Positions 1 to 64,000 of a stretch of DNA of 64,000 nucleotides are shown piece by piece. The notes beneath the pieces were generated by a model. It did no database searches. It was not told the origin of the DNA and saw only the letters and a list, made by a program, of their open reading frames with translations. Position numbers and translations under genes: made by a program. This DNA comes from Streptomyces sp. B21-083 (GTDB lineage Bacteria; Actinomycetota; Actinomycetes; Streptomycetales; Streptomycetaceae), in contig NZ_JARUND010000001.1 of NCBI RefSeq assembly GCF_036898825.1, positions 4,774,001 to 4,838,000 of the forward strand, given 5' to 3'. Each line of letters begins with the position of its first letter. Position 1 is the stretch's first letter.

Positions 1-471
1 AGGGAGCGCGACGTCGCGCGGCACGCCTCCGTAGGGATCACGGCTGCGGGCATGCGGCAGCGCGGCGGTGACGCCCATGCGAGCCTCGCTCAGCACGGGC
101 GGTCCGGGTTCGTCCGGGAAGAGGCGGTGCAACGGCCGTACGATTCTGCAGGTCACAGCCCGGGCGACGAACAACGCCCCCACGGGCACGACCAGACGCA
201 GCACCCCGGCGACCAGTGCCGGGGGCGCGAACGCGGCCAGTACAACGGCTGCTCCGACGCTCAGGGACCAGGCAAGCACCGTCATCAGCGAGAAGGCGAC
301 CGTCACAGGCACCCCGCTCATACGCCACGCCCGCAGGTCCACGTCCGTGTCGAAACTGCCGACGCCGACGACGCCCACGGCGGCCAGGAGCCAGAAGCAG
401 ACGACCACGACGAGGGCCGCGGTCAGCAGAATCGTGGGCAGGCCCGTGGCCGCTGCCAAAAATGTCCGCAT
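1..471 (-). CDS. YqiJ-like inner-membrane protein, partial
   Basis: An open frame starts at ATG 471 and runs off the left edge of the window without a stop, giving 157 visible codons. The N-terminus has a hydrophobic segment at about residues 9-34, a short acidic patch (FDTDVD), then further hydrophobic segments at about 50-100, followed by a basic-to-acidic cytoplasmic stretch with FPDEPGP. This layout resembles the YqiJ/DUF1449 family, membrane proteins with a C-terminal OB-fold that usually sit next to a flotillin/SPFH gene. The OB-fold part would lie outside the window, so the family call is an inference from the membrane half and the FPDEP motif. A flotillin gene would be expected just beyond the left edge. 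Confidence 0.6.
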   Translation of the reverse strand, partial: MRTFLAAATGLPTILLTAALVVVVCFWLLAAVGVVGVGSFDTDVDLRAWRMSGVPVTVAFSLMTVLAWSLSVGAAVVLAAFAPPALVAGVLRLVVPVGALFVARAVTCRIVRPLHRLFPDEPGPPVLSEARMGVTAALPHARSRDPYGGVPRDVALP

Positions 472-914
472 CTCCCGGTCCCCCCTTCCGCCCACGGCGC
501 GCATCAGCCGGTCCGGCGGCACACGACCCCTGCTGCCCCTTGCGGACACATGCCGATGCTCGGCAATGAAACCAACGGCCGTGGCCCCCTCGGTCAATGC
601 TGCCAGGCCGAGTCCCGCCTACGCATTGCCGGTTCCCGGCAGTCTTTCCTACGGCCTGCATGCCGGTGACCCTCAACATCCGCTCACCACACACTCCGGT
701 GCCAACGGCAGCCGGGTGGCCACTTACCGCACTCGCCCCGGCGGCGTCTTCCTGGCGAACCCACGCCGGGACACATGAGGATCACGGAAGTACATGTCCC
801 CCACCGGCCGACGGGGCGAGCCGGCGTCTTTGCTCCAACAGCGGCACCAACAGCCATACTTGGCCATGCGGGGACCATCCCCCGACGACTCGATACGGGG
901 GAGGCGGTAATCCG
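472..914. other. Intergenic region upstream of the TerD-like gene
   Basis: About 440 bp between two divergent genes. Several open frames cross it but none shows a plausible start, ribosome site or family signature. It should hold the promoters of both flanking genes; I see no clear operator. Confidence 0.4.
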
Positions 915-1448
915 GTGAGCAGCGACAGCCTGGCAGTGGGGAAGGCCGAGGTACGGCTCAAGTGGGACCCGAGTCCCTGGGATCAGCCACCTCGTCATCT
1001 CGACATCATCGCCACCACTTACTCGGCGGACGCCCCCTACGGGCGACCGGTGTACGTCGTCCACTTCGACAGCCGCTCACCGGACGGCACCATCAACATG
1101 AGTCGGCACAGCCAGACCGGTCAGGGGTTCGGCTATGTCGAAGTGATGACGCTGGAACTTGATCGCCTCGCGTCCTCCTTCGCGCGGGTGGTTGTGGGCG
1201 TGGCCATCCACCAGAACAGCGGCCCCATGACCTTCGGTGACATGTCGAATGCCGGAGTGCTGGTCGTCGAGGGATACCAGGATCTGCTGAAGGACGACTT
1301 CGCGCAGGTCGCCGGATCCACGGCCACAACCGTCGCGGAGTTCACTCGCGGCACCTCCGGAGCGTGGGAGTTTCACGAGATGGTCCGAGGGTTCGACAGC
1401 GATCCCGTGGTCTTCACCGCGGAGATGGGCAGCGCCCAACCGCGCTGA
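915..1448 (+). CDS. TerD-family protein
   Basis: 177 aa from GTG 915, preceded by a GGGGGAGG ribosome site about 12 nt upstream. The body matches the TerD (tellurium-resistance / stress) fold: a WDPSP strand near residue 20, a YVVHFDS strand near 60, a block around HSQTGQGFGYVEVM, then VVVGVAIHQ and a late WEFHEMVRGF helix-strand. Known TerD proteins bind calcium in acidic loops and act in stress and phage or tellurite resistance; several DxD-like acidic positions are reduced here, so metal binding is uncertain. It stands alone: no terZABCEF partners are visible within the window, which is common for extra TerD copies in streptomycetes. A start further upstream would add a low-complexity tail with no similarity. 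Confidence 0.75.
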   Translation: MSSDSLAVGKAEVRLKWDPSPWDQPPRHLDIIATTYSADAPYGRPVYVVHFDSRSPDGTINMSRHSQTGQGFGYVEVMTLELDRLASSFARVVVGVAIHQNSGPMTFGDMSNAGVLVVEGYQDLLKDDFAQVAGSTATTVAEFTRGTSGAWEFHEMVRGFDSDPVVFTAEMGSAQPR

Positions 1449-1753
1449 CCGCCGGCAGCACGGAAAACGTACGGCCGATCACGGTGCCGGCTTCCCGAGT
1501 TCTTGGATCCGGAGGAGCAGGCACTCCGTAAGCGTCAGAGTCTCGGCCCTGGCGTTACTCGTCCGACTCGGGCGGTGGTCGTCGGAGCCATTCGGATGCC
1601 CCGAAACCAGCCCGAGCAAGGCAGAATTCTGGGCTCCTTGGTCTCACTTATGGTCTCATTCGCCCCCGTCCGGCGCCGTCCGGAAGCGTCACCACCATCG
1701 CCTCCACCCCAGGTCAGAACACCCCCGTCCCCCACCGAACCCCCAGACGAAGA
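1449..1753. other. Gene-free stretch before the first tRNA fragment
   Basis: Roughly 300 bp with no convincing gene. It contains a short direct repeat, TGGTCTCA, twice 14 bp apart near 1640-1660, lying just upstream of the tRNA-derived sequence. Otherwise I see nothing. Confidence 0.4.
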
Positions 1754-1870
1754 CTTGGAAAGCGTGTTGGGGGCAACCCCTCACGAGTTCGAATCTCGTA
1801 TCCTCCGCCAGTGCCTCACCGGGCACGATGTCGAAGGGCCCCACCTCACGGTGGGGCCCTTCTTCGTTGA
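1754..1870 (+). repeat. tRNA-Ser(GGA) 3' half plus terminator, copy 1 (attachment-site relic)
   Basis: From 1754 the sequence reads as the 3' half of a serine tRNA: anticodon loop CTTGGAAAGCG (anticodon GGA), long variable arm, T-arm ACGAGTTCGAATCTCGT and acceptor end TCCTCC followed by GCCA. The 5' half is absent, so it is not a functional tRNA. The 60 bp downstream, including a strong hairpin, recurs at 2923-3040 and in part at 7301-7387. A tRNA fragment that begins in the anticodon loop is the normal product of integration by a tyrosine recombinase, so I read it as an attachment-site relic. Confidence 0.8.
1834..1862 (+). terminator. Hairpin terminator downstream of tRNA fragment 1
   Basis: AAGGGCCCCAC pairs with GTGGGGCCCTT across a short loop and is followed by CTTCTT. 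It is the tRNA gene's own terminator carried along with the fragment. Confidence 0.75.
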
Positions 1871-1900
1871 GGGGTGCACTCTGGGTTGCAGTTGCCGAGA

Positions 1901-2030
1901 TCAGGCGGCGGGAGGCTGCTGGTCCGGGCGGGGCCAGAGCAGTTCGCCGACCCTGTCGGCCGTGTCCCTGAGGACGCGGTTGGTGAGGTGCTGGTAGCGG
2001 CGGCGCATGTGGGCCGACTGGTCGACCGGC
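1901..2030 (-). pseudogene. Tyrosine integrase, C-terminal relic
   Basis: On the minus strand, ending at TGA 1903-1901, the frame reads DQSAHMRRRYQHLTNRV, then LRDTADRVGELLW and a Pro-rich tail. This matches the extreme C-terminus of actinobacterial tyrosine recombinases, including the RRYQHLT segment that holds the catalytic tyrosine. No frame upstream continues the integrase domain, so it is a remnant. It lies about 30 bp from the end of tRNA fragment 1, the usual position of int beside its attachment site, which supports both calls. Confidence 0.65.
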
Positions 2031-2098
2031 CCCGCCGCGCTCGGACAAGGACGTACCGGCCGATCTTCCTGCCCTGGTGTTCGGGTCTAGGGCATCGA

Positions 2099-2512
2099 CT
2101 ACACGGCGACGAGGCGCACTCTGTCGCCGCAGAGCTTCGTCATGTCGTCGATGTCCGAGGTGAGCATGACGACCGGGCGCCGCTGACGCAGCGCCATCTC
2201 GGCCACGGCAGCGTCGATGGCGTATTTGTGACCATGCAGCCCGGCGTTGACCAGCATGACTGAGGCGGCCTTCGCCTCCTCGTCCCCGATGTGCACGATC
2301 CGCACGCCGGACAGGACCCAGGCGAGCCGCGCCTTGTCGGTCCGGCTATGCACCGCTTCGATGATGGTGAGCGCGCTGATGACCACCTCCATGCCCCGCT
2401 TGCGGGCTTCGGCGATGAGGGCGACCACGGGCTCGTGATCACTGACGAACTTCGACAGGCCCTCGTAGTCGAGAACGAGGGTGCCTTCGTGACTCAGCCT
2501 GCGGCGGGCCAC
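2099..2512 (-). CDS. PIN-domain toxin (VapC-like), pair 1
   Basis: 137 aa. PIN-domain proteins are Mg-dependent ribonucleases that act as type II toxins. The acidic residues expected of the active site are visible: D15 (VLDYEG), E52 (TIIEAVHSR), D100 (GHKYAIDA) and D120 with D122/D123 (LTSDIDD). The start overlaps the end of the upstream antitoxin gene by 19 bp, so the two are translationally coupled. It is clearly paralogous to the toxin at 3123-3524: active-site spacing is nearly the same and the GLHGHKYAIDA block is shared. Target RNA is unknown. It lies between tRNA fragments 1 and 2. Confidence 0.8.
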   Translation of the reverse strand: MARRRLSHEGTLVLDYEGLSKFVSDHEPVVALIAEARKRGMEVVISALTIIEAVHSRTDKARLAWVLSGVRIVHIGDEEAKAASVMLVNAGLHGHKYAIDAAVAEMALRQRRPVVMLTSDIDDMTKLCGDRVRLVAV

Positions 2513-2778
2513 TGCCCCTCCTCGGCGAACACCTCGTCGAAGACCCGGCGTGCCCGCTCCTGCTCGTGCTCGGAGATCGGCCCCTGACGGCGTTCGTAGT
2601 CGGCCAGGTACTCATCCAGGATCTGACCGCGCAGTTCGCGCTCCACTGCTTCGGTGATGAACGCGGAGAACTCACGCTTGCCGACCCGTCGGCGGATCGC
2701 CTCCGCTGTCCCCTCGGGGAGGGAGAGGCTGACCCTGGTGGCTGGCCCTTCGCCGACGCTGTACGGAATCTCACTCAT
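2494..2778 (-). CDS. Antitoxin partner of the PIN toxin, pair 1
   Basis: 94 aa from ATG 2778 (MSEIPYSVGEG). A short beta strand (TRVSLSLPEGTAEAI) followed by two helices near residues 25-50 fits a ribbon-helix-helix DNA-binding antitoxin; the charged C-terminal half (about 55-94) would clamp the toxin. An in-frame ATG at 2826 exists, but alignment with the second antitoxin, whose protein begins close to the strand, favours 2778. As usual for such pairs it is the first gene and probably represses its own promoter. Confidence 0.7.
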   Translation of the reverse strand: MSEIPYSVGEGPATRVSLSLPEGTAEAIRRRVGKREFSAFITEAVERELRGQILDEYLADYERRQGPISEHEQERARRVFDEVFAEEGQWPAAG

Positions 2779-2922
2779 GCGATCGAGATTATCAAAGGAG
2801 TAGGAATCCGGCCTGGGTGTCACCATCCGACCTACGTTCAGTTATGTCCGGACGCCGCTGGACAGTCCACTCCATTGCTGGTCAGGACACCGACGAACGC
2901 CTCCGAACCTTCTGGCGAACAG

Positions 2923-3040
2923 TTGGAAAGCGTGTTGGGGGGCAACCCCTCACGAGTTCGGCTCTCGTATCCTCCGCAAGCGCCTCACCGGGCACGATGT
3001 CGAAGGGCCCCACCGCTTGCGGTGGGGCCCTTCTTCGTTG
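2923..3040 (+). repeat. tRNA-Ser(GGA) 3' half plus terminator, copy 2
   Basis: Nearly identical to copy 1 from the anticodon loop (TTGGAAAGCGTGTTGGGG) through the T-arm, acceptor end and terminator. Differences include one extra G in the variable arm, GAATC changed to GGCTC in the T-loop, and GCCA changed to GCAA. It bounds the first toxin-antitoxin pair on the right and is followed by the second. Confidence 0.8.
3003..3032 (+). terminator. Hairpin terminator downstream of tRNA fragment 2
   Basis: AAGGGCCCCACCGC pairs with GCGGTGGGGCCCTT, followed by CTTCG. Same position relative to the tRNA fragment as in copy 1, with a compensating stem change. Confidence 0.7.
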
Positions 3041-3122
3041 TCCTCAGCCGTCGTTGTCCTGGCTTTGTCCACAGCGGCGTGGGGCTACGGACGCAGACGG
3101 CGTGACGGAGTCACGGCAGCGG

Positions 3123-3524
3123 TCAGAGTCCGATCATCCGGACCTTGCTGCCGCACAGCCGGGTCATGTCATCGCCATCCGACGTGAGGATGGCGGCTGG
3201 GCCGGGCTGACGCAGGGCCAGTTCCGCGACCGTCGCGTCGATCGCGTACTTGTGCCCGTGCAGACCGGTGTCCCTGAGCAGTTGGGCCGCCGCCTTGGCC
3301 GCCGCCTCCGTGACCGGCTCCACCTTGACCCGGGACAGCGCCCATTGCAGCCAGGGCAGATTCAGCCTGGAGTGGCTCACCTCCACAATGGTGTTGGCAC
3401 TGACGACGAGGTCGGCGCCCATGTCGTGGAACACCTGGAACATCGCCAGAACCTTCCGGTCCTGCGCCACCCAGGCCGACAGCCCCTCGCTGTCCAGGAC
3501 GACGGTCTCGATGCGCCCGCTCAC
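3123..3524 (-). CDS. PIN-domain toxin (VapC-like), pair 2
   Basis: 133 aa from GTG 3524, which overlaps the antitoxin stop as GTGA. PIN active-site acids are D11 (VVLDSEG), E47 (NTIVEVSHSR), D95 (GHKYAIDA) and D115 with D117/D118 (LTSDGDDMT). The C-terminal half is closely similar to the toxin at 2099-2512, while the N-terminal half has diverged. Expected to be an RNase toxin held inactive by the upstream gene product. The pair follows tRNA fragment 2. Confidence 0.8.
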   Translation of the reverse strand: MSGRIETVVLDSEGLSAWVAQDRKVLAMFQVFHDMGADLVVSANTIVEVSHSRLNLPWLQWALSRVKVEPVTEAAAKAAAQLLRDTGLHGHKYAIDATVAELALRQPGPAAILTSDGDDMTRLCGSKVRMIGL

Positions 3525-3769
3525 GCGGCGCTCGCGCCACCGCCGGCCTGCGTCGTACCGAAGATCCGCGCCCGCGCCTCAGCCAGCTCCTCTTCGCTGA
3601 ACGCGCCATGCTCGTCCGTGTGGCCGCGCAGGTCGGCCCCGACGAGCTGGTGCCGGATCTGCCTGGCGACCGCTTCGGCCACATAGCCGGAGATGTTGTC
3701 GGTGACCTTCCTCAGCTCCGCCACCTGCTCGGTGGGGAGCGTCACCGTGATGCGAGTGGTGTCAGCCAT
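3521..3769 (-). CDS. Antitoxin partner of the PIN toxin, pair 2
   Basis: 82 aa from ATG 3769 (MADTTRITVTLP). The strand RITVTLPTEQVAEL followed by the helix VTDNISGYVAEAVARQI fits a ribbon-helix-helix fold, and the acidic tail (SEEELAEARARIFG) would bind the toxin. Coupled by GTGA to the toxin gene. Shares architecture with the antitoxin at 2494-2778 but little sequence, so the two cassettes are not a recent duplication. Confidence 0.75.
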   Translation of the reverse strand: MADTTRITVTLPTEQVAELRKVTDNISGYVAEAVARQIRHQLVGADLRGHTDEHGAFSEEELAEARARIFGTTQAGGGASAA

Positions 3770-3921
3770 GACGGCAAGCATACTGCGATATGCGCATTGC
3801 GGTCCTGCTGTTTCCCGCACGCGGTCCCGTCTGCGTCGGCGCGGCCGGGGCGGCTGTCGACTCGCGCCCGGGTTGGTGCTGGGCGAATACGCGACGCTTC
3901 GGTTCAAGTGGACCCTGGCCG

Positions 3922-4204
3922 GCTAGGACCTGTCCGGCCGATCAAGTCGCAGGAAGACAGCGGCTCCTGTCTGATCCCGGTGAGCGGGGTGATGGGGGTC
4001 CCCCCGCGCGAGGTTGTTCGAGCGTGGGGGAGCGTGCAGCTGCAAGGCGGAGGAGGGCGTCGACGCGATGGGGGTCCCCCCGCGCGAGCGAAGTCGAGCG
4101 TGGGGGAGTCGGCAACCGACGACAACGCGGCTGGGGGTCCCCCCTCCGGGGGAGTGCGTGCCACACCCCGCGTCTGCGACATGACCGGCCGGACAGGTCC
4201 TAGC
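3922..4204. mobile_element. MITE-like element with 29-bp terminal inverted repeats
   Basis: The ends are inverted copies of each other: TAGGACCTGTCCGGCC at 3924 and its reverse complement ending at 4202 match over 29 bp with two mismatches. CTAG occurs at both ends (3923-3926, 4200-4203), which would fit a CTAG target duplication as made by some IS5-family transposases. The 280-bp interior codes for nothing and holds three GGGGGTCCCCC hairpins. The right end supplies the TAG stop of the adjoining gene. A transposase relic of IS5 type lies about 1.2 kb away. Confidence 0.65.
3992..4154. repeat. Three REP-like GGGGGTCCCCC hairpin units
   Basis: Units at 3992-4033, 4068-4108 and 4131-4154 begin TGGGGGTCCCCC and end GTGGGGGAG, each able to fold on itself; the first two share CGCGCGAG. 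The same kind of unit recurs inside tadA at 46859-46895. Confidence 0.7.
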
Positions 4205-5228
4205 GGCCGAGGGCCTGTCGCACGGACAGGTTGTGATACTTCCGCAGCCGGTACAGCTCCCAGCACGACAACGCCGTCACGGACACCGGAGCGCCGAGCA
4301 GAAACACGATCCGGGCAAGGACCGGAACCTCGGCGTTCGCGTTGTTGATCATGTCGAGGGCGGCCATCACCCACGCCACCACGGTGACGAGAACCGGCGG
4401 CAGCACCTCGTGGATGTCGGCGGTGCGGAACACGTGGTTGAGGCAGAGCGCGATCCCGTACAGGGCGAATCCCAGCGACCATGTGCAGAGGGCGATGAGG
4501 ACGACCATGCCGGGAATCCCGATGGCGTCACGGAAGCCAGTGGTCGCCGGGTCGGGCGCGACGGCGAGGGGAAACGTTGCCATGGACCCCATCAGAGCCG
4601 CCACCGCCCCGAAGGGCTTCAGGGACCGCCGCAGGTAGAGCCGGCGCAGCGCGCCCTGCGCGGCGAACGCGAACAGGGCGATCACGAACGGGAAAGCGCA
4701 CACGAGGAAGAGTGTGCTGGTCCAGCTCTGGTCGGCCTTGTCGCTCGCGACGGCGTTGGCACCCTTGGCGGTGTCGACCGGCTTGTACGACATGACCAGC
4801 ACGAGCCAGGCGGCGGCGCCGAGCCCGGTCCGCCACATCTGGATCTTGCGCACCGTCAGGTCCTCGACGGCGTCCGGGCGCGAGGGGCGGAAGGCCCGCT
4901 GGGCGGCATAGATCGGGTTGTAGACGCACTTGAGGATCCGCTGCCCGCGCGTCAGCGGCGGCCGGGGCGGTCGAGGGAACGGCGGCTGCGGGCCACCGCC
5001 GTGCGGTTGTGGCGGGTACGGGCCCCAGCCCCGCGGATGTCCCGGAACCCCCTGCGGCGGCAGGGGGGCGGGCTGCGGCGGGTAGGGCCCCACGCCGGGA
5101 CCGCCGGGGTACGGGTGGGGTCCACCTCCGGGATAAGGCTGAGGGCCGGGACCTGGGCCCGGCTGTCCACCGGGGCCGTATCCGGGGCCGCCCGGCGGAC
5201 CCCACTGACCATTGCCGTGCGTACTCAT
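4200..5228 (-). CDS. Pro/Gly-rich multi-pass membrane protein
   Basis: 342 aa from ATG 5228 (MSTHGNGQWG). The first ~110 residues are a Gly/Pro/Tyr-rich cytoplasmic tail; a conserved-looking link (TRGQRILKCVYNPIYAAQRAF) leads into about six hydrophobic segments between residues 155 and 330. Such N-terminal GPGG/YPGG tails are common on streptomycete membrane proteins of unknown function. I do not recognise a specific family. The stop codon lies in the terminal repeat of the adjacent MITE-like element, so the last residues (SVRQALGR) may have been altered by its insertion. Upstream of 5228 the frame is open but has no ribosome site. Confidence 0.65.
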   Translation of the reverse strand: MSTHGNGQWGPPGGPGYGPGGQPGPGPGPQPYPGGGPHPYPGGPGVGPYPPQPAPLPPQGVPGHPRGWGPYPPQPHGGGPQPPFPRPPRPPLTRGQRILKCVYNPIYAAQRAFRPSRPDAVEDLTVRKIQMWRTGLGAAAWLVLVMSYKPVDTAKGANAVASDKADQSWTSTLFLVCAFPFVIALFAFAAQGALRRLYLRRSLKPFGAVAALMGSMATFPLAVAPDPATTGFRDAIGIPGMVVLIALCTWSLGFALYGIALCLNHVFRTADIHEVLPPVLVTVVAWVMAALDMINNANAEVPVLARIVFLLGAPVSVTALSCWELYRLRKYHNLSVRQALGR

Positions 5229-5370
5229 CCCGTGCGCCCCCGATGTTTTCGTCTGTGCCGTGCGCGGCGCGACTCGAACCATCCGCTCGGCATGCGGCGT
5301 GATCCTACCCATCACGGAGGCCGAGAAGCGCACGCTTCCGGGGCCGGGCCCGTCGCCGCTCGACGCGCCC

Positions 5371-5578
5371 CTCGCCTGTCCGTCCTGCGTTCTTTGCTCC
5401 TTGTCGTCGCCCCCTTTTCGGCCTCGCCAGCCATTTCCAAGGCCGCCAACCGCTCTGGCTCCAGGGCCATCCCGGCGGCGTGATGGTGGGCACGGGCGGT
5501 CGCGGAGTCCACGCTGACCAGGCCCAAGTCGGCCTGGACGCGGGCGGCGGCCTCGGCGATCACTGTTTGCATCAGGTC
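5371..5578 (-). pseudogene. IS5-type transposase relic
   Basis: The minus-strand frame reads DLMQTVIAEAAARVQADLG, then VSVDSATARAHHHAAGM and a charged Lys/Arg-rich stretch. This matches the segment of IS5-family transposases around the first catalytic Asp (VSVDS-T/A-ARAH). Both the upstream HTH part and the downstream DDE residues are missing, so it is dead. It may be related to the source of the nearby MITE-like element. Confidence 0.6.
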
Positions 5579-5677
5579 AGATGGCTCGCTTCGGGTAGTT
5601 CCTCCCGACGGAGAACGGAGAACGGAGACCTGAGCGTGACGGTGCGCGGACCGGCCAGGGGGCACGAGTTCCAGCTG

Positions 5678-6718
5678 TTACTCACTCCGCCGGTGAGGCG
5701 GGAGGGTGTCGGGGGTGACGCGCTCGGCCTCGGCTGCTTCGGCGAGGGCCTCGGCAGCGGCTTCGGCGGCCTGGGCCTTGTCGTTGGCGGCCTGGGCAAC
5801 CATGTCGTCCGAGGGTTTCTCGCGGGTGGCCGGCGACTGGGGCAGCACCTCGGTGAAGGCGCGGGACATGCCCTGGAGCGCGGAGGTGATCTCACTGGGG
5901 ATCACCCAGAAGTTGTTGCCCGAGCCCTGCGCGAGTTGGGGCAGCGTCTGGAGGTACTGGTAGGCGAGCAGCTTGGGGTCGGGGTCGTTGCGATGTACGG
6001 CCTGGAACACCTCGTCGATGGCCCGGGACTGGCCCTCGGCCTGGAGGATCGCAGCGGTACGGTTGCCCTCCGCGCGCAGGACGGCGGCCTGTTTGTCGCC
6101 TTCGGCGGTGAGGATCTGCGACTGGCGCTGTCCCTCGGCCCCGAGAATCGCGGCCCGCTTGTCCCGCTCGGCTCGCATCTGCTTCTGCATCGCGTCCTTG
6201 ATGGACTGGGGCGGGTCGATGGCTTTGATCTCCACCCGGTTGACCCTCAGCCCCCACTTTCCGGTGGCCTCGTCCAGCACCCCGCGCAGCTGACTGTTGA
6301 TGGTGTCCCGCGAGGTGAGGGTCTTTTCCAGGTCCATGGACCCCACGACGTTGCGCAAGGTGGTGACGGTGAGCTGCTCGACCGCCTGAAGGAAATTCGC
6401 GATCTCGTAGAAAGCCGCTCGTGGGTCGGTCACCTGGAAATAGAGCACGGTGTCGATCTCGACGACCAGATTGTCCTCGGTGATGACCGGCTGCGGTTTG
6501 AAGGAAACGACCTGTTCCCGCAGATCGATCACCGGATGAACGCGGTCGACGAAAGGGATGACGAGGCTGAGGCCGGGATCCAGAGTCCGGTGGTAACGCC
6601 CGAGCCGCTCGACATTGCGAGCGCGTGCCTGGGGCACGATACGGACCGCCCGCACCACGGTGAAAACCGCGATCAGCGCGACGATCAGGCCGGCGATGAG
6701 GAACGCCGAGGTTTCCAT
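5678..6718 (-). CDS. SPFH/Band-7 (stomatin-like) membrane protein
   Basis: 346 aa. An N-terminal membrane segment (residues 5-25) is followed by the SPFH domain: IVPQARARNVERLGRYHRTL at about 27-46, DLREQVVSF, TEDNLVVEIDTVLYFQV, and a long helical stretch (AERDKRAAILGAEGQRQSQI) with repeated AEG units at about 190-240 that mediates oligomerisation. The C-terminal 45 residues are Ala/Glu-rich. Such proteins form large ring assemblies that organise membrane microdomains and regulate proteases. The upstream NfeD gene ends 4 bp before this ATG, forming the classic NfeD-stomatin operon. Confidence 0.9.
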   Translation of the reverse strand: METSAFLIAGLIVALIAVFTVVRAVRIVPQARARNVERLGRYHRTLDPGLSLVIPFVDRVHPVIDLREQVVSFKPQPVITEDNLVVEIDTVLYFQVTDPRAAFYEIANFLQAVEQLTVTTLRNVVGSMDLEKTLTSRDTINSQLRGVLDEATGKWGLRVNRVEIKAIDPPQSIKDAMQKQMRAERDKRAAILGAEGQRQSQILTAEGDKQAAVLRAEGNRTAAILQAEGQSRAIDEVFQAVHRNDPDPKLLAYQYLQTLPQLAQGSGNNFWVIPSEITSALQGMSRAFTEVLPQSPATREKPSDDMVAQAANDKAQAAEAAAEALAEAAEAERVTPDTLPPHRRSE

Positions 6719-6722
6719 GATT

Positions 6723-7154
6723 TCAGTCCCGGGGGTAGACGATCGCGGTGGCGCCGCTGATCTCCATGACGTCGACGGTCTTTCCAGGAGGAATCACCAG
6801 CGTCTCGTCGTAGGCGCGGGCTGTCCACTCCTCACCGTCGATACGGACCCTGCCGCCCGCCCCCGTCACCTCCGAGACGACGTAGGCAGCCTTGCCGATC
6901 AACGCGTCCACGCCGAATCGCTCCACCTGGGGCCGGAGTACGTGGCGCAGCGCAACGGGGCGCACGAACAACACGGTGACTGTGGAAACGATGGTGAACA
7001 CCAGGAACTGCAAGGGCAGCGGCATCCCCACCGCGGCGGACCCCGCCGTGACCAACGCGGCCGCACTCAGCAATCCGAGCGCGGCGGTAAGCGTGAAGAT
7101 CTCCGCCACAGCCAGCACGGCTGCGACGATCAACCAGATCAGCCATGGATCCAT
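6723..7154 (-). CDS. NfeD-like membrane protein (short form)
   Basis: 143 aa from ATG 7154 with AGAGG upstream. Three or four hydrophobic segments cover residues 4-75, followed by a soluble OB-fold (GKAAYVVSEV, GRVRIDGEEWTARA, GKTVDVMEISGATAIV), the hallmark of NfeD1b-type partners of stomatins. It lacks the N-terminal ClpP-like protease of long NfeD proteins. First gene of a two-gene operon with the SPFH gene, so both products should act together in the membrane. Confidence 0.88.
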   Translation of the reverse strand: MDPWLIWLIVAAVLAVAEIFTLTAALGLLSAAALVTAGSAAVGMPLPLQFLVFTIVSTVTVLFVRPVALRHVLRPQVERFGVDALIGKAAYVVSEVTGAGGRVRIDGEEWTARAYDETLVIPPGKTVDVMEISGATAIVYPRD

Positions 7155-7300
7155 AGCGTGCCTCTTCTGACCGGTGCGGGCGCGAAGGGCCTGTCTCCCA
7201 CCATTGGACCCCTGTACGGGCAGGCGCGATACCCCTGAGAAGAGAAACCCTTCGTGCGGGCCGGTGCGGGCTCCGGCCCCCGGACAGTCGAGCGGGCTGT

Positions 7301-7387
7301 ACGAGTGCGCATCCCGTGTCCTCCGCCAGTGACTCACCGGGCACGATGTCGAAGGGCCCCGCTGGTCGCGGCGGGCCTTCGACGGTT
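7301..7387 (+). repeat. tRNA-Ser 3' end plus terminator, copy 3 (degenerate)
   Basis: ACGAGTGCGCATCCCGTG followed by TCCTCCGCCAGTG keeps the T-arm and acceptor end of the tRNA-Ser relics at 1754 and 2923, and the downstream segment TCACCGGGCACGATGTCGAA is identical. The anticodon and variable arm are lost. It marks the right end of the segment carrying the second toxin-antitoxin pair and NfeD/SPFH. Confidence 0.7.
7351..7380 (+). terminator. Hairpin downstream of tRNA fragment 3
   Basis: GAAGGGCCCCGC can pair with GGCGGGCCTTC; the stem is imperfect compared with the other two copies. Confidence 0.5.
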
Positions 7388-7423
7388 GTCCGTCGCCGTT
7401 GCGGGAGTCTGGCGGAGTCGGCC

Positions 7424-7477
7424 TCAGCCCTTGACCGCGGAGCTGACGACGCCTCGGACGAACCAGCGTTGGAAGAA
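7424..7477 (-). pseudogene. Sugar ABC permease, C-terminal relic
   Basis: Ending at TGA 7426-7424 the minus frame reads FFQRWFVRGVVSSAVKG, the standard C-terminus of MalG-type sugar ABC permeases. Similarity stops abruptly at about 7478, where a different relic begins on the other strand. A scar of a lost carbohydrate transporter. Confidence 0.6.
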
Positions 7478-7486
7478 CCGCGAAGA

Positions 7487-7664
7487 CGATCAGTACGCGG
7501 CGGCGTCGGTCTGCGTGCTCCAGGCGGCCCTGGGGCTCGACGCGGATGTGCCCGGCGGCACGGTCACGCTCGCGCCCACGTTGGCCGGCGACTACGCCCC
7601 GCTGACGGTGACCGGGCTGCGGGTGGCCGGCGGCCCGCTGGAAGCCACGATCGCGGCCCGACGG
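7487..7664 (+). pseudogene. Glycoside hydrolase (debranching-enzyme type), C-terminal relic
   Basis: The plus frame reads QYAAASVCVLQAALGLDADV, then TVTLAP, APLTVTGLRVAGGPLEATI. This pattern resembles the C-terminal helical-to-strand end of amylo-1,6-glucosidase/debranching-like hydrolases. There is no start and the catalytic part is missing. It abuts the permease relic, suggesting one decayed sugar-utilisation locus. Confidence 0.45.
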
Positions 7665-7726
7665 CACAGCGAGCGCGGTGGCACCGCGAGGACTGACGGT
7701 GGTCGACAAGCGGGGGTGACGCCGGG

Positions 7727-8146
7727 TCAGGCCTCTCGCTGGGCGTCGATCTCGGCGATCAGAGCCTCGATACGGTTCCTGATCTCGTCGCGGATGGGCC
7801 GGACGGCCTCGACGCCCTTGCCCGCCGGGTCCTCCAGGGCCCAGTCCAGGTACTTCCGGCCGGGGAACACCGGGCATGCGTCGCCACAGCCCATGGTGAT
7901 GACGTAGTCGGACGCCTGGACGGCCTCGGCGGTGAGGATCTTCGGCCGGGCGTCGGCGATGTCGACGCCGACCTCCCGCATGGCCTCGACGGCGGAGGGG
8001 TTGACCCGGTCGCCCGGGAGGGAGCCGGCGGAGCGGACCTCGATCCGGTCGCCCGCGAGGTGACCGAGGAAGCCGGCGGCCATCTGGGAACGGCCGGCGT
8101 TGTGGACGCAGACGAAGAGCACGGAGGCGAGCGGCGGGGAGGACAT
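7727..8146 (-). CDS. arsC: Arsenate reductase, thioredoxin-coupled (LMW-PTP type)
   Basis: 139 aa from ATG 8146 with a GAAGGAAG ribosome site. The catalytic loop C13-V-H-N-A-G-R19 followed by S matches the CX5R signature, and the two further redox cysteines C87 and C91 (MGCGDACPVF) fit the thioredoxin-dependent ArsC class, which reduces arsenate to arsenite in the cytoplasm. It is divergent from arsR and the ACR3 pump, with a shared operator region between. Upstream ATGs in frame lack a ribosome site and would extend into the repeat region. Confidence 0.93.
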   Translation of the reverse strand: MSSPPLASVLFVCVHNAGRSQMAAGFLGHLAGDRIEVRSAGSLPGDRVNPSAVEAMREVGVDIADARPKILTAEAVQASDYVITMGCGDACPVFPGRKYLDWALEDPAGKGVEAVRPIRDEIRNRIEALIAEIDAQREA

Positions 8147-8184
8147 CGGTTCTTCCTTCGTCAGGGCTGACATCAGCTGGGAGG

Positions 8185-8246
8185 TATCAGTTGTGCCTGG
8201 TATCAGCCTCAACTGGTATCAGCGCATAGTGATGTGAAAGTATCAG
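8185..8246. promoter_or_regulatory. Four TATCAG repeats between arsC and arsR (probable ArsR operator)
   Basis: TATCAG occurs at 8185, 8201, 8217 and 8241 on the plus strand. The first three are spaced by exactly 16 bp and the last by 24 bp. The array fills the divergent gap and overlaps where both promoters must lie, so it is a good candidate for the binding site of the adjacent ArsR. This is an inference from position and periodicity. Confidence 0.55.
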
Positions 8247-8249
8247 CCC

Positions 8250-8558
8250 ATGATGACGTCGGTCGACACTGACCTGATCCGGGTGCTGGCCGACCCGCTC
8301 AGGCTCCGAATCGTGACCCTGCTCGCCGAAGAGACGCTGTGCACCACCCACCTGATGGAGGAGACCGGCGCTCGTCAGACCAACCTCTCCAACCATCTGA
8401 GAGTGCTGCGCGAGGCCGGCGTCGTCGAGACGGAGCCGTGCGGCCGGTACACCTACTACCGGCTGCGCCCGGACGTCATCGCCCAACTCGCGGTCCGGTT
8501 CGCCGACTTGGCCGAGTCCGCACGCACCGCCGCCGGGAACAAGAGGGCCTGTCCGTGA
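8250..8558 (+). CDS. arsR: ArsR-family arsenite-responsive repressor 1
   Basis: 102 aa. Winged helix with DPLRLRIVTLLAEE, the recognition helix region RQTNLSNHLRVLREAG and the wing CGRYTYYRL. The usual alpha-3 metal box ELCVCDL is replaced by TLCTTHL, keeping one Cys (near residue 31); other candidate ligands are the Cys in the wing (EPCGRYTY) and the C-terminal Cys (KRACP). So arsenite sensing probably uses a different set of thiols than in classical ArsR. The stop overlaps the ACR3 start as GTGA. ATG 8253 is an alternative start one codon later. Confidence 0.88.
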   Translation: MMTSVDTDLIRVLADPLRLRIVTLLAEETLCTTHLMEETGARQTNLSNHLRVLREAGVVETEPCGRYTYYRLRPDVIAQLAVRFADLAESARTAAGNKRACP

Positions 8559-9667
8559 CCCGTACCGAAGCGTCCACCAGCGCCGGGGAGGAGCCCTCGG
8601 TCGTCGCGAAGCTGTCGACGCTCGACCGTTTCCTCGCCGTGTGGATCCTCGCCGCCATGGCCCTCGGCCTCGGGCTGGGCCGCGCCGTTCCCGGGCTGAA
8701 CGACGCCCTCGCGAAGGTCGAGATCGGCGGTATCTCCCTGCCGATCGCCCTCGGCCTGCTGATCATGATGTACCCGGTCCTGGCCAAGGTCCGCTACGAC
8801 AAGCTCGACGCCGTCACCGGTGACCGCAAGCTCATGGTCTCGTCGCTGGTCATCAACTGGCTCGTCGGCCCGGCCGTGATGTTCGCGCTGGCCTGGCTCT
8901 TCCTGCCGGACCTGCCCGAGTACCGCACCGGCCTGATCATCGTCGGGCTGGCCCGCTGCATCGCGATGGTCATCATCTGGAACGACCTCGCCTGCGGCGA
9001 CCGCGAGGCGGCAGCCGTACTCGTGGCGCTCAACTCGGTCTTCCAGGTCCTGGCGTTCGGCCTGCTCGGCTGGTTCTACCTCGACCTGCTGCCCGGCTGG
9101 CTGGGCCTCGGCGACGGCGAACACCTCGACATCTCGATGTGGAAGATCGCCCTGAACGTGGTCATCTTCCTCGGCATCCCGCTGCTGGCGGGCTTCCTCA
9201 CCCGCCGTATCGGCGAACAGAGGCTGGGCCGCGCGAAGTACGAGGCCGACTTCCTGCCGAAGATCGGCCCCTGGGCGCTGTACGGCCTGCTCTTCACGAT
9301 CGTCATCCTCTTCGCCCTGCAGGGGAAGACGATCACCTCACAGCCCCTGGACGTCGCCCGCATCGCGCTGCCGCTGCTGGTGTACTTCGCGATCATGTGG
9401 TTCGGCACGTTCGCCCTCGGCAAGGTCATCGGCCTGGCCTACGACCGCACGGCCACCCTCGCCTTCACGGCGGCCGGCAACAACTTCGAGCTGGCCATCG
9501 CGGTCGCCATCGCCACCTTCGGCGTCACCTCCGGCCAGGCACTGTCGGGTGTCGTCGGCCCGCTCATCGAAGTCCCGGTCCTGGTCGGGCTGGTGTACGT
9601 CTCCCTGGCTTGGCGACGGAAGTTCGCACCCGCGCAGCAGCTGACGGCAGCATCGCAGCAGAGCTGA
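8555..9667 (+). CDS. acr3: Arsenite efflux pump, ACR3 family
   Basis: 370 aa from GTG 8555, coupled to arsR. Ten hydrophobic segments are visible after a ~25-residue cytoplasmic lead. The family's essential cysteine (C135 in LARCIAMVIIW) and glutamate (E312 in AGNNFELAIAVA) are both present, as is the early GLLIMMYPVLAKVRY segment. ACR3 exports As(III), often with some Sb(III), using the proton gradient. With arsC it completes an arsenate-reduction and export route. Confidence 0.95.
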   Translation: MTRTEASTSAGEEPSVVAKLSTLDRFLAVWILAAMALGLGLGRAVPGLNDALAKVEIGGISLPIALGLLIMMYPVLAKVRYDKLDAVTGDRKLMVSSLVINWLVGPAVMFALAWLFLPDLPEYRTGLIIVGLARCIAMVIIWNDLACGDREAAAVLVALNSVFQVLAFGLLGWFYLDLLPGWLGLGDGEHLDISMWKIALNVVIFLGIPLLAGFLTRRIGEQRLGRAKYEADFLPKIGPWALYGLLFTIVILFALQGKTITSQPLDVARIALPLLVYFAIMWFGTFALGKVIGLAYDRTATLAFTAAGNNFELAIAVAIATFGVTSGQALSGVVGPLIEVPVLVGLVYVSLAWRRKFAPAQQLTAASQQS

Positions 9668-9704
9668 CGCACGGCGGATCCCGGGGCGAGGGGCGCGGTC
9701 GCGC

Positions 9705-10085
9705 CTAGACCACGGCCGGGGTGGTCGTCAGCAGCAGCCTGCCCATCGCGGCCAGTACCGACGGCTCGACCCGGTAGTACACCCACGTGCCGCGTCGCTC
9801 GGAGCTGAGCAGACCGGCCTCCTTGAGCTTCTTCAGGTGGTGGGAGACGGTCGGCTGGGAGACGCCGACGTCGGAGATGTCGCAGACGCACGCCTCGCCG
9901 CCCTCGTGGGAGGCCACCGCCGAGAACAGCCGCAGGCGCACCGGATCACCGAGCGCCTTGAACATCCGCGCGGCCGTCTCGGCCTCCAGCGCGGTGAACG
10001 GGCGCTCGGTCAGCGGCGGGCAGCAGGGCGCCGCAGCCTGGCCGGGGGCCGGATCGAGCAGCGGCAGCACCTTCATATTCGACAT
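9705..10085 (-). CDS. arsR: ArsR-family repressor 2
   Basis: 126 aa from ATG 10085. Longer than repressor 1, with an N-terminal Cys pair (C21, C22), then the winged helix FKALGDPVRLRLFS, the classical metal box EACVCDIS (C66, C68), and the helix SQPTVSHHLKKLKEAG. The CxC pair in alpha-3 is the As(III) site of canonical ArsR. It is divergent from arsI, and a repeated motif in the gap (10089 and 10164) probably is its operator. ATG 10076 is a possible shorter start. A convergent 37-bp gap separates it from acr3. Confidence 0.9.
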   Translation of the reverse strand: MSNMKVLPLLDPAPGQAAAPCCPPLTERPFTALEAETAARMFKALGDPVRLRLFSAVASHEGGEACVCDISDVGVSQPTVSHHLKKLKEAGLLSSERRGTWVYYRVEPSVLAAMGRLLLTTTPAVV

Positions 10086-10088
10086 GCA

Positions 10089-10183
10089 TCTATGTTGACA
10101 CACGTCGAAGCAGGACGGGGGGTGCAGCGGGGCGCACCCTCACCTACCTTGATTAGATAAACGTCTATGTTGACGCTCATCGA
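10089..10183. promoter_or_regulatory. Paired operator-like repeats between arsR2 and arsI
   Basis: TCTATGTTGAC-N5-TCGA occurs twice in the same orientation, at 10089-10108 and 10164-10183, 75 bp apart. One copy abuts the arsR2 start and the other faces arsI. Such a pair fits coordinated repression of divergent genes by the second ArsR. Inference from position. Confidence 0.55.
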
Positions 10184-10229
10184 TACAAGTGCCATGCTGG
10201 CAGCACAGCAGATCGATGGATATCGAAAC

Positions 10230-10247
10230 AAGGGGGCTCCGCGCCCC
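10230..10247 (+). promoter_or_regulatory. GC hairpin in the arsI leader
   Basis: GGGGGCTCCGCGCCCCC folds into a stable stem directly before the AGGAGG ribosome site of arsI. It might affect transcript stability or translation, but it also resembles a common streptomycete intergenic hairpin. Confidence 0.35.
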
Positions 10248-10267
10248 CGAATCCCAGGAGGTTCGCC

Positions 10268-10759
10268 ATGACATCCCGCGTTCAGCTCGCCCTCCGCGTC
10301 CCCGACCTCGCCGCGTCCGTGGCCTTCTACAGCAGCCTCTTCGGCACCGAACCCGCCAAACTCCGCGACGGCTACGCCAACTTCGCCATCACCGAGCCCC
10401 CGCTCAAGCTCGTCCTCATCGAGGGCACCTCGGACGAGGCGACGCGCTTGGACCACCTCGGGGTGGAGGTCGAGAGCACCGAGGCCGTCCACGCCGCCAC
10501 CGCTCGCTTGGGTGAGGCCGGCCTGATCACCGACGTGGAGAACGACACCACCTGCTGCTACGCCCTCCAGGACAAGGTCTGGGTCCACGGCCCCGGCCAG
10601 GAACCCTGGGAGGTCTACGTCGTCAAGGCCGACGCCGACTCCCTGGCCAAGCAGCCGGACAGCACCTGCTGCACCGGCGCGGCACCGGCCGACGCCGACG
10701 CCGACTCACCCTCCCTCTCCGGCTCGAAGGAACCGTCCCTCGCGAGTGGCTGCTGCTGA
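10268..10759 (+). CDS. arsI: ArsI-type C-As lyase (CadI-like glyoxalase-fold protein)
   Basis: 163 aa, with a perfect AGGAGG site. The N-terminal 125 residues form a vicinal-oxygen-chelate fold (RVQLALRVPDLAASVAFYS, LDHLGVEVES, EPWEVYVV). The vicinal Cys pair C96-C97 in TTCCYALQDKVWV is the trivalent-organoarsenic site of ArsI, which cleaves the carbon-arsenic bond of methylarsenite and trivalent aromatic arsenicals using Fe(II) and oxygen. The tail adds two more Cys pairs (DSTCCTG and terminal SGCC). CadI-type annotation is the older name for this family. Placed divergently from an ArsR, as in other arsI loci. Confidence 0.88.
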   Translation: MTSRVQLALRVPDLAASVAFYSSLFGTEPAKLRDGYANFAITEPPLKLVLIEGTSDEATRLDHLGVEVESTEAVHAATARLGEAGLITDVENDTTCCYALQDKVWVHGPGQEPWEVYVVKADADSLAKQPDSTCCTGAAPADADADSPSLSGSKEPSLASGCC

Positions 10760-10804
10760 CGCCAGCGGCGTACAACGCCGGTCGGCGGACCGGGAGTTGC
10801 CCCC

Positions 10805-11345
10805 TCAGGCCCGCGTCGCAGTGAACGCCGGCAGGTCGAGTGTCGTACGGATGCCGGGGGCCGCCGCGCAGACCGCCGGGACCGCGTGGACGGCGCGGTG
10901 GGCGGTGTAGCCCGGGGACACCGACGCCATGCGTTCGAGGGGGACCGCCAGGCGCATGTCGATGTCGATGTCGAGCGGGGCGTCGCCCTCGACGGACAGG
11001 TGCCGGCCCGTGGGGCGGACGTCCCAGGCGGGGTCGAGGTCGGCGGTGCGGTACCAGTTGGCCCTGGAAGCGGAGGAGCGTCTCGCCTTCGCGCAGGCCG
11101 GAGACCGTCATCCGCTGCGCTGCCACCGTGCCGGCCGGCACCGTACCGGCGGCGATGGTGGTCGTACGGCGGGCGGTCGCGACCTCTCCGGCGGCGACGA
11201 CGGAGTCGAGCGGCAGGCCGAGGGCATCCGCGACCAGGCGCAGGGACGAGCCGAAGCCGCCCCGGATGTGGGACAGCCGGCCCTCGTCGAAGTCGCCGGG
11301 ACGCTGCCGACCCTGATGACGTCGAACAGCATCCCGGTGAGGCAC
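10805..11345 (-). pseudogene. Dihydrodipicolinate-reductase-like NAD(P) enzyme, frameshifted relic
   Basis: Ending at TGA 10807-10805, one minus frame reads ADLDPAWDVRPTGRHLSVEG, then LAVPLERMASVSPGYTAHRA and a final PGIRTTLDLPAFTATRA. Upstream the same protein continues in another frame with SSLRLVADALGLPLDSVVA and GTVAAQRMTVSGLREGETLL. Both parts belong to the C-terminal half of NAD(P)-dependent amine dehydrogenase / dihydrodipicolinate reductase-like proteins. At least one frameshift near 11060 separates them and the Rossmann half is missing, although LFDVIRVG survives near 11310 in a third frame. Confidence 0.65.
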
Positions 11346-11492
11346 GGCGGGACAGGTCGCAGAGCTGACCGCCTCCGCGCCACGGAAGACCGCCCCGAGG
11401 ACGGCCTCGTCCTGGGGTACGGCAACCTCGCCGACAACGCGGTGGAGGAGGCGGTACGGCGTCTTCGGAGGCGATCGAGGAGAGCGCGCACG

Positions 11493-12623
11493 TCACCCGA
11501 GGGTGACCGCGTGCACGGCGGCGGACCTGCGCCGCCGGTCCCGTACCGGCCAGAACAGGACGTACGCCGTCGACACAGTGACGAAGCCCAGGCGGACCAG
11601 GCCCCGGGCCGCGTCGTCCGGCACCGCGAAGACGCTGCCGTACAGGGTGATCAGCGCGATCCAGCTCCACCAGGGCACCAGCCGCCGCTGCCCGATCACG
11701 TCCCACAGCAGGGTGCCCAGGAGGACCGAGGCCGTGTAGTACGTGTAGACGCTCGGGTCGAGGACGATACGGGCGTTGGCGCCGAGCAGGACGACGGCGG
11801 GCCAGCGTCCCCGCCACACCGCGACGCAGCCCAGCGCCACACCCGCCGCGGCCTGCGCGGGCCGTACCCAGGGCGGGGTCACCGGATCGCCGACGCCGAG
11901 GCGGCGCAGCGCGGACGCGGGCTGGTTGGGGATGACGAACTCGGCGGCGGCGAACGAGTGCGGGGCGCCGAGGAAGAACGGCAGCCAGACGACCGCGACC
12001 AGACCGGCGCACCAGAGGACCGCGCGCGGCCACCGGTCTCTCGGCAGGGCCAGGAGAAGGGGGAGGAAGACGATCGCGGTCGGTTTCGAGTCCACGGCGA
12101 GGGCGAGGAGGACGCCGGTCGCCGCCGCGTCGCCGCGGGTGAGGGAACGTACGGCCAGCGCGGTGAAGAAGAGGGCCAGGACGTCGTCGAGGTGGCCGAA
12201 GCGGACCGCGACCTCGATCCACATCGGGATGAAGGCGAGGCCCGCGATCAGCACGCGCTGCCGCAGCCGCTGGTGGTTGGTGCCGGTGCCCAGGAAGTGG
12301 TGGGCGGCGCTGCGGCCGGCCACCACCAGGATCACCAGGCCGAGCAGGGACATCACGGCGGCGGCCAGAAACTGCCCGACGGGCTCGGAGAACGGATTCA
12401 GCAGGCCGGCCGCCAGGAAACTGACGGGTCCCATCTGGAGTTCGGGGTGATGGGCGTACAGGTTGAGGCCGCCGTCGGGGCTCTCCGGGCTCTCGTAGAT
12501 CAGCTCCCCGCCGGTGCGCAGATAGTGCCAGGAGAACCCGCCGTGCGGCTCGACCAGGACGAACCACAGGATCGTCCAGGCGGTGAGCAGCACGAGGTGC
12601 GTCCGCTGGCCCATGACCGGCAC
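11493..12623 (-). CDS. Polytopic membrane protein, GT-C/GT87-like
   Basis: 376 aa from GTG 12623, preceded by GGGAGAG. About ten hydrophobic segments. An early lumenal loop carries Asp/Glu/His residues (ELIYESPESPDGG, LYAHHPELQMG) and a later LAVDSKPTAIVFLPLLLA segment is typical of GT-C-fold mannosyltransferase-like proteins (GT87/DUF2029 group). Probable role: a polyprenyl-phosphate-sugar-dependent glycosyltransferase acting at the outer face of the membrane; acceptor unknown. It is single and divergent from the RTX gene. A longer reading from 12788 would add a Arg/Gly-rich tail without a ribosome site. Confidence 0.65.
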   Translation of the reverse strand: MPVMGQRTHLVLLTAWTILWFVLVEPHGGFSWHYLRTGGELIYESPESPDGGLNLYAHHPELQMGPVSFLAAGLLNPFSEPVGQFLAAAVMSLLGLVILVVAGRSAAHHFLGTGTNHQRLRQRVLIAGLAFIPMWIEVAVRFGHLDDVLALFFTALAVRSLTRGDAAATGVLLALAVDSKPTAIVFLPLLLALPRDRWPRAVLWCAGLVAVVWLPFFLGAPHSFAAAEFVIPNQPASALRRLGVGDPVTPPWVRPAQAAAGVALGCVAVWRGRWPAVVLLGANARIVLDPSVYTYYTASVLLGTLLWDVIGQRRLVPWWSWIALITLYGSVFAVPDDAARGLVRLGFVTVSTAYVLFWPVRDRRRRSAAVHAVTLG

Positions 12624-12786
12624 GTGACTCTCCCGACCCCTTCCGCGCTCGCTCCCCCTTTTACCTCTGCTGCCTCTGCTGCCTCTCCTCCCTTCTACAG
12701 AGGGTGGAACGGTCGGGTGGGTTCGCTCCGGAACAGTGATTCGCCGCGATTCCTGCCCGATGGGGCACGATTCGAGTTTCCGGTAC

Positions 12787-12813
12787 AACCCCCAACCCGG
12801 GCCCGTCGTCTAA
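12787..12813 (+). promoter_or_regulatory. ECF-sigma-type promoter upstream of the RTX gene
   Basis: AAC at 12787 and CGTC (in CGTCTAA) at 12807 are separated by 17 bp, matching the AAC-N16/17-CGTC pattern used by many streptomycete ECF sigma factors, SigE-type included. The predicted start of transcription would fall about 40 nt before the ATG at 12863. Pattern match only. Confidence 0.4.
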
Positions 12814-12862
12814 GAGTTGGTCAGAACCCACGACACCACTCCCTCGAAGGGGCTGCTTCACC

Positions 12863-13789
12863 ATGCGTGCACAGAGAAGGACCGCCACCGTTACGACCAC
12901 CGCCCTCGCTCTCACCCTCGCCCTGGGCTCGGCGGCGCTCACGGCCTCCACCGCCCAGGCGGCCACGCCGAACGCCGGCTCTCTGCGCCACACGGACGGC
13001 GAGCTCTGGTACAAGGCGAACGCCGGGCAGGCCAACCGGCTGACGGTCTCCGTGAAGATTGAGACCCGCGAGAACGAGTTCGACTCCTACTACATCCTCA
13101 CCTTCCGCGACCGCGCCCCCATCTCCATCGACGCGGCGGCGGCGGCACAGGACGAGTGCGTGTACCCGTCGGCGGACGACCACACTGTCGCGCGCTGCGC
13201 GGTCGAGATCCCGCTGGGCTCCGACGACTCCGACAACTACGACGTCGACCTGGGCGACGGCAACGACACCGTGACGATCGCCGCCAACAGCAGCGCGTAC
13301 GCCACGATCTACGGTGGCAAGGGCAACGACGTGCTGACAGGCACCAGTTCCGAGGTTCTCTACGGCCAGGACGGCAACGACCGGCTCGTCGGCGGAGGCG
13401 GCATCTGGGGCGTCGGAGCGTACGGCGGCGCCGGGAACGACGTCCTCACCCACTGCTCGGCCGAGTGCCACGGTGGCCCCGGCAACGACTCGCTCACCGG
13501 CGGCATCGACCCGGACGGCAACGAGAACTCGCTGTTCGGCGACGACGGAAACGACGTCCTGCACGGACAGGCGGGCGCCAACTTCCTCTACGGCGGCAAG
13601 GGCAACGACCGCCTGTACGGCGGCAACGACAACGACCGCCTGTACGGCGAGCAGGGCAACGACACCCTCTACGGCGAGAAGGGCAACGACACGCTCTACG
13701 GCAACAGCGGCAACGACGTCCTGCACGGCGGCGCGGGCAAGGACACCCTCTCGGGCGGCCCGGGAACCGACAAGGTCTACCAGAACTAG
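12863..13789 (+). CDS. Secreted RTX-repeat (hemolysin-type calcium-binding) protein
   Basis: 308 aa with GAAGGGG before the ATG. A Sec signal peptide (basic n-region, hydrophobic residues 11-28, AQA cleavage near 33) leads to a beta-rich domain of ~110 residues containing two cysteines. From about residue 145 onward come nonapeptide RTX repeats of the GGxGNDxLx type, about a dozen, with the most regular run at 255-300 ([12 protein letters not shown]). These bind calcium in a parallel beta-roll. No protease, lipase or pore-forming domain is attached and no type I secretion genes are near; Sec export makes it a cell-surface or extracellular protein. Function unknown. Confidence 0.85.
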
Positions 13790-13798
13790 GGCCGGCGA

Positions 13799-13831
13799 GC
13801 GCCCCTTTCAGGGGCGCGGGGAACTGCGCGA
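13799..13831 (+). terminator. Hairpin plus shared 22-bp streptomycete repeat
   Basis: GCGCCCCTTTCAGGGGCGC folds into a perfect stem just after the RTX stop. The segment from 13810 (AGGGGCGCGGGGAACTGCGC) recurs identically at 57556-57577, so this is a dispersed repeat used here as a terminator. Confidence 0.6.
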
Positions 13832-13877
13832 CCAGCCCCCACCGACCCGCGGGGACCCGAATACCCGGCGAGAGGGC

Positions 13878-16841
13878 TCAGTTCAGATCGCCGAGCCCTC
13901 TCAACTCGGGAATGTCATCGAAGTCCCCAGCATTCAGAAACATCAACTCCAGCCCCTCCGGAGGCTCTTCACCCCGCCCACCCTCCGGAGGAAGCAGCGC
14001 CTGCTCCGTCCAGATGCACTTGCCGGTCGGCGTGTAACGCGTCCCCCACCGCTGGGACAGAGCGGTGATCAACTGCAGCCCACGGCCCCCCTCGTCCGTC
14101 TCTGTCGCCCGGCGGATACGCGGCATGGTCAGGCTGCCGTCGAAGACCTCGCAGATCAGCTCGGCGCCGTGCAGCAACCGGAGTTGGACGGGGCCCTTGG
14201 CGTGCCGTACGACGTTGCCGACCAGCTCGCTGGCCAGGAGTTCCGTGGTGGGCGTGAGGTCGTCCAGGCCCCATACGGAGAGCTGTTCGCGGACATGGCG
14301 ACGGGCCTGGCCTGCCGCCCTCGGGTCCTCGGGCAGCGGCCAGGAGGCGACCCGGTCGCCGGTCAGGGCGTGCAGCCGGGCGACGAGAAGGGCCGCGTCG
14401 TCGGCGTTCGGCTGCTCGGCGGGGAGCAGTCCCGCGGTGAGCGTGTCGCAGAGTCCTTCGAGGTCGCCTTCCGTCCCGGCCTCGTACGCTCCTCTTAACA
14501 GGTGGGCGAGTTGGCCCATGCCTTCGTCGATCTCCCGTTTGGACGACTCGACCAGACCGTCCGTGTACAGCACCAGCAGGCTGCCCTCGGGGACCTTCAA
14601 CTCGACGGTCTCGAAGGGCGGTTCGGCCGCACCGAGGGGCGGGTCGGCGGTGAGGGCCGGGAAGTACACCGTGCCGTCGGGGTGGACGACCGCCGGCGGG
14701 GGATGGCCGGCGCGGGTGATGGAGCAGGTCTGGGTGATGGAGTCGTAGAGGGCGTACAGACAGGTGACGTACGACTCCTCGCCCATGTTGCCGACGATGT
14801 CGTTGAGGTGGCTCATGATCTCGTCGGGGGGCAGTTCGAGGTCGGCGAGGGTGTGGACGGCGGTCCGCAGCCGGCCCATGGTGGCCGCCTGGGGCAGGCC
14901 GTGGCCCATGACGTCGCCGACGACGAGGGCGACCTGGCCGCCGGAGAGCGGGATGATGTCGTACCAGTCGCCGCCGACGTCCGTGCCCTGGGCGGCGGGA
15001 AGATAGCGGGCGGCGGCTGTGCACGCGGGCAGGTCGGGCAACTCGCGTGGCAGCAGGCCGCGTTGGAGCTCGCGGGAGCGGCTGTGCTCGGCGTCGTAGA
15101 GACGGGCCCGGGCCAGGGCCTGGGCGACGAGGGCGCTGATCGTGGTGAGGAGGGTGCGTTCCTCGTCGGTGAGGCTGCGGGGGTTGTCGAAGCTGACCGA
15201 GCAGACCCCGAAGGTGCGGCCGGACGCGGTCAGCGGCAGGAACGCCCACGCCTGTTTGCCGCTGCGCTCGGGCAGGTCGGCCAGGTCGGGATAGTGGGCG
15301 GCGAACTCCTCCGGGGACGAGAAGAACGCGGGGGTCTCGGTGCTGATCACGTCCCAGCTGGGCCAGCCGGACGTCAGTTGGCTGTTGCTGATCCTGGCGA
15401 GGAAGTCGTCCGTGTAGCCGATGGCTCCGACGGTGTAGAGGTGGTCGTGCTCGATGGTCTGGACGATGAGGCCGGCGGCGGCGAACGGCGGCATCACGCG
15501 CCGGCCGACGGCGTCGACGACGTCCCGTGAGGTCGTCGCCTTGGCGAGTGCGGCGGTCAACTCGGCTATTCGCGCGGCGCGTTCGGACGCCTCGCGCTCG
15601 GCGGCCCGGCGTTCCTCCTCGTGCCGCCGCTTCTCGGTGACGTCCTGGACGTAGAGGGTGCGGCCGTCGGGGCCCGGGACCAGTCGCAGGTGGTGGAGGC
15701 GACCGGTGCCGGGCAGGCGTATGTCGAAGCCGACCGACCTGTCCTCGGCGGCGGCCTTCCGGCAGCGCCGCTCCAGATCGGGCACCTCCCGCACGGTCGG
15801 CAGGTCCCACAGGACCCGCCCGAACAGCTCCGCCTCGGAGAGGCCGAGGGTGCGTTCGGCCTCCAGGTTGGCGAAGGTGACCCGCCAGGTGTCGTCGACC
15901 GCGAGGAACCCGTCGCTCATGTGCCGCAGGGCGCGGCTGAGCGCGTCCCGGGCGGTGCGCGACTCGTTGCTGTCCCAGCCCATGCCGATCAGGCGCAGCG
16001 GCTCGCCGTTCTCGTCGTACGTCGCCCGGCCGCGCGCCTGGTGCCAGCCGTACGTGCCGTCCAGGCCCCGTACGCGGTACTCGGCCTCGAACACCGTGCG
16101 GCCGCGGATCGCCTGGTCGACGAGTGCGAGGGTGGGTCCGAGGTCGTCGGGGTGGACGCAGCGCATCCAGTTCTCGACGCGGGCGGTGTACTCCTCGGGG
16201 CGGGTGCCGTACAGCTCCATCGCGGCTTCGTCCCAGATCAGTTCACCGTTGGCGATGTGCCAGTCCCAGGACCCGACCCGGACCTCCTTCAGCGCCTGGC
16301 GCAGCCGGTCACCGCTCATCTCCGAGTGCACGGGACCGGCCGGCGGGGGCGCTTGGACCATGCGCTCCTCGGTCCAGGCGACGACCGCCCGCAGGAACCG
16401 CCAGTGGGCGGGGGTCGGTTCACCGTGATCACCCGTGATGACGGTGAGGGCGCCGATGCTGCGGTCCCGGCGGATGACGGGCACGGCGGCCAGTCCGCTG
16501 CCGGGGATGGGCGCGCTCGACGGGCAGACGGAGATCGTGGGATCGGCGCGCTCGTCCGCCGCCCCGGGTATCCACACCCCGCGGCCTTGGTGGTGGTCCT
16601 CGTACAGGGCGCGGGCGGGGGCCAGCGGGCCCTCCTGGTCGATGATCTCCCAGGGGCCGGTGAGGGCCGTGGGCAGACCGGTGGCCGACACCAGCCGCAG
16701 GGCAGACATGGGGCCCCGGAGGTGGATCGTCCCCCCGAGCGCGCCCAGCTCCGCCACCGCGTGCTGAAGGGCCAGCCGGAAGACCTCGCTCTCAGCGACA
16801 CCGGGGTCCACCGAGGCGAGCAGTTCCAGCCGTGCGTTCAT
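13878..16841 (-). CDS. Multi-sensor PP2C-type phosphatase with anti-sigma-like ATPase domain
   Basis: 987 aa from ATG 16841. Rough domains: GAF 1-155; PAS 180-290 (WDWHIANGELIWDEAAMELYG, HPDD); PAS 300-410 (GFLAVDDTWRVTFANLEAE); coiled coil with RRHEEERRAAEREASERAAR; GAF 445-590; SpoIIE/PP2C phosphatase about 605-800 (GGDWYDI, LVVGDVMGHG, AGHPPP, LYTDGLVE hold the metal ligands); HATPase_c 830-950 (ELVGNVVRHAKG N-box, DEGGRGLQLI G-box). Such proteins dephosphorylate anti-anti-sigma factors and may also phosphorylate them, linking small-molecule or redox signals to SigB/SigF-type sigma factors. Target and signal are unknown. It stands alone, convergent with the RTX gene. Confidence 0.9.
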   Translation of the reverse strand: MNARLELLASVDPGVAESEVFRLALQHAVAELGALGGTIHLRGPMSALRLVSATGLPTALTGPWEIIDQEGPLAPARALYEDHHQGRGVWIPGAADERADPTISVCPSSAPIPGSGLAAVPVIRRDRSIGALTVITGDHGEPTPAHWRFLRAVVAWTEERMVQAPPPAGPVHSEMSGDRLRQALKEVRVGSWDWHIANGELIWDEAAMELYGTRPEEYTARVENWMRCVHPDDLGPTLALVDQAIRGRTVFEAEYRVRGLDGTYGWHQARGRATYDENGEPLRLIGMGWDSNESRTARDALSRALRHMSDGFLAVDDTWRVTFANLEAERTLGLSEAELFGRVLWDLPTVREVPDLERRCRKAAAEDRSVGFDIRLPGTGRLHHLRLVPGPDGRTLYVQDVTEKRRHEEERRAAEREASERAARIAELTAALAKATTSRDVVDAVGRRVMPPFAAAGLIVQTIEHDHLYTVGAIGYTDDFLARISNSQLTSGWPSWDVISTETPAFFSSPEEFAAHYPDLADLPERSGKQAWAFLPLTASGRTFGVCSVSFDNPRSLTDEERTLLTTISALVAQALARARLYDAEHSRSRELQRGLLPRELPDLPACTAAARYLPAAQGTDVGGDWYDIIPLSGGQVALVVGDVMGHGLPQAATMGRLRTAVHTLADLELPPDEIMSHLNDIVGNMGEESYVTCLYALYDSITQTCSITRAGHPPPAVVHPDGTVYFPALTADPPLGAAEPPFETVELKVPEGSLLVLYTDGLVESSKREIDEGMGQLAHLLRGAYEAGTEGDLEGLCDTLTAGLLPAEQPNADDAALLVARLHALTGDRVASWPLPEDPRAAGQARRHVREQLSVWGLDDLTPTTELLASELVGNVVRHAKGPVQLRLLHGAELICEVFDGSLTMPRIRRATETDEGGRGLQLITALSQRWGTRYTPTGKCIWTEQALLPPEGGRGEEPPEGLELMFLNAGDFDDIPELRGLGDLN

Positions 16842-17090
16842 ACTTGAAGTTTTACCGTTCGAATGGCACCTCAAGCGAGACTTTGCAGGAATCTCACGTT
16901 CACCTCCGGCCACCTTCACTGACCGTCGAGGCACCAACAAGCGGGATTCCAGGGCAGGTTGTGTGACATTCCGTCGTCATAAGGGCCATGTAGCGTGCCG
17001 TTGAAGGACAGTTGAGATTTGAACGTAACTGACTGGCAGGCACCTCACACCCGAGGATCCGTCTCAGAGGATCCGTCTCCAAGGAGTGGC

Positions 17091-18173
17091 ATGGACATCG
17101 GCGTCTTCATCCCCATAGGCAACAACGGCTGGCTGATCTCGAAGAGCGCACCCCAGTACATGCCGAGCTTCGACCTCAACAAGGCGATCGTGCAGAAGGC
17201 GGAGGCCCACGACCTGGACTTCGCCCTCTCCATGATCAAACTGAAGGGCTTCGGCGGCGAGACGGAGTTCTGGGACCACAACCTGGAGTCGTTCACGCTG
17301 ATGGCGGGCCTGGCGGCGGTGACGGACCGCATCAAGCTCTACGCCTCCACCCCCATCCTGGCGCTGCCCCCGGCGATCGTCGCGCGCATGGCGGTCACGG
17401 TCGACTCGATCGCCCCCGGCCGCTTCGGCATCAACATCGTGACGGGCTGGGCCCCCGGCGAGTACTCCCAGATGGGCCTGTGGCCCGGCGACGACCACTT
17501 CGGCAACCGCTACGCACGCGCCGTCGAGTACGTCACCGTGATGAAGGACCTGTGGCGCGACGGCGTCAGCAACTTCAAGGGCGAGTTCTACGAGATGGAC
17601 GACTGCGTCCTCTCCCCGCGCCCGGCGGACGGACACATCGACATCGTCGCGGCCGGCCAGAGCGGCACCGGCATGAAGTTCGCCGCCGAGCACGCGGAGT
17701 ACAACTTCATCCTGGGCAGCGGCGTCAACACCCCGACGGCCCTTGCGGGCAGCACGGCGACGCTGGTGGAGGAGGCCGAGCGCACCGGTCGGGACGTGGG
17801 CGCCCTCTCCCTCTTCATGATCATCGCGGCCGAGACCGACGAAGCGGCCCAGGCCAAGTGGCAGGACTACCACGACAACGCCGACCGGGCGGCGCTGGCG
17901 TACATGGCCGGCGAGACGGACGCGGACACGACGTCCACGGGTACGTCGACGGCTCGTACGATCGCGCTGCCCGAGGGCGCGGTCAACTTCAACATGGGGA
18001 CACTGGTCGGCTCGTACGAGAGCGTGGCGAGGATGCTCGACGAGGTCGCCGAGGTGGACGGCACCAAGGGCATCATGCTGGTCTTCGACGACTTCCTGGA
18101 GGGCCTGGAGAACTTCGGTACGCGCATCCAGCCGTTGATGAAGTGCCGGGCGGGGAGGGGGAGTTCGACGTGA
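17091..18173 (+). CDS. rutA: Pyrimidine monooxygenase RutA
   Basis: 360 aa from ATG 17091 with AAGGAG at 17081. A luciferase-like flavin monooxygenase. The N-terminus ([20 protein letters not shown]), [48 protein letters not shown] and [21 protein letters not shown] are near-diagnostic for RutA. RutA opens the uracil ring with O2 and reduced FMN between N3 and C4, producing ureidoacrylate. The next gene (isochorismatase family) overlaps by GTGA and could act on the product. No rutC, rutD, rutF or rutG homologue is visible nearby, so reductase and transport must come from elsewhere. Confidence 0.9.
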
Positions 18174-18832
18174 CCCCGCTGCCGGGAAGCGGTGGGGCGG
18201 GCGCGGCGGAGGATGACTACGAACGCGCCGGTCTCGGCGGTCGGCTGACCCCCGGCACCTGTCCCGCCCTCCTCCTCGTGGACCCGGCCCGGGCGTACGT
18301 CGATCCGGCCTGCCCCCTCTACGCGGGGGCGGGCGCGGAGGGCGCCGCCGAGGCGATGAGGGGGCTGCTGTCCGTCGCCCGGCGGGCCGGGATCCCGGTG
18401 ATCGTGACGCGCGTCGTCCTGCGCCCCGACGGCAGTGACGGAGGCGTCTTCTTCCGCAAGGTGCCGAGCCTGCGGGCGTTCGTGGAGGGCAGCCCGTACG
18501 GCGAGTTCATCGACGGACTGGCGCCGACAGAAGGGGAGTTGACGGTGACGAAGCAGTATCCGAGCGCCTTCTTCGGGACGCCCCTGTCCGCGTACCTCAC
18601 GTCCCACGGCATCGACACCCTCGTCATCGCCGGCCTGACGACCAGCGGTTGCGTACGGGCCACGGCGCTCGACGCCATGCAACACGGGTTCGTTCCGGTG
18701 GTGGTCGAGGAGGCCGTGGGGGACCGGGACGCGGGGGTCCACGCGGCGAACCTGTTCGACATCCGGCACAAGATCGGCGAGGTCTGGGGGATGGGGCGGG
18801 TGGCGGAGTACCTGTCGCCGGGCGGGATGTGA
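18170..18832 (+). CDS. Isochorismatase-family amidohydrolase
   Basis: 220 aa from GTG 18170, translationally coupled to rutA. The cysteine-hydrolase triad is present: Asp in [11 protein letters not shown] (near residue 39), Lys in [14 protein letters not shown], and Cys in [15 protein letters not shown], preceded by the cis-peptide motif. Position suggests the RutB step (ureidoacrylate hydrolysis), but the sequence style ([19 protein letters not shown], and the late [10 protein letters not shown]) is closer to N-carbamoylsarcosine / maleamate-type amidohydrolases. I call only the family; the substrate is inferred from context to be a carbamoyl or ureido compound. Confidence 0.8.
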
Positions 18833-18843
18833 CGGGGGTGCGG

Positions 18844-19074
18844 TTACTCGATGTGTCCGGTCTCAGGGTCCACCTGCGAGAGGAAGTCCCGGATGGACTC
18901 CTCCAGTTGGGCCCTGTCGGCCGCCACCGGAGGGTGGGTGCTGAACCCGAAGCCGTACCGGGGGTCGGGGCCGGTCAGCCAGGCGAGGTCGTAGCTGCCC
19001 GGGGCGTCGTCCCGCCGGCTGACCTCGAACTCCTCACCGTCGACCGACATCTGCCACGACTCGTTCGCCGACAT
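18844..19074 (-). CDS. Small conserved-looking protein, unknown function
   Basis: 76 aa from ATG 19074 (MSANESWQMSVDGEEF). Short beta-strand-like segments (EFEVSRR, SYDLAWLTG, YGFGFSTH) followed by one helix (DRAQLEESIRDFLSQVD). No membrane segment or cysteine. Homologues of this kind accompany other streptomycete small genes, but I cannot assign a role. It is convergent with the isochorismatase gene, 11 bp away. Confidence 0.6.
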   Translation of the reverse strand: MSANESWQMSVDGEEFEVSRRDDAPGSYDLAWLTGPDPRYGFGFSTHPPVAADRAQLEESIRDFLSQVDPETGHIE

Positions 19075-19124
19075 CCTTGACCGACCTGCCTTCCTCGACC
19101 CGGCGACCAGGGCCAGTCCGGACC

Positions 19125-19149
19125 GGGTCGGGTCGGGTCGGGTCGGGTC
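19125..19149. repeat. GGGTC pentanucleotide repeat, five units
   Basis: Five exact GGGTC units in a row upstream of a small minus-strand gene. A simple-sequence tract that could vary in copy number. Confidence 0.8.
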
Positions 19150-19233
19150 GGAGGGGTGGGATCGGAGCGGGCCGACCCCGTCCGGCCCGGTCCGGGAGTA
19201 CACGCGCCACGTCGAACATCACCGGCCAAAGGA

Positions 19234-19686
19234 TCACGCGACGTGGAAGTCGGCGGCCTTGCTGACCAGCTTCGTGTCGCCGTCCTTCGAGGTGGCCAGG
19301 ACGGCGACGTGCCACACACCGCGCTCGGACGTCTCGGCGTCGGTACGGGTGACGGGGACCTTGTAGACGCAGTGCACGGTGTCCCCACCGGACGGCTTGC
19401 ACACGGCCGACTCCACAGAGGCCATGTCCTTGGCGGTCAGGCCCTTCTTGGCGAAGTCCGAGTTCGCCGGCCAGGCCAGGACCTTCACGCTCTTGACACC
19501 GGAGGACGCCGTGACGTCGGTGGTGAAGGTCAGCGAACCGGCACGGTCGCCGACCGGGGCCGCGTAGTTGGCGGCGCTGTGCGCCACCGAGGGAGGCTGC
19601 TCCCCGGCGTAGGCGAGGGCGAAGGCTCCGGCACCACCGAGGACGACGACACCGGCGGTAACGGCAAGAACGGTACGACGCGCCAT
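19234..19686 (-). CDS. Secreted protein, DUF5707-like
   Basis: 150 aa. Signal peptide at residues 1-28 (RRTVLAVTAGVVVLGGAGAF, then ALAYAG). The mature part is beta-rich (GSLTFTTDVTASSGVKSVKV, VHCVYKVPVTRTD, GVWHVAVLATSKDG), with one Cys pair (AVCKPSGGDTVHC) that could form a disulfide. The pattern resembles the streptomycete DUF5707 family, a small immunoglobulin-like secreted domain of unknown role. A perfect 7-bp inverted repeat lies 114 bp upstream of the start. Confidence 0.7.
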   Translation of the reverse strand: MARRTVLAVTAGVVVLGGAGAFALAYAGEQPPSVAHSAANYAAPVGDRAGSLTFTTDVTASSGVKSVKVLAWPANSDFAKKGLTAKDMASVESAVCKPSGGDTVHCVYKVPVTRTDAETSERGVWHVAVLATSKDGDTKLVSKAADFHVA

Positions 19687-19711
19687 GAGAATTTCCCCGT
19701 CAGGATCAGTT

Positions 19712-19749
19712 GGACCGGCTGGTTCGGACCGGCTGGTTCGGACCGGCTT
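19712..19749. repeat. Tandem 14-bp repeat in the DUF5707 leader
   Basis: GGACCGGCTGGTTC occurs at 19712 and 19726 and begins a third time at 19740. It lies in the untranslated leader of the secreted-protein gene. Confidence 0.75.
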
Positions 19750-19799
19750 TCTCGGCCGCTCCGTTGCCCTAATCCTGGCCGCCCGGCAGCCGCCGGGTA

Positions 19800-19815
19800 T
19801 GAGTACACGTACTCA
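19800..19815. promoter_or_regulatory. Inverted repeat TGAGTAC-AC-GTACTCA
   Basis: A perfect 7-bp inverted repeat with a 2-bp spacer. It lies between the secreted-protein gene and the TetR relic, whose product could once have bound it. Another half, CCTGAGTAA, follows 10 bp later. Confidence 0.5.
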
Positions 19816-19870
19816 ACTCCTGCCTGAGTAAAGGCTGTTCGGCAGTGAGGACGAAGGCGCGGAACCGACC

Positions 19871-20130
19871 TCAACCCCGGTCGGGACCAGCGTCCAGGAC
19901 TCTCGCGGTGAGGTTCGCCAACTGGGCGCGCATCCTCTCCTGCGGCACGCCTTCCTGCCCGGCCAGGTGCTCGACGAGATCGGCCCGGACGGCCGCGAGC
20001 AGGGCGTGGGCGGTGAACTCGCTGTCGGCCGGACCAGGCACCTGATCCAGCACCGACCGGAGCAGGCCGTGCCACCGCGCGTAGTGCTCCGCCCGGTACG
20101 GGCTGCCGCCGCTCCCGCTCTCCTCCGCGG
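19871..20130 (-). pseudogene. TetR-family regulator, C-terminal relic
   Basis: The frame ending at 19871 reads YRAEHYARWHGLLRSVLDQV, then SEFTAHALLAAVRADLVEHL and AQLANLTARVLDAG. This is the C-terminal ligand-domain end of a TetR regulator. There is no DNA-binding domain; similarity stops at about 20130, where a fragment of another gene begins on the other strand. A short ATG-started piece (19871-20053) is not a gene on its own. Confidence 0.65.
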
Positions 20131-20345
20131 ATCTCTACCGCCACAGCCTGCGCCTGCTGCTCGACAAGAACATCCCCGGCTGGCTCGACCTCTGGACCGA
20201 GGACGGCGTCATGGAGTTCCCGTTCGCCCCCGACGGCTGGCCCGACCGCCTGAACGGCAAGGAGGCCATCGCCGCCTACATGGGCCCGTACCCCGACCAC
20301 ATCGACCTTCACGACTTCCCCGCCGCGACGAGGTACGGGCGCACC
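20131..20345 (+). pseudogene. SnoaL-like (NTF2-fold) protein, internal fragment
   Basis: From about 20131 the plus frame reads LYRHSLRLLLDKNIPGWLDL, WTEDGVMEFPFAPDGW, GKEAIAAYMGPYPDHIDLHD. This matches the first half of SnoaL/ketosteroid-isomerase-like proteins. It has no start codon, since its 5' end was lost at the junction with the TetR relic, and it dissolves after about 20330. A TetR-SnoaL divergent pair appears to have been collapsed by one deletion. Confidence 0.65.
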
Positions 20346-20784
20346 ATGGCGTTCGCGCCACCGTCGAGAAGACCGTCCAGACCGTACGGCGACCGGTGGA
20401 CGGGGAGCCGCATCGCGCAGGATCTGGCAGGACCCTGCCTCTCGGCCACGGGAAGCGAAGCGAGTCGGACTCCCGCCCGACGCCGCCCCGTACCCGGGGA
20501 CGGCAGAAGCCTTGTCCAAGCAGCGGTCCGGCGGAAAAGGTCAAGCATGTCAGTTCGCGCTCCTTTCCTGGAGGACTTCGCCACGGTTGCCTCCCTGGTC
20601 GGTCGTCATGTCACCGTCCAGGCAAACAGCCGGAGCCGAGGCTGAGCGATGCCAGCCGGATGCAAGAACGATGTAAGTCCGTCCAGGACGGGTGATCCCG
20701 CCCCAAGAGCGGGGCATGACAGAGGGAGGAGCCGTACGATCCCCGCACCCCTGTCGACACACAGGCGCAGCCCCGGAGTTCGGT
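20346..20784. other. Gene-free stretch after the SnoaL fragment
   Basis: About 440 bp with open frames on both strands but no start, ribosome site or family resemblance I trust. It probably holds degraded sequence at the left and the promoter of the downstream regulator at the right. Confidence 0.4.
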
Positions 20785-22095
20785 ATGGCCGACCACCGAC
20801 ACAGCCCCAACGTCCGGCTGCGCGCTGTGCGCGAGCTGGAGTTCCAGATGAGTCGTCAGGAGTTCGCGAAGCTGGTTGTGGCCACAGGCGAGGAGATGGG
20901 AGAGCCAGTCGGCTGCACGTCGCGTCTGGTGGCCGCGTGGGAAGACGGAGACGTCGACTGTCCCAGAGCCGTCTACCGCAGGATTCTCAGCAGGCTCACC
21001 AGTGGACGGACCATGACCGAGTTGGGCTTTCGCCCACCATCGGCAGCAACCGGGCGAGAGTCGGTTCTCCCGCCGCACGAACCTGGGCGCGTGGCCCCGG
21101 TGAACAGACGCGGCTTCCTGTTCGAGGGAGCGGGTGCAGCCTTTTCCTACTCTCTCGGTGCCCTCGTTCAGAGGCGTCCCGGCCGGATCGGCATCACGGA
21201 CGTCCGTGCCGTCGACGAGGCTGTGACCACCATCTACAGCTACGACCACGACCATGGCTCCGCCACTCTGCGCCGGGACGCCTCGAACATGCTGCACATC
21301 GCGTACGAGTGGCTGCACGACGGCGCGTACACGGAGAAGACCGGCAAGCGCCTTCGCTCGGCGACTGGGCATCTGTCGATCGCCGCCGGATGGCTGTCGT
21401 ACGACTCAGGCCGCGCCGCCGATGCCCGCTCCCTGTACGGCGAAGCACTGGCCGCTGCCCGGATCGCCGATGACCCCGGGCTGGAAGGACACGCGTTCGG
21501 CTGCCTGAGTCTGCTGGCCAAAGCCAGTGGGCGGCCGCGCGAGGCAATCGGTGCTGCCCAGGGCGCGCAGAGCGTCGTACGCACTTACGGCTCTTCACGG
21601 TTACTCAGCCTGTTCGCCATGCGCGAGGCCGGCGGATGGGCCCTCCTGGGTGATCGCGGCGTCGCTGACCAGGCCATCGTGCGCGCCCATCACCTCTACG
21701 CGAAGGGCCCCGCCGAATCCGACCCGGAGTGGCTGGAGTTCTACACACCCGCCGAACTGGCCGGCCTGGAGGCCCTCGCCCGCGCCGACCTCGACCAGCA
21801 CGAGCGAGCTGCCGCCGGAGCCGAGCAGGCAGTTCTGCTCCACGGCGACCGGTTTGTCCGTAACCGGGCCCTGTACACCGCCGATGTCGCCATCCAGCAT
21901 GCGGTGAGGGAACGTCCTGAGCCCGAGGCCGCTGCCGAGGCCGCCGGACGCGTTCTCGCCTACCTCCCCGAGGTGCGCTCCGACCGACTGCTCCAGCAGT
22001 TGCAGAACGTCGAGAGTGCACTCCAGCGGCATGCCGCGGTCCCCGTGGTCGCCGACTGGTTGGAGGAGTACCGCACCATCACCAGCGCCAGCTAG
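20785..22095 (+). CDS. XRE-like regulator with TPR-like C-terminal domain
   Basis: 436 aa from ATG 20785, with GGAG 6 nt before it. An N-terminal helix-turn-helix-like region (VRLRAVRELEFQMSRQEFAK, TSRLVAAWEDGDVDCPRAVY) is followed near residue 100 by NRRGFLFEGAGAAFSYSLG, a twin-Arg-like hydrophobic segment typical of this streptomycete family, and then about 300 residues of helical TPR-like repeats (GRAADARSLYGEALAAARIA, AELAGLEALARADLDQHERA). Such proteins are believed to be peptide- or protein-responsive transcription regulators. The GNAT gene follows after 9 bp, so the two form an operon. Confidence 0.75.
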   Translation: MADHRHSPNVRLRAVRELEFQMSRQEFAKLVVATGEEMGEPVGCTSRLVAAWEDGDVDCPRAVYRRILSRLTSGRTMTELGFRPPSAATGRESVLPPHEPGRVAPVNRRGFLFEGAGAAFSYSLGALVQRRPGRIGITDVRAVDEAVTTIYSYDHDHGSATLRRDASNMLHIAYEWLHDGAYTEKTGKRLRSATGHLSIAAGWLSYDSGRAADARSLYGEALAAARIADDPGLEGHAFGCLSLLAKASGRPREAIGAAQGAQSVVRTYGSSRLLSLFAMREAGGWALLGDRGVADQAIVRAHHLYAKGPAESDPEWLEFYTPAELAGLEALARADLDQHERAAAGAEQAVLLHGDRFVRNRALYTADVAIQHAVRERPEPEAAAEAAGRVLAYLPEVRSDRLLQQLQNVESALQRHAAVPVVADWLEEYRTITSAS

Positions 22096-22104
22096 GAGTA
22101 GACC

Positions 22105-22674
22105 GTGAGCACCCCGAGCGCCGGCACAGCCCTGGTGATCCGTACCTACGGCCCCGGCCAGGTTCCACCCCTGCTCGACGTCATCGCCGACATCTGGGCC
22201 GACGCCCACCCGGAGTTGGTCGACAACCCTGGAGCGGAGGCCTCCGGCCTGTCCGTACCGGCGCTCCGGCGCCAGGTCCAAGGCCACCTCAAACACGCCG
22301 GGTTCGCTCTCGTCGTCGCCTACGTCGGCGGAACCGCCGTCGGGTTCGGGTACGCCTTTCCGTGCAGCGCGGCGTACTGGTTCGGCCCCGCCCTCGTGGA
22401 CGAGGTTCCCGAGGGCGCCCGTACAGAGCGGCTGATGGGATTGTGCGAGTTGGCCGTACGGCCGCCGTGGCAGGCGCGGGGAATCGGTACGCGACTGCAC
22501 GCCGAGTTGCTTGCCGCCATCGCCCCGCAGTGGTCCTCACTCCTCGCCCTGCCTTCCAACGAGCGTGGCCAGGACCTGTACGCCCGGCTCGGCTACCGGT
22601 ACGCGGGGCCGTATCGGGGCAGTGCCGACGGGCCCGAGTTCGATCTGCTGCTTCTGCGCGTCGACCCCAAGTGA
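22105..22674 (+). CDS. GNAT-family N-acetyltransferase
   Basis: 189 aa from GTG 22105 with GGAG upstream. The acetyl-CoA-binding motif A is present as LAVRPPWQARGIGTRLHAEL (about 120-139), preceded by the strand LMGLCELAVR and followed by LLALPSNERGQDLYARLGYR, the usual motif B region. Substrate unknown. It is the second gene after the HTH-TPR regulator, a recurrent pairing that hints at a common response such as modification of a small molecule or protein. Confidence 0.85.
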   Translation: MSTPSAGTALVIRTYGPGQVPPLLDVIADIWADAHPELVDNPGAEASGLSVPALRRQVQGHLKHAGFALVVAYVGGTAVGFGYAFPCSAAYWFGPALVDEVPEGARTERLMGLCELAVRPPWQARGIGTRLHAELLAAIAPQWSSLLALPSNERGQDLYARLGYRYAGPYRGSADGPEFDLLLLRVDPK

Positions 22675-22687
22675 TCCCTGAATCCCC

Positions 22688-23710
22688 CTACGTCGGCAGG
22701 GACTTGAGCCAGTCCACCAGCAAAGCGTTCGTCTCCTCCGGGCGTTCCTGCTGGAGCCAGTGGCCGCAGCCTTCGAGGATGTGGGAGGCGGTGAGGGCCG
22801 GGAGGGTGGTCGGGTAGGCGTTGATCGCGTCGGCCAGCCAGGTGGTGGAGGCGTCCAGGGAGCCGCCGATGAACAGTGACGGCTGCGTGATCGGGGCGCC
22901 GGTGTGGCCGCCTGTCGTCAGATCCTCCCAGTCGCGGTCCATGTTCCGGTACCGGGCCAGCGCGCCGGTCATCCCGGTGCGTTCGAACTCCCCTGCGTAG
23001 AAGTCGAGTTCGCAGTCGGTGAGCCAGGATGGTAGACGGGCCTTGGGGAAGCGTTCCCGTAGGGTTCCCTGGCCGCCGCGCGTCACGAAGTGTGGGTCCG
23101 GGGTGCCCGGTTGGGGCATGGTGTCGGCGGAGAGGGCGGCGTAGAAGCCTGCCAGCCAGCCGCGTACGTCGGGTTCGATCTCCGCCTCGGCCCGGCCGGG
23201 TTCCTGGAAGTAGGAGACGTAGAACTCCTCTTCCTCGCCCCCGATTCGCGCGAAGACCTCGCTGGGCCGGGGGCCGCCGGGCGGGCTGTACGGCACGCTC
23301 AATAGGGCGACCGCGCTGAACACGTCCGGGCGGACCAGAGCGGAGGTCGCGGCGATCGTCGCGCCCCAGTCGTGGCCGACCAGTACCGCGGAACTCTCCC
23401 CGAGGGCGTCCACGACGGCGACGTTGTCGTCGACCAGTTCGAGCATCCGGTACGCGTTCGTCGACTCGGGGCGCGAGGAACGGCCGTAGCCGCGTACGTC
23501 GATGGCGACGGCACGGTATCCGGCGGCGGCCAGGGCCGGGAGCTGGTGTCGCCAGGAGTACCAGGACTCCGGGAAGCCGTGCACCAGCAGGACCAGCGGC
23601 CCGGTGCCCTGTTCGACCAGGTGGATACGGCCGGCGGGGGAGGGGACCAGGCGGTGGGTGAAGGAGTGGGTCAGGGGGTGGATCAGGGGGTGCGGGGGCG
23701 GGTGCGGCAC
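22688..23710 (-). CDS. Alpha/beta hydrolase, epoxide-hydrolase-like
   Basis: 340 aa from GTG 23710, preceded by ACGGAGG. The oxyanion loop HGFPESWYSW (near 45-55), nucleophile elbow GHDWGA (Asp at about residue 117), and the terminal His in ILEGCGHWLQQERPEE fit the soluble epoxide hydrolase / haloalkane dehalogenase clan. The cap region holds tyrosines (EEFYVSYFQEPGRAEAEIE) as expected for epoxide hydrolases, which hydrate epoxides to diols. The N-terminus is a His/Pro repeat (HPPPHPLIHPLTHSFTHR) from a short tandem DNA repeat, so a start further in is possible. Convergent with the GNAT gene. Confidence 0.85.
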   Translation of the reverse strand: MPHPPPHPLIHPLTHSFTHRLVPSPAGRIHLVEQGTGPLVLLVHGFPESWYSWRHQLPALAAAGYRAVAIDVRGYGRSSRPESTNAYRMLELVDDNVAVVDALGESSAVLVGHDWGATIAATSALVRPDVFSAVALLSVPYSPPGGPRPSEVFARIGGEEEEFYVSYFQEPGRAEAEIEPDVRGWLAGFYAALSADTMPQPGTPDPHFVTRGGQGTLRERFPKARLPSWLTDCELDFYAGEFERTGMTGALARYRNMDRDWEDLTTGGHTGAPITQPSLFIGGSLDASTTWLADAINAYPTTLPALTASHILEGCGHWLQQERPEETNALLVDWLKSLPT

Positions 23711-24146
23711 GGGATTGCCTCCGTACGTCGTCGTGGGCTGCCGTGTCGGCGGGTCACCGGCAATCGTGCGGGGGCCGGTGCGGCGTACGCGAGGTCTGTT
23801 GCCGGTTCGGCAAACCGGCGCACCGGAACCCGGAAACGCGCGTTCCGGTGACGTGTGCTCAGGCGGGCCCCGCGCTCTTCCAAAAGAAACGTGGGAGAGA
23901 AAGAAACCCACCAAGCCCCACCTTCCCTCCCGTCAGCCGGAGCGGCGACGGCAGTCGCTTCCGCGCAAACTCACTCCCCCGAGTGAACATCACCAACTCA
24001 GCTGGATCTGTGCCCGGTTGCCTGCCTTACGCTCAGCGCAGCAGCACCACCACAGACAACCGCTGACGGCGGACATACGACGGCCCTCGCCGGGACTGGC
24101 ATCCCACTGCGAGGGCCTGACCACCAAGGAAGAAGAAGACTTCCCG
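23711..24146. other. Intergenic region with two inverted repeats
   Basis: 436 bp between divergent genes. It contains TCACTCCCCCGAGTGA (23971-23986), a perfect 6-bp inverted repeat with a CCCC loop, about 160 bp before the HTH gene, and a GC-rich stem around 23800 (GCCGGTTCGGCAAACCGGC). I see no gene here. Confidence 0.5.
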
Positions 24147-25049
24147 ATGGATACGCAGAACCCTAGTGCGCCCCCGCGCGCCCGGTCCCGCCCGACGGGC
24201 AAAAACCACCCCCACCGGGGCCCCGATTCCGGCGTTTCCGGCGTCGTCCACGACAACGCCCGCCACAACGACCGCTTCACGGTGATCGGCAACCACCTCG
24301 CCCAGCACCCCGCGCTGTCGCTGCTCGCCATCGGACTGAGCGTCCACATCCAGTCGCTGCCCCCCGGTGCCCGCGTCGACATCAAGACGCTCACCGCCCG
24401 CTTCCCGGAGGGGGCGGACCGTATCGCCGCCGCCCTGCGCGAACTGGAGACCCACGGCTACCTGCGCCGGTCCCGCGAACGCACCCCCACCGGGCGCATC
24501 GTCACCCGCACGGTCTCCTGCAACCGCCCCGGGCACCGGGGCAGCACCGCAGCGGACGACGCGCCAGTACCTCCCACCCGACGCCCTTCCCTGGCGCAAA
24601 AACCGCCGCGCCGCGCCCTGCCCGCCGTACCGCAGCCCTCGTACAAGGGACCAGGTCTCCTCCAGGCCGCCGTCGACCTCCTCATCGGCCTCCGCCGCCA
24701 CGACCCCCGCCTGTTCCTGTCCAGCACCGACGTGGAACACCTGGCGCCCGGCGCCGCTGCCTGGCTGGAACGCGACCTCACCCCGACGGCCGTACAAGAG
24801 GCCCTCGCCTCCGGCCTGCCACCCGAGGACCTACGCCGCCCGGCCGCCCTCCTGGCCCACCGCCTCGCCGCCCAACTCCCGCCCCCGCCACCGCTCCGCA
24901 CACCCGCCGGTCCATCCCCCGTCCGGCACCCCCTCCGGAACTGCGACAACTGCGACCGCGCCTTCCGCTCCCCGGACCCGGGCAACTGCGGCGACTGCCG
25001 CCGGCTGCCCGGGAGATCGACTTTCGAAGGCCTTCACTCTTCAGAGTGA
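24147..25049 (+). CDS. Helix-turn-helix protein with C-terminal zinc-ribbon-like motif
   Basis: 300 aa from ATG 24147, with AAGGAAGAAG upstream. Residues 45-120 form a winged-helix-like unit (FTVIGNHLAQHPALSLLAIG, DIKTLTARFPEGADRIAAAL, YLRRSRERTPTGRIVTRT), a Pro/Arg linker follows, then a helical region (LLQAAVDLLIGLRRHDPRLF) and a C-terminal CDNCDRAF...GNCGDC pair of CxxC motifs suggesting a zinc site. This arrangement is common in streptomycetes, where many paralogues occur; none I know has a defined role. Replication-initiator-like helix arrangement is an alternative. Confidence 0.7.
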   Translation: MDTQNPSAPPRARSRPTGKNHPHRGPDSGVSGVVHDNARHNDRFTVIGNHLAQHPALSLLAIGLSVHIQSLPPGARVDIKTLTARFPEGADRIAAALRELETHGYLRRSRERTPTGRIVTRTVSCNRPGHRGSTAADDAPVPPTRRPSLAQKPPRRALPAVPQPSYKGPGLLQAAVDLLIGLRRHDPRLFLSSTDVEHLAPGAAAWLERDLTPTAVQEALASGLPPEDLRRPAALLAHRLAAQLPPPPPLRTPAGPSPVRHPLRNCDNCDRAFRSPDPGNCGDCRRLPGRSTFEGLHSSE

Positions 25050-25138
25050 TCAACGGCAACTTGGCCGCTACCTGGCTCACCCGCGCCCTCACCGTCAGTT
25101 CCGCTGCGGAGATCTTCGAAGGCGAGTAGTGCGGGCAC

Positions 25139-26251
25139 TCAGCCGATCGCCTGCACGACCAGCACCGTCACGAGTACGCCGATCACGACCGCCGCCGACA
25201 CGATGCCCGCGAGGCGGACGACCTGAGGGCGCGAAGGGCGCCGTACGACCTTGATGGCGTCGGCTTCCGATCGGTCAGGGAACGCGAAGTACACCCAGTC
25301 CGCATCGGAGTTGACGGTGACGCGGGCGAGCGGGAGGTGTCGGAGGGCCACCCGGCGTCGTACCTCACCCTGTTTGCGGGCCAGGTGGGGTTCGACACGG
25401 GCGCGGTGGGTGTCCTCCAGGTCGGCCGGAAGTTTGTCCGTGACGTCCCTCAGCGGGGTGTCGCGCCAGGCGCCTCTGCGGTAGGTCGGCCACCAGAGGT
25501 GGACGGGGGCCGGGTCCCGTTCCCGGTCGGAGGTGACGGGGTGAGTGATGACCGCCTCCGTCCAGGTGGTGAAGAACCCGGTGCCCTTGCACTCCTCGTG
25601 CGCGACGTTCTTCGAGCCACCGCAGCTGTCACAGGGCCGCAGTCCCGTCCCGTCGCAGGCAGGACAGTCCATCGTCCGGCGACCGGCGCACCTGGGACAC
25701 GCCGCGTTGTGCGAGCCGCAGCGCGCGCACTGTACGCGCTGCCCCACCGCGGTCCGGGACGGCGGCCGGTTGCGCGGCCCGCCGGCAGTGCGCGAGCCGC
25801 CGCAGCTCAGGCACGTCTCCGGACCGCCCTTGCCCCCGCCTCTGCCCCCGCTTCCACTCCCGCCCCCGCAGCCGGTGCACGTCACCTTCTGGACGCAGTC
25901 CTGTCTGCCGTGCCCGCCGCACGACCCGCAGCCCTGTTTGCCACCCTTGCAACCCGTGCACGGAACCTCGGCGACCGAGCCGGCCAACACCAGTTCCACC
26001 GGCGGTGAGGGGGCGAAGCCAGGGGGCACCGGGACGACATGCGTGGCGAGGTCGGTGTAGGTCGGCCGCTTGGAGATCTGCCTCAGCTTCTTTCCCGGCA
26101 TACTCCGCGGCCCGGCCTTGCCCCGCTCCTCGAACCGCCGCTCGATCCGGAAGCCGAGCAACGGCCGCCGCGACAGCTCGGCCGTACCGGGAGCCACCAG
26201 CCGTACCGGGTCGCCGCGCCCGGAGAGGTAGCTCTCAACGGCCCGGAGCAT
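25139..26251 (-). CDS. CxxCxGxG-repeat (DnaJ zinc-finger-like) protein with C-terminal membrane anchor
   Basis: 370 aa from ATG 26251 (MLRAVESYLSGRGD). A 100-residue N-terminal part is followed at about 105-245 by many cysteine motifs: CTGCKGGKQGCGSCGGHG, CTGCGGG, CLSCGG, CARCGSHNAACPRCAG, CPACDGTG, CDSCGG. These resemble the CxxCxGxG zinc-binding modules of DnaJ, but there is no J domain. A 110-residue alpha/beta part follows and the last ~22 residues (VRLAGIVSAAVVIGVLVTVL) form a tail anchor. The start is unsure: an in-frame TTG at 26272 follows GGGGGGCAGGA. Function unknown; a membrane-tethered zinc protein or thiol chaperone is possible. Confidence 0.7.
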   Translation of the reverse strand: MLRAVESYLSGRGDPVRLVAPGTAELSRRPLLGFRIERRFEERGKAGPRSMPGKKLRQISKRPTYTDLATHVVPVPPGFAPSPPVELVLAGSVAEVPCTGCKGGKQGCGSCGGHGRQDCVQKVTCTGCGGGSGSGGRGGGKGGPETCLSCGGSRTAGGPRNRPPSRTAVGQRVQCARCGSHNAACPRCAGRRTMDCPACDGTGLRPCDSCGGSKNVAHEECKGTGFFTTWTEAVITHPVTSDRERDPAPVHLWWPTYRRGAWRDTPLRDVTDKLPADLEDTHRARVEPHLARKQGEVRRRVALRHLPLARVTVNSDADWVYFAFPDRSEADAIKVVRRPSRPQVVRLAGIVSAAVVIGVLVTVLVVQAIG

Positions 26252-26371
26252 CTCTTCGTCGGACGCGGCCAATCCTGCCCCCCTGGTAAACGATCCAGGA
26301 GAGCAGCGTATGAGCGGACCTGACACCTCATCAAGAGGGCCTCGAATCAGGCCCATTAAGGCATCGGAAAG

Positions 26372-28384
26372 CTAGAGACGCGGCTCCCGTACGACCGCCA
26401 CCCCGCCCGGAGCGACCCGCACCGAGCCGCCGGTCAACGCTTCCCCGGTGAGGAGTTCGGTCGCCCTCTCCGGCACCGCGACCTCGGCCCCGCCGCCCGC
26501 GTGGTCGATGAGGAACAGGAAGTCCGCGTCGGCACCCCGCCGCAGCACCGCCTCCACCCCCGCCGGAGTCGCCCGCACCCCCTCGACACCCGCCTCCGCG
26601 CACATACGGGCGAGCAGCGCGCCCAGTGTCGACGCGTCCGGCCTGGTCGCCAGGTACCAACCGGCGCCCGCACCGAGCGAGTTGCGCGTCACCGCCGGGA
26701 CACCGGTCAACGGACCTTCCGTGTACGACAGCACCGCCTCCGCACCCGGGCTCTCCAGCCGCAGCCGCTCCGACCACAGCGACCCGGTACCGCCGCCGCC
26801 GAGCCCGACTTCCTCGCCCGCCAGCAAGGGGAACAGCTCGTCCGCCCGCACGCCGAGGGCCTCCCGGAACGCGCCGGGATAACCACCTAGCCGCACATGG
26901 CAGTTGGCGTCCACGGCACCGCTGTGGAAACCGACGGCCAGCGTGCCGCCGCGCTCCGCGAAGCCCGTGAGGTTCGCCGCACCCTCGTCGTCGACCAGGT
27001 ACAGGGAGGGAACGAGTACCAGCCGGTACCCCTCCAACTCCGCGTCCGGCCGTACGAAGTCCACCGCCACGCCCGCCCGCCACAGCGGCTCGTACCAGTC
27101 CCGTACGAGATCCAGGAAGCGGAGTTCGCCGTTCGGCTGGGAGGGGAGTTCCAGTGCCCAACGGGCGTTCCAGTCCCAGACGATGGCCACCGACGCGGTG
27201 CCCGTGCTACCGCGCACCTCCGCCAATGTCCGTAGATCCGCGCCCAGTTGGACCACGTCACGCCAGATCTGGCTGTCGGTGCCGGCGTGCGGAAGCATCG
27301 CCGAGTGCCACTGTTCCGCGCCCGCCTTCGCGGCCCGCCACTGGAAGTACGCGATGCCGTCCGCGCCGTGGGCGACATGCGCGAGCGCGTTGCGGCGCAA
27401 CTCCCCGGCCGTCTTCGCCCTGTTGACCGGCTGCCAGTTCACCGCGCCCGTGGAGTGCTCCATCAGGAACCAGGGGCCGCCCGCGAGCGACCGCATGAGA
27501 TCGCCGCTCAGCGCGATGTCGATCTCCGGCTCGGGGTCGGTCGAGCGGAGGTAGTGGTCGTTGGCGACGACGTCCAACTCCGGGGCCCAGCGCCAGTAGT
27601 CGAGGGCGTCGAAGTTGTACATCACCATGAAGTTGGTGGTGGCGGGAGTGGCAGGCGCCGCCGCCCTCAGCACATCCCTCTCCGCCTTGTACAGCGACAG
27701 CAACTCGTCGCTGCAGAAGCGGCGCCAGTCCAGCTGGTGCGCCGGGTTCGGTACCGCGCCCGTCGCGCGGGGCGGGATGATCTCGGCCCAGTCGTAGTAC
27801 CACTGGCTCCAGAAAGTGGTGCCCCAGGCGTCGTTCAGCGCTGCCAGGTCGTCGTCGTAGCGGGCGCGCAGCCAGGTGCGGAAGGATTCGGCGCTTTCGT
27901 CGCAGTAGCAGGCGGGGTTGTGGCAGCCGTATTCGTTGTGGACGTGCCACATGGCGACCGCCGGGTGGTCCGCGTAACGCTCCGCCAGCGCGCCCGCGAT
28001 GCGTAGTGCGGCCTCGCGGTAGGCGGGGCTGGAGGGGCAGAACGTCTGGCGGCTGCCGTACGAGAGTCGTCGTCCGTCCTTGTCGACGGGAAGTGCGTCG
28101 GGGTGGGCGCGGAAGAACCAGGCCGGCGGGGCCGCGGTGGGTGTGGCGAGGTCGGCGGCGATGCCGTTGTCGTGGAGGAGGTCGAGGAGGCGGTCCATGC
28201 GGGTGAAGTCGTAGACGCCCTCGGCCGGTTCGAGCAGTGCCCAGGAGAAGATGCCGACGCTGACCATGGTGACCCCGGCCTCGCGCATGAGGCGCATGTC
28301 CTCGGCCCAGACCTCCTCGGGCCACTGCTCGGGGTTGTAGTCGCCCCCGTACGCGATACCGGGGACGGCGAGTTCGCGCTTCAT
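26372..28384 (-). CDS. Beta-galactosidase, GH42
   Basis: 670 aa from ATG 28384 with GGAAG upstream. The A domain (TIM barrel) starts GIAYGGDYNPEQWPEEVW; the acid/base Glu is E151 (MWHVHNEYGCHNPACYCD) and the nucleophile E309 (WFLMEHSTGAVNWQ). The Cys cluster after E151 (CHNPACYC) matches the zinc site of many GH42 enzymes. B (trimerisation) and C domains follow, giving full family length. No signal peptide, so it acts in the cytoplasm on galactosides imported by the co-transcribed ABC transporter. Last gene of the operon, 30 bp after the second permease. Confidence 0.93.
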   Translation of the reverse strand: MKRELAVPGIAYGGDYNPEQWPEEVWAEDMRLMREAGVTMVSVGIFSWALLEPAEGVYDFTRMDRLLDLLHDNGIAADLATPTAAPPAWFFRAHPDALPVDKDGRRLSYGSRQTFCPSSPAYREAALRIAGALAERYADHPAVAMWHVHNEYGCHNPACYCDESAESFRTWLRARYDDDLAALNDAWGTTFWSQWYYDWAEIIPPRATGAVPNPAHQLDWRRFCSDELLSLYKAERDVLRAAAPATPATTNFMVMYNFDALDYWRWAPELDVVANDHYLRSTDPEPEIDIALSGDLMRSLAGGPWFLMEHSTGAVNWQPVNRAKTAGELRRNALAHVAHGADGIAYFQWRAAKAGAEQWHSAMLPHAGTDSQIWRDVVQLGADLRTLAEVRGSTGTASVAIVWDWNARWALELPSQPNGELRFLDLVRDWYEPLWRAGVAVDFVRPDAELEGYRLVLVPSLYLVDDEGAANLTGFAERGGTLAVGFHSGAVDANCHVRLGGYPGAFREALGVRADELFPLLAGEEVGLGGGGTGSLWSERLRLESPGAEAVLSYTEGPLTGVPAVTRNSLGAGAGWYLATRPDASTLGALLARMCAEAGVEGVRATPAGVEAVLRRGADADFLFLIDHAGGGAEVAVPERATELLTGEALTGGSVRVAPGGVAVVREPRL

Positions 28385-28414
28385 CGGTCAACTTCCTGTT
28401 TCGCGGAGGGGCGG

Positions 28415-29326
28415 TCAGCCCTTGTTGGCGCCCAGCGTGAGGCCGCTGACGAACTGGCGCTGGAGTGCGAAGTACACGATCAGGGTGGGGATCGCGGTCA
28501 ACAGGGCACCTGCGGCGACCAGGTTGGGGTCGGTGAAGTACTGGCCGGAGAGGTTGTTGAGGGCCGAGGTGATCGGCATGTTCGTGCCGGTGGAGATGAG
28601 CACGATCGCCCAGAAGAAGTCGTTGTAGATCCAGATGGAGAGCAGGGTGCCCAGGGCCGCCATCGCCGGGCGGCACAACGGCAGCACGATCTGCCAGTAC
28701 ATCCGCCACACCGACGCGCCGTCGACGAGAGCGGCCTCGGTCAGCTCGTGCGGGAGCATCCGCATGTAGTTGGCGAGCACGAACGCGCAGAAGCCCGACT
28801 GGAACGCGATGTGGATGAGGACGAGGCCGAGCGCGGAGTCGTACAGCTTGCCCGAGGCGGTGATCCCGGGAAGGTCGATGAGCAGGTACATGCGGTACAG
28901 CGGGGTGATGATGACCTGCTGCGGGAGCAGGTTGCCGGCCGTGAAGACGAGCAGCAGAGACAGGTTGATCCGGAAGTCGAAGCGGCTGACGTAGAAGGCG
29001 ACCATCGACGACAGGAACAGCGTCAACAGTACCGCCGGTACGGCGATGATCAGCGTGTTCCCGAAGTAGTGCAGCATGTCCGACTGCGTGAAGGCGTTGG
29101 TGAAGTTGGCGAAGCTCAGCTTGTCGGGCCAGGAGACGTAGCCCTTTTTGCTGGTCTCGGCGTACGGACGCAGGGCCGCGAGCATCGCCCACAGCAGGGG
29201 GGCGAGCCACGCCAGCGACATGGTGATGAGGAAAACGTGCAGCAGCACGCGGGCGGGGCGGATGGGGGCGCGTCCCTTCACGGGCCCGTCCGCAGGTCGC
29301 CGCGCGGCCAGGGTGGGAGCGCTCAT
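28415..29326 (-). CDS. Sugar ABC transporter permease 2 (MalG type)
   Basis: 303 aa from ATG 29326, overlapping the previous gene as ATGA. Six membrane segments; the EAA loop ELTEAALVDGASVWRMYWQIVLPLCRPA contacts the ATPase. The C-terminus (LQRQFVSGLTLGANKG) is the normal end for MalG-type permeases. Works with permease 1 and the lipoprotein at 30318 as an importer of a galactoside; the ATPase must be supplied from elsewhere, as with the shared MsiK of streptomycetes. Confidence 0.92.
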   Translation of the reverse strand: MSAPTLAARRPADGPVKGRAPIRPARVLLHVFLITMSLAWLAPLLWAMLAALRPYAETSKKGYVSWPDKLSFANFTNAFTQSDMLHYFGNTLIIAVPAVLLTLFLSSMVAFYVSRFDFRINLSLLLVFTAGNLLPQQVIITPLYRMYLLIDLPGITASGKLYDSALGLVLIHIAFQSGFCAFVLANYMRMLPHELTEAALVDGASVWRMYWQIVLPLCRPAMAALGTLLSIWIYNDFFWAIVLISTGTNMPITSALNNLSGQYFTDPNLVAAGALLTAIPTLIVYFALQRQFVSGLTLGANKG

Positions 29327-30321
29327 GCCCGCCGCTCCTTCCGGAAGGTGCTGATCAGATACGGGATGATCACGATGAGCGAGATCACCAGCAGAACGAC
29401 GGCGATGGCGGATCCGTAACCGATCCGGCTGGACTCGCCGATGATGTTGTTGGTCACGAGGATCGACAGCAACTCGGTGCCCTGGGCGCCGCCGTTGAAG
29501 ACGTACACGAGGTCGAAAGCGCGCAGCGACTCGATGATCGTGACGACCAGGACGATGGTGTTGGTGGGGCGCAGGGTGGGGAAGATGACGTTCTTGAACG
29601 TCTGCCACTCGTTGGCGCCGTCCAGCGAGGAGGCCTCGCGCAGGGACGGGTCCACCCCCTTCAGACCGGCCAGGTAGAGGATCATCATGTAGCCGGTGTG
29701 CCGCCAGCAGGCAGCCACCAGGACGGCCCACAGGTTGAGGTTCGGGTCGCCGATCCAGTCGATGTAGTGGCCGGGCTTGTTGGCGCCGATCAGGCTGTTG
29801 ATCAGGCCCGTGTCCGGGTTGTAGACCAACTGCCAGACGAAGCCCGTGACCGCCAGCGAGACGACGACCGGGAGGAAGAACGCCGTCTGGTAGACCCGGG
29901 TGAACCGGATGTTCTTGTCCAGTTGCACGGCCAGGAACAGTCCCAGCGGAGTCGGGATCGCGATGAGGACGGCGAACCAGATGATGTTGTGCTGGACGGC
30001 CGGCCAGAACTGCGGGTTGCTGTCGAAGAGTTCGCGGAAGTTCTGCAGCCCGACCCACTTGATGGAGTCGAAGCCGATGCCGTCCCAGGTGGTGAAGGCC
30101 AGCGCGACCGAGGCGAAGGCCGTCACCCACACGAGGGCGATGTGCAGGAAGGTCGGCAGGCCCGCCATGAAGCCGAGGGCGATCCTGTCCTTGCGGGTCA
30201 GCAGCCTGCGGTGACCGTAGGGCGGCTTGCGGCTCGCCGGGGACGAGGGGGCGCGGCTACCGCCCGGAGGCGGCACGTCGGCCGCCCCCGGGATCACGGG
30301 AATCGAATCGGAGGTGCTCAT
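29323..30321 (-). CDS. Sugar ABC transporter permease 1 (MalF type)
   Basis: 332 aa from ATG 30321, overlapping the binding-protein gene as ATGA. A ~45-residue Pro/Ser-rich cytoplasmic lead precedes six membrane segments. The EAA loop is SLREASSLDGANEWQTFKNV. A long periplasmic-side loop around NSLIGANKPGHYIDWIGDPN is typical of the group. Partner of the downstream permease. Confidence 0.92.
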   Translation of the reverse strand: MSTSDSIPVIPGAADVPPPGGSRAPSSPASRKPPYGHRRLLTRKDRIALGFMAGLPTFLHIALVWVTAFASVALAFTTWDGIGFDSIKWVGLQNFRELFDSNPQFWPAVQHNIIWFAVLIAIPTPLGLFLAVQLDKNIRFTRVYQTAFFLPVVVSLAVTGFVWQLVYNPDTGLINSLIGANKPGHYIDWIGDPNLNLWAVLVAACWRHTGYMMILYLAGLKGVDPSLREASSLDGANEWQTFKNVIFPTLRPTNTIVLVVTIIESLRAFDLVYVFNGGAQGTELLSILVTNNIIGESSRIGYGSAIAVVLLVISLIVIIPYLISTFRKERRA

Positions 30322-31628
30322 GAGGAGGCGAAGATCGTCTTCTTCTGGCGCTCGATGGACGAGAGCAGGCTGTCGATGCCCTTGGGATCGCGGATGAACT
30401 TCTGCAGCGCGGGCTGCATCACCGTGGAGGTGAAGTCGGGCCGGCTGTCGCGGTCCATGAACTGGGTGAGGTTCTTGGCGCCGCTGATCATCGCGTACGC
30501 CTTCTTCTGGATGGCCGTGTACGACGAGGTGTCGGCGGTGGAGGAGGCGGCGACGACGCTCGGGTCGGCCTTGAGGTAGATCTCCTCGGCCTCCGGAGTT
30601 CCCAGGAACTCCAGCAGCTGGACGGAACCGGCTTTGTTCTTCGGGGACTTGCTGAGCATGAAGCCGTCGGTGGGCGCCTCGACCGTGTCCTGCCCGAAGG
30701 AGGGGTCGATCTCCGGGAAGGCGAAGAAGTCGAGGTCCTCGAGATCGGTCGCATTCGTGAACTGCTGGCCGACGAAGGTGCCCAGCAGGTACATGCCGGC
30801 CTTCTTCGACACGAGCGTCTGCGCCGCGTCCTGCCAGGTGCGACCTGTCGATCCCTCCTGGCTGTAGGGGAGAATTTCGGCCCAGTTGTCGAACGTGGCG
30901 CGAACCTTGGCGTCGGTCCAGGATGCCTTTCCGGCCATCAGCTCGACGTGGAAGTCGTAGCCGTTGGTACGGAAGTTGATCTGGTCGAAGGTGCCGAGGG
31001 CGGGCCAGGCGTCCTTGTCGCCGAAGGCGATCGGGACCAGGCCGTCCTTCTTCATCTGCTTGCACAGCGCGATGAACTGCGCCCAGGTGGTGGGCACCTG
31101 GTAGCCGTGCTCCTTGAAGACGCTCTTCCGGTAGAACATCGCCCACGGGTACGTGTACAGCGGCACGAAGTAGTACTTGCCGTCCGCGCCCTTGCTCAGC
31201 TGCTTCATCGCGTCGGGGAAGTTGCCCCCGATCTTCTGCCACACGTCGTCGATCGGGGTCGCCAGGCCCTTGCCCGCGAAGAACTGCATGCGGTAGCCGG
31301 CGAACCAGGTGAACACGTCGTCCGGGGTGCCCTGGAGGTAGGAGTTGATCTGCTCCTGGAACGTGTTGTGGTCCTTGGTGTTCACGTCGACCTTGATGCC
31401 GGTCTTCTTCGTGAACGCCGCGTAGATCTCGGCGAAGGCCTTCTTCGGCACGGCGTCCGACGAGTTCGAGCCCAGGGTGACGGTCTTCGCGTCGGAACCC
31501 GAGTCGCTGCCGCCGCAGGCGCTCAGCAGCGGAACGGCAGCGCCGAGCGCCGCCGCGCCGCCGACGCCGCGCAGGAGGGTGCGGCGGCTCGGACCCGGGA
31601 CGGACAGACCGGAGGGTGTGTGGTGCAT
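30318..31628 (-). CDS. Sugar-binding lipoprotein of ABC importer
   Basis: 436 aa from ATG 31628 with AGGAG upstream. Signal has a twin-arginine-like motif (SRRTLLRG, residues 14-21) and a lipobox LLSAC with the acylated C38, so the protein is anchored outside the membrane and may use the Tat route. The mature part is a family 1 solute-binding fold (AFTKKTGIKVDVNTKDHNTF, PLYTYPWAMFYRK, GTFVGQQF). First gene of the four-gene operon with two permeases and a GH42 enzyme, so a galactoside or galacto-oligosaccharide ligand is likely. The leader from 31629 carries the promoter. Confidence 0.92.
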   Translation of the reverse strand: MHHTPSGLSVPGPSRRTLLRGVGGAAALGAAVPLLSACGGSDSGSDAKTVTLGSNSSDAVPKKAFAEIYAAFTKKTGIKVDVNTKDHNTFQEQINSYLQGTPDDVFTWFAGYRMQFFAGKGLATPIDDVWQKIGGNFPDAMKQLSKGADGKYYFVPLYTYPWAMFYRKSVFKEHGYQVPTTWAQFIALCKQMKKDGLVPIAFGDKDAWPALGTFDQINFRTNGYDFHVELMAGKASWTDAKVRATFDNWAEILPYSQEGSTGRTWQDAAQTLVSKKAGMYLLGTFVGQQFTNATDLEDLDFFAFPEIDPSFGQDTVEAPTDGFMLSKSPKNKAGSVQLLEFLGTPEAEEIYLKADPSVVAASSTADTSSYTAIQKKAYAMISGAKNLTQFMDRDSRPDFTSTVMQPALQKFIRDPKGIDSLLSSIERQKKTIFASS

Positions 31629-32032
31629 GACGGCTCCTGAGGACAGACCCCCCGAAACGGGGAGCAAGGTCACGACTACGCTGGGTCCATGCTGATCTAA
31701 AACGACCAGAAATCAACTTGACCGAACATCGTGGCGGCAATAACAGCCCCTTGTTCGACCCCTCGTCAAGAGGTGGAGTCCGCCGTTCCTGAAACGTGAT
31801 GGACGCCAGGACGTGAAGCTTTGCTAACAGACAGATGGCGAACGCGCGACGCAAATCCTCGCCTCAGCCGTTCGGCCAGGGCGTACGCCGCCCCAGAGCA
31901 CGAATGGTGACCTTTCGGCCGAGGCGGGCGGACCCGCCCGCAAACGACATTGGTGACGATCACGCCAGGCGACTCGTCAGCCGACGCGTCAGGTGATCGC
32001 GCCACGTCAGCCGCAGCCGGCAGGAGCCCGCC
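31629..32032. other. Divergent intergenic region upstream of the sugar operon
   Basis: About 400 bp. AT-richer sequence around 31690-31750 probably holds the operon promoter. I looked for a LacI-type palindrome and found none that is convincing. No gene seen. Confidence 0.4.
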
Positions 32033-33919
32033 ATGTCCAGCACGACCACCGCCCCGGTCCCCCCGGTGACCGGCAGCCACCTCACCGCACCCTCGGCCAG
32101 GCGTTCGGCCCGGCGCCCCGCCCGCCACCCGACCCGACACCTCACCCGCCACCCGACCCGACACTCGGTCCGGCACTCGGTCCGCTGGGACGTCGTCCAT
32201 CTCCTGGCCTGCGCCGTCTTCGCACTCGGTCTGGCGCTGGCCACGACCCTGTCCCCGCACCGCGTGTGGGGCGTCTGCGCGGCCTTCGGATACGGCACGG
32301 CGGCGATGCTGGCCGCCCGCGCCCCGCGCCCCTGGGAGAGCCGGGCAGCACTGCGCGCGGCCACCGTCGGCGCGGTGCTGCTCCCCCTGGGCCTGCTGAT
32401 CGTGCTCGGCGCGGCCCAGTCCGAGGTCGGGGTCGTCGAACACTCGGGCGCCCTGCTGCTGCACACGGGCAGCCCGTACGCACCCCACCCCGTCACCGTG
32501 GACGACTACAACCCGTACCTGCCCGGCATGGCCCTCTTCGGACTCCCGCACGCCCTCCTGGGCGACACCTGGGCGGCCCCGCTCGCGGACGCCCGGCTGT
32601 GGTTCTGCGCGACCTTCGCCGCCTGCCTGTACGCCACAACCAGGTCCCGTACGGCCGACAGGCCCCCTACCGCCAATGGGTCCCGTACCGCCAGTTGGGG
32701 GCGAACAGGCGACCCGACCCGTACCGCGGCCCTGCTGCTCTCCTTCCCGGCCGTGGCGCTGCCTCTCGCCGTCGGCGGGGTGGACCTACCGGTGATCGGG
32801 CTGATGTGCCTGGGCCTCGCACTGGCCGGCCGGACCGGTTCCGGCCGGGCGGCCGGGGTCGCGGCCGGGCTGGCGATAGGCGCCGCGGCGGCCCTGAAGT
32901 GGACCGCCTGGCCCCTTCTCCCCGTCGGTCTCGTCCTGATCGCCGTCACGGCGGGCCGCCGCACGGCCGTACGCGCTACGGTGACCGCTCTCCTGACAGC
33001 GGCGGCGGCCGTCGTACCGGTCGCCCTGGCCGACCCGCGCGCCTTCGTCGAGCACGTGGTGCTGTTCCCGCTGGGCAAGGGCGGCGTCCACTCCCCGGCG
33101 ACGAGCCCGCTGCCCGGACATCTGCTCGCCGAGTACGTGCCCGACGGCTTCGTCATCGCGGTCGCGCTGCTGATCGCGAGTGCCGTGGCGGTCGCGGCGT
33201 CACTCGTGGTCCGACCGCCGCGCACCGTCCGAGCGGCGGCCGACCGGCTCGCCGTCGGCCTGGGCCTGGCGATGTGCCTGATACCGGCCACCCGATTCGG
33301 CTACATGGTGTACCCGATCGTCCTGGCGATGTGGTTCCGCGCCGGCAGGACGGCTGCGAGCGACGCGCCGGCTCACGCCGCCGGGGTCGGGGTCGGGATC
33401 GGGTCAGCGACCGATCTTCACCTTCCGCGACACGCTCACCTGATCCACGTCGGAAGTCCGGATGGTGACCTTCATGGTCCAGGTGCCGGCGATCGGCAGG
33501 TTGAGGGTGTTGGTGCCCCAGTAGCCGCCCTGGTCGGTGACTTCGGCGTTGAGGGGGCCGATCTCCTTGCTGGGGAGGGAGAAGGAGATGCGGAGTTCGG
33601 GGACGATCGCGAAACCGTCGTCGGGGCCGAACACGACGGCCTGCACGGTGTTCTCGCCGACCCGGGCGGGTTCGAGGGTGACCTGCACCTTGCCGTGTCC
33701 GCCCGGTGTGCCCACGTCGAAGGGGATCGTCGTCGTGGACGCACTGATCACCCCGGGCGTCGGAGCATCCTTGGCGGCCTCCGCCGCCTCGGCCGCGGCC
33801 CGGCCCGGCAGGGTGGTCGTCAGGACAGTCGTGATCACCAACACCGCGATCCCGATGGCCACTTCGGCCAGCACGGAACGGCGGAGCCGCCGACGGTAGG
33901 AAGAGGAAAGGGAGGCTGA
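32033..33919 (+). CDS. Polytopic membrane protein, GT87/DUF2029-like, with read-through tail
   Basis: Open frame of 628 codons from ATG 32033. The first ~50 residues are an Arg/His/Thr repeat (RHPTRHLTRHPTRHSVRH) from a short DNA repeat. Residues 55-445 form about ten membrane segments with LHTGSPYAPHPVTVDDYNPY in an outside loop and ALKWTAWPLLPVGLVLIAVT later, as in GT87/DUF2029 mannosyltransferase-like proteins. After WFRAGRTAASDAP (about 33370) membrane-protein character ends and the frame continues for over 500 nt antisense to the CopC-CopD gene. The natural end probably was near 33400, lost by mutation or a frameshift. Confidence 0.65.
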   Translation: MSSTTTAPVPPVTGSHLTAPSARRSARRPARHPTRHLTRHPTRHSVRHSVRWDVVHLLACAVFALGLALATTLSPHRVWGVCAAFGYGTAAMLAARAPRPWESRAALRAATVGAVLLPLGLLIVLGAAQSEVGVVEHSGALLLHTGSPYAPHPVTVDDYNPYLPGMALFGLPHALLGDTWAAPLADARLWFCATFAACLYATTRSRTADRPPTANGSRTASWGRTGDPTRTAALLLSFPAVALPLAVGGVDLPVIGLMCLGLALAGRTGSGRAAGVAAGLAIGAAAALKWTAWPLLPVGLVLIAVTAGRRTAVRATVTALLTAAAAVVPVALADPRAFVEHVVLFPLGKGGVHSPATSPLPGHLLAEYVPDGFVIAVALLIASAVAVAASLVVRPPRTVRAAADRLAVGLGLAMCLIPATRFGYMVYPIVLAMWFRAGRTAASDAPAHAAGVGVGIGSATDLHLPRHAHLIHVGSPDGDLHGPGAGDRQVEGVGAPVAALVGDFGVEGADLLAGEGEGDAEFGDDRETVVGAEHDGLHGVLADPGGFEGDLHLAVSARCAHVEGDRRRGRTDHPGRRSILGGLRRLGRGPARQGGRQDSRDHQHRDPDGHFGQHGTAEPPTVGRGKGG

Positions 33920-35392
33920 GTCGGCCGGGGATACGTCGCCTGGGGCGTCACTCTCACCGGACTCACCGGACAGATTCGCCGGACCGCCGACCGTCTCCGG
34001 CACCCGTTCCGCGACCTTCACCTCGACCTTTGCCTCGGCCATTGCCTCGGCCTTCGTCTCGGCGTCCAGCTTCGCCCCCTCCGCCGCCTTCGGTGCCGAC
34101 AGCTGTCCCGTCCACCGGCGCGAGAACCCGGCCGCCACCAGCAGCAGCGCCACCGCGCACACCTTGGCGATCAGGATGCGGCCGTACGACGTACCGGTGA
34201 TCGCGTCCCAGGAGCCGAGGCCGCGCCAGGACTGGTAGACGCCGGTGACGGTCAGGACGGCCACGGAGGCGAAGGCCAGCCGGGAGAAGCGGGTGACGGT
34301 GGACGCCGGGAGCGGCTCCTCCGCCTGGAGGAGGGTGAGCAGGGCCGCGAGGCCGCCCAGCCAGGCGGCCATGGCGAGCAGATGCAGCACCGAGGACACC
34401 ATCGCCACCGGCACCTGGATACCGGCCGACGCGTGCTCGGCGGCGGCCCACGTCAGCGTGAGACCGAGCGCGAGCACACCCCCGACGCCGAGGAGGACCG
34501 ACTGCACACGGCCGCCACCCACAGGGTCGCCACCCGTCTCTCCCTCGGCGTGCCGCTGTCGGCGTACGACTACCGCCAGCAGTACGGCTGTTGCGGCCAG
34601 CAGTGCGAGCCGGGCCAGAAGTGCCAGGCCGGGCCTGCCGTTCACGGTCCGTTCCAGGGCCGACAGGTCGAAGGCGCCGGCGGGTGCGGTGCCGGCCTCG
34701 TACGGGCCGCGCAGCAGAAGCAGGGCGACGGTCGACACCAGGAGGGTCCACCAGCCCGTCAGGACCAGCCTGCGCAGGGGGCCCGTGCCGGGCGGCCGGC
34801 AGACGAGGACGAAGACGACGGTGCCGACCAGCAGCGCCAGAGCGGCGTACGCGAGGTAGCGGAAGGTGTCATAGAGGGCGCTGGTGGCCGCGTTCTCGGT
34901 GGGCCCGGTGTCGACCACGGTCGGGGTCGCGGAGGGCTCCCCGATGGAGAAGGTGAAGGCGCCCGAGATGGGGTGGCTGTCCGCCGAGACGACCCGCCAG
35001 GCCACGGTGAACGTGCCCTTGCCGAGGCCCGTGGGGAGGCTGACGCGCACTCCGTCGGAACGGCCCTCCACATGCTTGGCCTCGCCGGTGCTCACGCGCC
35101 GGCCGTCGGGGTCGAAGACGCGGAAGGAGTCGTCGAGCAGGCCGACGGACTCGGTGAAGCTCAGGGTGACCTGTCGGGGCGCGGAGTTGAGGACGCTTCC
35201 GTCCCGGGGGTCGGTGTCCCGGAGAGCGGCGTGCGCGGACGCGGTACCCGCCCCGCCGACGAGGAGGAACAGCACGAGCATTATGCCCAGCAGCACCACC
35301 CGCTGGACTCCCCGGACATCGCGTCCGCCTATTCGCCCGCCGGTCCGACCGACGGTCCGCTCACCTCTCCGTCCGGCGGTCCGTTCGACCAT
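33404..35392 (-). CDS. CopC-CopD fusion protein (copper-resistance family)
   Basis: 662 aa from ATG 35392 with GGAG 8 nt before. A basic n-region made of Arg/Gly repeats and a signal segment (VVLLGIMLVLFLLVGGAG) lead to the CopC domain, whose N-terminal His follows the cleavage site (SAHAALRDTDP) with a second His later in SADSHPISG; both are copper ligands in CopC. CopD follows with about eight membrane segments (190-470), then an Ala/Glu/Lys linker, a ninth segment and a C-terminal beta domain (KVQVTLEPARVGENTVQAVV). Such fusions bind and probably move copper across the membrane. A shorter start at GTG 35299 is possible. Confidence 0.87.
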   Translation of the reverse strand: MVERTAGRRGERTVGRTGGRIGGRDVRGVQRVVLLGIMLVLFLLVGGAGTASAHAALRDTDPRDGSVLNSAPRQVTLSFTESVGLLDDSFRVFDPDGRRVSTGEAKHVEGRSDGVRVSLPTGLGKGTFTVAWRVVSADSHPISGAFTFSIGEPSATPTVVDTGPTENAATSALYDTFRYLAYAALALLVGTVVFVLVCRPPGTGPLRRLVLTGWWTLLVSTVALLLLRGPYEAGTAPAGAFDLSALERTVNGRPGLALLARLALLAATAVLLAVVVRRQRHAEGETGGDPVGGGRVQSVLLGVGGVLALGLTLTWAAAEHASAGIQVPVAMVSSVLHLLAMAAWLGGLAALLTLLQAEEPLPASTVTRFSRLAFASVAVLTVTGVYQSWRGLGSWDAITGTSYGRILIAKVCAVALLLVAAGFSRRWTGQLSAPKAAEGAKLDAETKAEAMAEAKVEVKVAERVPETVGGPANLSGESGESDAPGDVSPADSASLSSSYRRRLRRSVLAEVAIGIAVLVITTVLTTTLPGRAAAEAAEAAKDAPTPGVISASTTTIPFDVGTPGGHGKVQVTLEPARVGENTVQAVVFGPDDGFAIVPELRISFSLPSKEIGPLNAEVTDQGGYWGTNTLNLPIAGTWTMKVTIRTSDVDQVSVSRKVKIGR

Positions 35393-35563
35393 CGGCCGGC
35401 CGGTCTCCGTGCGCTCGCCTCCGCCGGCTCGTCGGTCGTCGCGCCCTTGGTTCCGCAGTCGGCCCACGTAGCTTCTCCGTCTTCGGGACTTTTCGGCTCT
35501 CGTATACGTACGGACGATCCTGGTGCCCCGCTCACCCCGCCGGAACCGGATTCGCCGTGGTCT

Positions 35564-36460
35564 TCACCACGTGGGGCGGGCGGACACCCCTCCGTCCACC
35601 ACCATGTCGTGCCCGCTGACCCAGGACGCCAGCCGGGAGGCGAGGAACACACACGCGTCGCCGATGTCCTCGGGCCGCCCCAACCTCCGTACGGCCGCCG
35701 CCTGTTGCCACCGCCGTACCCCATCGGGCCAGTCGTCAGCGAGCCCTTCCCGGTCGACGAGCCCGGGCGAGACGGTGTTGACGCGGATCCCGTACGGCCC
35801 GTATTCGAGAGCGGCCGATCGGGCGTGCGCCACGACCGCCGCCTTCGAGGCGCAGTAGTGGGCGTGGCCGGGCGCCGGGTGCGCGGCCTCGATGGAGGCG
35901 ATGTGCGTGACACTCCCCCCGCTCCACCTCCCCCGGCTCCTGTCCCCGCCCCTGCCCCCTTCCTCAGCCTCACCGTCACCCTCGGCCGCCTGCTCGCGCA
36001 TGATCTCCGCCGCGGCCTGCGTACAGGCGAAGACGCTGAGGACGTTCATGTCGACGACCGCCCGCCAGTCGGCGACCGCCATCCCGACCAGCTCCTGGAC
36101 CGGTTGTACGCCCGCGTTGTTGACCAGCGCGTCGAGCCGCCCGCCACCCCACTCGGCTGCCTCCCGCACCACACGCCGGCACTCGTCCTCGACGGTGAGA
36201 TCGCCCCGCAGGACGACGGCTCGGCCGCCCGACTGCTCGATCCGCGCGGCCACTTCCCGGGCACCCTCGTCCGACGTCCGGCAGTGCACGGCGACAGCGG
36301 CACCCTCCGCCGCGAACCGCGACGCGACCCCGCGCCCGATCCCGCCACCGGCCCCGGTCACCAGGGCGACCTGCCCGGCGAGAAGACCTGCGGAACTCAC
36401 GGACGACCGCATGGATGGCGGCGTGGATGGCTGCGTCGACGACGACGTGGATGACCTCAT
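35564..36460 (-). CDS. Short-chain dehydrogenase/reductase (SDR)
   Basis: 298 aa from ATG 36460, which overlaps the cupin stop as ATGA. Classical SDR motifs: cofactor loop TGAGGGIGRG, NNAG, catalytic Ser (THIASIEA), and YxxxK as HYCASK. The end (SGHDMVVDGGVSARPTW) is standard. A ~20-residue insertion (about 175-200, Gly/Glu/Arg rich) sits between the NNAG helix and the catalytic Ser. The first ~20 residues are Ser/Thr/Pro-rich repeats; ATG 36412 is an alternative start. Last gene in a four-gene coupled operon led by the acylase; substrate unknown. Confidence 0.85.
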   Translation of the reverse strand: MRSSTSSSTQPSTPPSMRSSVSSAGLLAGQVALVTGAGGGIGRGVASRFAAEGAAVAVHCRTSDEGAREVAARIEQSGGRAVVLRGDLTVEDECRRVVREAAEWGGGRLDALVNNAGVQPVQELVGMAVADWRAVVDMNVLSVFACTQAAAEIMREQAAEGDGEAEEGGRGGDRSRGRWSGGSVTHIASIEAAHPAPGHAHYCASKAAVVAHARSAALEYGPYGIRVNTVSPGLVDREGLADDWPDGVRRWQQAAAVRRLGRPEDIGDACVFLASRLASWVSGHDMVVDGGVSARPTW

Positions 36461-36957
36461 GGCCGACACAGTGCCCCGATGCGAGCCGCCTCGGCCGGAT
36501 AACGCGCGGCCAGTTCGACGGCGTCCCCGTGCTCGTACCCCTCGAACGTGAACCCGGGCGCCATCGTGCACCCGAAGAACGTCCACGCGCCGCCCGTGAC
36601 GACCCGCGCGCCCATCCAGGTACCGGCGTCCACGGTGAGCTGGGGCTCCTGACCGTGCAGGAGGCCGGGCCCGAGCACGACCGTCCGGGAGGTGCCGTCC
36701 GGTGCGAGGAGCAGCAGTTCGAGGGGATCGCCGAGGTAGAAGTGCCAGACCTCGTCGGACGGCAACCGGTGCAGCGCGGAGAAGTCACCGGGCTCGGCGG
36801 TCAGCAGGGCGACGATCGCCGTGCCCTCCGGCCGCCCGTCGGCCCGCTCGGGCCCCGCCCACGTACGCCGGAACAGCCCGCCCTCACGCGGGATCGGCTC
36901 CAGGTCGTAGTGGGCGATCAGGTCGGCGGGCGTCGGATGTCCTGAGGTCGAGGTCAC
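36457..36957 (-). CDS. Cupin, DUF985 type
   Basis: 166 aa from GTG 36957, overlapping the acetyltransferase stop as GTGA. The cupin signature is visible: IPREGGLFRRTW, SALHRLPSDEVWHFYLGDPL (His/Glu metal ligands), QEPQLTVDAGTWMGARVV, FGCTMAPGFTFEGYEHGD. DUF985 cupins are small jelly-roll proteins of unknown or epimerase-like function. Third in the acylase operon and coupled at both ends, so it is expected to work on the same compound. Confidence 0.85.
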   Translation of the reverse strand: MTSTSGHPTPADLIAHYDLEPIPREGGLFRRTWAGPERADGRPEGTAIVALLTAEPGDFSALHRLPSDEVWHFYLGDPLELLLLAPDGTSRTVVLGPGLLHGQEPQLTVDAGTWMGARVVTGGAWTFFGCTMAPGFTFEGYEHGDAVELAARYPAEAARIGALCRP

Positions 36958-37577
36958 CCGGGAAAAGCTACCTCCCGGCGCAGAAAAGCCAGTTGGGCGC
37001 GCTTCTCCGGCAGATACACGTCCGGCAGATCGATCTCGGGCAGGACGACGACAGGCCCGGGCACGAACCCATGGCGCAGAAAACGGGTGACGGCCTTCTC
37101 GTTCGCCACATCCGGATCGACCACGACCCGCCGCCGCCCGAGCCCGACCAGCACGAACTCCGCCAGCACCCCCATCAGCGCACCCGACCACCCCGGCCGC
37201 CCGCCCTCCGCCCCGACGGGCGTGAGCAGCAGATGGACGCCGATGTCGCCGGGCTCGACGGGATAGCACTCGCCCACCCGGTCGGCCTCGGGCTCGTACG
37301 TCTGGAGCAGCCCGACCGCCGTACCGTCCTTCACCAGCAGGTAGGCGTGATGGGTGTCCAGGGCGTCCAAGTGGCCGTAGATCTCAGCGACTTGTTTCTC
37401 GGTGAGCCCGTTCATGCCCCAGAATCCGGCCTCCTGGCCGCTCACCCAGCCGTGCACGACGCCGGCATCGGCGACGGGGTCGAGCCGTAGCACGCGCACG
37501 GCGCCGAACCCGTCGACCACTCGCTCGTGCACGGCGGCACGGGCCGCGTACGGCTCAGCGGTCGTTACGTCGGTCAT
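36954..37577 (-). CDS. GNAT acetyltransferase, AlcB/IucB/DesC-like
   Basis: 207 aa, starting 3 bp after the acylase stop with GGAG inside its end. The segment VHGWVSGQEAGFWGMNGLT, then LVKDGTAVGLLQTYEPEADR, GDIGVHLLLTP and VVVDPDVANEKAVTRFLRHG are characteristic of the siderophore acyltransferase group (AlcB, IucB, RhbD, DesC), which acylate N-hydroxy-diamines or N-hydroxylysine. No hydroxylase or NIS synthetase is in the window, so whether it builds a siderophore or modifies one is open. The upstream iron box supports an iron-related role. Confidence 0.78.
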   Translation of the reverse strand: MTDVTTAEPYAARAAVHERVVDGFGAVRVLRLDPVADAGVVHGWVSGQEAGFWGMNGLTEKQVAEIYGHLDALDTHHAYLLVKDGTAVGLLQTYEPEADRVGECYPVEPGDIGVHLLLTPVGAEGGRPGWSGALMGVLAEFVLVGLGRRRVVVDPDVANEKAVTRFLRHGFVPGPVVVLPEIDLPDVYLPEKRAQLAFLRREVAFPG

Positions 37578-37580
37578 CAG

Positions 37581-39674
37581 TCAGTTCTCCTTCGTGAGCC
37601 GCGTCCAGTCGGTGACGACCGGGACGAGTTCTCCCCTTGTCCACAAGGGGAGTTGATCGCGGTTGTGGGCGGAACCGGGAACGCCGGAGGCGCCGAGGGG
37701 GACCACCCAGAGGCTGTCCTCGCGCCGGGCCAGGTCCCAGACGTACCGGGCGGCGGGCCCGCGCGCGCTGAGGTCGTTGAGCCCGGGGACGGAGGAGGTG
37801 CAGAGCACACAGTCGTGGTCGCCGGAGAGGGCCTGCTCGTCGTACGCGGAGTGCGAAGTGGTGGGCAGCGCCCGCCAGGGGACCAGCCGGTGACGCTCGC
37901 CCCAGGTCGCGACGCCGGTCGTCGGATCGGCGGCCACCTCGGTGACGGCTTCCCTGACCAGGGCGGCGCGGTCGATCCCGTACAACTCCTCGGTTTTCAG
38001 GAGCCCTTCGAGCGCGAAGGCGATCCGGGGGAGCAGCGCGAGCCAGGGGCGGAAGACCTCGGGGTACGCGGGCGGGACGGCCAGTGCGGCGAAGGCGGGG
38101 TGGGCGGCGAGGCGGCGTACGACAGCGGAGCGCAGGGCCGCGTACGACGCCGCGTCCGTGCTGTCGGCGTCCATCCGGCGGTCCCAGCGGAGAAGCCGGT
38201 CGCGGAGCTCCGCTTCCCCGGCCGACAGACCGTCGAGACCGTCGAGGGCGGAAATGAGGCCGAGGAGCGGGCCGGCGGAGGCGAGGTGGGTGTCCATGTG
38301 GACGGCGGACAGATCGTCCGCCGACCACTGGTCCCTCTCCTCAAGGAGGGCGCGGATACGGGCCGCCCGGTGCGGCGGTGCGAACTCGACGCCGAGCGGG
38401 GTCGACGGGCCGCGCTGGTTGGCCATGACGGCGAGGCCGTTGTCGACGGTGCCGTACGGCGTCTCGTGCCGGCCCTGCCATTCGTGACCGGGTTCCCAGG
38501 CCCGCGCGAGCCGGGTCCGGTTGACCTCGGCGCGTACGGGGACATGGCCCGCGACCCGGTGCAGCAGCCCGCCCTCGGTGTCGGCGGCGTGGACGACGTT
38601 GACGGGCTCGGCCCACAGGTCGAGGGCTCGGTCGATGTCGGCGACGCGGCGGGCACGGAGAAGCGGGAGAAGGGCGGAGAAGCCGAGGTCACCGGTGACG
38701 CGGGGCGGGTAGCGCAGACTGATGGTTGCCGTACGGCCGTCGTCGGGGCCGCCGATCACCACCGGCCCGCGCCCGGTCTCGATCACCTCGACCTCGACCT
38801 CGCCGGACTCCCCGCCCGCGACCTCGACCACTTCCCTGTGCACATGAGCCGGCCGCCACTCCCCGTCGGGATCGAGGGCCTCAACTCCCGTACCCGCGCG
38901 GCGGATCCGCTCCTCGTAGAGGTCCTGGTAGTCGGCCATGGCGTTGGTGATGGCCCAGGCTGCCGTGCCGGTGTGGCCGAAGTGGGCGATGCCGGGAACG
39001 CCCGGCACGGCGAACCCGACGACGTCGAACTCCGGGCAGAAGAGCCGGACTTGCTGGTAGACGCCGGGATCCTCGATATAGCGGTGCGGGTCGCCCGCGA
39101 GCAACGGGAGCCCGGTGACGGACCGTTCGCCGCTCACCAGCCAGCCGTTGCTGCCGGAGGTGCCGGGTCCGTCGGTGGCGAACAGGGCGACGGCGTCGGC
39201 ACCGAGATGCGCGACGACCTGGTCGCGCCAGAGCTTGGCCGGGAAACCGGCGAACAGGATGTGCGTGGCGAGCCAGACGCCGAGCGGGGTCCAGGGCTCC
39301 CAGCGCCCGGGTGCCAGGCCGGTCGCGGCGAACTCGGGTGCGCGGCGGGCCCCTTCGCCCAGCCCGGCGTTGACACCGTCCGTGTACGCGCGCACCCAGG
39401 CGGCGGTTTCGGGGTCCCGTCTCTCCAGGGTGGCGTAGCAGTGCCTCGCGGTGTCGTCGAGGCGGGCGCGTCTGGCGAACACGTCCCAGCCGACCGCGTC
39501 GGCGCCGAGGAACGCGGCCGAGGTGCCCTGCGTGCGGTGGCGCTCGACCTCCAGCTGCCAGGCCCGGTCGAGGGCGGTGACACGGCCCTGGCAACGGGCG
39601 AGTTCGAGCGCGTCGGCCGCCCGCAGGTGCGGGATGCCCCAGGCGTCGCGGTAGATCTCGGTGGCCATATCCAT
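37581..39674 (-). CDS. Penicillin-acylase-type Ntn hydrolase
   Basis: 697 aa from ATG 39674 (MDMATEIYRDAWGIPHLRA). The alpha-chain start YRDAWGIPHLRAADALELAR, the autocleavage/nucleophile region GTSGSNGWLVSG with probable catalytic S175, FAVPGVPGIAHFGHTGTAAW and NDLSARGPAARYVWDLAR fit the penicillin amidase family, which are N-terminal nucleophile hydrolases that cleave or form amides. Unlike most relatives it has no signal peptide, so it should act in the cytoplasm. First gene of a coupled operon behind a 19-bp iron box and divergent from a siderophore-interacting protein. Penicillin-amidase homologues are known in desferrioxamine loci, and PvdQ of pseudomonads matures pyoverdine. Confidence 0.85.
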   Translation of the reverse strand: MDMATEIYRDAWGIPHLRAADALELARCQGRVTALDRAWQLEVERHRTQGTSAAFLGADAVGWDVFARRARLDDTARHCYATLERRDPETAAWVRAYTDGVNAGLGEGARRAPEFAATGLAPGRWEPWTPLGVWLATHILFAGFPAKLWRDQVVAHLGADAVALFATDGPGTSGSNGWLVSGERSVTGLPLLAGDPHRYIEDPGVYQQVRLFCPEFDVVGFAVPGVPGIAHFGHTGTAAWAITNAMADYQDLYEERIRRAGTGVEALDPDGEWRPAHVHREVVEVAGGESGEVEVEVIETGRGPVVIGGPDDGRTATISLRYPPRVTGDLGFSALLPLLRARRVADIDRALDLWAEPVNVVHAADTEGGLLHRVAGHVPVRAEVNRTRLARAWEPGHEWQGRHETPYGTVDNGLAVMANQRGPSTPLGVEFAPPHRAARIRALLEERDQWSADDLSAVHMDTHLASAGPLLGLISALDGLDGLSAGEAELRDRLLRWDRRMDADSTDAASYAALRSAVVRRLAAHPAFAALAVPPAYPEVFRPWLALLPRIAFALEGLLKTEELYGIDRAALVREAVTEVAADPTTGVATWGERHRLVPWRALPTTSHSAYDEQALSGDHDCVLCTSSVPGLNDLSARGPAARYVWDLARREDSLWVVPLGASGVPGSAHNRDQLPLWTRGELVPVVTDWTRLTKEN

Positions 39675-39699
39675 TCCTCACCGGGTCCGAAACTGTGCT

Positions 39700-39718
39700 T
39701 TAGGTTAGCCTTACCTAA
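39700..39718. promoter_or_regulatory. Iron box (DmdR/IdeR-type operator)
   Basis: TTAGGTTAGCCTTACCTAA is a near-perfect 19-bp palindrome matching the streptomycete DmdR1/IdeR iron box (TTAGGTTAGGCTCACCTAA). It lies midway between the divergent starts at 39674 and 39758, so iron should repress both the acylase operon and the siderophore-interacting protein. Confidence 0.93.
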
Positions 39719-39757
39719 GCAAGTCGTGCCGGAATCGTACGCGAGGGTGGAGAAGTC

Positions 39758-40531
39758 ATGGCGCAGGGGCAGGGGCGGGGGCAGGGCCGTCGCGGCTGGG
39801 AGGGCGCGGTCCTCAAGCTCTTCCGGGGCAAGGACTTCGTCTTCACCGTGACGGGCGCCGAGGACGTCACCCCGCACTATCGGCGCCTCCACCTCACCGA
39901 CGGGGGCATGCTTTCCGCCACCGGCGTCCACCCCACGATGTGGGTCCGGCTCTGGTTCGGCAACGCGGGCAAACCGCACCAGCGGGCGTACACGCTGGTC
40001 GACCCGGACCCCGGGGCGGGCACGTTCAGCCTCGAGTTCGCGCTCCACGAGGGATGCGCGAGCGACTGGGCGCGGGCGGCGAAGCCCGGCGACACCATCG
40101 GGGCAACGGTCCAGGGAACGGGCTTCACCCGGCCCGAGCCGGACCCCTCGCACATCTTCGCGATCGGCGACCCGGCATCGCTGCCCGCGCTCAACTCCCT
40201 GCTGGACGCGTTTGGTTCGACCCCGGCGACGATCTGGTTCGAGTCGGACCACGGCACCGACGGCTACCCCTTCCGCACCGCCCCCGACCATCACGACGTC
40301 CGCCCGGTGCCCCGCCGGGACGCGGGTGCCCAGCTGGTCGCCGAGGTCCGCTCGGCCTTTCCGGACCTGCTGACGCACACCGCCGACCCGTACGTGTGGA
40401 TCGCCTGCGACACGGCCACGACCCGGACCCTGACGAGCTGGTTCCGCAAGGAGACGGGGCTGCCGAAGCAGCGGGTGCACGGGCTGGGGTACTGGCGGCC
40501 GTACGGCACCCCTGCCGCGATCGAGGCATGA
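39758..40531 (+). CDS. Siderophore-interacting flavoprotein (ferric-siderophore reductase)
   Basis: 257 aa. After a Gly/Gln-rich lead, the FAD-binding barrel has the family motif QRAYTLVDPDP (about 85-95) and an early YRRLHLTDGG strand; the C-terminal half has the NAD(P)H-type region HIFAIGDPASLPALNSLLDA and VWIACDTATTRTLTSWFRKE. SIP-family enzymes reduce Fe(III) bound to hydroxamate or catecholate siderophores to release iron in the cytoplasm. Placement behind the iron box fits. No siderophore permease or binding protein is next to it. Confidence 0.92.
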   Translation: MAQGQGRGQGRRGWEGAVLKLFRGKDFVFTVTGAEDVTPHYRRLHLTDGGMLSATGVHPTMWVRLWFGNAGKPHQRAYTLVDPDPGAGTFSLEFALHEGCASDWARAAKPGDTIGATVQGTGFTRPEPDPSHIFAIGDPASLPALNSLLDAFGSTPATIWFESDHGTDGYPFRTAPDHHDVRPVPRRDAGAQLVAEVRSAFPDLLTHTADPYVWIACDTATTRTLTSWFRKETGLPKQRVHGLGYWRPYGTPAAIEA

Positions 40532-40538
40532 TCGACCC

Positions 40539-41132
40539 ATGGACGTCACTCTCCACCTCGCCCAGGACCCCGAGGCCGACGCGCTCCTCGGCCGCAGTGC
40601 GCTCGCCGCGCTGACCGGAATGCTGCTGGACCAGCAAGTGCCGATGGAGTGGGCGTTCAAGGGACCGGCGACCATCGCCCAGCGACTGGGCGCCGAGGAC
40701 CTCGACGCACACGAGATCGCGGCGTACGACCCGGAGGCCTTCGCCGCGCTCCTCTCCGACAAGCCGGCCGTGCACCGGTACCCGGGCTCGATGGCCAAGC
40801 GCGTCCAGCAGCTCTGCCAGTACCTCGTCGAGCACTACGAGGGCGACGCCGAGGGCGTCTGGCGGGACGCGACGACCGGCCAGGAACTGCTCAAGCACCT
40901 CACCGACCTGCCCGGCTTCGGTAAGCAGAAGGCCCAGATCTTCCTGGCCCTGCTCGGCAAGCAGCTCGGCGTACAGCCCAAGGGCTGGCGTGAGGCCGCC
41001 GGTGCCTACGGCGAACCGAAGTCCTTCCGCTCCGTCGCCGACATCACCGGCCCGGAGTCCCTGGTCAAGGTCCGTGCCCACAAGCAGGAGATGAAGGCGG
41101 CGGCGAAAGCCGCGAAGGCCGCCGGCAAGTAG
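40539..41132 (+). CDS. HhH-GPD family base-excision repair protein
   Basis: 197 aa, starting 7 bp after the SIP gene. Helix-hairpin-helix LTDLPGFGKQKAQIFLALLG (about 128-147) and LTGMLLDQQVPMEWAFKGPA near the N-terminus fit the HhH-GPD glycosylase superfamily; no iron-sulfur cysteines and no clear GPD Asp beyond the loop, so activity is not certain. The Lys-rich C-terminus (KQEMKAAAKAAKAAGK) may bind DNA. Possibly co-transcribed with the flavoprotein. Confidence 0.85.
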   Translation: MDVTLHLAQDPEADALLGRSALAALTGMLLDQQVPMEWAFKGPATIAQRLGAEDLDAHEIAAYDPEAFAALLSDKPAVHRYPGSMAKRVQQLCQYLVEHYEGDAEGVWRDATTGQELLKHLTDLPGFGKQKAQIFLALLGKQLGVQPKGWREAAGAYGEPKSFRSVADITGPESLVKVRAHKQEMKAAAKAAKAAGK

Positions 41133-41271
41133 GCGCCGACGACACCGGCCCCCAACCGAGAGACCCCCGACAGCCCGCCGGTAGGCCACCGGTAAGCCGC
41201 CGATAGGCCGAGTGAGCGGATCTCGGGCGCGGAAGGATCGGCCCTGTCCGTGCGGCGGGGAGATCACCTCC

Positions 41272-41604
41272 ATGAGCCCCGCCGCGCGCACCCCGTACGC
41301 CTCGTACGCCGTGCGCCGGACCGCCTGGCTCCGGGTCGTCGTCCTGCTGCTCGCCCTGCTCGTGCCGGGGACGGCAGCGCACTGCGGAGCCGCCGAGGCG
41401 GCCGTTTCGAGCGGTACGGCCGCCGAGCACGACGTCCACGACACCGCCCTGCGCCCGCCGGCGCGCTACGGCCCCCGTGCCGTCGTAGCCCTGCGGCCCG
41501 TGCCCGGCCCGTCGACGGCACGGCATACGACGGCGCCGGCCCACCCGCTCCCCTTGCCGCCACGCTCCACGCCCGTCCCGCGCTCGGTGGTCCTGCGCTG
41601 CTGA
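41272..41604 (+). CDS. Small secreted or membrane-associated protein
   Basis: 110 aa from ATG 41272 (MSPAARTPYASYAVRR), with GGGGAGA 8 nt upstream. Basic n-region and hydrophobic segment (WLRVVVLLLALLVPGTAAHC) form a signal peptide or anchor; the rest is His/Pro/Arg-rich and disordered. It ends with a Cys (VVLRC). Function unknown. A start at 41212 would add residues without a ribosome site. Confidence 0.55.
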   Translation: MSPAARTPYASYAVRRTAWLRVVVLLLALLVPGTAAHCGAAEAAVSSGTAAEHDVHDTALRPPARYGPRAVVALRPVPGPSTARHTTAPAHPLPLPPRSTPVPRSVVLRC

Positions 41605-41671
41605 CAGAACCGGCTCCCCCGGTCCGTCAGTCAGCACGCCCAACACGTCACACGGGACAAGGAACACCGAC

Positions 41672-41812
41672 ATGGCGATCGACCCTTACGCGGTCCTGCG
41701 CGCCCTTCTGCGCGCCGAGGCCGCCCGCAACACACCGAAGGCGCGGGTGCCCCATGCGCCTCAGGTGAAGGAAGCCGAGCAGCGGCGACCCCTGGAGGAG
41801 CGGGGCCGCTGA
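41672..41812 (+). CDS. Very small conserved-looking protein (46 aa)
   Basis: From ATG 41672 with AAGGA 9 nt upstream: MAIDPYAVLRALLRAEAARN, then a Lys/Arg/Pro-rich tail ending LEERGR. One amphipathic helix. I recall similar short proteins in streptomycetes but no function. It lies 68 bp after the preceding small gene and converges on the HerA-like gene. Confidence 0.6.
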   Translation: MAIDPYAVLRALLRAEAARNTPKARVPHAPQVKEAEQRRPLEERGR

Positions 41813-41841
41813 CCGGACGGCGGGGGCGGGGCCCCGGTGGG

Positions 41842-43539
41842 CTACCGCCTCCGCCGTGCCGTGCCGAAGACGGAGCGGGTGATCTCACGGCCGATCTGGG
41901 TGCCCAGGGAACGGGCCAGGGACTTGAACATGCCGCTGCCCACCACCTGTTGGACGAGAGATGGGTCCTCCCTCGACTCCCCCGACTCCCTCGACGCTTC
42001 GGGCCTGCTGGACCTGCTGGGCTCCTTGGGCCTCATCTCGTCCGGGCCCTTGGCTCCGCCGGATCCCCCGGCTCCCCCGGAGGTCTGCGCGGCCGTCAGT
42101 TTCTCGTACGCCGACTCTCTGTCCACAGCCTGTGCGTAACGGTCGTAGAGCTGCGAGGACCTGACCGCCTGGTCGAGAACGGCCGCGTCGACGGGGCCCA
42201 TCAGGGACTCGGGGGCGCGCAGGCGGGTCGCGGCGACCGGGGTCGGGGCGCCCTTCTCGCTCAGGACGGTGACCACCGCCTCGCCCGTCCCGAGGCCGGT
42301 GAGCAGTTCCTCCAGGTCGTACGCCGAGTTCGGGAAGGTCTGCACCGTGGCCCTGAGGGCCTTCTGGTCGTCCGGGGTGAAGGCACGCAGCGCGTGCTGG
42401 ACGCGGTTGCCGAGCTGGGCGAGGACGTCCGCGGGCACGTCTCGTGGGGTCTGCGTCACGAAGAACACGCCCACTCCCTTGGAGCGGATGAGGCGGACGG
42501 TCTGCGTGATCGCGTCCAGGAATGCCTTGGACGCGTCCTTGAAGAGCAGATGGGCCTCGTCGAAGAAGAAGACGAGCTTGGGCTTGTCGGCGTCGCCGAC
42601 CTCCGGGAGGTCGTGGAAAAGGTCGGCCAGGAGCCACATCAGGAAGGTCGAGAACAGCTGCGGCCGGTCCTGGACGGCGGGCAGTTCGAGCACCGAGACG
42701 ATGCCCCGGCCGTCCGAGGCCGTGCGCAGCAGCTCCGCCGTGTCGAACTCCGGTTCGCCGAAGAAGTCCGCCATGCCCTGCGCCTCGAAGGCGGTGAGGG
42801 AACGCAGGATCACCCCGGCCGTGGCGGTCGAGAGCCCGCCGATGTTCTTCAGCTCGGGCTTGCCCTCGTCGGAGGTGAGGAACGCGACGACGGCCCGCAG
42901 GTCCTTCAGGTCGACCAGTTCCAGCCCTTTCTGGTCGGCGTAGTGGAAGACCAGGCCGAGCGACTGCTCCTGGGTGGGGTTGAGCTGGAGCACCTTGGAC
43001 AGCAGCAGCGGGCCGAAACTGGTGATCGTGGCCCGCACGGGGATGCCGTGGCCGAGACCGCCGAGCGCGTAGAACTCGGCGGGGAAACCGGTCGCCGTCC
43101 ACTTCTGGTGCACCTCGGCGGCCCGGGCGGCGACGCGGTCGTGCGCCTCCCCTGCCCGTCCCGTCTGCCCCGGCGCGGAGATGCCGGACACGTCACCCTT
43201 CACATCGGCCAGGAAAACGGGCACACCTTGGGCGCTGAGCTGTTCGGCGATCAGCTGGAGTGTCTTCGTCTTGCCGGTGCCGGTGGCCCCCGCGACCAGA
43301 CCGTGCCGGTTGAGCATGGGCAGCGGGATACGGATCTGGGCGTCCGGGAGGCATGTCCCGTCCCACAGCAGGGCGCCCAGATCGAGTGCCGGGCCGGTGA
43401 AGGCGTACCCGGCGGCGATCTCCAGGGCCGGCTGGGGGAGCGCGGGGGCGCTCCCGGGCGCGCGTGGTGGCGAGCCGGGCGCGTTTGCCGGTGGCATGGG
43501 CTCCGTGGTGGCCGATGACACGCTCTCGCTGTCACTCAT
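41842..43539 (-). CDS. HerA-like helicase/ATPase (DUF853 type)
   Basis: 565 aa from ATG 43539. Walker A GATGTGKTKTL near residue 77; Walker B LVFFFDEAHLLFKDA near 320; sensor and arginine region VRLIRSKGVGVFFVTQTPRD. This matches the DUF853 branch of HerA/FtsK-like ATPases, thought to be DNA-translocating motors. No NurA-like nuclease gene is adjacent. The last ~60 residues are Ser/Arg/Glu-rich, ending in a basic helix (GTQIGREITRSVFGTARRRR). Same family is conserved in this position in streptomycetes, as far as I recall. Confidence 0.85.
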   Translation of the reverse strand: MSDSESVSSATTEPMPPANAPGSPPRAPGSAPALPQPALEIAAGYAFTGPALDLGALLWDGTCLPDAQIRIPLPMLNRHGLVAGATGTGKTKTLQLIAEQLSAQGVPVFLADVKGDVSGISAPGQTGRAGEAHDRVAARAAEVHQKWTATGFPAEFYALGGLGHGIPVRATITSFGPLLLSKVLQLNPTQEQSLGLVFHYADQKGLELVDLKDLRAVVAFLTSDEGKPELKNIGGLSTATAGVILRSLTAFEAQGMADFFGEPEFDTAELLRTASDGRGIVSVLELPAVQDRPQLFSTFLMWLLADLFHDLPEVGDADKPKLVFFFDEAHLLFKDASKAFLDAITQTVRLIRSKGVGVFFVTQTPRDVPADVLAQLGNRVQHALRAFTPDDQKALRATVQTFPNSAYDLEELLTGLGTGEAVVTVLSEKGAPTPVAATRLRAPESLMGPVDAAVLDQAVRSSQLYDRYAQAVDRESAYEKLTAAQTSGGAGGSGGAKGPDEMRPKEPSRSSRPEASRESGESREDPSLVQQVVGSGMFKSLARSLGTQIGREITRSVFGTARRRR

Positions 43540-43643
43540 GTCGGGTCCCTCTTCCGATTTGCCCCGCTTTGCGGCATCTTTTCCAGCGTCGCACTCCGTC
43601 TCCATGGCTGCGCCCGGAACGTCTGGACCGGTAGGCTTTCCGT

Positions 43644-43940
43644 GTGATCTTCAAGCGCATCGGAAACGGCCGGCCGTACCCCGACCACGGCCGGGAAAGC
43701 ACCCGGCAGTGGGCGGACGTCGCGCCGCGCCCGGTCCGCCTCGATCAGCTCGTGACGACCAAGGGCCAGCTCGACCTGGAAACCCTGCTCGCCGAGGACT
43801 CCACGTTCTATGGCGACCTCTTCGCGCACGTCGTGAAGTGGCAGGGCGACCTGTATCTGGAGGACGGTCTGCACCGCGCGGTCCGGGCGGCCCTCCAGCA
43901 ACGCCAGGTGCTGCACGCCCGCGTCCTCGAAATGGACTGA
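43644..43940 (+). CDS. Small conserved actinobacterial protein, VapB-like
   Basis: 98 aa from GTG 43644. Contains RIGNGRPYPDHGRESTRQWA and a compact alpha/beta part (LVTTKGQLDLETLLAEDSTF, VKWQGDLYLEDGLHRAVRAA). Very low divergence is typical of this protein in streptomycetes. It could be classed as a VapB-like antitoxin, but there is no PIN gene beside it, so a housekeeping DNA-binding role is as likely. A TAGGCT -10 box ends 6 nt before the GTG and no ribosome site exists, so the mRNA is probably leaderless. Confidence 0.7.
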   Translation: MIFKRIGNGRPYPDHGRESTRQWADVAPRPVRLDQLVTTKGQLDLETLLAEDSTFYGDLFAHVVKWQGDLYLEDGLHRAVRAALQQRQVLHARVLEMD

Positions 43941-44062
43941 CGGCCGTCCATCCACCCTTCGCCACCGTCCTCGCGACGCTTATTGGCCCTTTCGGGTAGT
44001 ACTGCGGCCGGGTCAATGATCATTTAGTAGGCATCACCGCCCGGGCGCACTACGCTGCGCCC

Positions 44063-44713
44063 ATGAGCATGCTGACTCCCCCCGGACTGGGCGGCCAGTA
44101 CCGCATCACGGGAGACAAGTACCCGCGGATGCGCCGACCCCGGGGACGCCGCAAGTTCGTGTTCGGACTCGTGGCCTCCGTCGTCGCCCTCGGCCTGATC
44201 GGCTGGGGCACCTTGCAGCTCATCGACGTCTTCACCGGCGGCGGCAGCAAGGCCACGGCCGCGGGACCCAAGACGGACTGCACGACGAAGGCCGGCCCCA
44301 CGGCGACGCCGCCGACGGCCGTCAGAGCGCTGCCCAAGCCCGGTGGGATCACCGTCAACGTGCTGAACGCCACGCCACGCAGCGGCCTCGCCAAGCAGGC
44401 GGCGGACGAGCTGCGCAAGCGCGGCTTCCGCATCGGCGACGTCGGCAACGCGCCCAAGGCCTACGACAAGAAGATCGCCGGCGCCGGCATGGTGCTCGGC
44501 GCGAAGTCGGCCGCCGAGGCCGCCCTGCCCCTGGTCGGGACCCAGCTCGCCGGCGCCCAGGTGAAGACCGACACACGCGCGTCGGCCACCGAGGTCGACC
44601 TGCTCATCGGCACCGCCTTCACGGCCCTGACCAGCAAGAAGGACGCCGACCAGGCCCTGGCCGCGCTGACCGGTCCGGCGCCGGCGCCCTCCAGCAGCCC
44701 GAAGAGCTGCTGA
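44063..44713 (+). CDS. LytR C-terminal-domain membrane protein
   Basis: 216 aa. Basic cytoplasmic stretch (MRRPRGRRK), one membrane segment at about 31-52, a Thr/Pro linker, then the LytR_C domain (GGITVNVLNATPRSGLAKQA, DELRKRGFRIGDVGNA, KIAGAGMVLGAKSAAEAALP). The domain sits outside the membrane and is found in cell-wall-associated proteins; here it is free of the LytR-CpsA-Psr catalytic part. A TACGCT -10 motif ends 6 nt before the ATG, again suggesting leaderless expression. Confidence 0.85.
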   Translation: MSMLTPPGLGGQYRITGDKYPRMRRPRGRRKFVFGLVASVVALGLIGWGTLQLIDVFTGGGSKATAAGPKTDCTTKAGPTATPPTAVRALPKPGGITVNVLNATPRSGLAKQAADELRKRGFRIGDVGNAPKAYDKKIAGAGMVLGAKSAAEAALPLVGTQLAGAQVKTDTRASATEVDLLIGTAFTALTSKKDADQALAALTGPAPAPSSSPKSC

Positions 44714-44761
44714 GCCTCGTACCCCTGGTTGTACTGGTGCCGCTGCTGCTCGGCGCCGCTA

Positions 44762-45397
44762 CTACTCGGCCGCGCCGTACAGCCGGTCGCCCGCGTCTCC
44801 GAGGCCCGGGACGATGTAACCGTGCTCGTTCAGGCGCTCGTCGATCGACGCCGTCACGACGGTGACCGGGGCGCCCGCCAGCTCGCGTTCCATGATCTCG
44901 ACGCCCTCCGGGGCGGCCAGCAGGACCACGGCCGTCACATCGTCGGCGCCCCGCTTGATCAGCTCCCGGATCGCCGCGACCAGCGTGCCGCCGGTGGCGA
45001 GCATCGGGTCGAGGACGTACACCTGACGCCCGGAGAGGTCCTCCGGCATACGGGTGGCGTACGTCGACGCCTGGAGCGTCTCCTCGTCGCGCACCATGCC
45101 CATGAAGCCCACCTCGGCGGTCGGCAGGAGCCGGACCATGCCGTCCAGCATGCCGAGGCCGGCCCGCAGGATCGGCACCACCAGCGGGCGCGGGTAGGAC
45201 AGCTTGACGCCCGTGGTCGAGGAGACCGGCGTCGTGATGTCGACCTGTTCGGTACGCACGTCGCGCGTGGCCTCGTAGGCGAGCAGGGTGACCAGCTCGT
45301 CGGCGAGACGGCGGAAGGTCGCGGAGTCGGTGCGCTGGTCGCGCAGCGTGGTGAGCTTGTGGGCGACCAGAGGGTGGTCGACGACGTGGAGACGCAT
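44762..45397 (-). CDS. upp: Uracil phosphoribosyltransferase
   Basis: 211 aa, full family length. Contains PRPP loop [16 protein letters not shown], the uracil-binding [15 protein letters not shown] end and the flexible loop [18 protein letters not shown] region near 40. Converts uracil plus PRPP to UMP in pyrimidine salvage. Convergent with the LytR_C gene. A TACTGT hexamer lies 7 nt before the ATG. Confidence 0.95.
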
Positions 45398-45580
45398 GTC
45401 CCCAACAGTAGCCGGGGTCCCGTACAGCGGCTCTGCTCCCCCGTGCGGCGGTTCAGGTTCCCTTTACAACGGTTCCGGTTCCCCGTACAGCGGCGTTGCT
45501 CCCCGCTCGTCCTTCCGGTGGCATCAAACCGCCCGACGGAGGGAAGGTGGGAGGGACGCACCGACTGGGGGTGTCCGCCC

Positions 45581-45784
45581 ATGCCTGACCGTGAACCCGA
45601 CCGGGAACGTGACCGGGAACGTGACCAGAAGGCGTCGGAGACCGAGGCCGAACGGCGTCGGCGCCGGGCCGTCTTCCTGCGCGAGCTGACCGAGGCGCGC
45701 GAGTTGCGCGACCGTGTCCAGCCCCGCCGCGCCAAGACCGCCCGCCTCCGCCACGCCATGCGCATGCGTACGTTCCGCTGGTAG
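45581..45784 (+). CDS. Small highly charged protein (67 aa)
   Basis: From ATG 45581: Arg/Asp/Glu-rich throughout (DREPDRERDRERDQKASETE), then a helix VFLRELTEARELRDRVQPRR and a basic end MRMRTFRW. Likely a nucleic-acid- or protein-binding helix; nothing more can be said. It lies between upp and the tadA operon. The upstream 150 bp contain imperfect repeats of CCGTACAGCGGC. Confidence 0.55.
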   Translation: MPDREPDRERDRERDQKASETEAERRRRRAVFLRELTEARELRDRVQPRRAKTARLRHAMRMRTFRW

Positions 45785-46047
45785 TAGGCGCGTTGGAGGG
45801 GTGGCCGTGCGGACGCCGTACGGGACGCCGGTTACGATCCGCTGGTGGCGGCGACGAGAGTGCTGCTGAAGGGCTCGGCCGACCAGCGGTCAAAAGAGCC
45901 GGACACAGGGTGCGGAAGACGTCCCCTGAACGCTCCGTTTCTGCCACGATGCCGAGTGGGCGGGGCGCGGCACCCAGCGTTCCCCACCCGCGAACTCCGC
46001 CGGGAGGGCCCCCAACCGGCACGCCTAGGACCAGTGGGAGAGTCACG

Positions 46048-46596
46048 GTGTACTTCGCCGCACTGCTCGCGCGCACCGAAGACGGGTGGGAAGCGAGCGA
46101 CAAAGAGCTCGACGACGTGGAAACCCTGTCGGACCTGGCCGAACTGGCCCGTGAAGCCTCCCCCGAGGACGACACGGTGCTGGTTCTCATCGAGCAGGAG
46201 GACGCCTGGTTCGGCGTCGTCCGCATCGACGGCGAGGACGACCCCCGTATCTACGTCTCGGACGCCGCCGCCGCTGCCCGTAGTTCGTACGGCGAGATTC
46301 TGCTCACGGCCGAGCTGCTCGGCCGCGATCCCGACACCGACGAGCCGGATCTCGACGCCCTCGACCTCGACGGCACCGAGGACGGTGAGTCGGACGCCGA
46401 TCCGGACACCGACGAAGACGACGAGGAGGCCGGCACGTCCGCCGAAGCGGTACCGCACGGCCCCGTAGGAGACCCGGAGATCCTCGACGACCTCGGCGTC
46501 GGCGAGAAGGAACTGCGCGCCCTGGACGCCGACGACGCGCTGGGCGCGATCGCCGAGGCCCTGGGAGCGGCGGAGGTCCTGGAGACGGTGCGCTGA
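46048..46596 (+). CDS. tRNA adenosine deaminase-associated protein
   Basis: 182 aa from GTG 46048 with GGGAGA upstream. An N-terminal alpha/beta part (VYFAALLARTEDGWEASDKE, VLIEQEDAWFGVVRIDGEDD, IYVSDAAAAARSSYGEILL) is followed by a very acidic linker (about 95-135) and a helical end (LDADDALGAIAEALGAAEVL). This family is always found just before tadA in actinobacteria, hence its name; mechanism unknown. The reading frame ends within the start region of tadA. Confidence 0.9.
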   Translation: MYFAALLARTEDGWEASDKELDDVETLSDLAELAREASPEDDTVLVLIEQEDAWFGVVRIDGEDDPRIYVSDAAAAARSSYGEILLTAELLGRDPDTDEPDLDALDLDGTEDGESDADPDTDEDDEEAGTSAEAVPHGPVGDPEILDDLGVGEKELRALDADDALGAIAEALGAAEVLETVR

Positions 46597-46658
46597 GCGA
46601 GGAGGGCCTGATCGGCGAGGGGCCGCCCGACCCCGTACGGGATCCCTGGCGGGCCGCG

Positions 46659-47177
46659 ATGCGGCTCGCCCTGGCCGAGGCCGAGCGTGCCGTCCTCGGC
46701 GGTGACGTCCCGGTGGGCGCCGTCGTCCTGGCCGCCGACGGCACGACGGTGCTCGCGACCGGGCACAACGAGCGCGAGGCGACGGGCGATCCGACCGCGC
46801 ACGCGGAGATCCTCGCGGTCCGGCGGGCGGCGGCGGATCTGAGGAATTCAGCGGCGCGCTGGGGGTCCCCCGAGGCGCTCAGCTCTGGGGGAGCCTCCGG
46901 CAAGGGTGGTGGCGGGAGACGGGCGGGCGAGTGGCGGCTGTCCGGCTGCACGCTCGTCGTGACGCTGGAGCCCTGCACGATGTGTGCGGGCGCCCTCGTG
47001 CAGTCCCGCGTGGACCGCGTGGTCTACGGCGCCCGCGACGAGAAGGCGGGCGCGGCCGGCTCCCTCTGGGACGTCGTACGCGACCGTCGCCTCAACCACC
47101 GCCCCGAGGTGATCGGCGGCGTCCTCGCGGACGACTGCGCCGGCCTCCTCACCACGTTCTTCCGCGACGGCCGCTGA
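46659..47177 (+). CDS. tadA: tRNA adenosine deaminase with in-frame insertion
   Basis: 172 aa from ATG 46659. TadA edits A34 to inosine in tRNA-Arg(ACG). Zinc and catalytic residues are intact: H48-A-E50 (PTAHAEIL) and PC106TMC109. In E. coli TadA these lie about 30 residues apart; here 58, because about 28 residues (Gly/Ser/Arg rich, encoded near 46850-46930) are inserted. That DNA carries a GGGGGTCCCCC...GGGGGAG hairpin like those at 3992-4154. The frame is open upstream to 46593 without ATG, GTG or TTG, although homology-like residues (PDPVRDPWRAA) precede the ATG, so a CTG start overlapping the previous stop is possible. Confidence 0.85.
   Translation: MRLALAEAERAVLGGDVPVGAVVLAADGTTVLATGHNEREATGDPTAHAEILAVRRAAADLRNSAARWGSPEALSSGGASGKGGGGRRAGEWRLSGCTLVVTLEPCTMCAGALVQSRVDRVVYGARDEKAGAAGSLWDVVRDRRLNHRPEVIGGVLADDCAGLLTTFFRDGR
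46859..46895. repeat. REP-like hairpin unit inside tadA
   Basis: CTGGGGGTCCCCCGAGGCGC at 46859 and TCTGGGGGAG at 46883 form the same type of folded unit as in the MITE-like element at 3922-4204. It lies in frame between the two zinc-binding motifs of tadA. Confidence 0.7.
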
Positions 47178-47225
47178 CGAAAACAGATTTCGGAGCACGC
47201 CGCACCTTGCTGTAAGGTCTCCCTC

Positions 47226-47310
47226 GGTAGCGTGTCCGAGCGGCCGAAGGAGCTCGCCTCGAAAGCGAGTGTGGCGCAAGTCACCGAGGGTTCAAATCCC
47301 TCCGCTACCG
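47226..47310 (+). tRNA. tRNA-Ser(CGA)
   Basis: Acceptor GGTAGCG pairs with CGCTACC; anticodon stem CTCGC/GCGAG encloses loop CTCGAAA giving anticodon CGA, which reads UCG. A long variable arm (TGTGGCGCAAGTCACC) marks a class II serine tRNA; the T-arm is GAGGG-TTCAAAT-CCCTC. CCA is not encoded. Confidence 0.95.
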
Positions 47311-47316
47311 CTGTAG

Positions 47317-47344
47317 AAGGGCCTCGCCGAACGGCGGGGCCTTT
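47317..47344 (+). terminator. Terminator of tRNA-Ser(CGA)
   Basis: AAGGGCCTCGCCG pairs with CGGCGGGGCCTTT across AA, right after the tRNA. Confidence 0.75.
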
Positions 47345-47418
47345 CGTGCGACATCAGTCGAGTGGGTTCAGTCGAGTGTGCGTGGTCGGGTCTGGTCGGG
47401 TCTGAGGGGGAGGCCGCC

Positions 47419-47595
47419 GTGGCGGTGAATGCGAAGAAGATAGCCGTCTATGCCCTCGTGGTCTTCGTGCTGTACGTGATCATCACGGACCCCAAGGCGG
47501 CGGCCGGGTACGTCGAGATAGCGTTCGAAGGAATCTCGAACGCGGCCAGTGCCATAGGTGACTTCATGACCTGGGTCGCCGACGGCGCGAAGTAG
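47419..47595 (+). CDS. Small single-pass membrane protein (58 aa)
   Basis: From GTG 47419, with GGGGGAGG upstream. A hydrophobic segment IAVYALVVFVLYVIITDP at residues 8-25 is followed by a helix (GYVEIAFEGISNAASAIGDF). Small proteins of this shape next to the sigF region are familiar in streptomycetes; function unknown. Confidence 0.65.
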   Translation: MAVNAKKIAVYALVVFVLYVIITDPKAAAGYVEIAFEGISNAASAIGDFMTWVADGAK

Positions 47596-47635
47596 CGGTC
47601 AGTCAGCCAGCCCAAGCAGCAGCCGGGGAGTGCAT

Positions 47636-47929
47636 GTGATCCGCCATCTGGTCCTCTTCAAGCTCAACGAGGGCGTCCAGCGCGACGAACCGCGGGTCGT
47701 GGCGGGTGCCGAGGCCTTTCGTGCCCTGTCCGGCCAGATCGACGAACTCCGCTTCTGGGAGTGCGCCTGGAACATCACGGACCGCCCCATCGCCTACGAC
47801 TTCGCGATCAACTCGGCCGTCGACGACATGGCCGCGCTGAAGCGGTACCTCGAACACCCGGCCCATCAGGCGGCCGCCGGACTGTGGCGTGAGTTCGCCA
47901 CGTGGGTGATCGCCGACTACGAGGTCTGA
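47636..47929 (+). CDS. Dabb-domain (stress-responsive A/B barrel) protein
   Basis: 97 aa from GTG 47636, with GGGGAG 5 nt before. The family start VIRHLVLFKLNEGV, the helix around AFRALSGQIDELRFWECAWN, the strand DFAINSAVDDMAALKRYLEH and the end HQAAAGLWREFATWVIADYE fit the Dabb dimeric alpha-beta barrel. Role unknown in this context. A start 6 nt earlier (GTG 47630) is possible. Confidence 0.85.
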   Translation: MIRHLVLFKLNEGVQRDEPRVVAGAEAFRALSGQIDELRFWECAWNITDRPIAYDFAINSAVDDMAALKRYLEHPAHQAAAGLWREFATWVIADYEV

Positions 47930-47973
47930 ATCCGAGGTCCGACTCGAAATCCGACCCGTACGGCCGCACGGAT

Positions 47974-48005
47974 GGCTCCGCACCGGAACGGTGTGGGGCC
48001 TTTTT
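47974..48005 (+). terminator. Terminator after the Dabb gene
   Basis: GGCTCCGCACCG pairs with CGGTGTGGGGCC and is followed by TTTTT, a strong intrinsic-type terminator separating this gene from sigF. Confidence 0.8.
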
Positions 48006-48051
48006 GCGTCTTGTGCGCCAACCCTTCCTCAACACGGTGTTATGGGGTGCT

Positions 48052-48064
48052 TGCACACAGTGCA
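48052..48064. promoter_or_regulatory. Inverted repeat TGCAC-ACA-GTGCA upstream of sigF
   Basis: A perfect 5-bp inverted repeat about 90 bp before the probable sigF start. Candidate operator; no known regulator is implied. Confidence 0.3.
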
Positions 48065-48153
48065 CATGTCTTGTGATGCTATGACCGCTTTTGACGGATG
48101 AGTTGACCGTTGAGTCGACCATTGAGTTGACCGATGAAGAGGTGGCGTTGACC

Positions 48154-49008
48154 GTGTCGGCCAGTACTGCGCCACCCCAGGAAGCCCCCGCCCAAGAAGC
48201 CCCCGCCCAGGAAATCGCACCTCAGGAGCCCGCTCCCCAGCGGAGTCGGGGCGCGGACACCCGGGCACTCACCCAGGTGCTCTTCGGCCAGCTCAAGATG
48301 CTGGATCCCGGTACGCCGGAGCACACCCGCGTACGGGGGGCGCTCATCGAGGCGAACATCCCGCTCGTGCGGTACGCGGCCGCCCGCTTCCGCTCCCGCA
48401 ACGAGCCGATGGAGGACGTCGTCCAGGTCGGCACCATCGGGCTGATCAACGCCATCGACCGGTTCGACCCCGACCGGGGCGTGCAGTTCCCCACGTTCGC
48501 GATGCCGACCGTCATCGGCGAGATCAAGCGGTACTTCCGGGACAACGTCCGCACGGTCCACGTACCGCGCCGGCTGCACGAGTTGTGGGTACAGGTCAAC
48601 GGGGCGACCGAGGACCTGACGACGGCCTTCGGGCGCACCCCGACGACCGCCGAGATCGCCGAGCGGCTGCGCATCAGCGAGGAGGACGTGCTGTCCTGCA
48701 TCGAGGCCGGCCGCTCGTACCACGCGACCTCGCTGGAGGCCGCTCAGGAGGGCGACGGTCTGCCCGGCCTGGTCGACCGTCTCGGTTACGAGGATCCCGC
48801 GCTGGACGGCGTGGAGCACCGCGACCTGGTCCGCCACCTCCTGGTCCAACTCCCTGAACGCGAACAGCGCATCCTCCTGCTGCGTTACTACAGCAACCTC
48901 ACCCAGTCGCAGATCAGCGCGGAACTGGGCGTCTCCCAGATGCACGTGTCCCGGCTACTGGCCCGTAGCTTCGCGCGACTGCGCTCGGCGAACCGCGTCG
49001 AGGCGTAG
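48154..49008 (+). CDS. sigF: RNA polymerase sigma factor SigF (SigB/F/G subfamily)
   Basis: 284 aa from GTG 48154 after an Ala/Pro/Gln-rich N-terminal lead. Region 2 has [20 protein letters not shown] and [20 protein letters not shown]; region 3 [20 protein letters not shown]; region 4 [20 protein letters not shown] and the recognition helix [20 protein letters not shown]. Length and sequence match SigF of S. coelicolor, which directs genes needed for late spore maturation. An upstream in-frame TTG (48091) would add 21 residues. Followed by the paralogue sigN. Confidence 0.92.
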
Positions 49009-49158
49009 CCGGCCGTCACCCGAGGCACCCTCCCAGGCGTATCCGGATACAGGATCGAGTTGTCACCTGGGAGAGCGAATCGCTCAAGGGCGCACTTCCC
49101 GGTATTTCTGGGCTGAAAAACCGTCACACCCCCTTTTTCCAGGGCGGATCCGCGCTCC

Positions 49159-49200
49159 ACATGTCGACATGTCACTACAGCGTGTTGCCGACATGTGACA
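49159..49200. promoter_or_regulatory. ACATGT palindromes upstream of sigN
   Basis: ACATGTCGACATGT at 49159-49172 is a perfect 14-bp palindrome, and ACATGTGACA follows at 49191. Three ACATGT units in 40 bp, 110-150 bp before sigN, look like a binding site. No regulator can be named. Confidence 0.45.
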
Positions 49201-49310
49201 TTCTGCCGGAAGAGCGTTTGCCGTGGCTTCGGCTCCGGTATTCAGGTGAAGGCTGCGTTCCTCAGATCGGGAACGTCCGCCGCGACCGTCCGCGACCCAA
49301 AGGGGGTGGC

Positions 49311-50228
49311 ATGTCCGCAGACCAGGGCAGCTCGAAGGTGCTCACGCTCACAAAGAGCGAGTCGGCGCCCGCCGAGCTTCACGACGTCCCGGCCCTCGTA
49401 GTGGAGGTCGAGGCCGAGGCGACCCCGGCCGTCCAGGCCCTCCCGGCCCCTCCGCCGACCACGGGCGCCATCGACACCCGGACCCTGTCCCGTTCCCTGT
49501 TCCTGCGGCTCGCCGCCCTCGACGAGAACAGCCCCGAGCGTGCGTACGTCCGGGACACCCTCATCGAGTTGAACCTCCCCCTCGTCCGGTACGCGGCGGC
49601 CCGCTTCCGCTCCCGGAACGAGCCGATGGAGGACATCGTCCAGGTCGGCACCATCGGCCTGATCAAGGCGATCGACCGCTTCGACTGCGAACGCGGTGTC
49701 GAGTTCCCGACGTTCGCGATGCCGACGGTCGTGGGCGAGATCAAGCGCTTCTTCCGCGACACCTCGTGGTCGGTGCGTGTACCGCGCCGTCTGCAGGAGC
49801 TGCGCCTGGCCCTCACCAAGGCCAGCGACGAACTCGCCCAGAAGTTGGACCGCTCCCCCACCGTCACCGAACTCGCCGTGGTCCTGGGCGTGTCCGAGGA
49901 GGACGTGGTCGACGGCCTCGCGGTCGGCAACGCGTACACGGCCTCGTCCCTGGACTCGCCGGCCCTGGAGGACGACGGCGGCGAGGGCTCCCTGGCCGAC
50001 CGCCTCGGCTACGAGGACACGGCGCTGGAGGGCGTGGAGTACCGCGAGTCCCTGAAGCCGCTGCTGGCCAAACTCCCGCCGCGCGAGCGCCGGATCATCA
50101 TGCTGCGCTTCTTCGCCAACATGACCCAGTCGCAGATCGGCGAGGAGGTCGGCATCTCCCAGATGCACGTGTCACGCCTCCTGACCCGGACCCTGACCCA
50201 GCTCCGCGAGGGCCTGATCTCCGACTGA
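49311..50228 (+). CDS. sigN: RNA polymerase sigma factor SigN (SigB/F/G subfamily)
   Basis: 305 aa from ATG 49311, with AAAGGGGGT upstream. Same architecture as Sig[61 protein letters not shown], and region 4 [20 protein letters not shown] with [20 protein letters not shown]. Synteny with sigF identifies it as SigN, linked in S. coelicolor to the subapical aerial-hyphae compartment. It has its own ~300-bp upstream region with palindromes rather than being coupled to sigF. Confidence 0.9.
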
Positions 50229-50292
50229 GGGTCTGACAGAAGGTGTCCGACCGAGGGTTCACTTCTGACGGAGCATCAGCGACGATGTCGCG

Positions 50293-51075
50293 ATGCTTCG
50301 ACAGACCCGCGCGACGCATGACCGCCGGGGCGCCATCGCCCTGACCACCTCGGCGGCCGTCGTGACCTGCGCCCTGACAGGCGTGTTGGCGGCGTGCGGG
50401 AACGGCGGCGGACACGACGAGGGGTACGTCCCGGTCGAGCGACCGGTGATCGGCGGTACGGCGATCGCTCCCACCGGGGAGGTGACGTTCGTACCGCTGG
50501 AGGGACGGCAGCCGGAATCCCCGGCTCCCAACCCGCCCGCCGGGCAGGGCAGTCGGCCGCGCACCCCTGCGACGGGGCCCGGGGCAGCGCCCCTTCCGGC
50601 ATCTCCGGCGACTCCGCCAGGAGACACCAACTCCGGCCGGACGAGCACGGGTTCAGCACCTCCGGGACCGACACCGAGCCAGGCGCCGACACCGACGCCC
50701 ACATCGAGTGCCACACCGAGGCCGACACCGACGACTCCGACGACACCGGTGCCATCAACGCCCGTAGGTCCCGCCCGACTGGTCACGGGTGCGCTGGTAC
50801 GAGAGTCCACGGACAGACGCTGGTGCGAGAAGGCGACGCTCGCCTTCCACAACACCGGTGGCGCACCGGTGCGTTCGGGCACGGTGACCTTCGGCACGCA
50901 CATCATCGACCTGCTCGGCACCGACTGGGCGACCATCGAGTCCACGGCGCCGCTCCCGACGCCGATCGAGCCGGGGCCGGTGCGCGAACAGAGCTGGACG
51001 GTGTGCGCGGAGGAGTGGCGCGTGCCGTGGGGGATGCGGGTGGAGACCCGGGTGGTCGGGGTGGAGTGGGAGTAG
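50293..51075 (+). CDS. Putative lipoprotein with Pro/Thr-rich linker
   Basis: 260 aa from ATG 50293. A signal with RR near residue 11 and lipobox VLAAC (C35) indicates membrane anchoring outside the cell. Residues 60-160 are Pro/Thr/Ser/Gly-rich, a wall-spanning linker. The C-terminal ~95 residues are beta-rich with two cysteines (TDRRWCEKATLAFHNTGGAP and EQSWTVCAEEW), like a small beta-sandwich. No family I can name. Just after sigN, in the same direction, so it may belong to that regulon. Confidence 0.75.
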   Translation: MLRQTRATHDRRGAIALTTSAAVVTCALTGVLAACGNGGGHDEGYVPVERPVIGGTAIAPTGEVTFVPLEGRQPESPAPNPPAGQGSRPRTPATGPGAAPLPASPATPPGDTNSGRTSTGSAPPGPTPSQAPTPTPTSSATPRPTPTTPTTPVPSTPVGPARLVTGALVRESTDRRWCEKATLAFHNTGGAPVRSGTVTFGTHIIDLLGTDWATIESTAPLPTPIEPGPVREQSWTVCAEEWRVPWGMRVETRVVGVEWE

Positions 51076-51289
51076 ACGCACAGGATTCCCGCCGGGCGAA
51101 TCCCGGTAGCCCGTCCCAGCCCGGTCCGTCCCAGCCCAGACAGCCCCCGCCCGTCGATCCGCTCCTTGTAGCGCGCGGCTTGACGGCGGGCGGGCATGGC
51201 CGTCAGGCCGCCTTGGAGAGGGGCGAGGGCGATCCTCGACATCCAGGGCGAGCCGGGTCACCGGCTTGGCCGTAGGTCGGGGACGTAGT

Positions 51290-51389
51290 GCGGCCGGGGC
51301 CGGGGAGCGGCCGGGGCCGTGGAGCGGCCGGGGACGTGGAGCGGCCGGGGACGTGGAGCGGCCGGGGACGTGGAGCGGCCGGGGACGAT
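51290..51389. repeat. 17-bp tandem repeat, six units
   Basis: Units of GCGGCCGGGGACGTGGA start at 51290, 51307, 51324, 51341, 51358 and 51375 (last one partial). They lie in the ~370-bp gap (51076-51450) between two convergent genes, which otherwise contains nothing I can identify. Confidence 0.85.
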
Positions 51390-51450
51390 GCGCGGCGCCC
51401 GCCGCTCCGCCGCGCATCGGCGGCCCGGCGGTCACGTCCTCGCGTAGGCC

Positions 51451-51648
51451 TTACTTCAGCGCCAGCCAGGCCACCGCCGCGATCACCAGTACGGCGACGA
51501 CCACGCCGACGATCAGGCCGATGCGGGGGCCCGCCGGAGCCGGTGCCTGGCGGCTGCCGCCCTGGGGGGTCTCGTCGACGAACGCTCGGAACATCTGGGT
51601 GCTGCCCGCGGGGTCGTAGTTGCCCTCGGGGCCCTGGGTGTTGGCCAT
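51451..51648 (-). CDS. Small tail-anchored membrane protein (65 aa)
   Basis: From ATG 51648: MANTQGPEGNYDPAGSTQMF, then a Pro/Ala stretch and a C-terminal membrane segment (IGLIVGVVVAVLVIAAVAWL). A cytoplasmic tail with a single anchor. Function unknown. TAGGGT lies 8 nt before the ATG with no ribosome site, so leaderless expression is possible. Confidence 0.65.
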   Translation of the reverse strand: MANTQGPEGNYDPAGSTQMFRAFVDETPQGGSRQAPAPAGPRIGLIVGVVVAVLVIAAVAWLALK

Positions 51649-51788
51649 GGTGCGAGACCCTAGCGAACTCGACGGGGTGCGCCCAAGCTGGCCCCCTCTC
51701 TTGCCCATCTCACCTGCGCGTTTACGTTCGCCAATGCTTGCCTTTGCCAGGTTTTTAGCCCAGCCCCTCCCCAATTCATTTGCCTGTA

Positions 51789-51812
51789 GCAACCAATCTT
51801 TTCTATGGTTGC
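51789..51812. promoter_or_regulatory. Inverted repeat upstream of the MarR-MFS genes
   Basis: GCAACCA and TGGTTGC form a perfect 7-bp inverted repeat with a 10-bp AT-rich spacer, within an unusually AT-rich promoter stretch, and a further half (AGCAAC) follows at 51817. Position 50 bp before marR fits autoregulation by the MarR protein. Confidence 0.65.
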
Positions 51813-51859
51813 CCCAAGCAACGAATAAATGGATGCCGGAGCAGGACTCAGGGGGTGTG

Positions 51860-52297
51860 ATGGCCGAGCAGACGCAGTACGAGGAGCTGGTGCGTCAGTT
51901 CAGTGCCTTCGGGGCCGTGAAGCGGGAGATGGGGCGGATCATGCCGCCCGAGTGTCCCGGCGGTTCCGCCACCGTGCTGACGCTGCTCGGCCGGTACGGG
52001 GACATGCGGATGAGCCGGCTCGCCGAGCTGCTCGCCGTCGACATGTCCGTCACCAGCCGCCATGTCGCCCACGTCGCCGGGCGCGGCTGGATCGAACGGC
52101 TCCCCGACCCCGCCGACAAGCGCTCGCGCATTTTGCGGCTGACCCCATCGGGGCATGCGCAGATCGGCGAGCTGTCGCGACGGACCACCGCACTGCTCGC
52201 CCACCGGCTCGCCGACTGGAGCGACGAGGAGGTCGGACAGCTCGCCCGCCTGATGGGGCGGCTCCGGGAGAGCTTCGGTACGCAACAGACGCCGTAG
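51860..52297 (+). CDS. MarR-family transcriptional regulator
   Basis: 145 aa from ATG 51860 with GGGGGTG upstream. Winged helix: GSATVLTLLGRYGDMRMSRL, recognition helix VDMSVTSRHVAHVAGRGWIE, wing LPDPADKRSRILRLTPSGHA. Such regulators usually repress the adjacent exporter and release DNA when a drug-like ligand binds. The MFS gene follows after 65 bp. Confidence 0.9.
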   Translation: MAEQTQYEELVRQFSAFGAVKREMGRIMPPECPGGSATVLTLLGRYGDMRMSRLAELLAVDMSVTSRHVAHVAGRGWIERLPDPADKRSRILRLTPSGHAQIGELSRRTTALLAHRLADWSDEEVGQLARLMGRLRESFGTQQTP

Positions 52298-52362
52298 CAG
52301 ACGACGTAGACAAATCGCACGAATTAAAGACGCACAAGACGCAGCACAGACAAGGAAGTTCA

Positions 52363-54906
52363 ATGGCAACGACCACACCGGCCGGTGTGCGGGCGGCACA
52401 CGCCAAGCACGGAGGAGGCTCCCACGGCTCCGCCGACGGCGCGCCGATGACGCACCGGCAGATCATGGAAGCGCTCACCGGGCTGCTGCTCGGCATGTTC
52501 GTGGCGATCCTGTCGTCGACGATCGTCTCCAACGCCCTGCCCGACATCATCAAGGACCTCGGCGGCGGCCAGAGCGCCTACACCTGGGTCGTGACCGCGT
52601 CGCTGCTCGCGATGACCGCGTCCACCCCGCTGTGGGGCAAGCTCGCCGACCTCTTCTCCAAGAAGCTGCTGATCCAGTTCGCGCTCGTCATCTTCGTGCT
52701 GGGCTCGGCAGCCGCCGGCCTCTCGCAGAACGCGGGCATGCTCATCACCTTCCGCGCCGTGCAGGGCGTCGGCATGGGCGGGCTCTCGGCACTCGCCCAG
52801 ATCATTCTCGCGGCGATGATCTCCCCGCGTGAGCGCGGACGCTACAACGGCTACCTCGGCGCCACCTTCGCGACCGCGATGGTCGGCGGCCCGCTGATCG
52901 GCGGTGTCATCACCGACACCAGCTGGCTCGGCTGGCGCTGGTGCTTCTACGTCGGCGTGCCCTTCGCCGTCGTCGCGCTGATCGTGCTCCAGCGGACCCT
53001 GCACCTGCCGGTCGTCAAGCGCAAGGCCAAGGTCGACTGGACCGGCGCCTTCTTCATCACCGCGGCCGTCTGCCTGCTGCTGGTCTGGGTGACCTTCGCG
53101 GGCGACAAGTACGACTGGGTGTCCTGGCAGACGTACGCCATGATCGGCGGCACCGTCGCGCTGCTCGGCGTCTTCGTCCTCGTCGAGTCGAAGGCCAGCG
53201 AGCCGATCATCCCGCTGCGGCTCTTCCGTAACCGCACCATCACCCTCGCCTCACTCGCGTCGCTCTTCGTCGGCATCGCGATGTTCGCGGGCACCATCTT
53301 CTTCAGCCAGTACTTCCAGCTGGCCCGGGACAAGTCGCCGACCATGTCCGGCGTCATGACCATCCCGATGATCGGCGGCCTGTTCGTCGCCTCCACCGTC
53401 TCCGGGCAGGTCATCACCCGTACGGGACGCTGGAAGGCGTGGCTGCTCGCCGGCGGTGTGCTGGTGACCGCCGGTCTCGGTCTGCTGGGCACCCTGCGCT
53501 ACGACACCGCGTACTGGCACGTCGCCATCTACATGGCGCTGCTCGGGCTCGGCGTCGGCATGATGATGCAGAACCTCGTGCTCTGCACCCAGAACCAGGT
53601 CTCCCCCTCCGACCTGGGTGTCGCCAGCTCGGTGGTCACCTTCTTCCGTTCCCTCGGCGGTGCGATCGGCGTCTCCGCGCTGGGCGCGGTCCTCAGTCAC
53701 CGGATCACCGACCACCTCAAGGACGGCCTGGCCACCATCGACCCGAAGTACGCGGCGGGGCTCTCCGGTTCCACCAACAACGCCATCCCCGACCTCGACG
53801 CGCTGCCCACGCCGCTGCGCACGGTCATCGAGGGCGCGTACGGCCACGGCATCGGTGACGTCTTCCTCTACGCCGCTCCGGCCGCCCTGCTCGCGCTCGT
53901 CTTCTCCCTCTTCATCAAGGAGGTTCCGTTGCGGAACAAGGGCGCGCTGGCGCAGGCCGCGGAGGAGAAGCAGGCCGCGCTCACTCCGGCCAACCCGATC
54001 ACGGAGGCCAGCGAGGTCACCGAGGTCACCGAGACGGAGAAGGTTCCCGCCGCGGTCGCCACGGTGACGGTCTCGGCCGCCGGAACCGGCGAGACCGGCG
54101 CAGGCACCGAGACCGTCAAGACCGTCGAAGGGCCTGCCGGTGGCGGGATTCCGGTACGCGGTCACGTGCGCGGCGCGGAGAGCGCGCCCGTTCCGCAGGC
54201 CGCCGTCACGCTGATCTCCCTCACCGGGCGTCAGCTGGGCCGAGCGGTCGCGCAGGGCGACGGCGCGTACGCGCTGGACGCGCCGGGCACCGGCTCGTAC
54301 GTCCTGATCGCCTCGGCGGACGGGTTCCAGCCGCAGGCGTCGACCGTCGTCGTGAACGGCGAGCCGGTCTCGTACGACATCCTGCTCAGCGGCACCAGCG
54401 GGCTCAGCGGGCTGGTGCGCGGCGCCGAGACCGGGGAGCCTGTCAAGGACGCCATGGTGATCGTCACCGATGTGCGCGGGGATGTTCTGGCCACCGGGAC
54501 CACCGGTGAGCAGGGCGAGTTCACGTTCGCCGAGCTGGTGCCGGGTGCCGTGACCGTCGCCGTGAACGCGGCCGGATACCGGCCGCGCGCGCTGCCCGTC
54601 GAGGTCGGTGGCACCGGGGTCACCCGGGTCGAGGTGGAACTGGCGTCCGGGGCGCACGTCCAGGGTGTCGTACGGGCGCCGCACGGGCCGCTCGGGGACG
54701 CGCGGGTCACGCTCGTCGACGCGGCCGGGAACGTGGTCGGCTCGTCGACGACCGGGACGGACGGGGCGTACGCCTTCGCCGATCTGGACAGTGGCGAGTA
54801 CACGGTCATCGCGACCGGCTACCCGCCGGTGGCCACCGCCCTGACCGTCACCGGCCGTGGCGCCGACGACCACGACATCGAACTCGCCCACCCGGGCGGG
54901 GAGTAG
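52363..54906 (+). CDS. DHA2-type MFS exporter fused to three carboxypeptidase-regulatory-like domains
   Basis: 847 aa from ATG 52363 with AAGGAAG upstream. Residues 30-520 are a 14-segment drug:H+ antiporter (motif near GKLADLFSKKLLIQF, motif C-like ATFATAMVGGPLIGGV). A Glu/Thr/Val-rich linker (525-595) leads to three ~70-residue beta-sandwich repeats at about 597-665, 680-750 and 766-835, each with the pattern V-x-G-x-V-R...A-x-V-T-L/V...D/E-G-x-Y/F-x-F/L...Y-x-V. These are CarboxypepD_reg / Cna-B-like modules. In a 14-segment transporter the C-terminus is normally inside the cell, which is unusual for this domain. The next gene carries the same module. Confidence 0.87.
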   Translation: MATTTPAGVRAAHAKHGGGSHGSADGAPMTHRQIMEALTGLLLGMFVAILSSTIVSNALPDIIKDLGGGQSAYTWVVTASLLAMTASTPLWGKLADLFSKKLLIQFALVIFVLGSAAAGLSQNAGMLITFRAVQGVGMGGLSALAQIILAAMISPRERGRYNGYLGATFATAMVGGPLIGGVITDTSWLGWRWCFYVGVPFAVVALIVLQRTLHLPVVKRKAKVDWTGAFFITAAVCLLLVWVTFAGDKYDWVSWQTYAMIGGTVALLGVFVLVESKASEPIIPLRLFRNRTITLASLASLFVGIAMFAGTIFFSQYFQLARDKSPTMSGVMTIPMIGGLFVASTVSGQVITRTGRWKAWLLAGGVLVTAGLGLLGTLRYDTAYWHVAIYMALLGLGVGMMMQNLVLCTQNQVSPSDLGVASSVVTFFRSLGGAIGVSALGAVLSHRITDHLKDGLATIDPKYAAGLSGSTNNAIPDLDALPTPLRTVIEGAYGHGIGDVFLYAAPAALLALVFSLFIKEVPLRNKGALAQAAEEKQAALTPANPITEASEVTEVTETEKVPAAVATVTVSAAGTGETGAGTETVKTVEGPAGGGIPVRGHVRGAESAPVPQAAVTLISLTGRQLGRAVAQGDGAYALDAPGTGSYVLIASADGFQPQASTVVVNGEPVSYDILLSGTSGLSGLVRGAETGEPVKDAMVIVTDVRGDVLATGTTGEQGEFTFAELVPGAVTVAVNAAGYRPRALPVEVGGTGVTRVEVELASGAHVQGVVRAPHGPLGDARVTLVDAAGNVVGSSTTGTDGAYAFADLDSGEYTVIATGYPPVATALTVTGRGADDHDIELAHPGGE

Positions 54907-54912
54907 CAGGAC

Positions 54913-55779
54913 ATGACAGGCACAGCAGGCATGGCAGATATCTCAGGCGTCTCAGGCGTCACGGGGTTGAGTGCGCGGGTGCGTACGCGGGACGGATGGG
55001 CCGTGTCGCACGCCGTCGTCACCGTGACGGACATGACCGGGCGGCAGGTGACGCGCGCCGAGGCCGACGCGGACGGGGTCGTACGCGACGCGACCCCGCT
55101 CGCGCCCGGCGCGTACACCGTGATCGTGACGGCTGTCGGCTACGCGCCCACCGCGTCCAGCGCCATCGTCACCATGAGCGGACGGGCCGAGGTAGGGACC
55201 GTCACGCTCGCCCGGCTGGGCGGCGGCGCCGAACTGCCGCCGCCGGGGCCCTGGACCGTCGACCCGGCCCACTCGTCCGTCGGCGCACTCGCGCAACACC
55301 TGGGCATCTCCAGCGTGCACGGGCGGTTCACCGAGTTCACGGCGACGATCGAGATCGCGCCGGACGACATCGCCAAGTCCCGTGTGGAGGCGGTCATTTC
55401 GGCGGCCTCCATCGACACGGGCAACGGCATGCGGGACGACCATCTGCGGTCCGCCGACTTTCTGGACGTGGACACCCACCCCGAGATCACGTTCCGCTCG
55501 ACGGGCCTCACCCCGGCCGCCGGTCCCGACCGCTGGACCGTCCACGGCGAGCTGGGCATGCGCGGAGTCGTACGGCCCGTCGACCTCGACCTCGCCTACC
55601 TCGGCACCGGCGCCGACCCGTGGGGAGGCACCCGGGCCGCGTTCCGGGCGACCACGGAGCTGCGGCGCGAGGACTTCGCCATGAACTACAACCAGGTGGT
55701 GCGGGCGGGGATCGCGGCGATCGGTACGACGCTCAAAGTGGAGCTGGACATCCAAGCCGTGCGGGGGCCCAGCCTCTAG
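54913..55779 (+). CDS. YceI-family protein with N-terminal carboxypeptidase-regulatory-like domain
   Basis: 288 aa from ATG 54913, 6 bp after the MFS stop. Residues 20-100 are one beta module (LSARVRTRDGWAVSHAVVTV, GVVRDATPLAPGAYTVIVTA) like those at the end of the transporter. Residues 112-285 are a YceI lipocalin-like barrel (WTVDPAHSSVGALAQHLGIS, GRFTEFTATIEI, HLRSADFLDVDTHPEITFRS, GELGMRGVVRPVDLDL), which in the family binds isoprenoids or other amphiphiles. No signal peptide, so cytoplasmic as written. Could carry the compound that the exporter removes. ATG 54931 is an alternative start. Confidence 0.88.
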   Translation: MTGTAGMADISGVSGVTGLSARVRTRDGWAVSHAVVTVTDMTGRQVTRAEADADGVVRDATPLAPGAYTVIVTAVGYAPTASSAIVTMSGRAEVGTVTLARLGGGAELPPPGPWTVDPAHSSVGALAQHLGISSVHGRFTEFTATIEIAPDDIAKSRVEAVISAASIDTGNGMRDDHLRSADFLDVDTHPEITFRSTGLTPAAGPDRWTVHGELGMRGVVRPVDLDLAYLGTGADPWGGTRAAFRATTELRREDFAMNYNQVVRAGIAAIGTTLKVELDIQAVRGPSL

Positions 55780-55788
55780 GCTGCGCGT

Positions 55789-56253
55789 ATGGCACCGAAC
55801 ATCGCTACGAATACCGCCGTGTCCCTGGCCGAGCTGCTCGACTTCGTACGGCCCCGCCACCGGGCGATCCTCCTCACCCGGCGCGCGGACGGGTCTCCCC
55901 AGGCCTCGCCGCTGACCTGCGGGGTCGACGACTCGGGCCGGGTCGTCGTGTCGACCTACCCCGAGCGCGCCAAGACGCGCAACGCCAAGCGGGACGAACG
56001 CGTCAGCCTGCTCGTCCTGAGCGACGACTGGAACGGGCCGTGGGTCCAGATCGACGGCACGGCGGAGGTCATCGACTCCCCCGAGTCGGTCGAGCCGCTC
56101 GTCGAGTACTTCCGGAACATCTCGGGTGAGCACCCGGACTGGGACGAGTACCGCGCGGCCATGGTGAAGCAGGGCAAGTCGATCATCCGAGTCACACCGG
56201 AGAAGTGGGGGCCGGTTGCCACCGGCGGCTTCCCGGCGAGGCTTGCGCAGTAG
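55789..56253 (+). CDS. PPOX-class F420-dependent oxidoreductase-like protein
   Basis: 154 aa. Split-barrel fold: RPRHRAILLTRRADGSPQAS, PLTCGVDDSGRVVVSTYPER, AKTRNAKRDERVSLLVLSDD, WVQIDGTAEVIDSPESVEPL, as in F420H2-dependent reductases and pyridoxamine-phosphate-oxidase-like proteins. The TAG stop of the YceI gene is the start of a TAGGCT box that ends 6 nt before this ATG, so it is probably transcribed from its own leaderless promoter as well. Substrate unknown. Confidence 0.87.
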   Translation: MAPNIATNTAVSLAELLDFVRPRHRAILLTRRADGSPQASPLTCGVDDSGRVVVSTYPERAKTRNAKRDERVSLLVLSDDWNGPWVQIDGTAEVIDSPESVEPLVEYFRNISGEHPDWDEYRAAMVKQGKSIIRVTPEKWGPVATGGFPARLAQ

Positions 56254-56329
56254 GGGTGGGCGGCAACGAGGCTCGGGGCGCTGCGGTGAGCCTCGTCCCG
56301 GGGGCTCCGCCCCCAAACCCCCGGTCGCG

Positions 56330-56710
56330 CTGAACGCGCTCGTCCTCAATCGCCGGACGGGCTGAAAATGCCGGGCGGCGTCCTCAGACACTGACCTGAC
56401 TGGAGATGCCGGACAGCCTCCTCAAGCACCGGACGGCCTGGAGATGCCGGGCGGCGTCCTCATGTACCGGAAGAGCTGGACATGCCGGACAGCCTCCTCA
56501 AGTACCGGACGGCCTGGAGATGCCGGGCGGCGTCCTCGTGTACCGGAAGAGCTGGAGATGCCCGGCTACGTTCTCACGTACTGGACGAGCACGAAATGCC
56601 GGACGGCGACCTCAGACACCGGACGAGCACGAAATGCCCGGCTACCTCCTCACGTACCGGACGAGCAGGAAATGCCGGACGGCGACCTCAAGCACCGGAC
56701 GCCCTGGAAA
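56330..56710. repeat. 38-bp tandem repeat array, ten units
   Basis: Units begin at 56330, 56368, 56406, 56444, 56482, 56520, 56558, 56596, 56634 and 56672, exactly 38 bp apart, each with ATGCCGGRC, CCTC and CCGGAC or CCGGAA. The first unit resembles a common streptomycete intergenic element (CGTCCTCAATCGCCGGACGG). There are no unique spacers. Because 38 is not a multiple of 3, short repetitive frames open in all three phases; these are not genes. The array runs into the end of the adjacent TetR gene. Confidence 0.9.
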
Positions 56711-57494
56711 CTCCCGGCGGCGGAGCCTCGTCGTCCTGTCTCGCGACCATCGCCTCGATCCCCGCCACCAGCAGCTCCAGCGCGAAGTCGAAGTCCCGCT
56801 CGCGCATCTCCTGCACCGTTTCGCCGCCCCTCGCCGCCATCATGTCCGCCGACTCCTGCATGAGATCGGCGACCTCGGGGGCGGTCCCGACCGCGCTCAT
56901 GGCGTGCTGGAAGAAGGCGTCCTGCGTCATGCCGGCCTCCGTGCAGCGGGCGATGAAGTGGCCCTCGATCGTGCCGAACCCGTACACGAACTGGAAGACG
57001 GCCGCGATGGCACCGGTGAGTCCTCGCGCGGGCAGGCCCGTCCGCCGGATCACTCGCTGGACGGCACGTGAGAAGGCCTGCGAGTGCGGGCCGATGTTGA
57101 GGTAGGTCCCGGCGAGCGGCGACACCCAGGGGTGGCGGACCAGCAGGGCGCGGTACTCACCGGCCAGCACCCTGAGCTGGTCGCGCCAGTCCTCGCCGTG
57201 GGCCTCCGGATCGGGCAGGCGCAGTTGGGCGCTGGCCGCGTCGAGGGCGAGTTCGAGCAGGTCGTCCTTGGTGTCGACGTACCAGTACACCGACATGGCC
57301 GTGACGTTCAGCTCGGCGGCCAGTCGCCGCATCGAGAACCTCGCCAGCCCCTCCGCGTCCAGCAACCGAACGGTCACCTCGGTGATCCGGTCCCGGTCCA
57401 GCCCCGACGGCTGCCCGGCGCGACCGCCACTCCTCCGGCGCGCCTTCCCCTCAAGCCAGACGCTGGTCCGCGCAGGCCGTTCAACTGCCTTCAC
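56688..57494 (-). CDS. TetR-family regulator
   Basis: 268 aa from GTG 57494 with GGGAGGTG upstream. HTH: DRDRITEVTVRLLDAEGLAR, MRRLAAELNVTAMSVYWYVD, then the ligand domain with TetR_C-like VRHPWVSPLAGTYLNIGPHS and GFGTIEGHFIARCTEAGMTQ. Residue pattern fits the TetR/TetR_C-1 branch. The final residues (GVSRASGA) and the stop lie inside the 38-bp repeat array, so the natural C-terminus was probably replaced. Likely regulator of the adjacent MFS gene, same direction, 131 bp upstream. Confidence 0.88.
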   Translation of the reverse strand: MKAVERPARTSVWLEGKARRRSGGRAGQPSGLDRDRITEVTVRLLDAEGLARFSMRRLAAELNVTAMSVYWYVDTKDDLLELALDAASAQLRLPDPEAHGEDWRDQLRVLAGEYRALLVRHPWVSPLAGTYLNIGPHSQAFSRAVQRVIRRTGLPARGLTGAIAAVFQFVYGFGTIEGHFIARCTEAGMTQDAFFQHAMSAVGTAPEVADLMQESADMMAARGGETVQEMRERDFDFALELLVAGIEAMVARQDDEAPPPGVSRASGA

Positions 57495-57513
57495 GATGGC
57501 GCACCTCCCGATA

Positions 57514-57531
57514 CTTGCGTTCACTGGCAAG
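57514..57531. promoter_or_regulatory. Inverted repeat upstream of the TetR gene
   Basis: CTTGC and GCAAG flank an 8-bp spacer within 20-40 bp of the TetR start. Possible autoregulatory operator. Confidence 0.4.
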
Positions 57532-57555
57532 AATGCCAGGCCGCAGCAGACCTGA

Positions 57556-57577
57556 AGGGGCGCGGGGAACTGCGCGA
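57556..57577. repeat. Dispersed 22-bp repeat, second copy
   Basis: Identical to 13810-13831 (begins AGGGGCGCGGGGAACTGCGC). Lies between the TetR and MFS genes and may be what remains of a terminator hairpin. Confidence 0.75.
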
Positions 57578-57625
57578 GAACCACGGCGGACCCGCAGCCG
57601 CGTTGCAACCCGAACCCCCGAGCTC

Positions 57626-59167
57626 CTAGGCGGCCTTCACCCGCTCACCCCGTTCCCCCCGCTCAGCCCTGCGCAACAACAACGCCGCGACCAGACCACC
57701 CAGCAAAACAGCCCCCGCCCCCACCAACTGACTGGTCTCCAAGCCGGAGGCGAACGCCTCCGTGATACGCGCCCGCTCCGCAGCCGACCCCGCCTCCGCC
57801 AACGCCCCCGGCAAGGACACCGCGGCAACGGAAACCAGCGCCGCGAACCGCGAGTTCAGCACCGCGCCGAGCACCGCGACCCCGAGCCCCTGCCCGAACT
57901 CCGCCACCGTGCCGTTGATCCCCGCCCCGACTCCGGCCTTCTCCGGCGGAATCGAGCTCATGATCGCGTGCGCCATGGCCGGGCTGGACACCGCGGCCCC
58001 CGTCCCGATGAGCAGCAGGCCCAGCAACGTACCCGCGTAACCGCCGGAGGCGACCGTCGCGATGGAGACGAGGCCGCACGCCATCACCGTCATGCCCAGC
58101 CCGATGGCGAGGGGCGTCCCGAGCCTGGCCGCCCATTTCGCCGCCACACCGGTGAAGTTGAGTGCGACGATCGCGAGCGCGAGCGGCGCCGTACGCAGCC
58201 CGGCCTCCAAGGGGCCGTAGCCGAGCACGAACTGCATGTGCTGGGTGAGCAGGAAGAGCGAGCCGCCCATCCCGAACGTGATCAGCACCGCACCGGCGAC
58301 CGCCCCCGTGAACCGCCGGTTCCTGAAGAAGTGCATGTCGAGCATGGGGTACGGGATCCGGCGTTCCCAGTACGCGAAGGCGCCGAGCACCACGACCGCG
58401 ACGGCCGCCGGCACCAGCACCCGGCCGGACGTCCAGCCGTGTTCCGGGCCGGAGATGATCGCGAAGACGAGCGAGGACATTCCGATCGTGGAGAGCAGCG
58501 CGCCCAGGAGGTCCGGGCGGCCGCCGGTCGGGTTCTTCGACTCGGGTACGAGAGCCACGACCGCCACCAGTCCCAGCGCCGCGACGGGGATGTTGATGAG
58601 GAAGATCGCGCCCCACCAGAAGTGGTTCAGCATGAAGCCGCCGAGGAGCGGGCCGGTGGCGAAACCCAGCGAGTTGACCGCGGCCCAGATGCCGATGGCC
58701 TTCGGCTGCTCCTCGGGCGTGAAGATCTGCATCACCACGGCGAGGGTGGTCGTCATCAGCAGCGCGCCACCGACGCCCATCCCGGCACGCGCCGCGATCA
58801 ACTGGCCGGTGCTGTCGGCCAGTCCGGCGGTCAGTGAGCCCACGCCGAACAGGGCGAGGCCCGCGATCAGCATCTTCTTGCGGCCGTAGCGGTCGGCCGC
58901 GCTGCCGGCGGTGAGCAGCAGGCCCGACTGGACCAGCGAGTACGCGTTGATCATCCACTGGATGTCGGACGTACCGGCGCCCAACTCCCGGGTGAGCGAG
59001 GGGATCGCGACGTTCAGGACGGTGTTGTCGAGCAGCACGGTGAGCAGCGCGAGACAGATGACACCGAGGATCAGCCAGCGCTGGGGGTGGCTCTGGGGAT
59101 GACCCTGGGGACGGCCCTGGGCGGGCGGCGACTCCGGGTGGTTCGCCTGGGGGGACGTAGAAGACAT
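57626..59167 (-). CDS. DHA2-type MFS exporter (EmrB/QacA-like)
   Basis: 513 aa from ATG 59167. Fourteen membrane segments after a Pro/His/Gln-rich lead of ~28 residues. Typical motifs: LDNTVLNVAIPSLTRELG (motif D1), GSAADRYGRKKMLIAGLALF (motif A), FATGPLLGGFMLNHFWWGAI (motif C). Likely a drug or metabolite exporter. There is no clear ribosome site before the ATG, and an inverted repeat covers positions just upstream, so the promoter and operator are very close to the start. Probably controlled by the TetR protein encoded downstream. Confidence 0.9.
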   Translation of the reverse strand: MSSTSPQANHPESPPAQGRPQGHPQSHPQRWLILGVICLALLTVLLDNTVLNVAIPSLTRELGAGTSDIQWMINAYSLVQSGLLLTAGSAADRYGRKKMLIAGLALFGVGSLTAGLADSTGQLIAARAGMGVGGALLMTTTLAVVMQIFTPEEQPKAIGIWAAVNSLGFATGPLLGGFMLNHFWWGAIFLINIPVAALGLVAVVALVPESKNPTGGRPDLLGALLSTIGMSSLVFAIISGPEHGWTSGRVLVPAAVAVVVLGAFAYWERRIPYPMLDMHFFRNRRFTGAVAGAVLITFGMGGSLFLLTQHMQFVLGYGPLEAGLRTAPLALAIVALNFTGVAAKWAARLGTPLAIGLGMTVMACGLVSIATVASGGYAGTLLGLLLIGTGAAVSSPAMAHAIMSSIPPEKAGVGAGINGTVAEFGQGLGVAVLGAVLNSRFAALVSVAAVSLPGALAEAGSAAERARITEAFASGLETSQLVGAGAVLLGGLVAALLLRRAERGERGERVKAA

Positions 59168-59168
59168 G

Positions 59169-59204
59169 CTGTACACCGTAGAACAGTTCCTATACGGCGT
59201 ACAG
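59169..59204. promoter_or_regulatory. Operator-like inverted repeat at the MFS start
   Basis: CTGTACACCGTA (59169-59180) and TACGGCGTACAG (59193-59204) are inverted copies with one mismatch and a 12-bp spacer. On the minus strand the site overlaps a TATAGG -10-like box just before the ATG at 59167, so a bound repressor would block transcription. Confidence 0.7.
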
Positions 59205-59268
59205 CAGATAAAAGGCGGTGGGCCAGGAGCGAGATCGCCCCGGGCCCACCGCCCTCGAAATCCAACCG

Positions 59269-61509
59269 TCAGCTACTGCTCGTCGGCTGCGTCAGGTCGT
59301 AGAAGGTGGCCGAACCCACCGTCACCTTCTTGAAGTTGCTCTCGATCCACGAGCTGATCTGGGACGACGTACTCGTCGTGCTGCTGCTGCCGCCCATGCC
59401 ACCGCCGCCGGAGCCGCTGGAGATGAAGTAGTGGATCTTGCCGTCGGCCACGTACTTCTTGAACTCGGCCAGCGTCGGGGACGGGTCGGTGCCGTTGAAG
59501 CCGCCGATGGCCATCACCGGGTCGCCGGTGGAGAGCTGGTAACTCGCCGCGTTCTGGGCGCCGATGGCAGCCGCCGCCCAGGTGTAGTCACTGGCGTTCT
59601 TCTCCAGCAGGGTCTTGGCCGCGCTGCTGACGCTGGCGCCGTTGAGCAGACCGCCCACGCCACCGCCGCCGCCCATACCGCCACCCTCGCCGGTCGCACC
59701 GCCACCTGGCATGCCGCCCTGCTGGTTGCCCTGGCTCTGGGAGTTGCCGTTGCCCTGGGTGGAGTTGTTGCCGCCGCCGGGGAAACCGCCGGTCGGGGGC
59801 TGACCCATGCCGCCGCCCCGGGTGTTGCCGGTGCCGTTCTGCTGACCCCGCTGGCCGCCCAAACCGCCACCGCCGCCACCAGGACCGCCACCCATACCGC
59901 CGCGACCGCCCTGGACGGACGGACCCGCGGTGACGATCGAGCCGGTGTGACCCTCGTTGAGGGTGGTGAGGGAGTACGCGGTCGGACCCGCCAGCGCCGT
60001 GACGAAGCTCAACCCGACAACCACCAGGGCCAGTTGACGCCCAAGTCGGTTGACGAAGATGAGCCCCAGCGCGGCCGTGAGCCCGCCCACCAGCACCAGC
60101 CACTTCAGCCAGGGCAGGTAGTCGGAGGAACGGTTGAGGAGGACATACCCCCAGACCGCGGTGGCCGTCATGGCACCCGCGAGCGACAGCGACGCCCACA
60201 TCTTGTCCCGCTCCCGCCAGAGCAGGGCCGCGCCCATACCGACCAGCGGCGCGATGTAGGGGGCGAGGGCGACGGTGTAGTAGTCGTGGAAGATGCCCTG
60301 CATGTAGCTGAAGATCACCATGGTGATCAGCAGTGAACCGCCCCAGAGGAGGAGCCCGGCCCGGGCGGTGTCCGTGCGGTTGGCCTTGCGGCCGGCCCAG
60401 ATCGCCGCGACGAGCAGGATCAGCGCGGCCGGGATCAGCCAGGAGATCTGGCCGCCGCTGGTGGAGCTGAACATCCGGTTCCAGCCGGTCTCGCCCCACA
60501 TTCCGGTGCCGCCACCGCCACCACCACCACCACCGACGCTGCCGGTCTCGTCGCCGTTGATACGGCCAAGTCCGTTGTAGCCGAAGGTCAGTTCAAGGAA
60601 GGAGTTGTTCTGCGAGCCGCCGATGTAGGGGCGCGAGGACGCCGGCCACAGCTCGACGATCGCGACCCACCAGCCGCCCGCGACGATCATCGCGAGCCCG
60701 GCGGCCAGTATCTGTCCGATGCGCCTGCGGACACTGGTGGGCGCGAAGATCACGTAGACCAGGGCCAGCACCGGCAGGATCAGGAAGGCCTGCAGCGTCT
60801 TGACCAGGAAGGCGAAACCGATCGCCGTACCCGCCCAGAGCAGCCACTTCGTCTGGGCCTTCTCCATGGCGCGCTGGGTGCAGTAGACCGCGGTGGCCAT
60901 CAGAAGCGCGAGAAGCGCGTCCGGGTTGTTGAAGCGGAACATCAGCGCGGCGACGGGCGTCATCGCGAAGGCCGCCATCGTGAGCAGCCCGGCCGTGGCG
61001 TCGAATCGGCGCCGCACGGACGCGTACAGCACACCTGCCGTAGCGACGGCCATCAGGACCTGCGGGAACAGGATCGCGAAGGAGTTGAGGCCGAAGAGCC
61101 TGACCGACAGCGACATCGGCCAGAGGGAGGCCGGGGGCTTGTCGACGGTGATGGCGTTGGAGGCGTCGAGGGAGCCGAAGAAGAAGGCCTTCCAGGACTG
61201 GCTGCCCGCCTGAACCGCCGCCGAGTAGAAGGAGTTGGCGTATCCCGAGGCGGTCAGGTTCCAGGTGTACAGGGCGCCGATCACCAGCAGCGTGGCGAGG
61301 AACGCGGGCCGTACCCAGCGATGGTCCTCGGGCCGACCGCGCCACAGTCTGCGTACGAAGGGCTGATTGGGCTCACCGGAGGCGAGCTCGGGCCTGTCCG
61401 TGTCGGTAACCACCGTCTGCTGCACGGCGGTTGAGTGCGGCGACGGCGGCGATGAAGGGCTCGCACCCCCCGGATCCGAATAGGTCGTCTGATCGAAGTG
61501 AGTGGTCAT
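59269..61509 (-). CDS. GT39/ArnT-like glycosyltransferase with Gly-rich extracellular region
   Basis: 746 aa from ATG 61509, overlapping the GtrA gene stop as ATGA. About 12-13 membrane segments between residues 70 and 530. The lumenal DKPPASLW motif after the first segment is typical of ArnT/PMT-like enzymes that use polyprenyl-phosphate sugars. A Gly tract (GSVGGGGGGGGGTG) sits in a loop near 340, and residues 545-660 are Gly/Asn/Gln-rich (GGPGGGGGGLGGQRG), followed by an alpha/beta extracytoplasmic domain (WAAAAIGAQNAASYQLSTGD, PTLAEFKKYVADGKIHYFIS). Expected to move a sugar supplied by the upstream GT2-GtrA protein onto an external acceptor. Confidence 0.87.
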   Translation of the reverse strand: MTTHFDQTTYSDPGGASPSSPPSPHSTAVQQTVVTDTDRPELASGEPNQPFVRRLWRGRPEDHRWVRPAFLATLLVIGALYTWNLTASGYANSFYSAAVQAGSQSWKAFFFGSLDASNAITVDKPPASLWPMSLSVRLFGLNSFAILFPQVLMAVATAGVLYASVRRRFDATAGLLTMAAFAMTPVAALMFRFNNPDALLALLMATAVYCTQRAMEKAQTKWLLWAGTAIGFAFLVKTLQAFLILPVLALVYVIFAPTSVRRRIGQILAAGLAMIVAGGWWVAIVELWPASSRPYIGGSQNNSFLELTFGYNGLGRINGDETGSVGGGGGGGGGTGMWGETGWNRMFSSTSGGQISWLIPAALILLVAAIWAGRKANRTDTARAGLLLWGGSLLITMVIFSYMQGIFHDYYTVALAPYIAPLVGMGAALLWRERDKMWASLSLAGAMTATAVWGYVLLNRSSDYLPWLKWLVLVGGLTAALGLIFVNRLGRQLALVVVGLSFVTALAGPTAYSLTTLNEGHTGSIVTAGPSVQGGRGGMGGGPGGGGGGLGGQRGQQNGTGNTRGGGMGQPPTGGFPGGGNNSTQGNGNSQSQGNQQGGMPGGGATGEGGGMGGGGGVGGLLNGASVSSAAKTLLEKNASDYTWAAAAIGAQNAASYQLSTGDPVMAIGGFNGTDPSPTLAEFKKYVADGKIHYFISSGSGGGGMGGSSSTTSTSSQISSWIESNFKKVTVGSATFYDLTQPTSSS

Positions 61510-63053
61510 CGCGGGTTCCTCGGATCCTGGCTGTCGTGCGGGCGCACCGGCTGGAGCCGCGTGGTCGGGTCCCCCCAGGTGCGGTCCGCGACTTCACCGG
61601 CGCGGAACTGGTCTGTGGAGTAAGGGGAGTTGTTGTGTGTCGCGTCTGCGTACGGGCTTGTGGCGCCCGTGTTGCGTGTACTGCCTGCGGTGTACGCCTG
61701 GTAGACGGGCGAGTTCGGCGTGTGCGAGGCGCCCACCGAGGACGAGGACGAGGACGTGGACGTGGGCGAGGGCGAGGGCGAGGACATGGACGTCGCCGAG
61801 TAGGCCGGTTCGTCGTGCTGGTCCGGGAACACCCAGGCCCTGAAGAGCAGGAACCGCAGCACGGTCGCCGCGAGGTTGGCGGCGATGAGCACCGCCAGTT
61901 CCGTGGAGTGGCCGGGGTCGCTGGTCGCCGCGTCGAGGGCGGCGAGCGAGCCGCTTGTCAGGGCCAGTCCGATGCCGAAGACGACCAGGCCCTGCGCCTG
62001 GTGCCGCACCGCCCCGCCCCGGCCGCGCACCCCGAAGGTCAGACGCCGGTTGGCCGCGGTGTTCGCGACGGCGGAGACCAGCAGCGCGAGCGCGTTGGCG
62101 ATCTGCGAGCCGGCGAAGCCGCGGAAGGCGCTGTAGAGCACCAGGTAGAAGAGGGTCGACATACCGCCGACCACACAGAACCCGACCAGTTGGCGGGCCA
62201 GCCCCTTCGGTACGTCCTTGATGTCGCGGTCGCGCGGATCGTCGCCGAAGGGCCGGGTGAGCCGGTCCAGCGGCAGCGAGCCGGTGGTCAGGGCCTTGCC
62301 CACGCGCAGCACTCCCTTCAGGTCGTCGGTCGCCGTCCTGACGATGTGGACCGTCGAGTCCGGGTCGTCGACCCAGTCGACCGGCACCTCGTGGATGCGC
62401 AGGCCCGCGCGCTCGGCGAGCACCAGCATCTCGGTGTCGAAGAACCAGCCGGTGTCCTCGATGAGCGGCAGCAGGATCCGGGCGACATCACGCCGGATGG
62501 CCTTGAATCCGCACTGCGCGTCCGAGAAGCGGGCCTGGAGCGAGCCACGCAGGATCAGGTTGTACGTCCGGCTGATGAACTCCCGCTTGGCACCGCGCAC
62601 GACGCGCGAGGAGCGGGCGAGCCGGGAGCCGATCGCCAGGTCCGAGTGACCGGAGATCAGCGGTGCCACCAGCGGCAGCAGGGCGTTCAGGTCGGTCGAC
62701 AGGTCGACGTCCATGTAGGCGAGGACGGGCGCGTCGGACGCGGACCACACGGTCCGCAGGGCCCGGCCGCGCCCCTTCTGTTCCAGCCGGAAGGACCTGA
62801 CCTCCGGTATCTCCGCCGCCAGCCGCGCCGCCACCCGGGGAGTGGTGTCCGTGGACGCGTTGTCCGCGACCGTGATGCGGAACGCGTACGGGAACGTGCG
62901 CTTGAGGTGCTCGTGGAGTCTGAGCACGCATGGCTGGAGGTCCTTCTCCTCGTTGAAGACGGGGATCACTACGTCCAGGACAGGCGTACCGGCTGCCGCG
63001 GCCGGGAGGTGCTCCCGCGCCGGCAGGGTGCCGGAAGAAGAGTCGGTTCGCAT
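61506..63053 (-). CDS. GT2 (dolichol-phosphate-mannose-synthase-like) fused to GtrA
   Basis: 515 aa from ATG 63053. Residues 25-260: GT-A fold with LDVVIPVFNEEKDL, DNASTDTTPRVAA, the metal-binding AYMDVDLSTDLNA and the FSDAQCGFKAIRRDVA / DTGWFFDTEMLVLAE motifs of polyprenyl-phosphate glycosyltransferases. Residues 295-415: GtrA, four membrane segments (LVGFCVVGGMSTLFYLVLYS, ANRRLTFG). The last ~95 residues are a Ser/Thr/Pro-rich tail. It likely makes and flips a polyprenyl-phosphate sugar for the downstream GT39 enzyme. Starts 14 bp after the histidine kinase gene. Confidence 0.9.
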   Translation of the reverse strand: MRTDSSSGTLPAREHLPAAAAGTPVLDVVIPVFNEEKDLQPCVLRLHEHLKRTFPYAFRITVADNASTDTTPRVAARLAAEIPEVRSFRLEQKGRGRALRTVWSASDAPVLAYMDVDLSTDLNALLPLVAPLISGHSDLAIGSRLARSSRVVRGAKREFISRTYNLILRGSLQARFSDAQCGFKAIRRDVARILLPLIEDTGWFFDTEMLVLAERAGLRIHEVPVDWVDDPDSTVHIVRTATDDLKGVLRVGKALTTGSLPLDRLTRPFGDDPRDRDIKDVPKGLARQLVGFCVVGGMSTLFYLVLYSAFRGFAGSQIANALALLVSAVANTAANRRLTFGVRGRGGAVRHQAQGLVVFGIGLALTSGSLAALDAATSDPGHSTELAVLIAANLAATVLRFLLFRAWVFPDQHDEPAYSATSMSSPSPSPTSTSSSSSSVGASHTPNSPVYQAYTAGSTRNTGATSPYADATHNNSPYSTDQFRAGEVADRTWGDPTTRLQPVRPHDSQDPRNPR

Positions 63054-63067
63054 GGGACCGACTTTCG

Positions 63068-64000
63068 TCAGGCCCCCTGTTGCGCCCATGTGGTGGCACT
63101 GTGCTGTGCCTGTGAGTCCGATTGCCAGTCTGTTTCGGCGGTGAGAGCAGGCAGATGCACCGTGAATATGGTCTGCCCGGGCACGCTGTCGACGGTCACG
63201 GCACCGCCGTGCGCGGTCGCCACGGCCTGCACGATGGCGAGCCCGAGTCCTGTCGACCCGGTGTTGCGGGAGCGCGCGGAGTCGCCTCGCGCGAACCGCT
63301 CGAACACATGCGGCAACAGGTCGGCCGGGATGCCCTGTCCGTCGTCCTGCACGTCCACACACAGCCACGGCCCGCGCCGCTGCACGCGCGCGGTGACGGT
63401 CGTCCCGGGCGGGGTGTGCGTACGGGCGTTGGCCAGCAGGTTCACCAGAACCTGCTGGAGCCGGGCCGCGTCCGCCAGCGCGAGCGCGGGCTCGTCGGGC
63501 AGGTCGAGCCGCCAGTTGTGGTCCCGCCCGGCGGCGCGCGCGTCGCTGATGGTGTCCACGACGAGGGGTACGAGGTCGGTCTGGTCGAACTGGAGCGGGC
63601 GCCCCGCGTCCAGGCGGGCGAGGAGCAGCAGGTCCTCGACGAGGAGGGTCATCCGGCCCGCCTCGGACTCGATCCGCCCGAGGGCGTGCCGGGTGTCGGG
63701 ACCGGTCTCCTCACGTCCACGTCTCGTCAGCTCGGCGTATCCGCGGATCGACGCCAGTGGCGTACGCAGCTCATGACTGGCGTCCGCGACGAACTGGCGT
63801 ACGCGCATCTCGCTCTGCTGGCGCGAGTGCAGGGCGCCGTGCACATGGTCGAGCATCCGGTTGAGGGCGGCGCCGACCTGGCCGACCTCGGTGTGCGGGT
63901 CGGTCTCGGACTCGGCGACCCGCTCGTTCAGGGTCACCTCCCCGGTGTGCAACGGGAGTTCGGAGACCCGGGTGGCGGTCGAGGCGACCTTGCGCAGCGG
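63068..64000 (-). CDS. Two-component sensor histidine kinase, partial
   Basis: Visible 310 codons; the N-terminus is beyond the right edge. The frame is open to the window end and begins within a HAMP domain (PLRKVASTATRVSELPLHTG). H-box ASHELRTPLASIRGYAELTR with the phospho-accepting His; N-box LVNLLANARTHTPPGT; G1 DVQDDGQGIPADL; F-box VFERFARGD; G2 GSTGLGLAIV. The Ser/Gln/His tail follows. Its response regulator should lie just outside. Same direction and close spacing suggest that the glycosyltransferase genes belong to the same transcription unit. The internal ATG at 63952 is not the true start. Confidence 0.93.
   Translation of the reverse strand, partial: PLRKVASTATRVSELPLHTGEVTLNERVAESETDPHTEVGQVGAALNRMLDHVHGALHSRQQSEMRVRQFVADASHELRTPLASIRGYAELTRRGREETGPDTRHALGRIESEAGRMTLLVEDLLLLARLDAGRPLQFDQTDLVPLVVDTISDARAAGRDHNWRLDLPDEPALALADAARLQQVLVNLLANARTHTPPGTTVTARVQRRGPWLCVDVQDDGQGIPADLLPHVFERFARGDSARSRNTGSTGLGLAIVQAVATAHGGAVTVDSVPGQTIFTVHLPALTAETDWQSDSQAQHSATTWAQQGA

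Follow-up and report, generated by a model that had tools for sequence, protein, structure and literature searches.

Introduction

DmdR1 is a repressor that is released from its box under iron limitation. In Streptomyces coelicolor, the region SCO4047-SCO4052 was placed in the DmdR1 regulon in 2025 and, in that PLoS Biology report, is described as encoding an HhH-GPD protein, a desF paralogue (desJ), a penicillin amidase (desG), a DesC-like acyltransferase (desH), a putative sugar epimerase and a dehydrogenase (PMC12161575). The same report states that desferrioxamine (DFO) B decreases about 1000-fold in a desG mutant and about 16-fold in a desH mutant, and that DFO E increases in both strains. 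It was proposed that DesG desuccinylates N-hydroxy-N-succinylcadaverine (HSC) and that DesH, for which a preference for acetyl over succinyl was suggested, re-acetylates the product, thereby feeding DesD. Fusions of desG and desH were also reported, in S. atratus and in two Micrococcus strains (PMC12161575). In a search made mostly among journals open without subscription, the further literature on desG and desH came down to this report and a passing mention in a later paper, PMC13011467, where desJGH likewise figures as an operon under DmdR1 control that lies outside the des cluster.

In this work, we analysed a 64-kb stretch of Streptomyces DNA (hereafter the window) in which an acylase operon had been singled out from the sequence as the leading candidate for an undescribed system. 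We find that it is very probably the strain's desJGH locus, followed downstream by a cupin-SDR pair that would be a passenger. The system is not an undescribed one, its function having been published in 2025 for S. coelicolor; what is new here is the co-occurrence pattern of desG and desD, how often desG and desH are fused, and the finding that the cupin-SDR pair is separable from the rest of the operon.

Results

Gene content and order of the locus

The list of open reading frames of the window gives four consecutive minus-strand genes, for an acylase, an acyltransferase, a cupin and an SDR, joined by a 3-bp gap, a GTGA overlap and an ATGA overlap and lying opposite a divergent SIP reductase gene (Table 1). 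All these features had been described correctly in the original prediction. The open frame of the SDR gene runs on further 5'. No hydroxylase, decarboxylase or NIS gene is present among the acylase, acyltransferase, cupin, SDR and SIP genes, again as predicted, though the genome encodes all three elsewhere.

Table 1. Features of the desJGH locus and its surroundings in the window.
Feature	Position	Strand	Remarks
SDR-family oxidoreductase	35564..36460	-	adh_short_C2 E 2e-55; ATGA overlap with the cupin gene
Cupin_5/DUF985 protein	36457..36957	-	Pfam E 5e-39; GTGA overlap with desH; forms a separable module with the SDR
desH, DesC-like GNAT acyltransferase, predicted N-hydroxycadaverine acetyltransferase	36954..37577	-	Pfam Acetyltransf_8 E 2e-36
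desG, penicillin amidase family Ntn-hydrolase acylase, predicted HSC desuccinylase	37581..39674	-	Pfam Penicil_amidase E 8e-153
Iron box (DmdR1-type operator)	39700..39718	.	between desJ and desG; TTAGGTTAGCCTTACCTAA
desJ, SIP family flavoprotein	39758..40531	+	Pfam SIP E 5e-20, FAD_binding_9; divergent from desG
HhH-GPD base-excision-repair family protein	40539..41132	+	TIGR03252; conserved neighbour at the SCO4047 position

The families and their order, the HhH-GPD neighbour included, agree with the published description of SCO4047-SCO4052 (PMC12161575). As in S. coelicolor, the genes come with an iron box and lie apart from desABCD in a genome that also carries desEFABCD. The window belongs to a different species and differs in that desG and desH share one frame, split by one stop. 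Orthology to SCO4048-SCO4050 is suggested by gene order, protein families and the published description rather than by a direct protein alignment. This agreement sets aside the claim of an undescribed system; the proposed link with siderophores is supported. In the corresponding locus of S. violaceoruber (L035), which we take to be the closest relative of S. coelicolor among the named records, no SDR gene adjoins the cupin gene, so that SCO4052 may or may not correspond to the SDR of the window.

The partner pathway is found on another contig of the same genome. There, a cluster (L098) contains a periplasmic-binding-protein gene at the desE position, a SIP reductase gene (desF) and an iron box, together with genes for a pyridoxal-dependent decarboxylase (desA), an N-monooxygenase (desB), desC and an IucA/IucC synthetase (desD). 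The desA, desB and desD proteins of this cluster all fell short of the NCBIfam equivalog cut-offs; the gene names follow Pfam families and gene order, by which the genome contains the desABCD set that goes with a desJGH locus. The desJ product shares 27% identity over 196 aligned positions with the DesF-type protein of the genome and, judged on this alignment, is a distant paralogue of DesF. DesH and the DesC encoded in the same genome are 31% identical. The best solved relative of DesH is DfoC, which places it near the DesC/DfoC/MbtK-type acyltransferases (Acetyltransf_8), with the difference that DesH is paired with desG and not with desABD.

Conservation of the locus and of its iron box

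To define related loci we took the best 80 of 582 relatives in a genome scan, all 80 being in named Streptomyces records; four of them have short flanks and were retained, so that the counts of neighbours are lower bounds. A desH match adjoins desG in every one of these loci, and when a stricter rule is applied, desH starts past the desG match in 78 and overlaps it in two. The HhH-GPD gene is found in at least 74 loci and the divergent SIP gene in at least 63, while downstream of desH there is a cupin gene in at least 61 and an SDR gene in at least 48. Since some desG loci (e.g. L011 and L055) have few of the usual neighbours, an adjacent des cluster was also looked for; with flanks of up to 6 kb, the 80 loci gave no match to desA, desB, desD or desF at E 1e-10, nor to desC above 150 bits.

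In 10 of the 80 loci, including the three top-ranked relatives of the gene in the window, desG and desH form a single open frame. In the window itself the two genes are in the same frame, with one TGA stop and one codon between them, and an AAGGAG motif stands ahead of the desH ATG. Such in-frame fusions fit a direct hand-over between the deacylation and the acetylation steps.

The predicted iron box between the SIP flavoprotein gene and the four-gene operon proved to be real: within the window it is the sole match to the 19-bp palindrome at up to three mismatches, against a mean of 0.00 in 100 shuffles. When the degenerate box was searched in the whole genome (10.5 Mb), we obtained two perfect matches, the desJ/desG intergenic site and one in the des cluster, as well as one further site with one mismatch and two sites with two mismatches; the backward control pattern gave no match. 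Among the related loci, 77 of 80 carry a box with at most one mismatch in the 300 bp ahead of desG; 24 of these boxes fit the degenerate pattern exactly and 53 differ from it at one position. The corresponding figure for control windows taken from the same loci is 3 of 1437. The remaining three loci have boxes with two mismatches in two cases and five in the third. Iron control of the desJGH locus, as had been proposed, is supported by the sequence of the box.

Co-occurrence of desG with desD

We scored desG and desD in 295 genomes of the genus, read as Streptomyces since the 80 named loci all belong to it. For each gene the best E-values split into two clear groups, which were sorted by hand: desG was counted as present below about 1e-89 and absent above about 1e-37, desD as present below about 1e-200 and absent at about 1e-80 to 1e-99 or with no match. 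The table leaves out two genomes, one with split matches to both genes (G224) and one (G012) with no desD match, no box in 14 kb and desG in pieces only, within residues 5-348. Among the 293 genomes scored, 178 have both genes, 58 have desD only, 57 have neither and none has desG only (Fisher p 1e-28, not corrected for ancestry; shared ancestry could inflate the association).

This is a pattern that fits what is expected of a pathway-specific helper of DesD. The 58 genomes with desD and without desG indicate that desGH is optional, as the model expects for strains that make DFO E only. The prediction of a siderophore operon under iron control is also upheld for desGH by its distribution, which is not mostly one without iron boxes or siderophore genes: the box accompanies it in 77 of 80 loci and desG occurs in none of the 57 scored genomes that lack desD.

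The cupin-SDR pair

The cupin and the SDR had been thought to alter the siderophore product. We looked at this pair apart from desGH, and searched for the cupin in the 116 genomes without an intact desG (the 115 scored as absent and G012). A close cupin, of about 58% identity or more, was found in 16 of 51 and 22 of 65 genomes, that is in 38 of 116, and 10 of these 38 also lack desD; weaker matches, of up to 48% identity, were left out of the count. Of these loci, 34 were opened (G138, G191, G194 and G265 were left out). The SDR gene adjoins the cupin gene in 30 of them, and in all 34 we detected neither an iron box at up to two mismatches nor a SIP match. Nine of the 34 loci resemble the window in the side of the HhH-GPD gene on which the cupin gene is placed, at a distance of 90 to 533 bp in eight and 1.9 kb in L125. 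Between the HhH-GPD and cupin genes of these nine loci there is no SIP match, no box and no intact desGH; scraps of desH remain in L108 and L125, and scraps of desG too in L108.

The box, desJ, desG and desH thus tend to come and go together, and the cupin-SDR genes form a separable pair. It was conceivable that the two take an active part in the response to iron starvation, for instance in the processing of a by-product of the N-hydroxycadaverine pathway, given their start-stop overlaps with desH and with each other, their frequency downstream of desH and the fact that the DmdR1-linked region of S. coelicolor takes in SCO4051 and SCO4052 as well (PMC12161575); but with the pair present in genomes devoid of desG, in part devoid of desD, and at loci devoid of box and SIP gene, and with no cupin at that place in 19 of the 80 desG loci, we consider this unlikely. 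The survey goes against the first reading of these two genes, since the pair does occur without iron boxes and without siderophore genes, and an effect on the siderophore product is not supported. The accessible literature on DUF985 offers no function that carries over to this cupin. Most likely, the cupin-SDR pair is a passenger, co-transcribed by virtue of its position. A scenario in which the desGH operon of many Streptomyces took up the pair, whose small-molecule chemistry would in those species have become part of the iron-starvation response, e.g. in the handling of a product of the succinyl/acetyl exchange, appears doubtful.

Active site and predicted substrate of DesG

When DesG was compared with solved proteins, the top match was 35sz (2.5e-119), which bears a family name only, with no stated substrate. 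The best solved relatives with a named substrate are glutaryl-7-ACA acylase (5.8e-67) and D-succinylase (2.8e-31), which both cleave dicarboxylic acyl amides; penicillin G acylases (4e-18 for the best) and PvdQ (3.8e-7) score lower. The acyl groups that these two enzymes remove are glutaryl and succinyl, in line with a reading of DesG as a desuccinylase. With glutaryl-7-ACA (cephalosporin) acylase and D-succinylase DesG has in common the Ntn-hydrolase family, a beta chain that begins with SN and a His at beta-23, but these enzymes act on other substrates and, to our knowledge, neither is known from siderophore operons.

Ser175 of DesG aligns with the first beta-chain residue of the solved acylases, and Ser175, Asn176, Trp178, His197, His231 and Asn244 are invariant in all 80 loci. 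DesG has in this way what characterizes an Ntn-hydrolase, a beta chain with an N-terminal Ser and a conserved His/Asn active site. His231 aligns with a His at beta-57 of 4hsr and 35sz, a position which we assume to touch the substrate; in 4hst the residue is a Ser and D-succinylase lacks a His at this position, and the alignment of His231 gives weak support for the substrate. A model of the DesG structure built with 23 sequences was poor (mean pLDDT 46.9), and the substrate argument was made by sequence alignment instead.

PvdQ, the acylase of pyoverdine maturation, is periplasmic and takes off a fatty acyl chain, and PvdQ-type acylases carry a signal peptide. DesG is of the same superfamily and scores 31.5 bits with NCBIfam NF051460, far under the cut-off of 950 bits, which leaves it outside that family. 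A signal peptide is unlikely in DesG, because its Pfam match starts at residue 5 and there is no in-frame start upstream. This fits a cytoplasmic enzyme that would act on monomers, unlike a periplasmic PvdQ-like enzyme.

Aryl (phenylacetyl) caps, which DesG would add or remove to give arylated desferrioxamines, were the first role proposed for desG, as reported in PMC12161575. Penicillin G acylases are indeed among the matches of DesG, but they score well behind glutaryl-7-ACA acylase and D-succinylase; moreover, according to the 2025 report S. coelicolor is not known to make arylated DFOs, and its desG mutant loses DFO B (PMC12161575). This role is thus very unlikely. That the acylase-acyltransferase pair would tailor, recycle or detoxify finished or foreign acylated siderophores, as the original prediction had it and as the divergent SIP-family reductase and PvdQ, a weak relative of DesG, might suggest, is extremely improbable: the DesG frame leaves no space for the signal peptide of periplasmic acylases, the S. 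coelicolor mutants, with their shifted amounts of DFO B and DFO E, point to a role in making DFO B (PMC12161575), and an enzyme for scavenging would be expected in non-producers as well, whereas desG is never found without desD in the scored genomes. What is retained of the original prediction is the idea that a hydroxamate is first deacylated and then reacylated, in the form of the DesG/DesH model (PMC12161575).

Discussion

The individual reactions of DesG and DesH, proposed for S. coelicolor (PMC12161575), gain support from the protein comparisons presented here. Under iron limitation, DmdR1 would quit the box, which we see as sequence, and transcription would then be divergent, towards desJ, whose product is ferrioxamine reductase-like, on one side and towards desG-desH on the other. 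As an Ntn amidohydrolase, DesG would strip the succinyl group off HSC made by DesC; the freed N-hydroxycadaverine would be acetylated by DesH to give HAC, and DesD, encoded elsewhere in the genome, would combine one HAC with two HSC into desferrioxamine B instead of the cyclic desferrioxamine E. By analogy with S. coelicolor, the locus would have the same role in this strain. The cupin and the SDR would take no part in the pathway; setting these two genes apart corrects a likely over-reading of the operon.

According to the 2025 model, desJGH decides whether the open-chain drug desferrioxamine B is made or only the cyclic desferrioxamine E. The co-occurrence pattern of desG and desD lends this model independent support, and from it the species that make only DFO E can be predicted.

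Neighbourhood of desG and desH

In the window, desG and desH share a common reading frame and are separated by one TGA and one codon; in the three top-ranked loci among the best 80 of 582 desG relatives, we observed that the two are one protein. Downstream of desG, a match to the CopC/CopD gene was detected in 73 of these 80 loci, and it is present also in related loci without the cupin and SDR genes.

Positions of the features (G000, the window's own genome; G012, another Streptomyces genome; C1, contig)
Feature	Position	Remark
CopC + CopD domain gene	window 33404-35467	next after SDR
desG-desH junction	window 37570-37590	
Second NIS-type gene group (L099)	G000:C1:2504000-2517000	IucA/IucC synthetase; DesC-like Acetyltransf_8 protein; class III aminotransferase
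Two more IucA/IucC-family genes (L100)	G000:C1:1846730-1848882	near each other, opposite strands
Third iron box of the genome (L101)	G000:C1:821308-821326	1 mismatch
desG pieces and partial SIP gene (L123)	G012:C1:7072000-7086000	

Other NIS-type genes and iron boxes

The genome scan did not detect an iron box with at most 2 mismatches at the second NIS-type group. The IucA/IucC-family genes of L100 are both above the Pfam cut-off. At L101, an open frame that encodes a DUF2470 domain has the iron box at its 5' end, and the true start of this frame is probably located beyond the box; genes for a lactonase-type beta-propeller protein and for a cytochrome P450 are found nearby.

A desG locus in a genome without desD match

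In G012, no match to desD was found, and no iron box was found at L123, where fragments of the locus persist. From this locus, it seems that the desG locus decays where its pathway has been lost.
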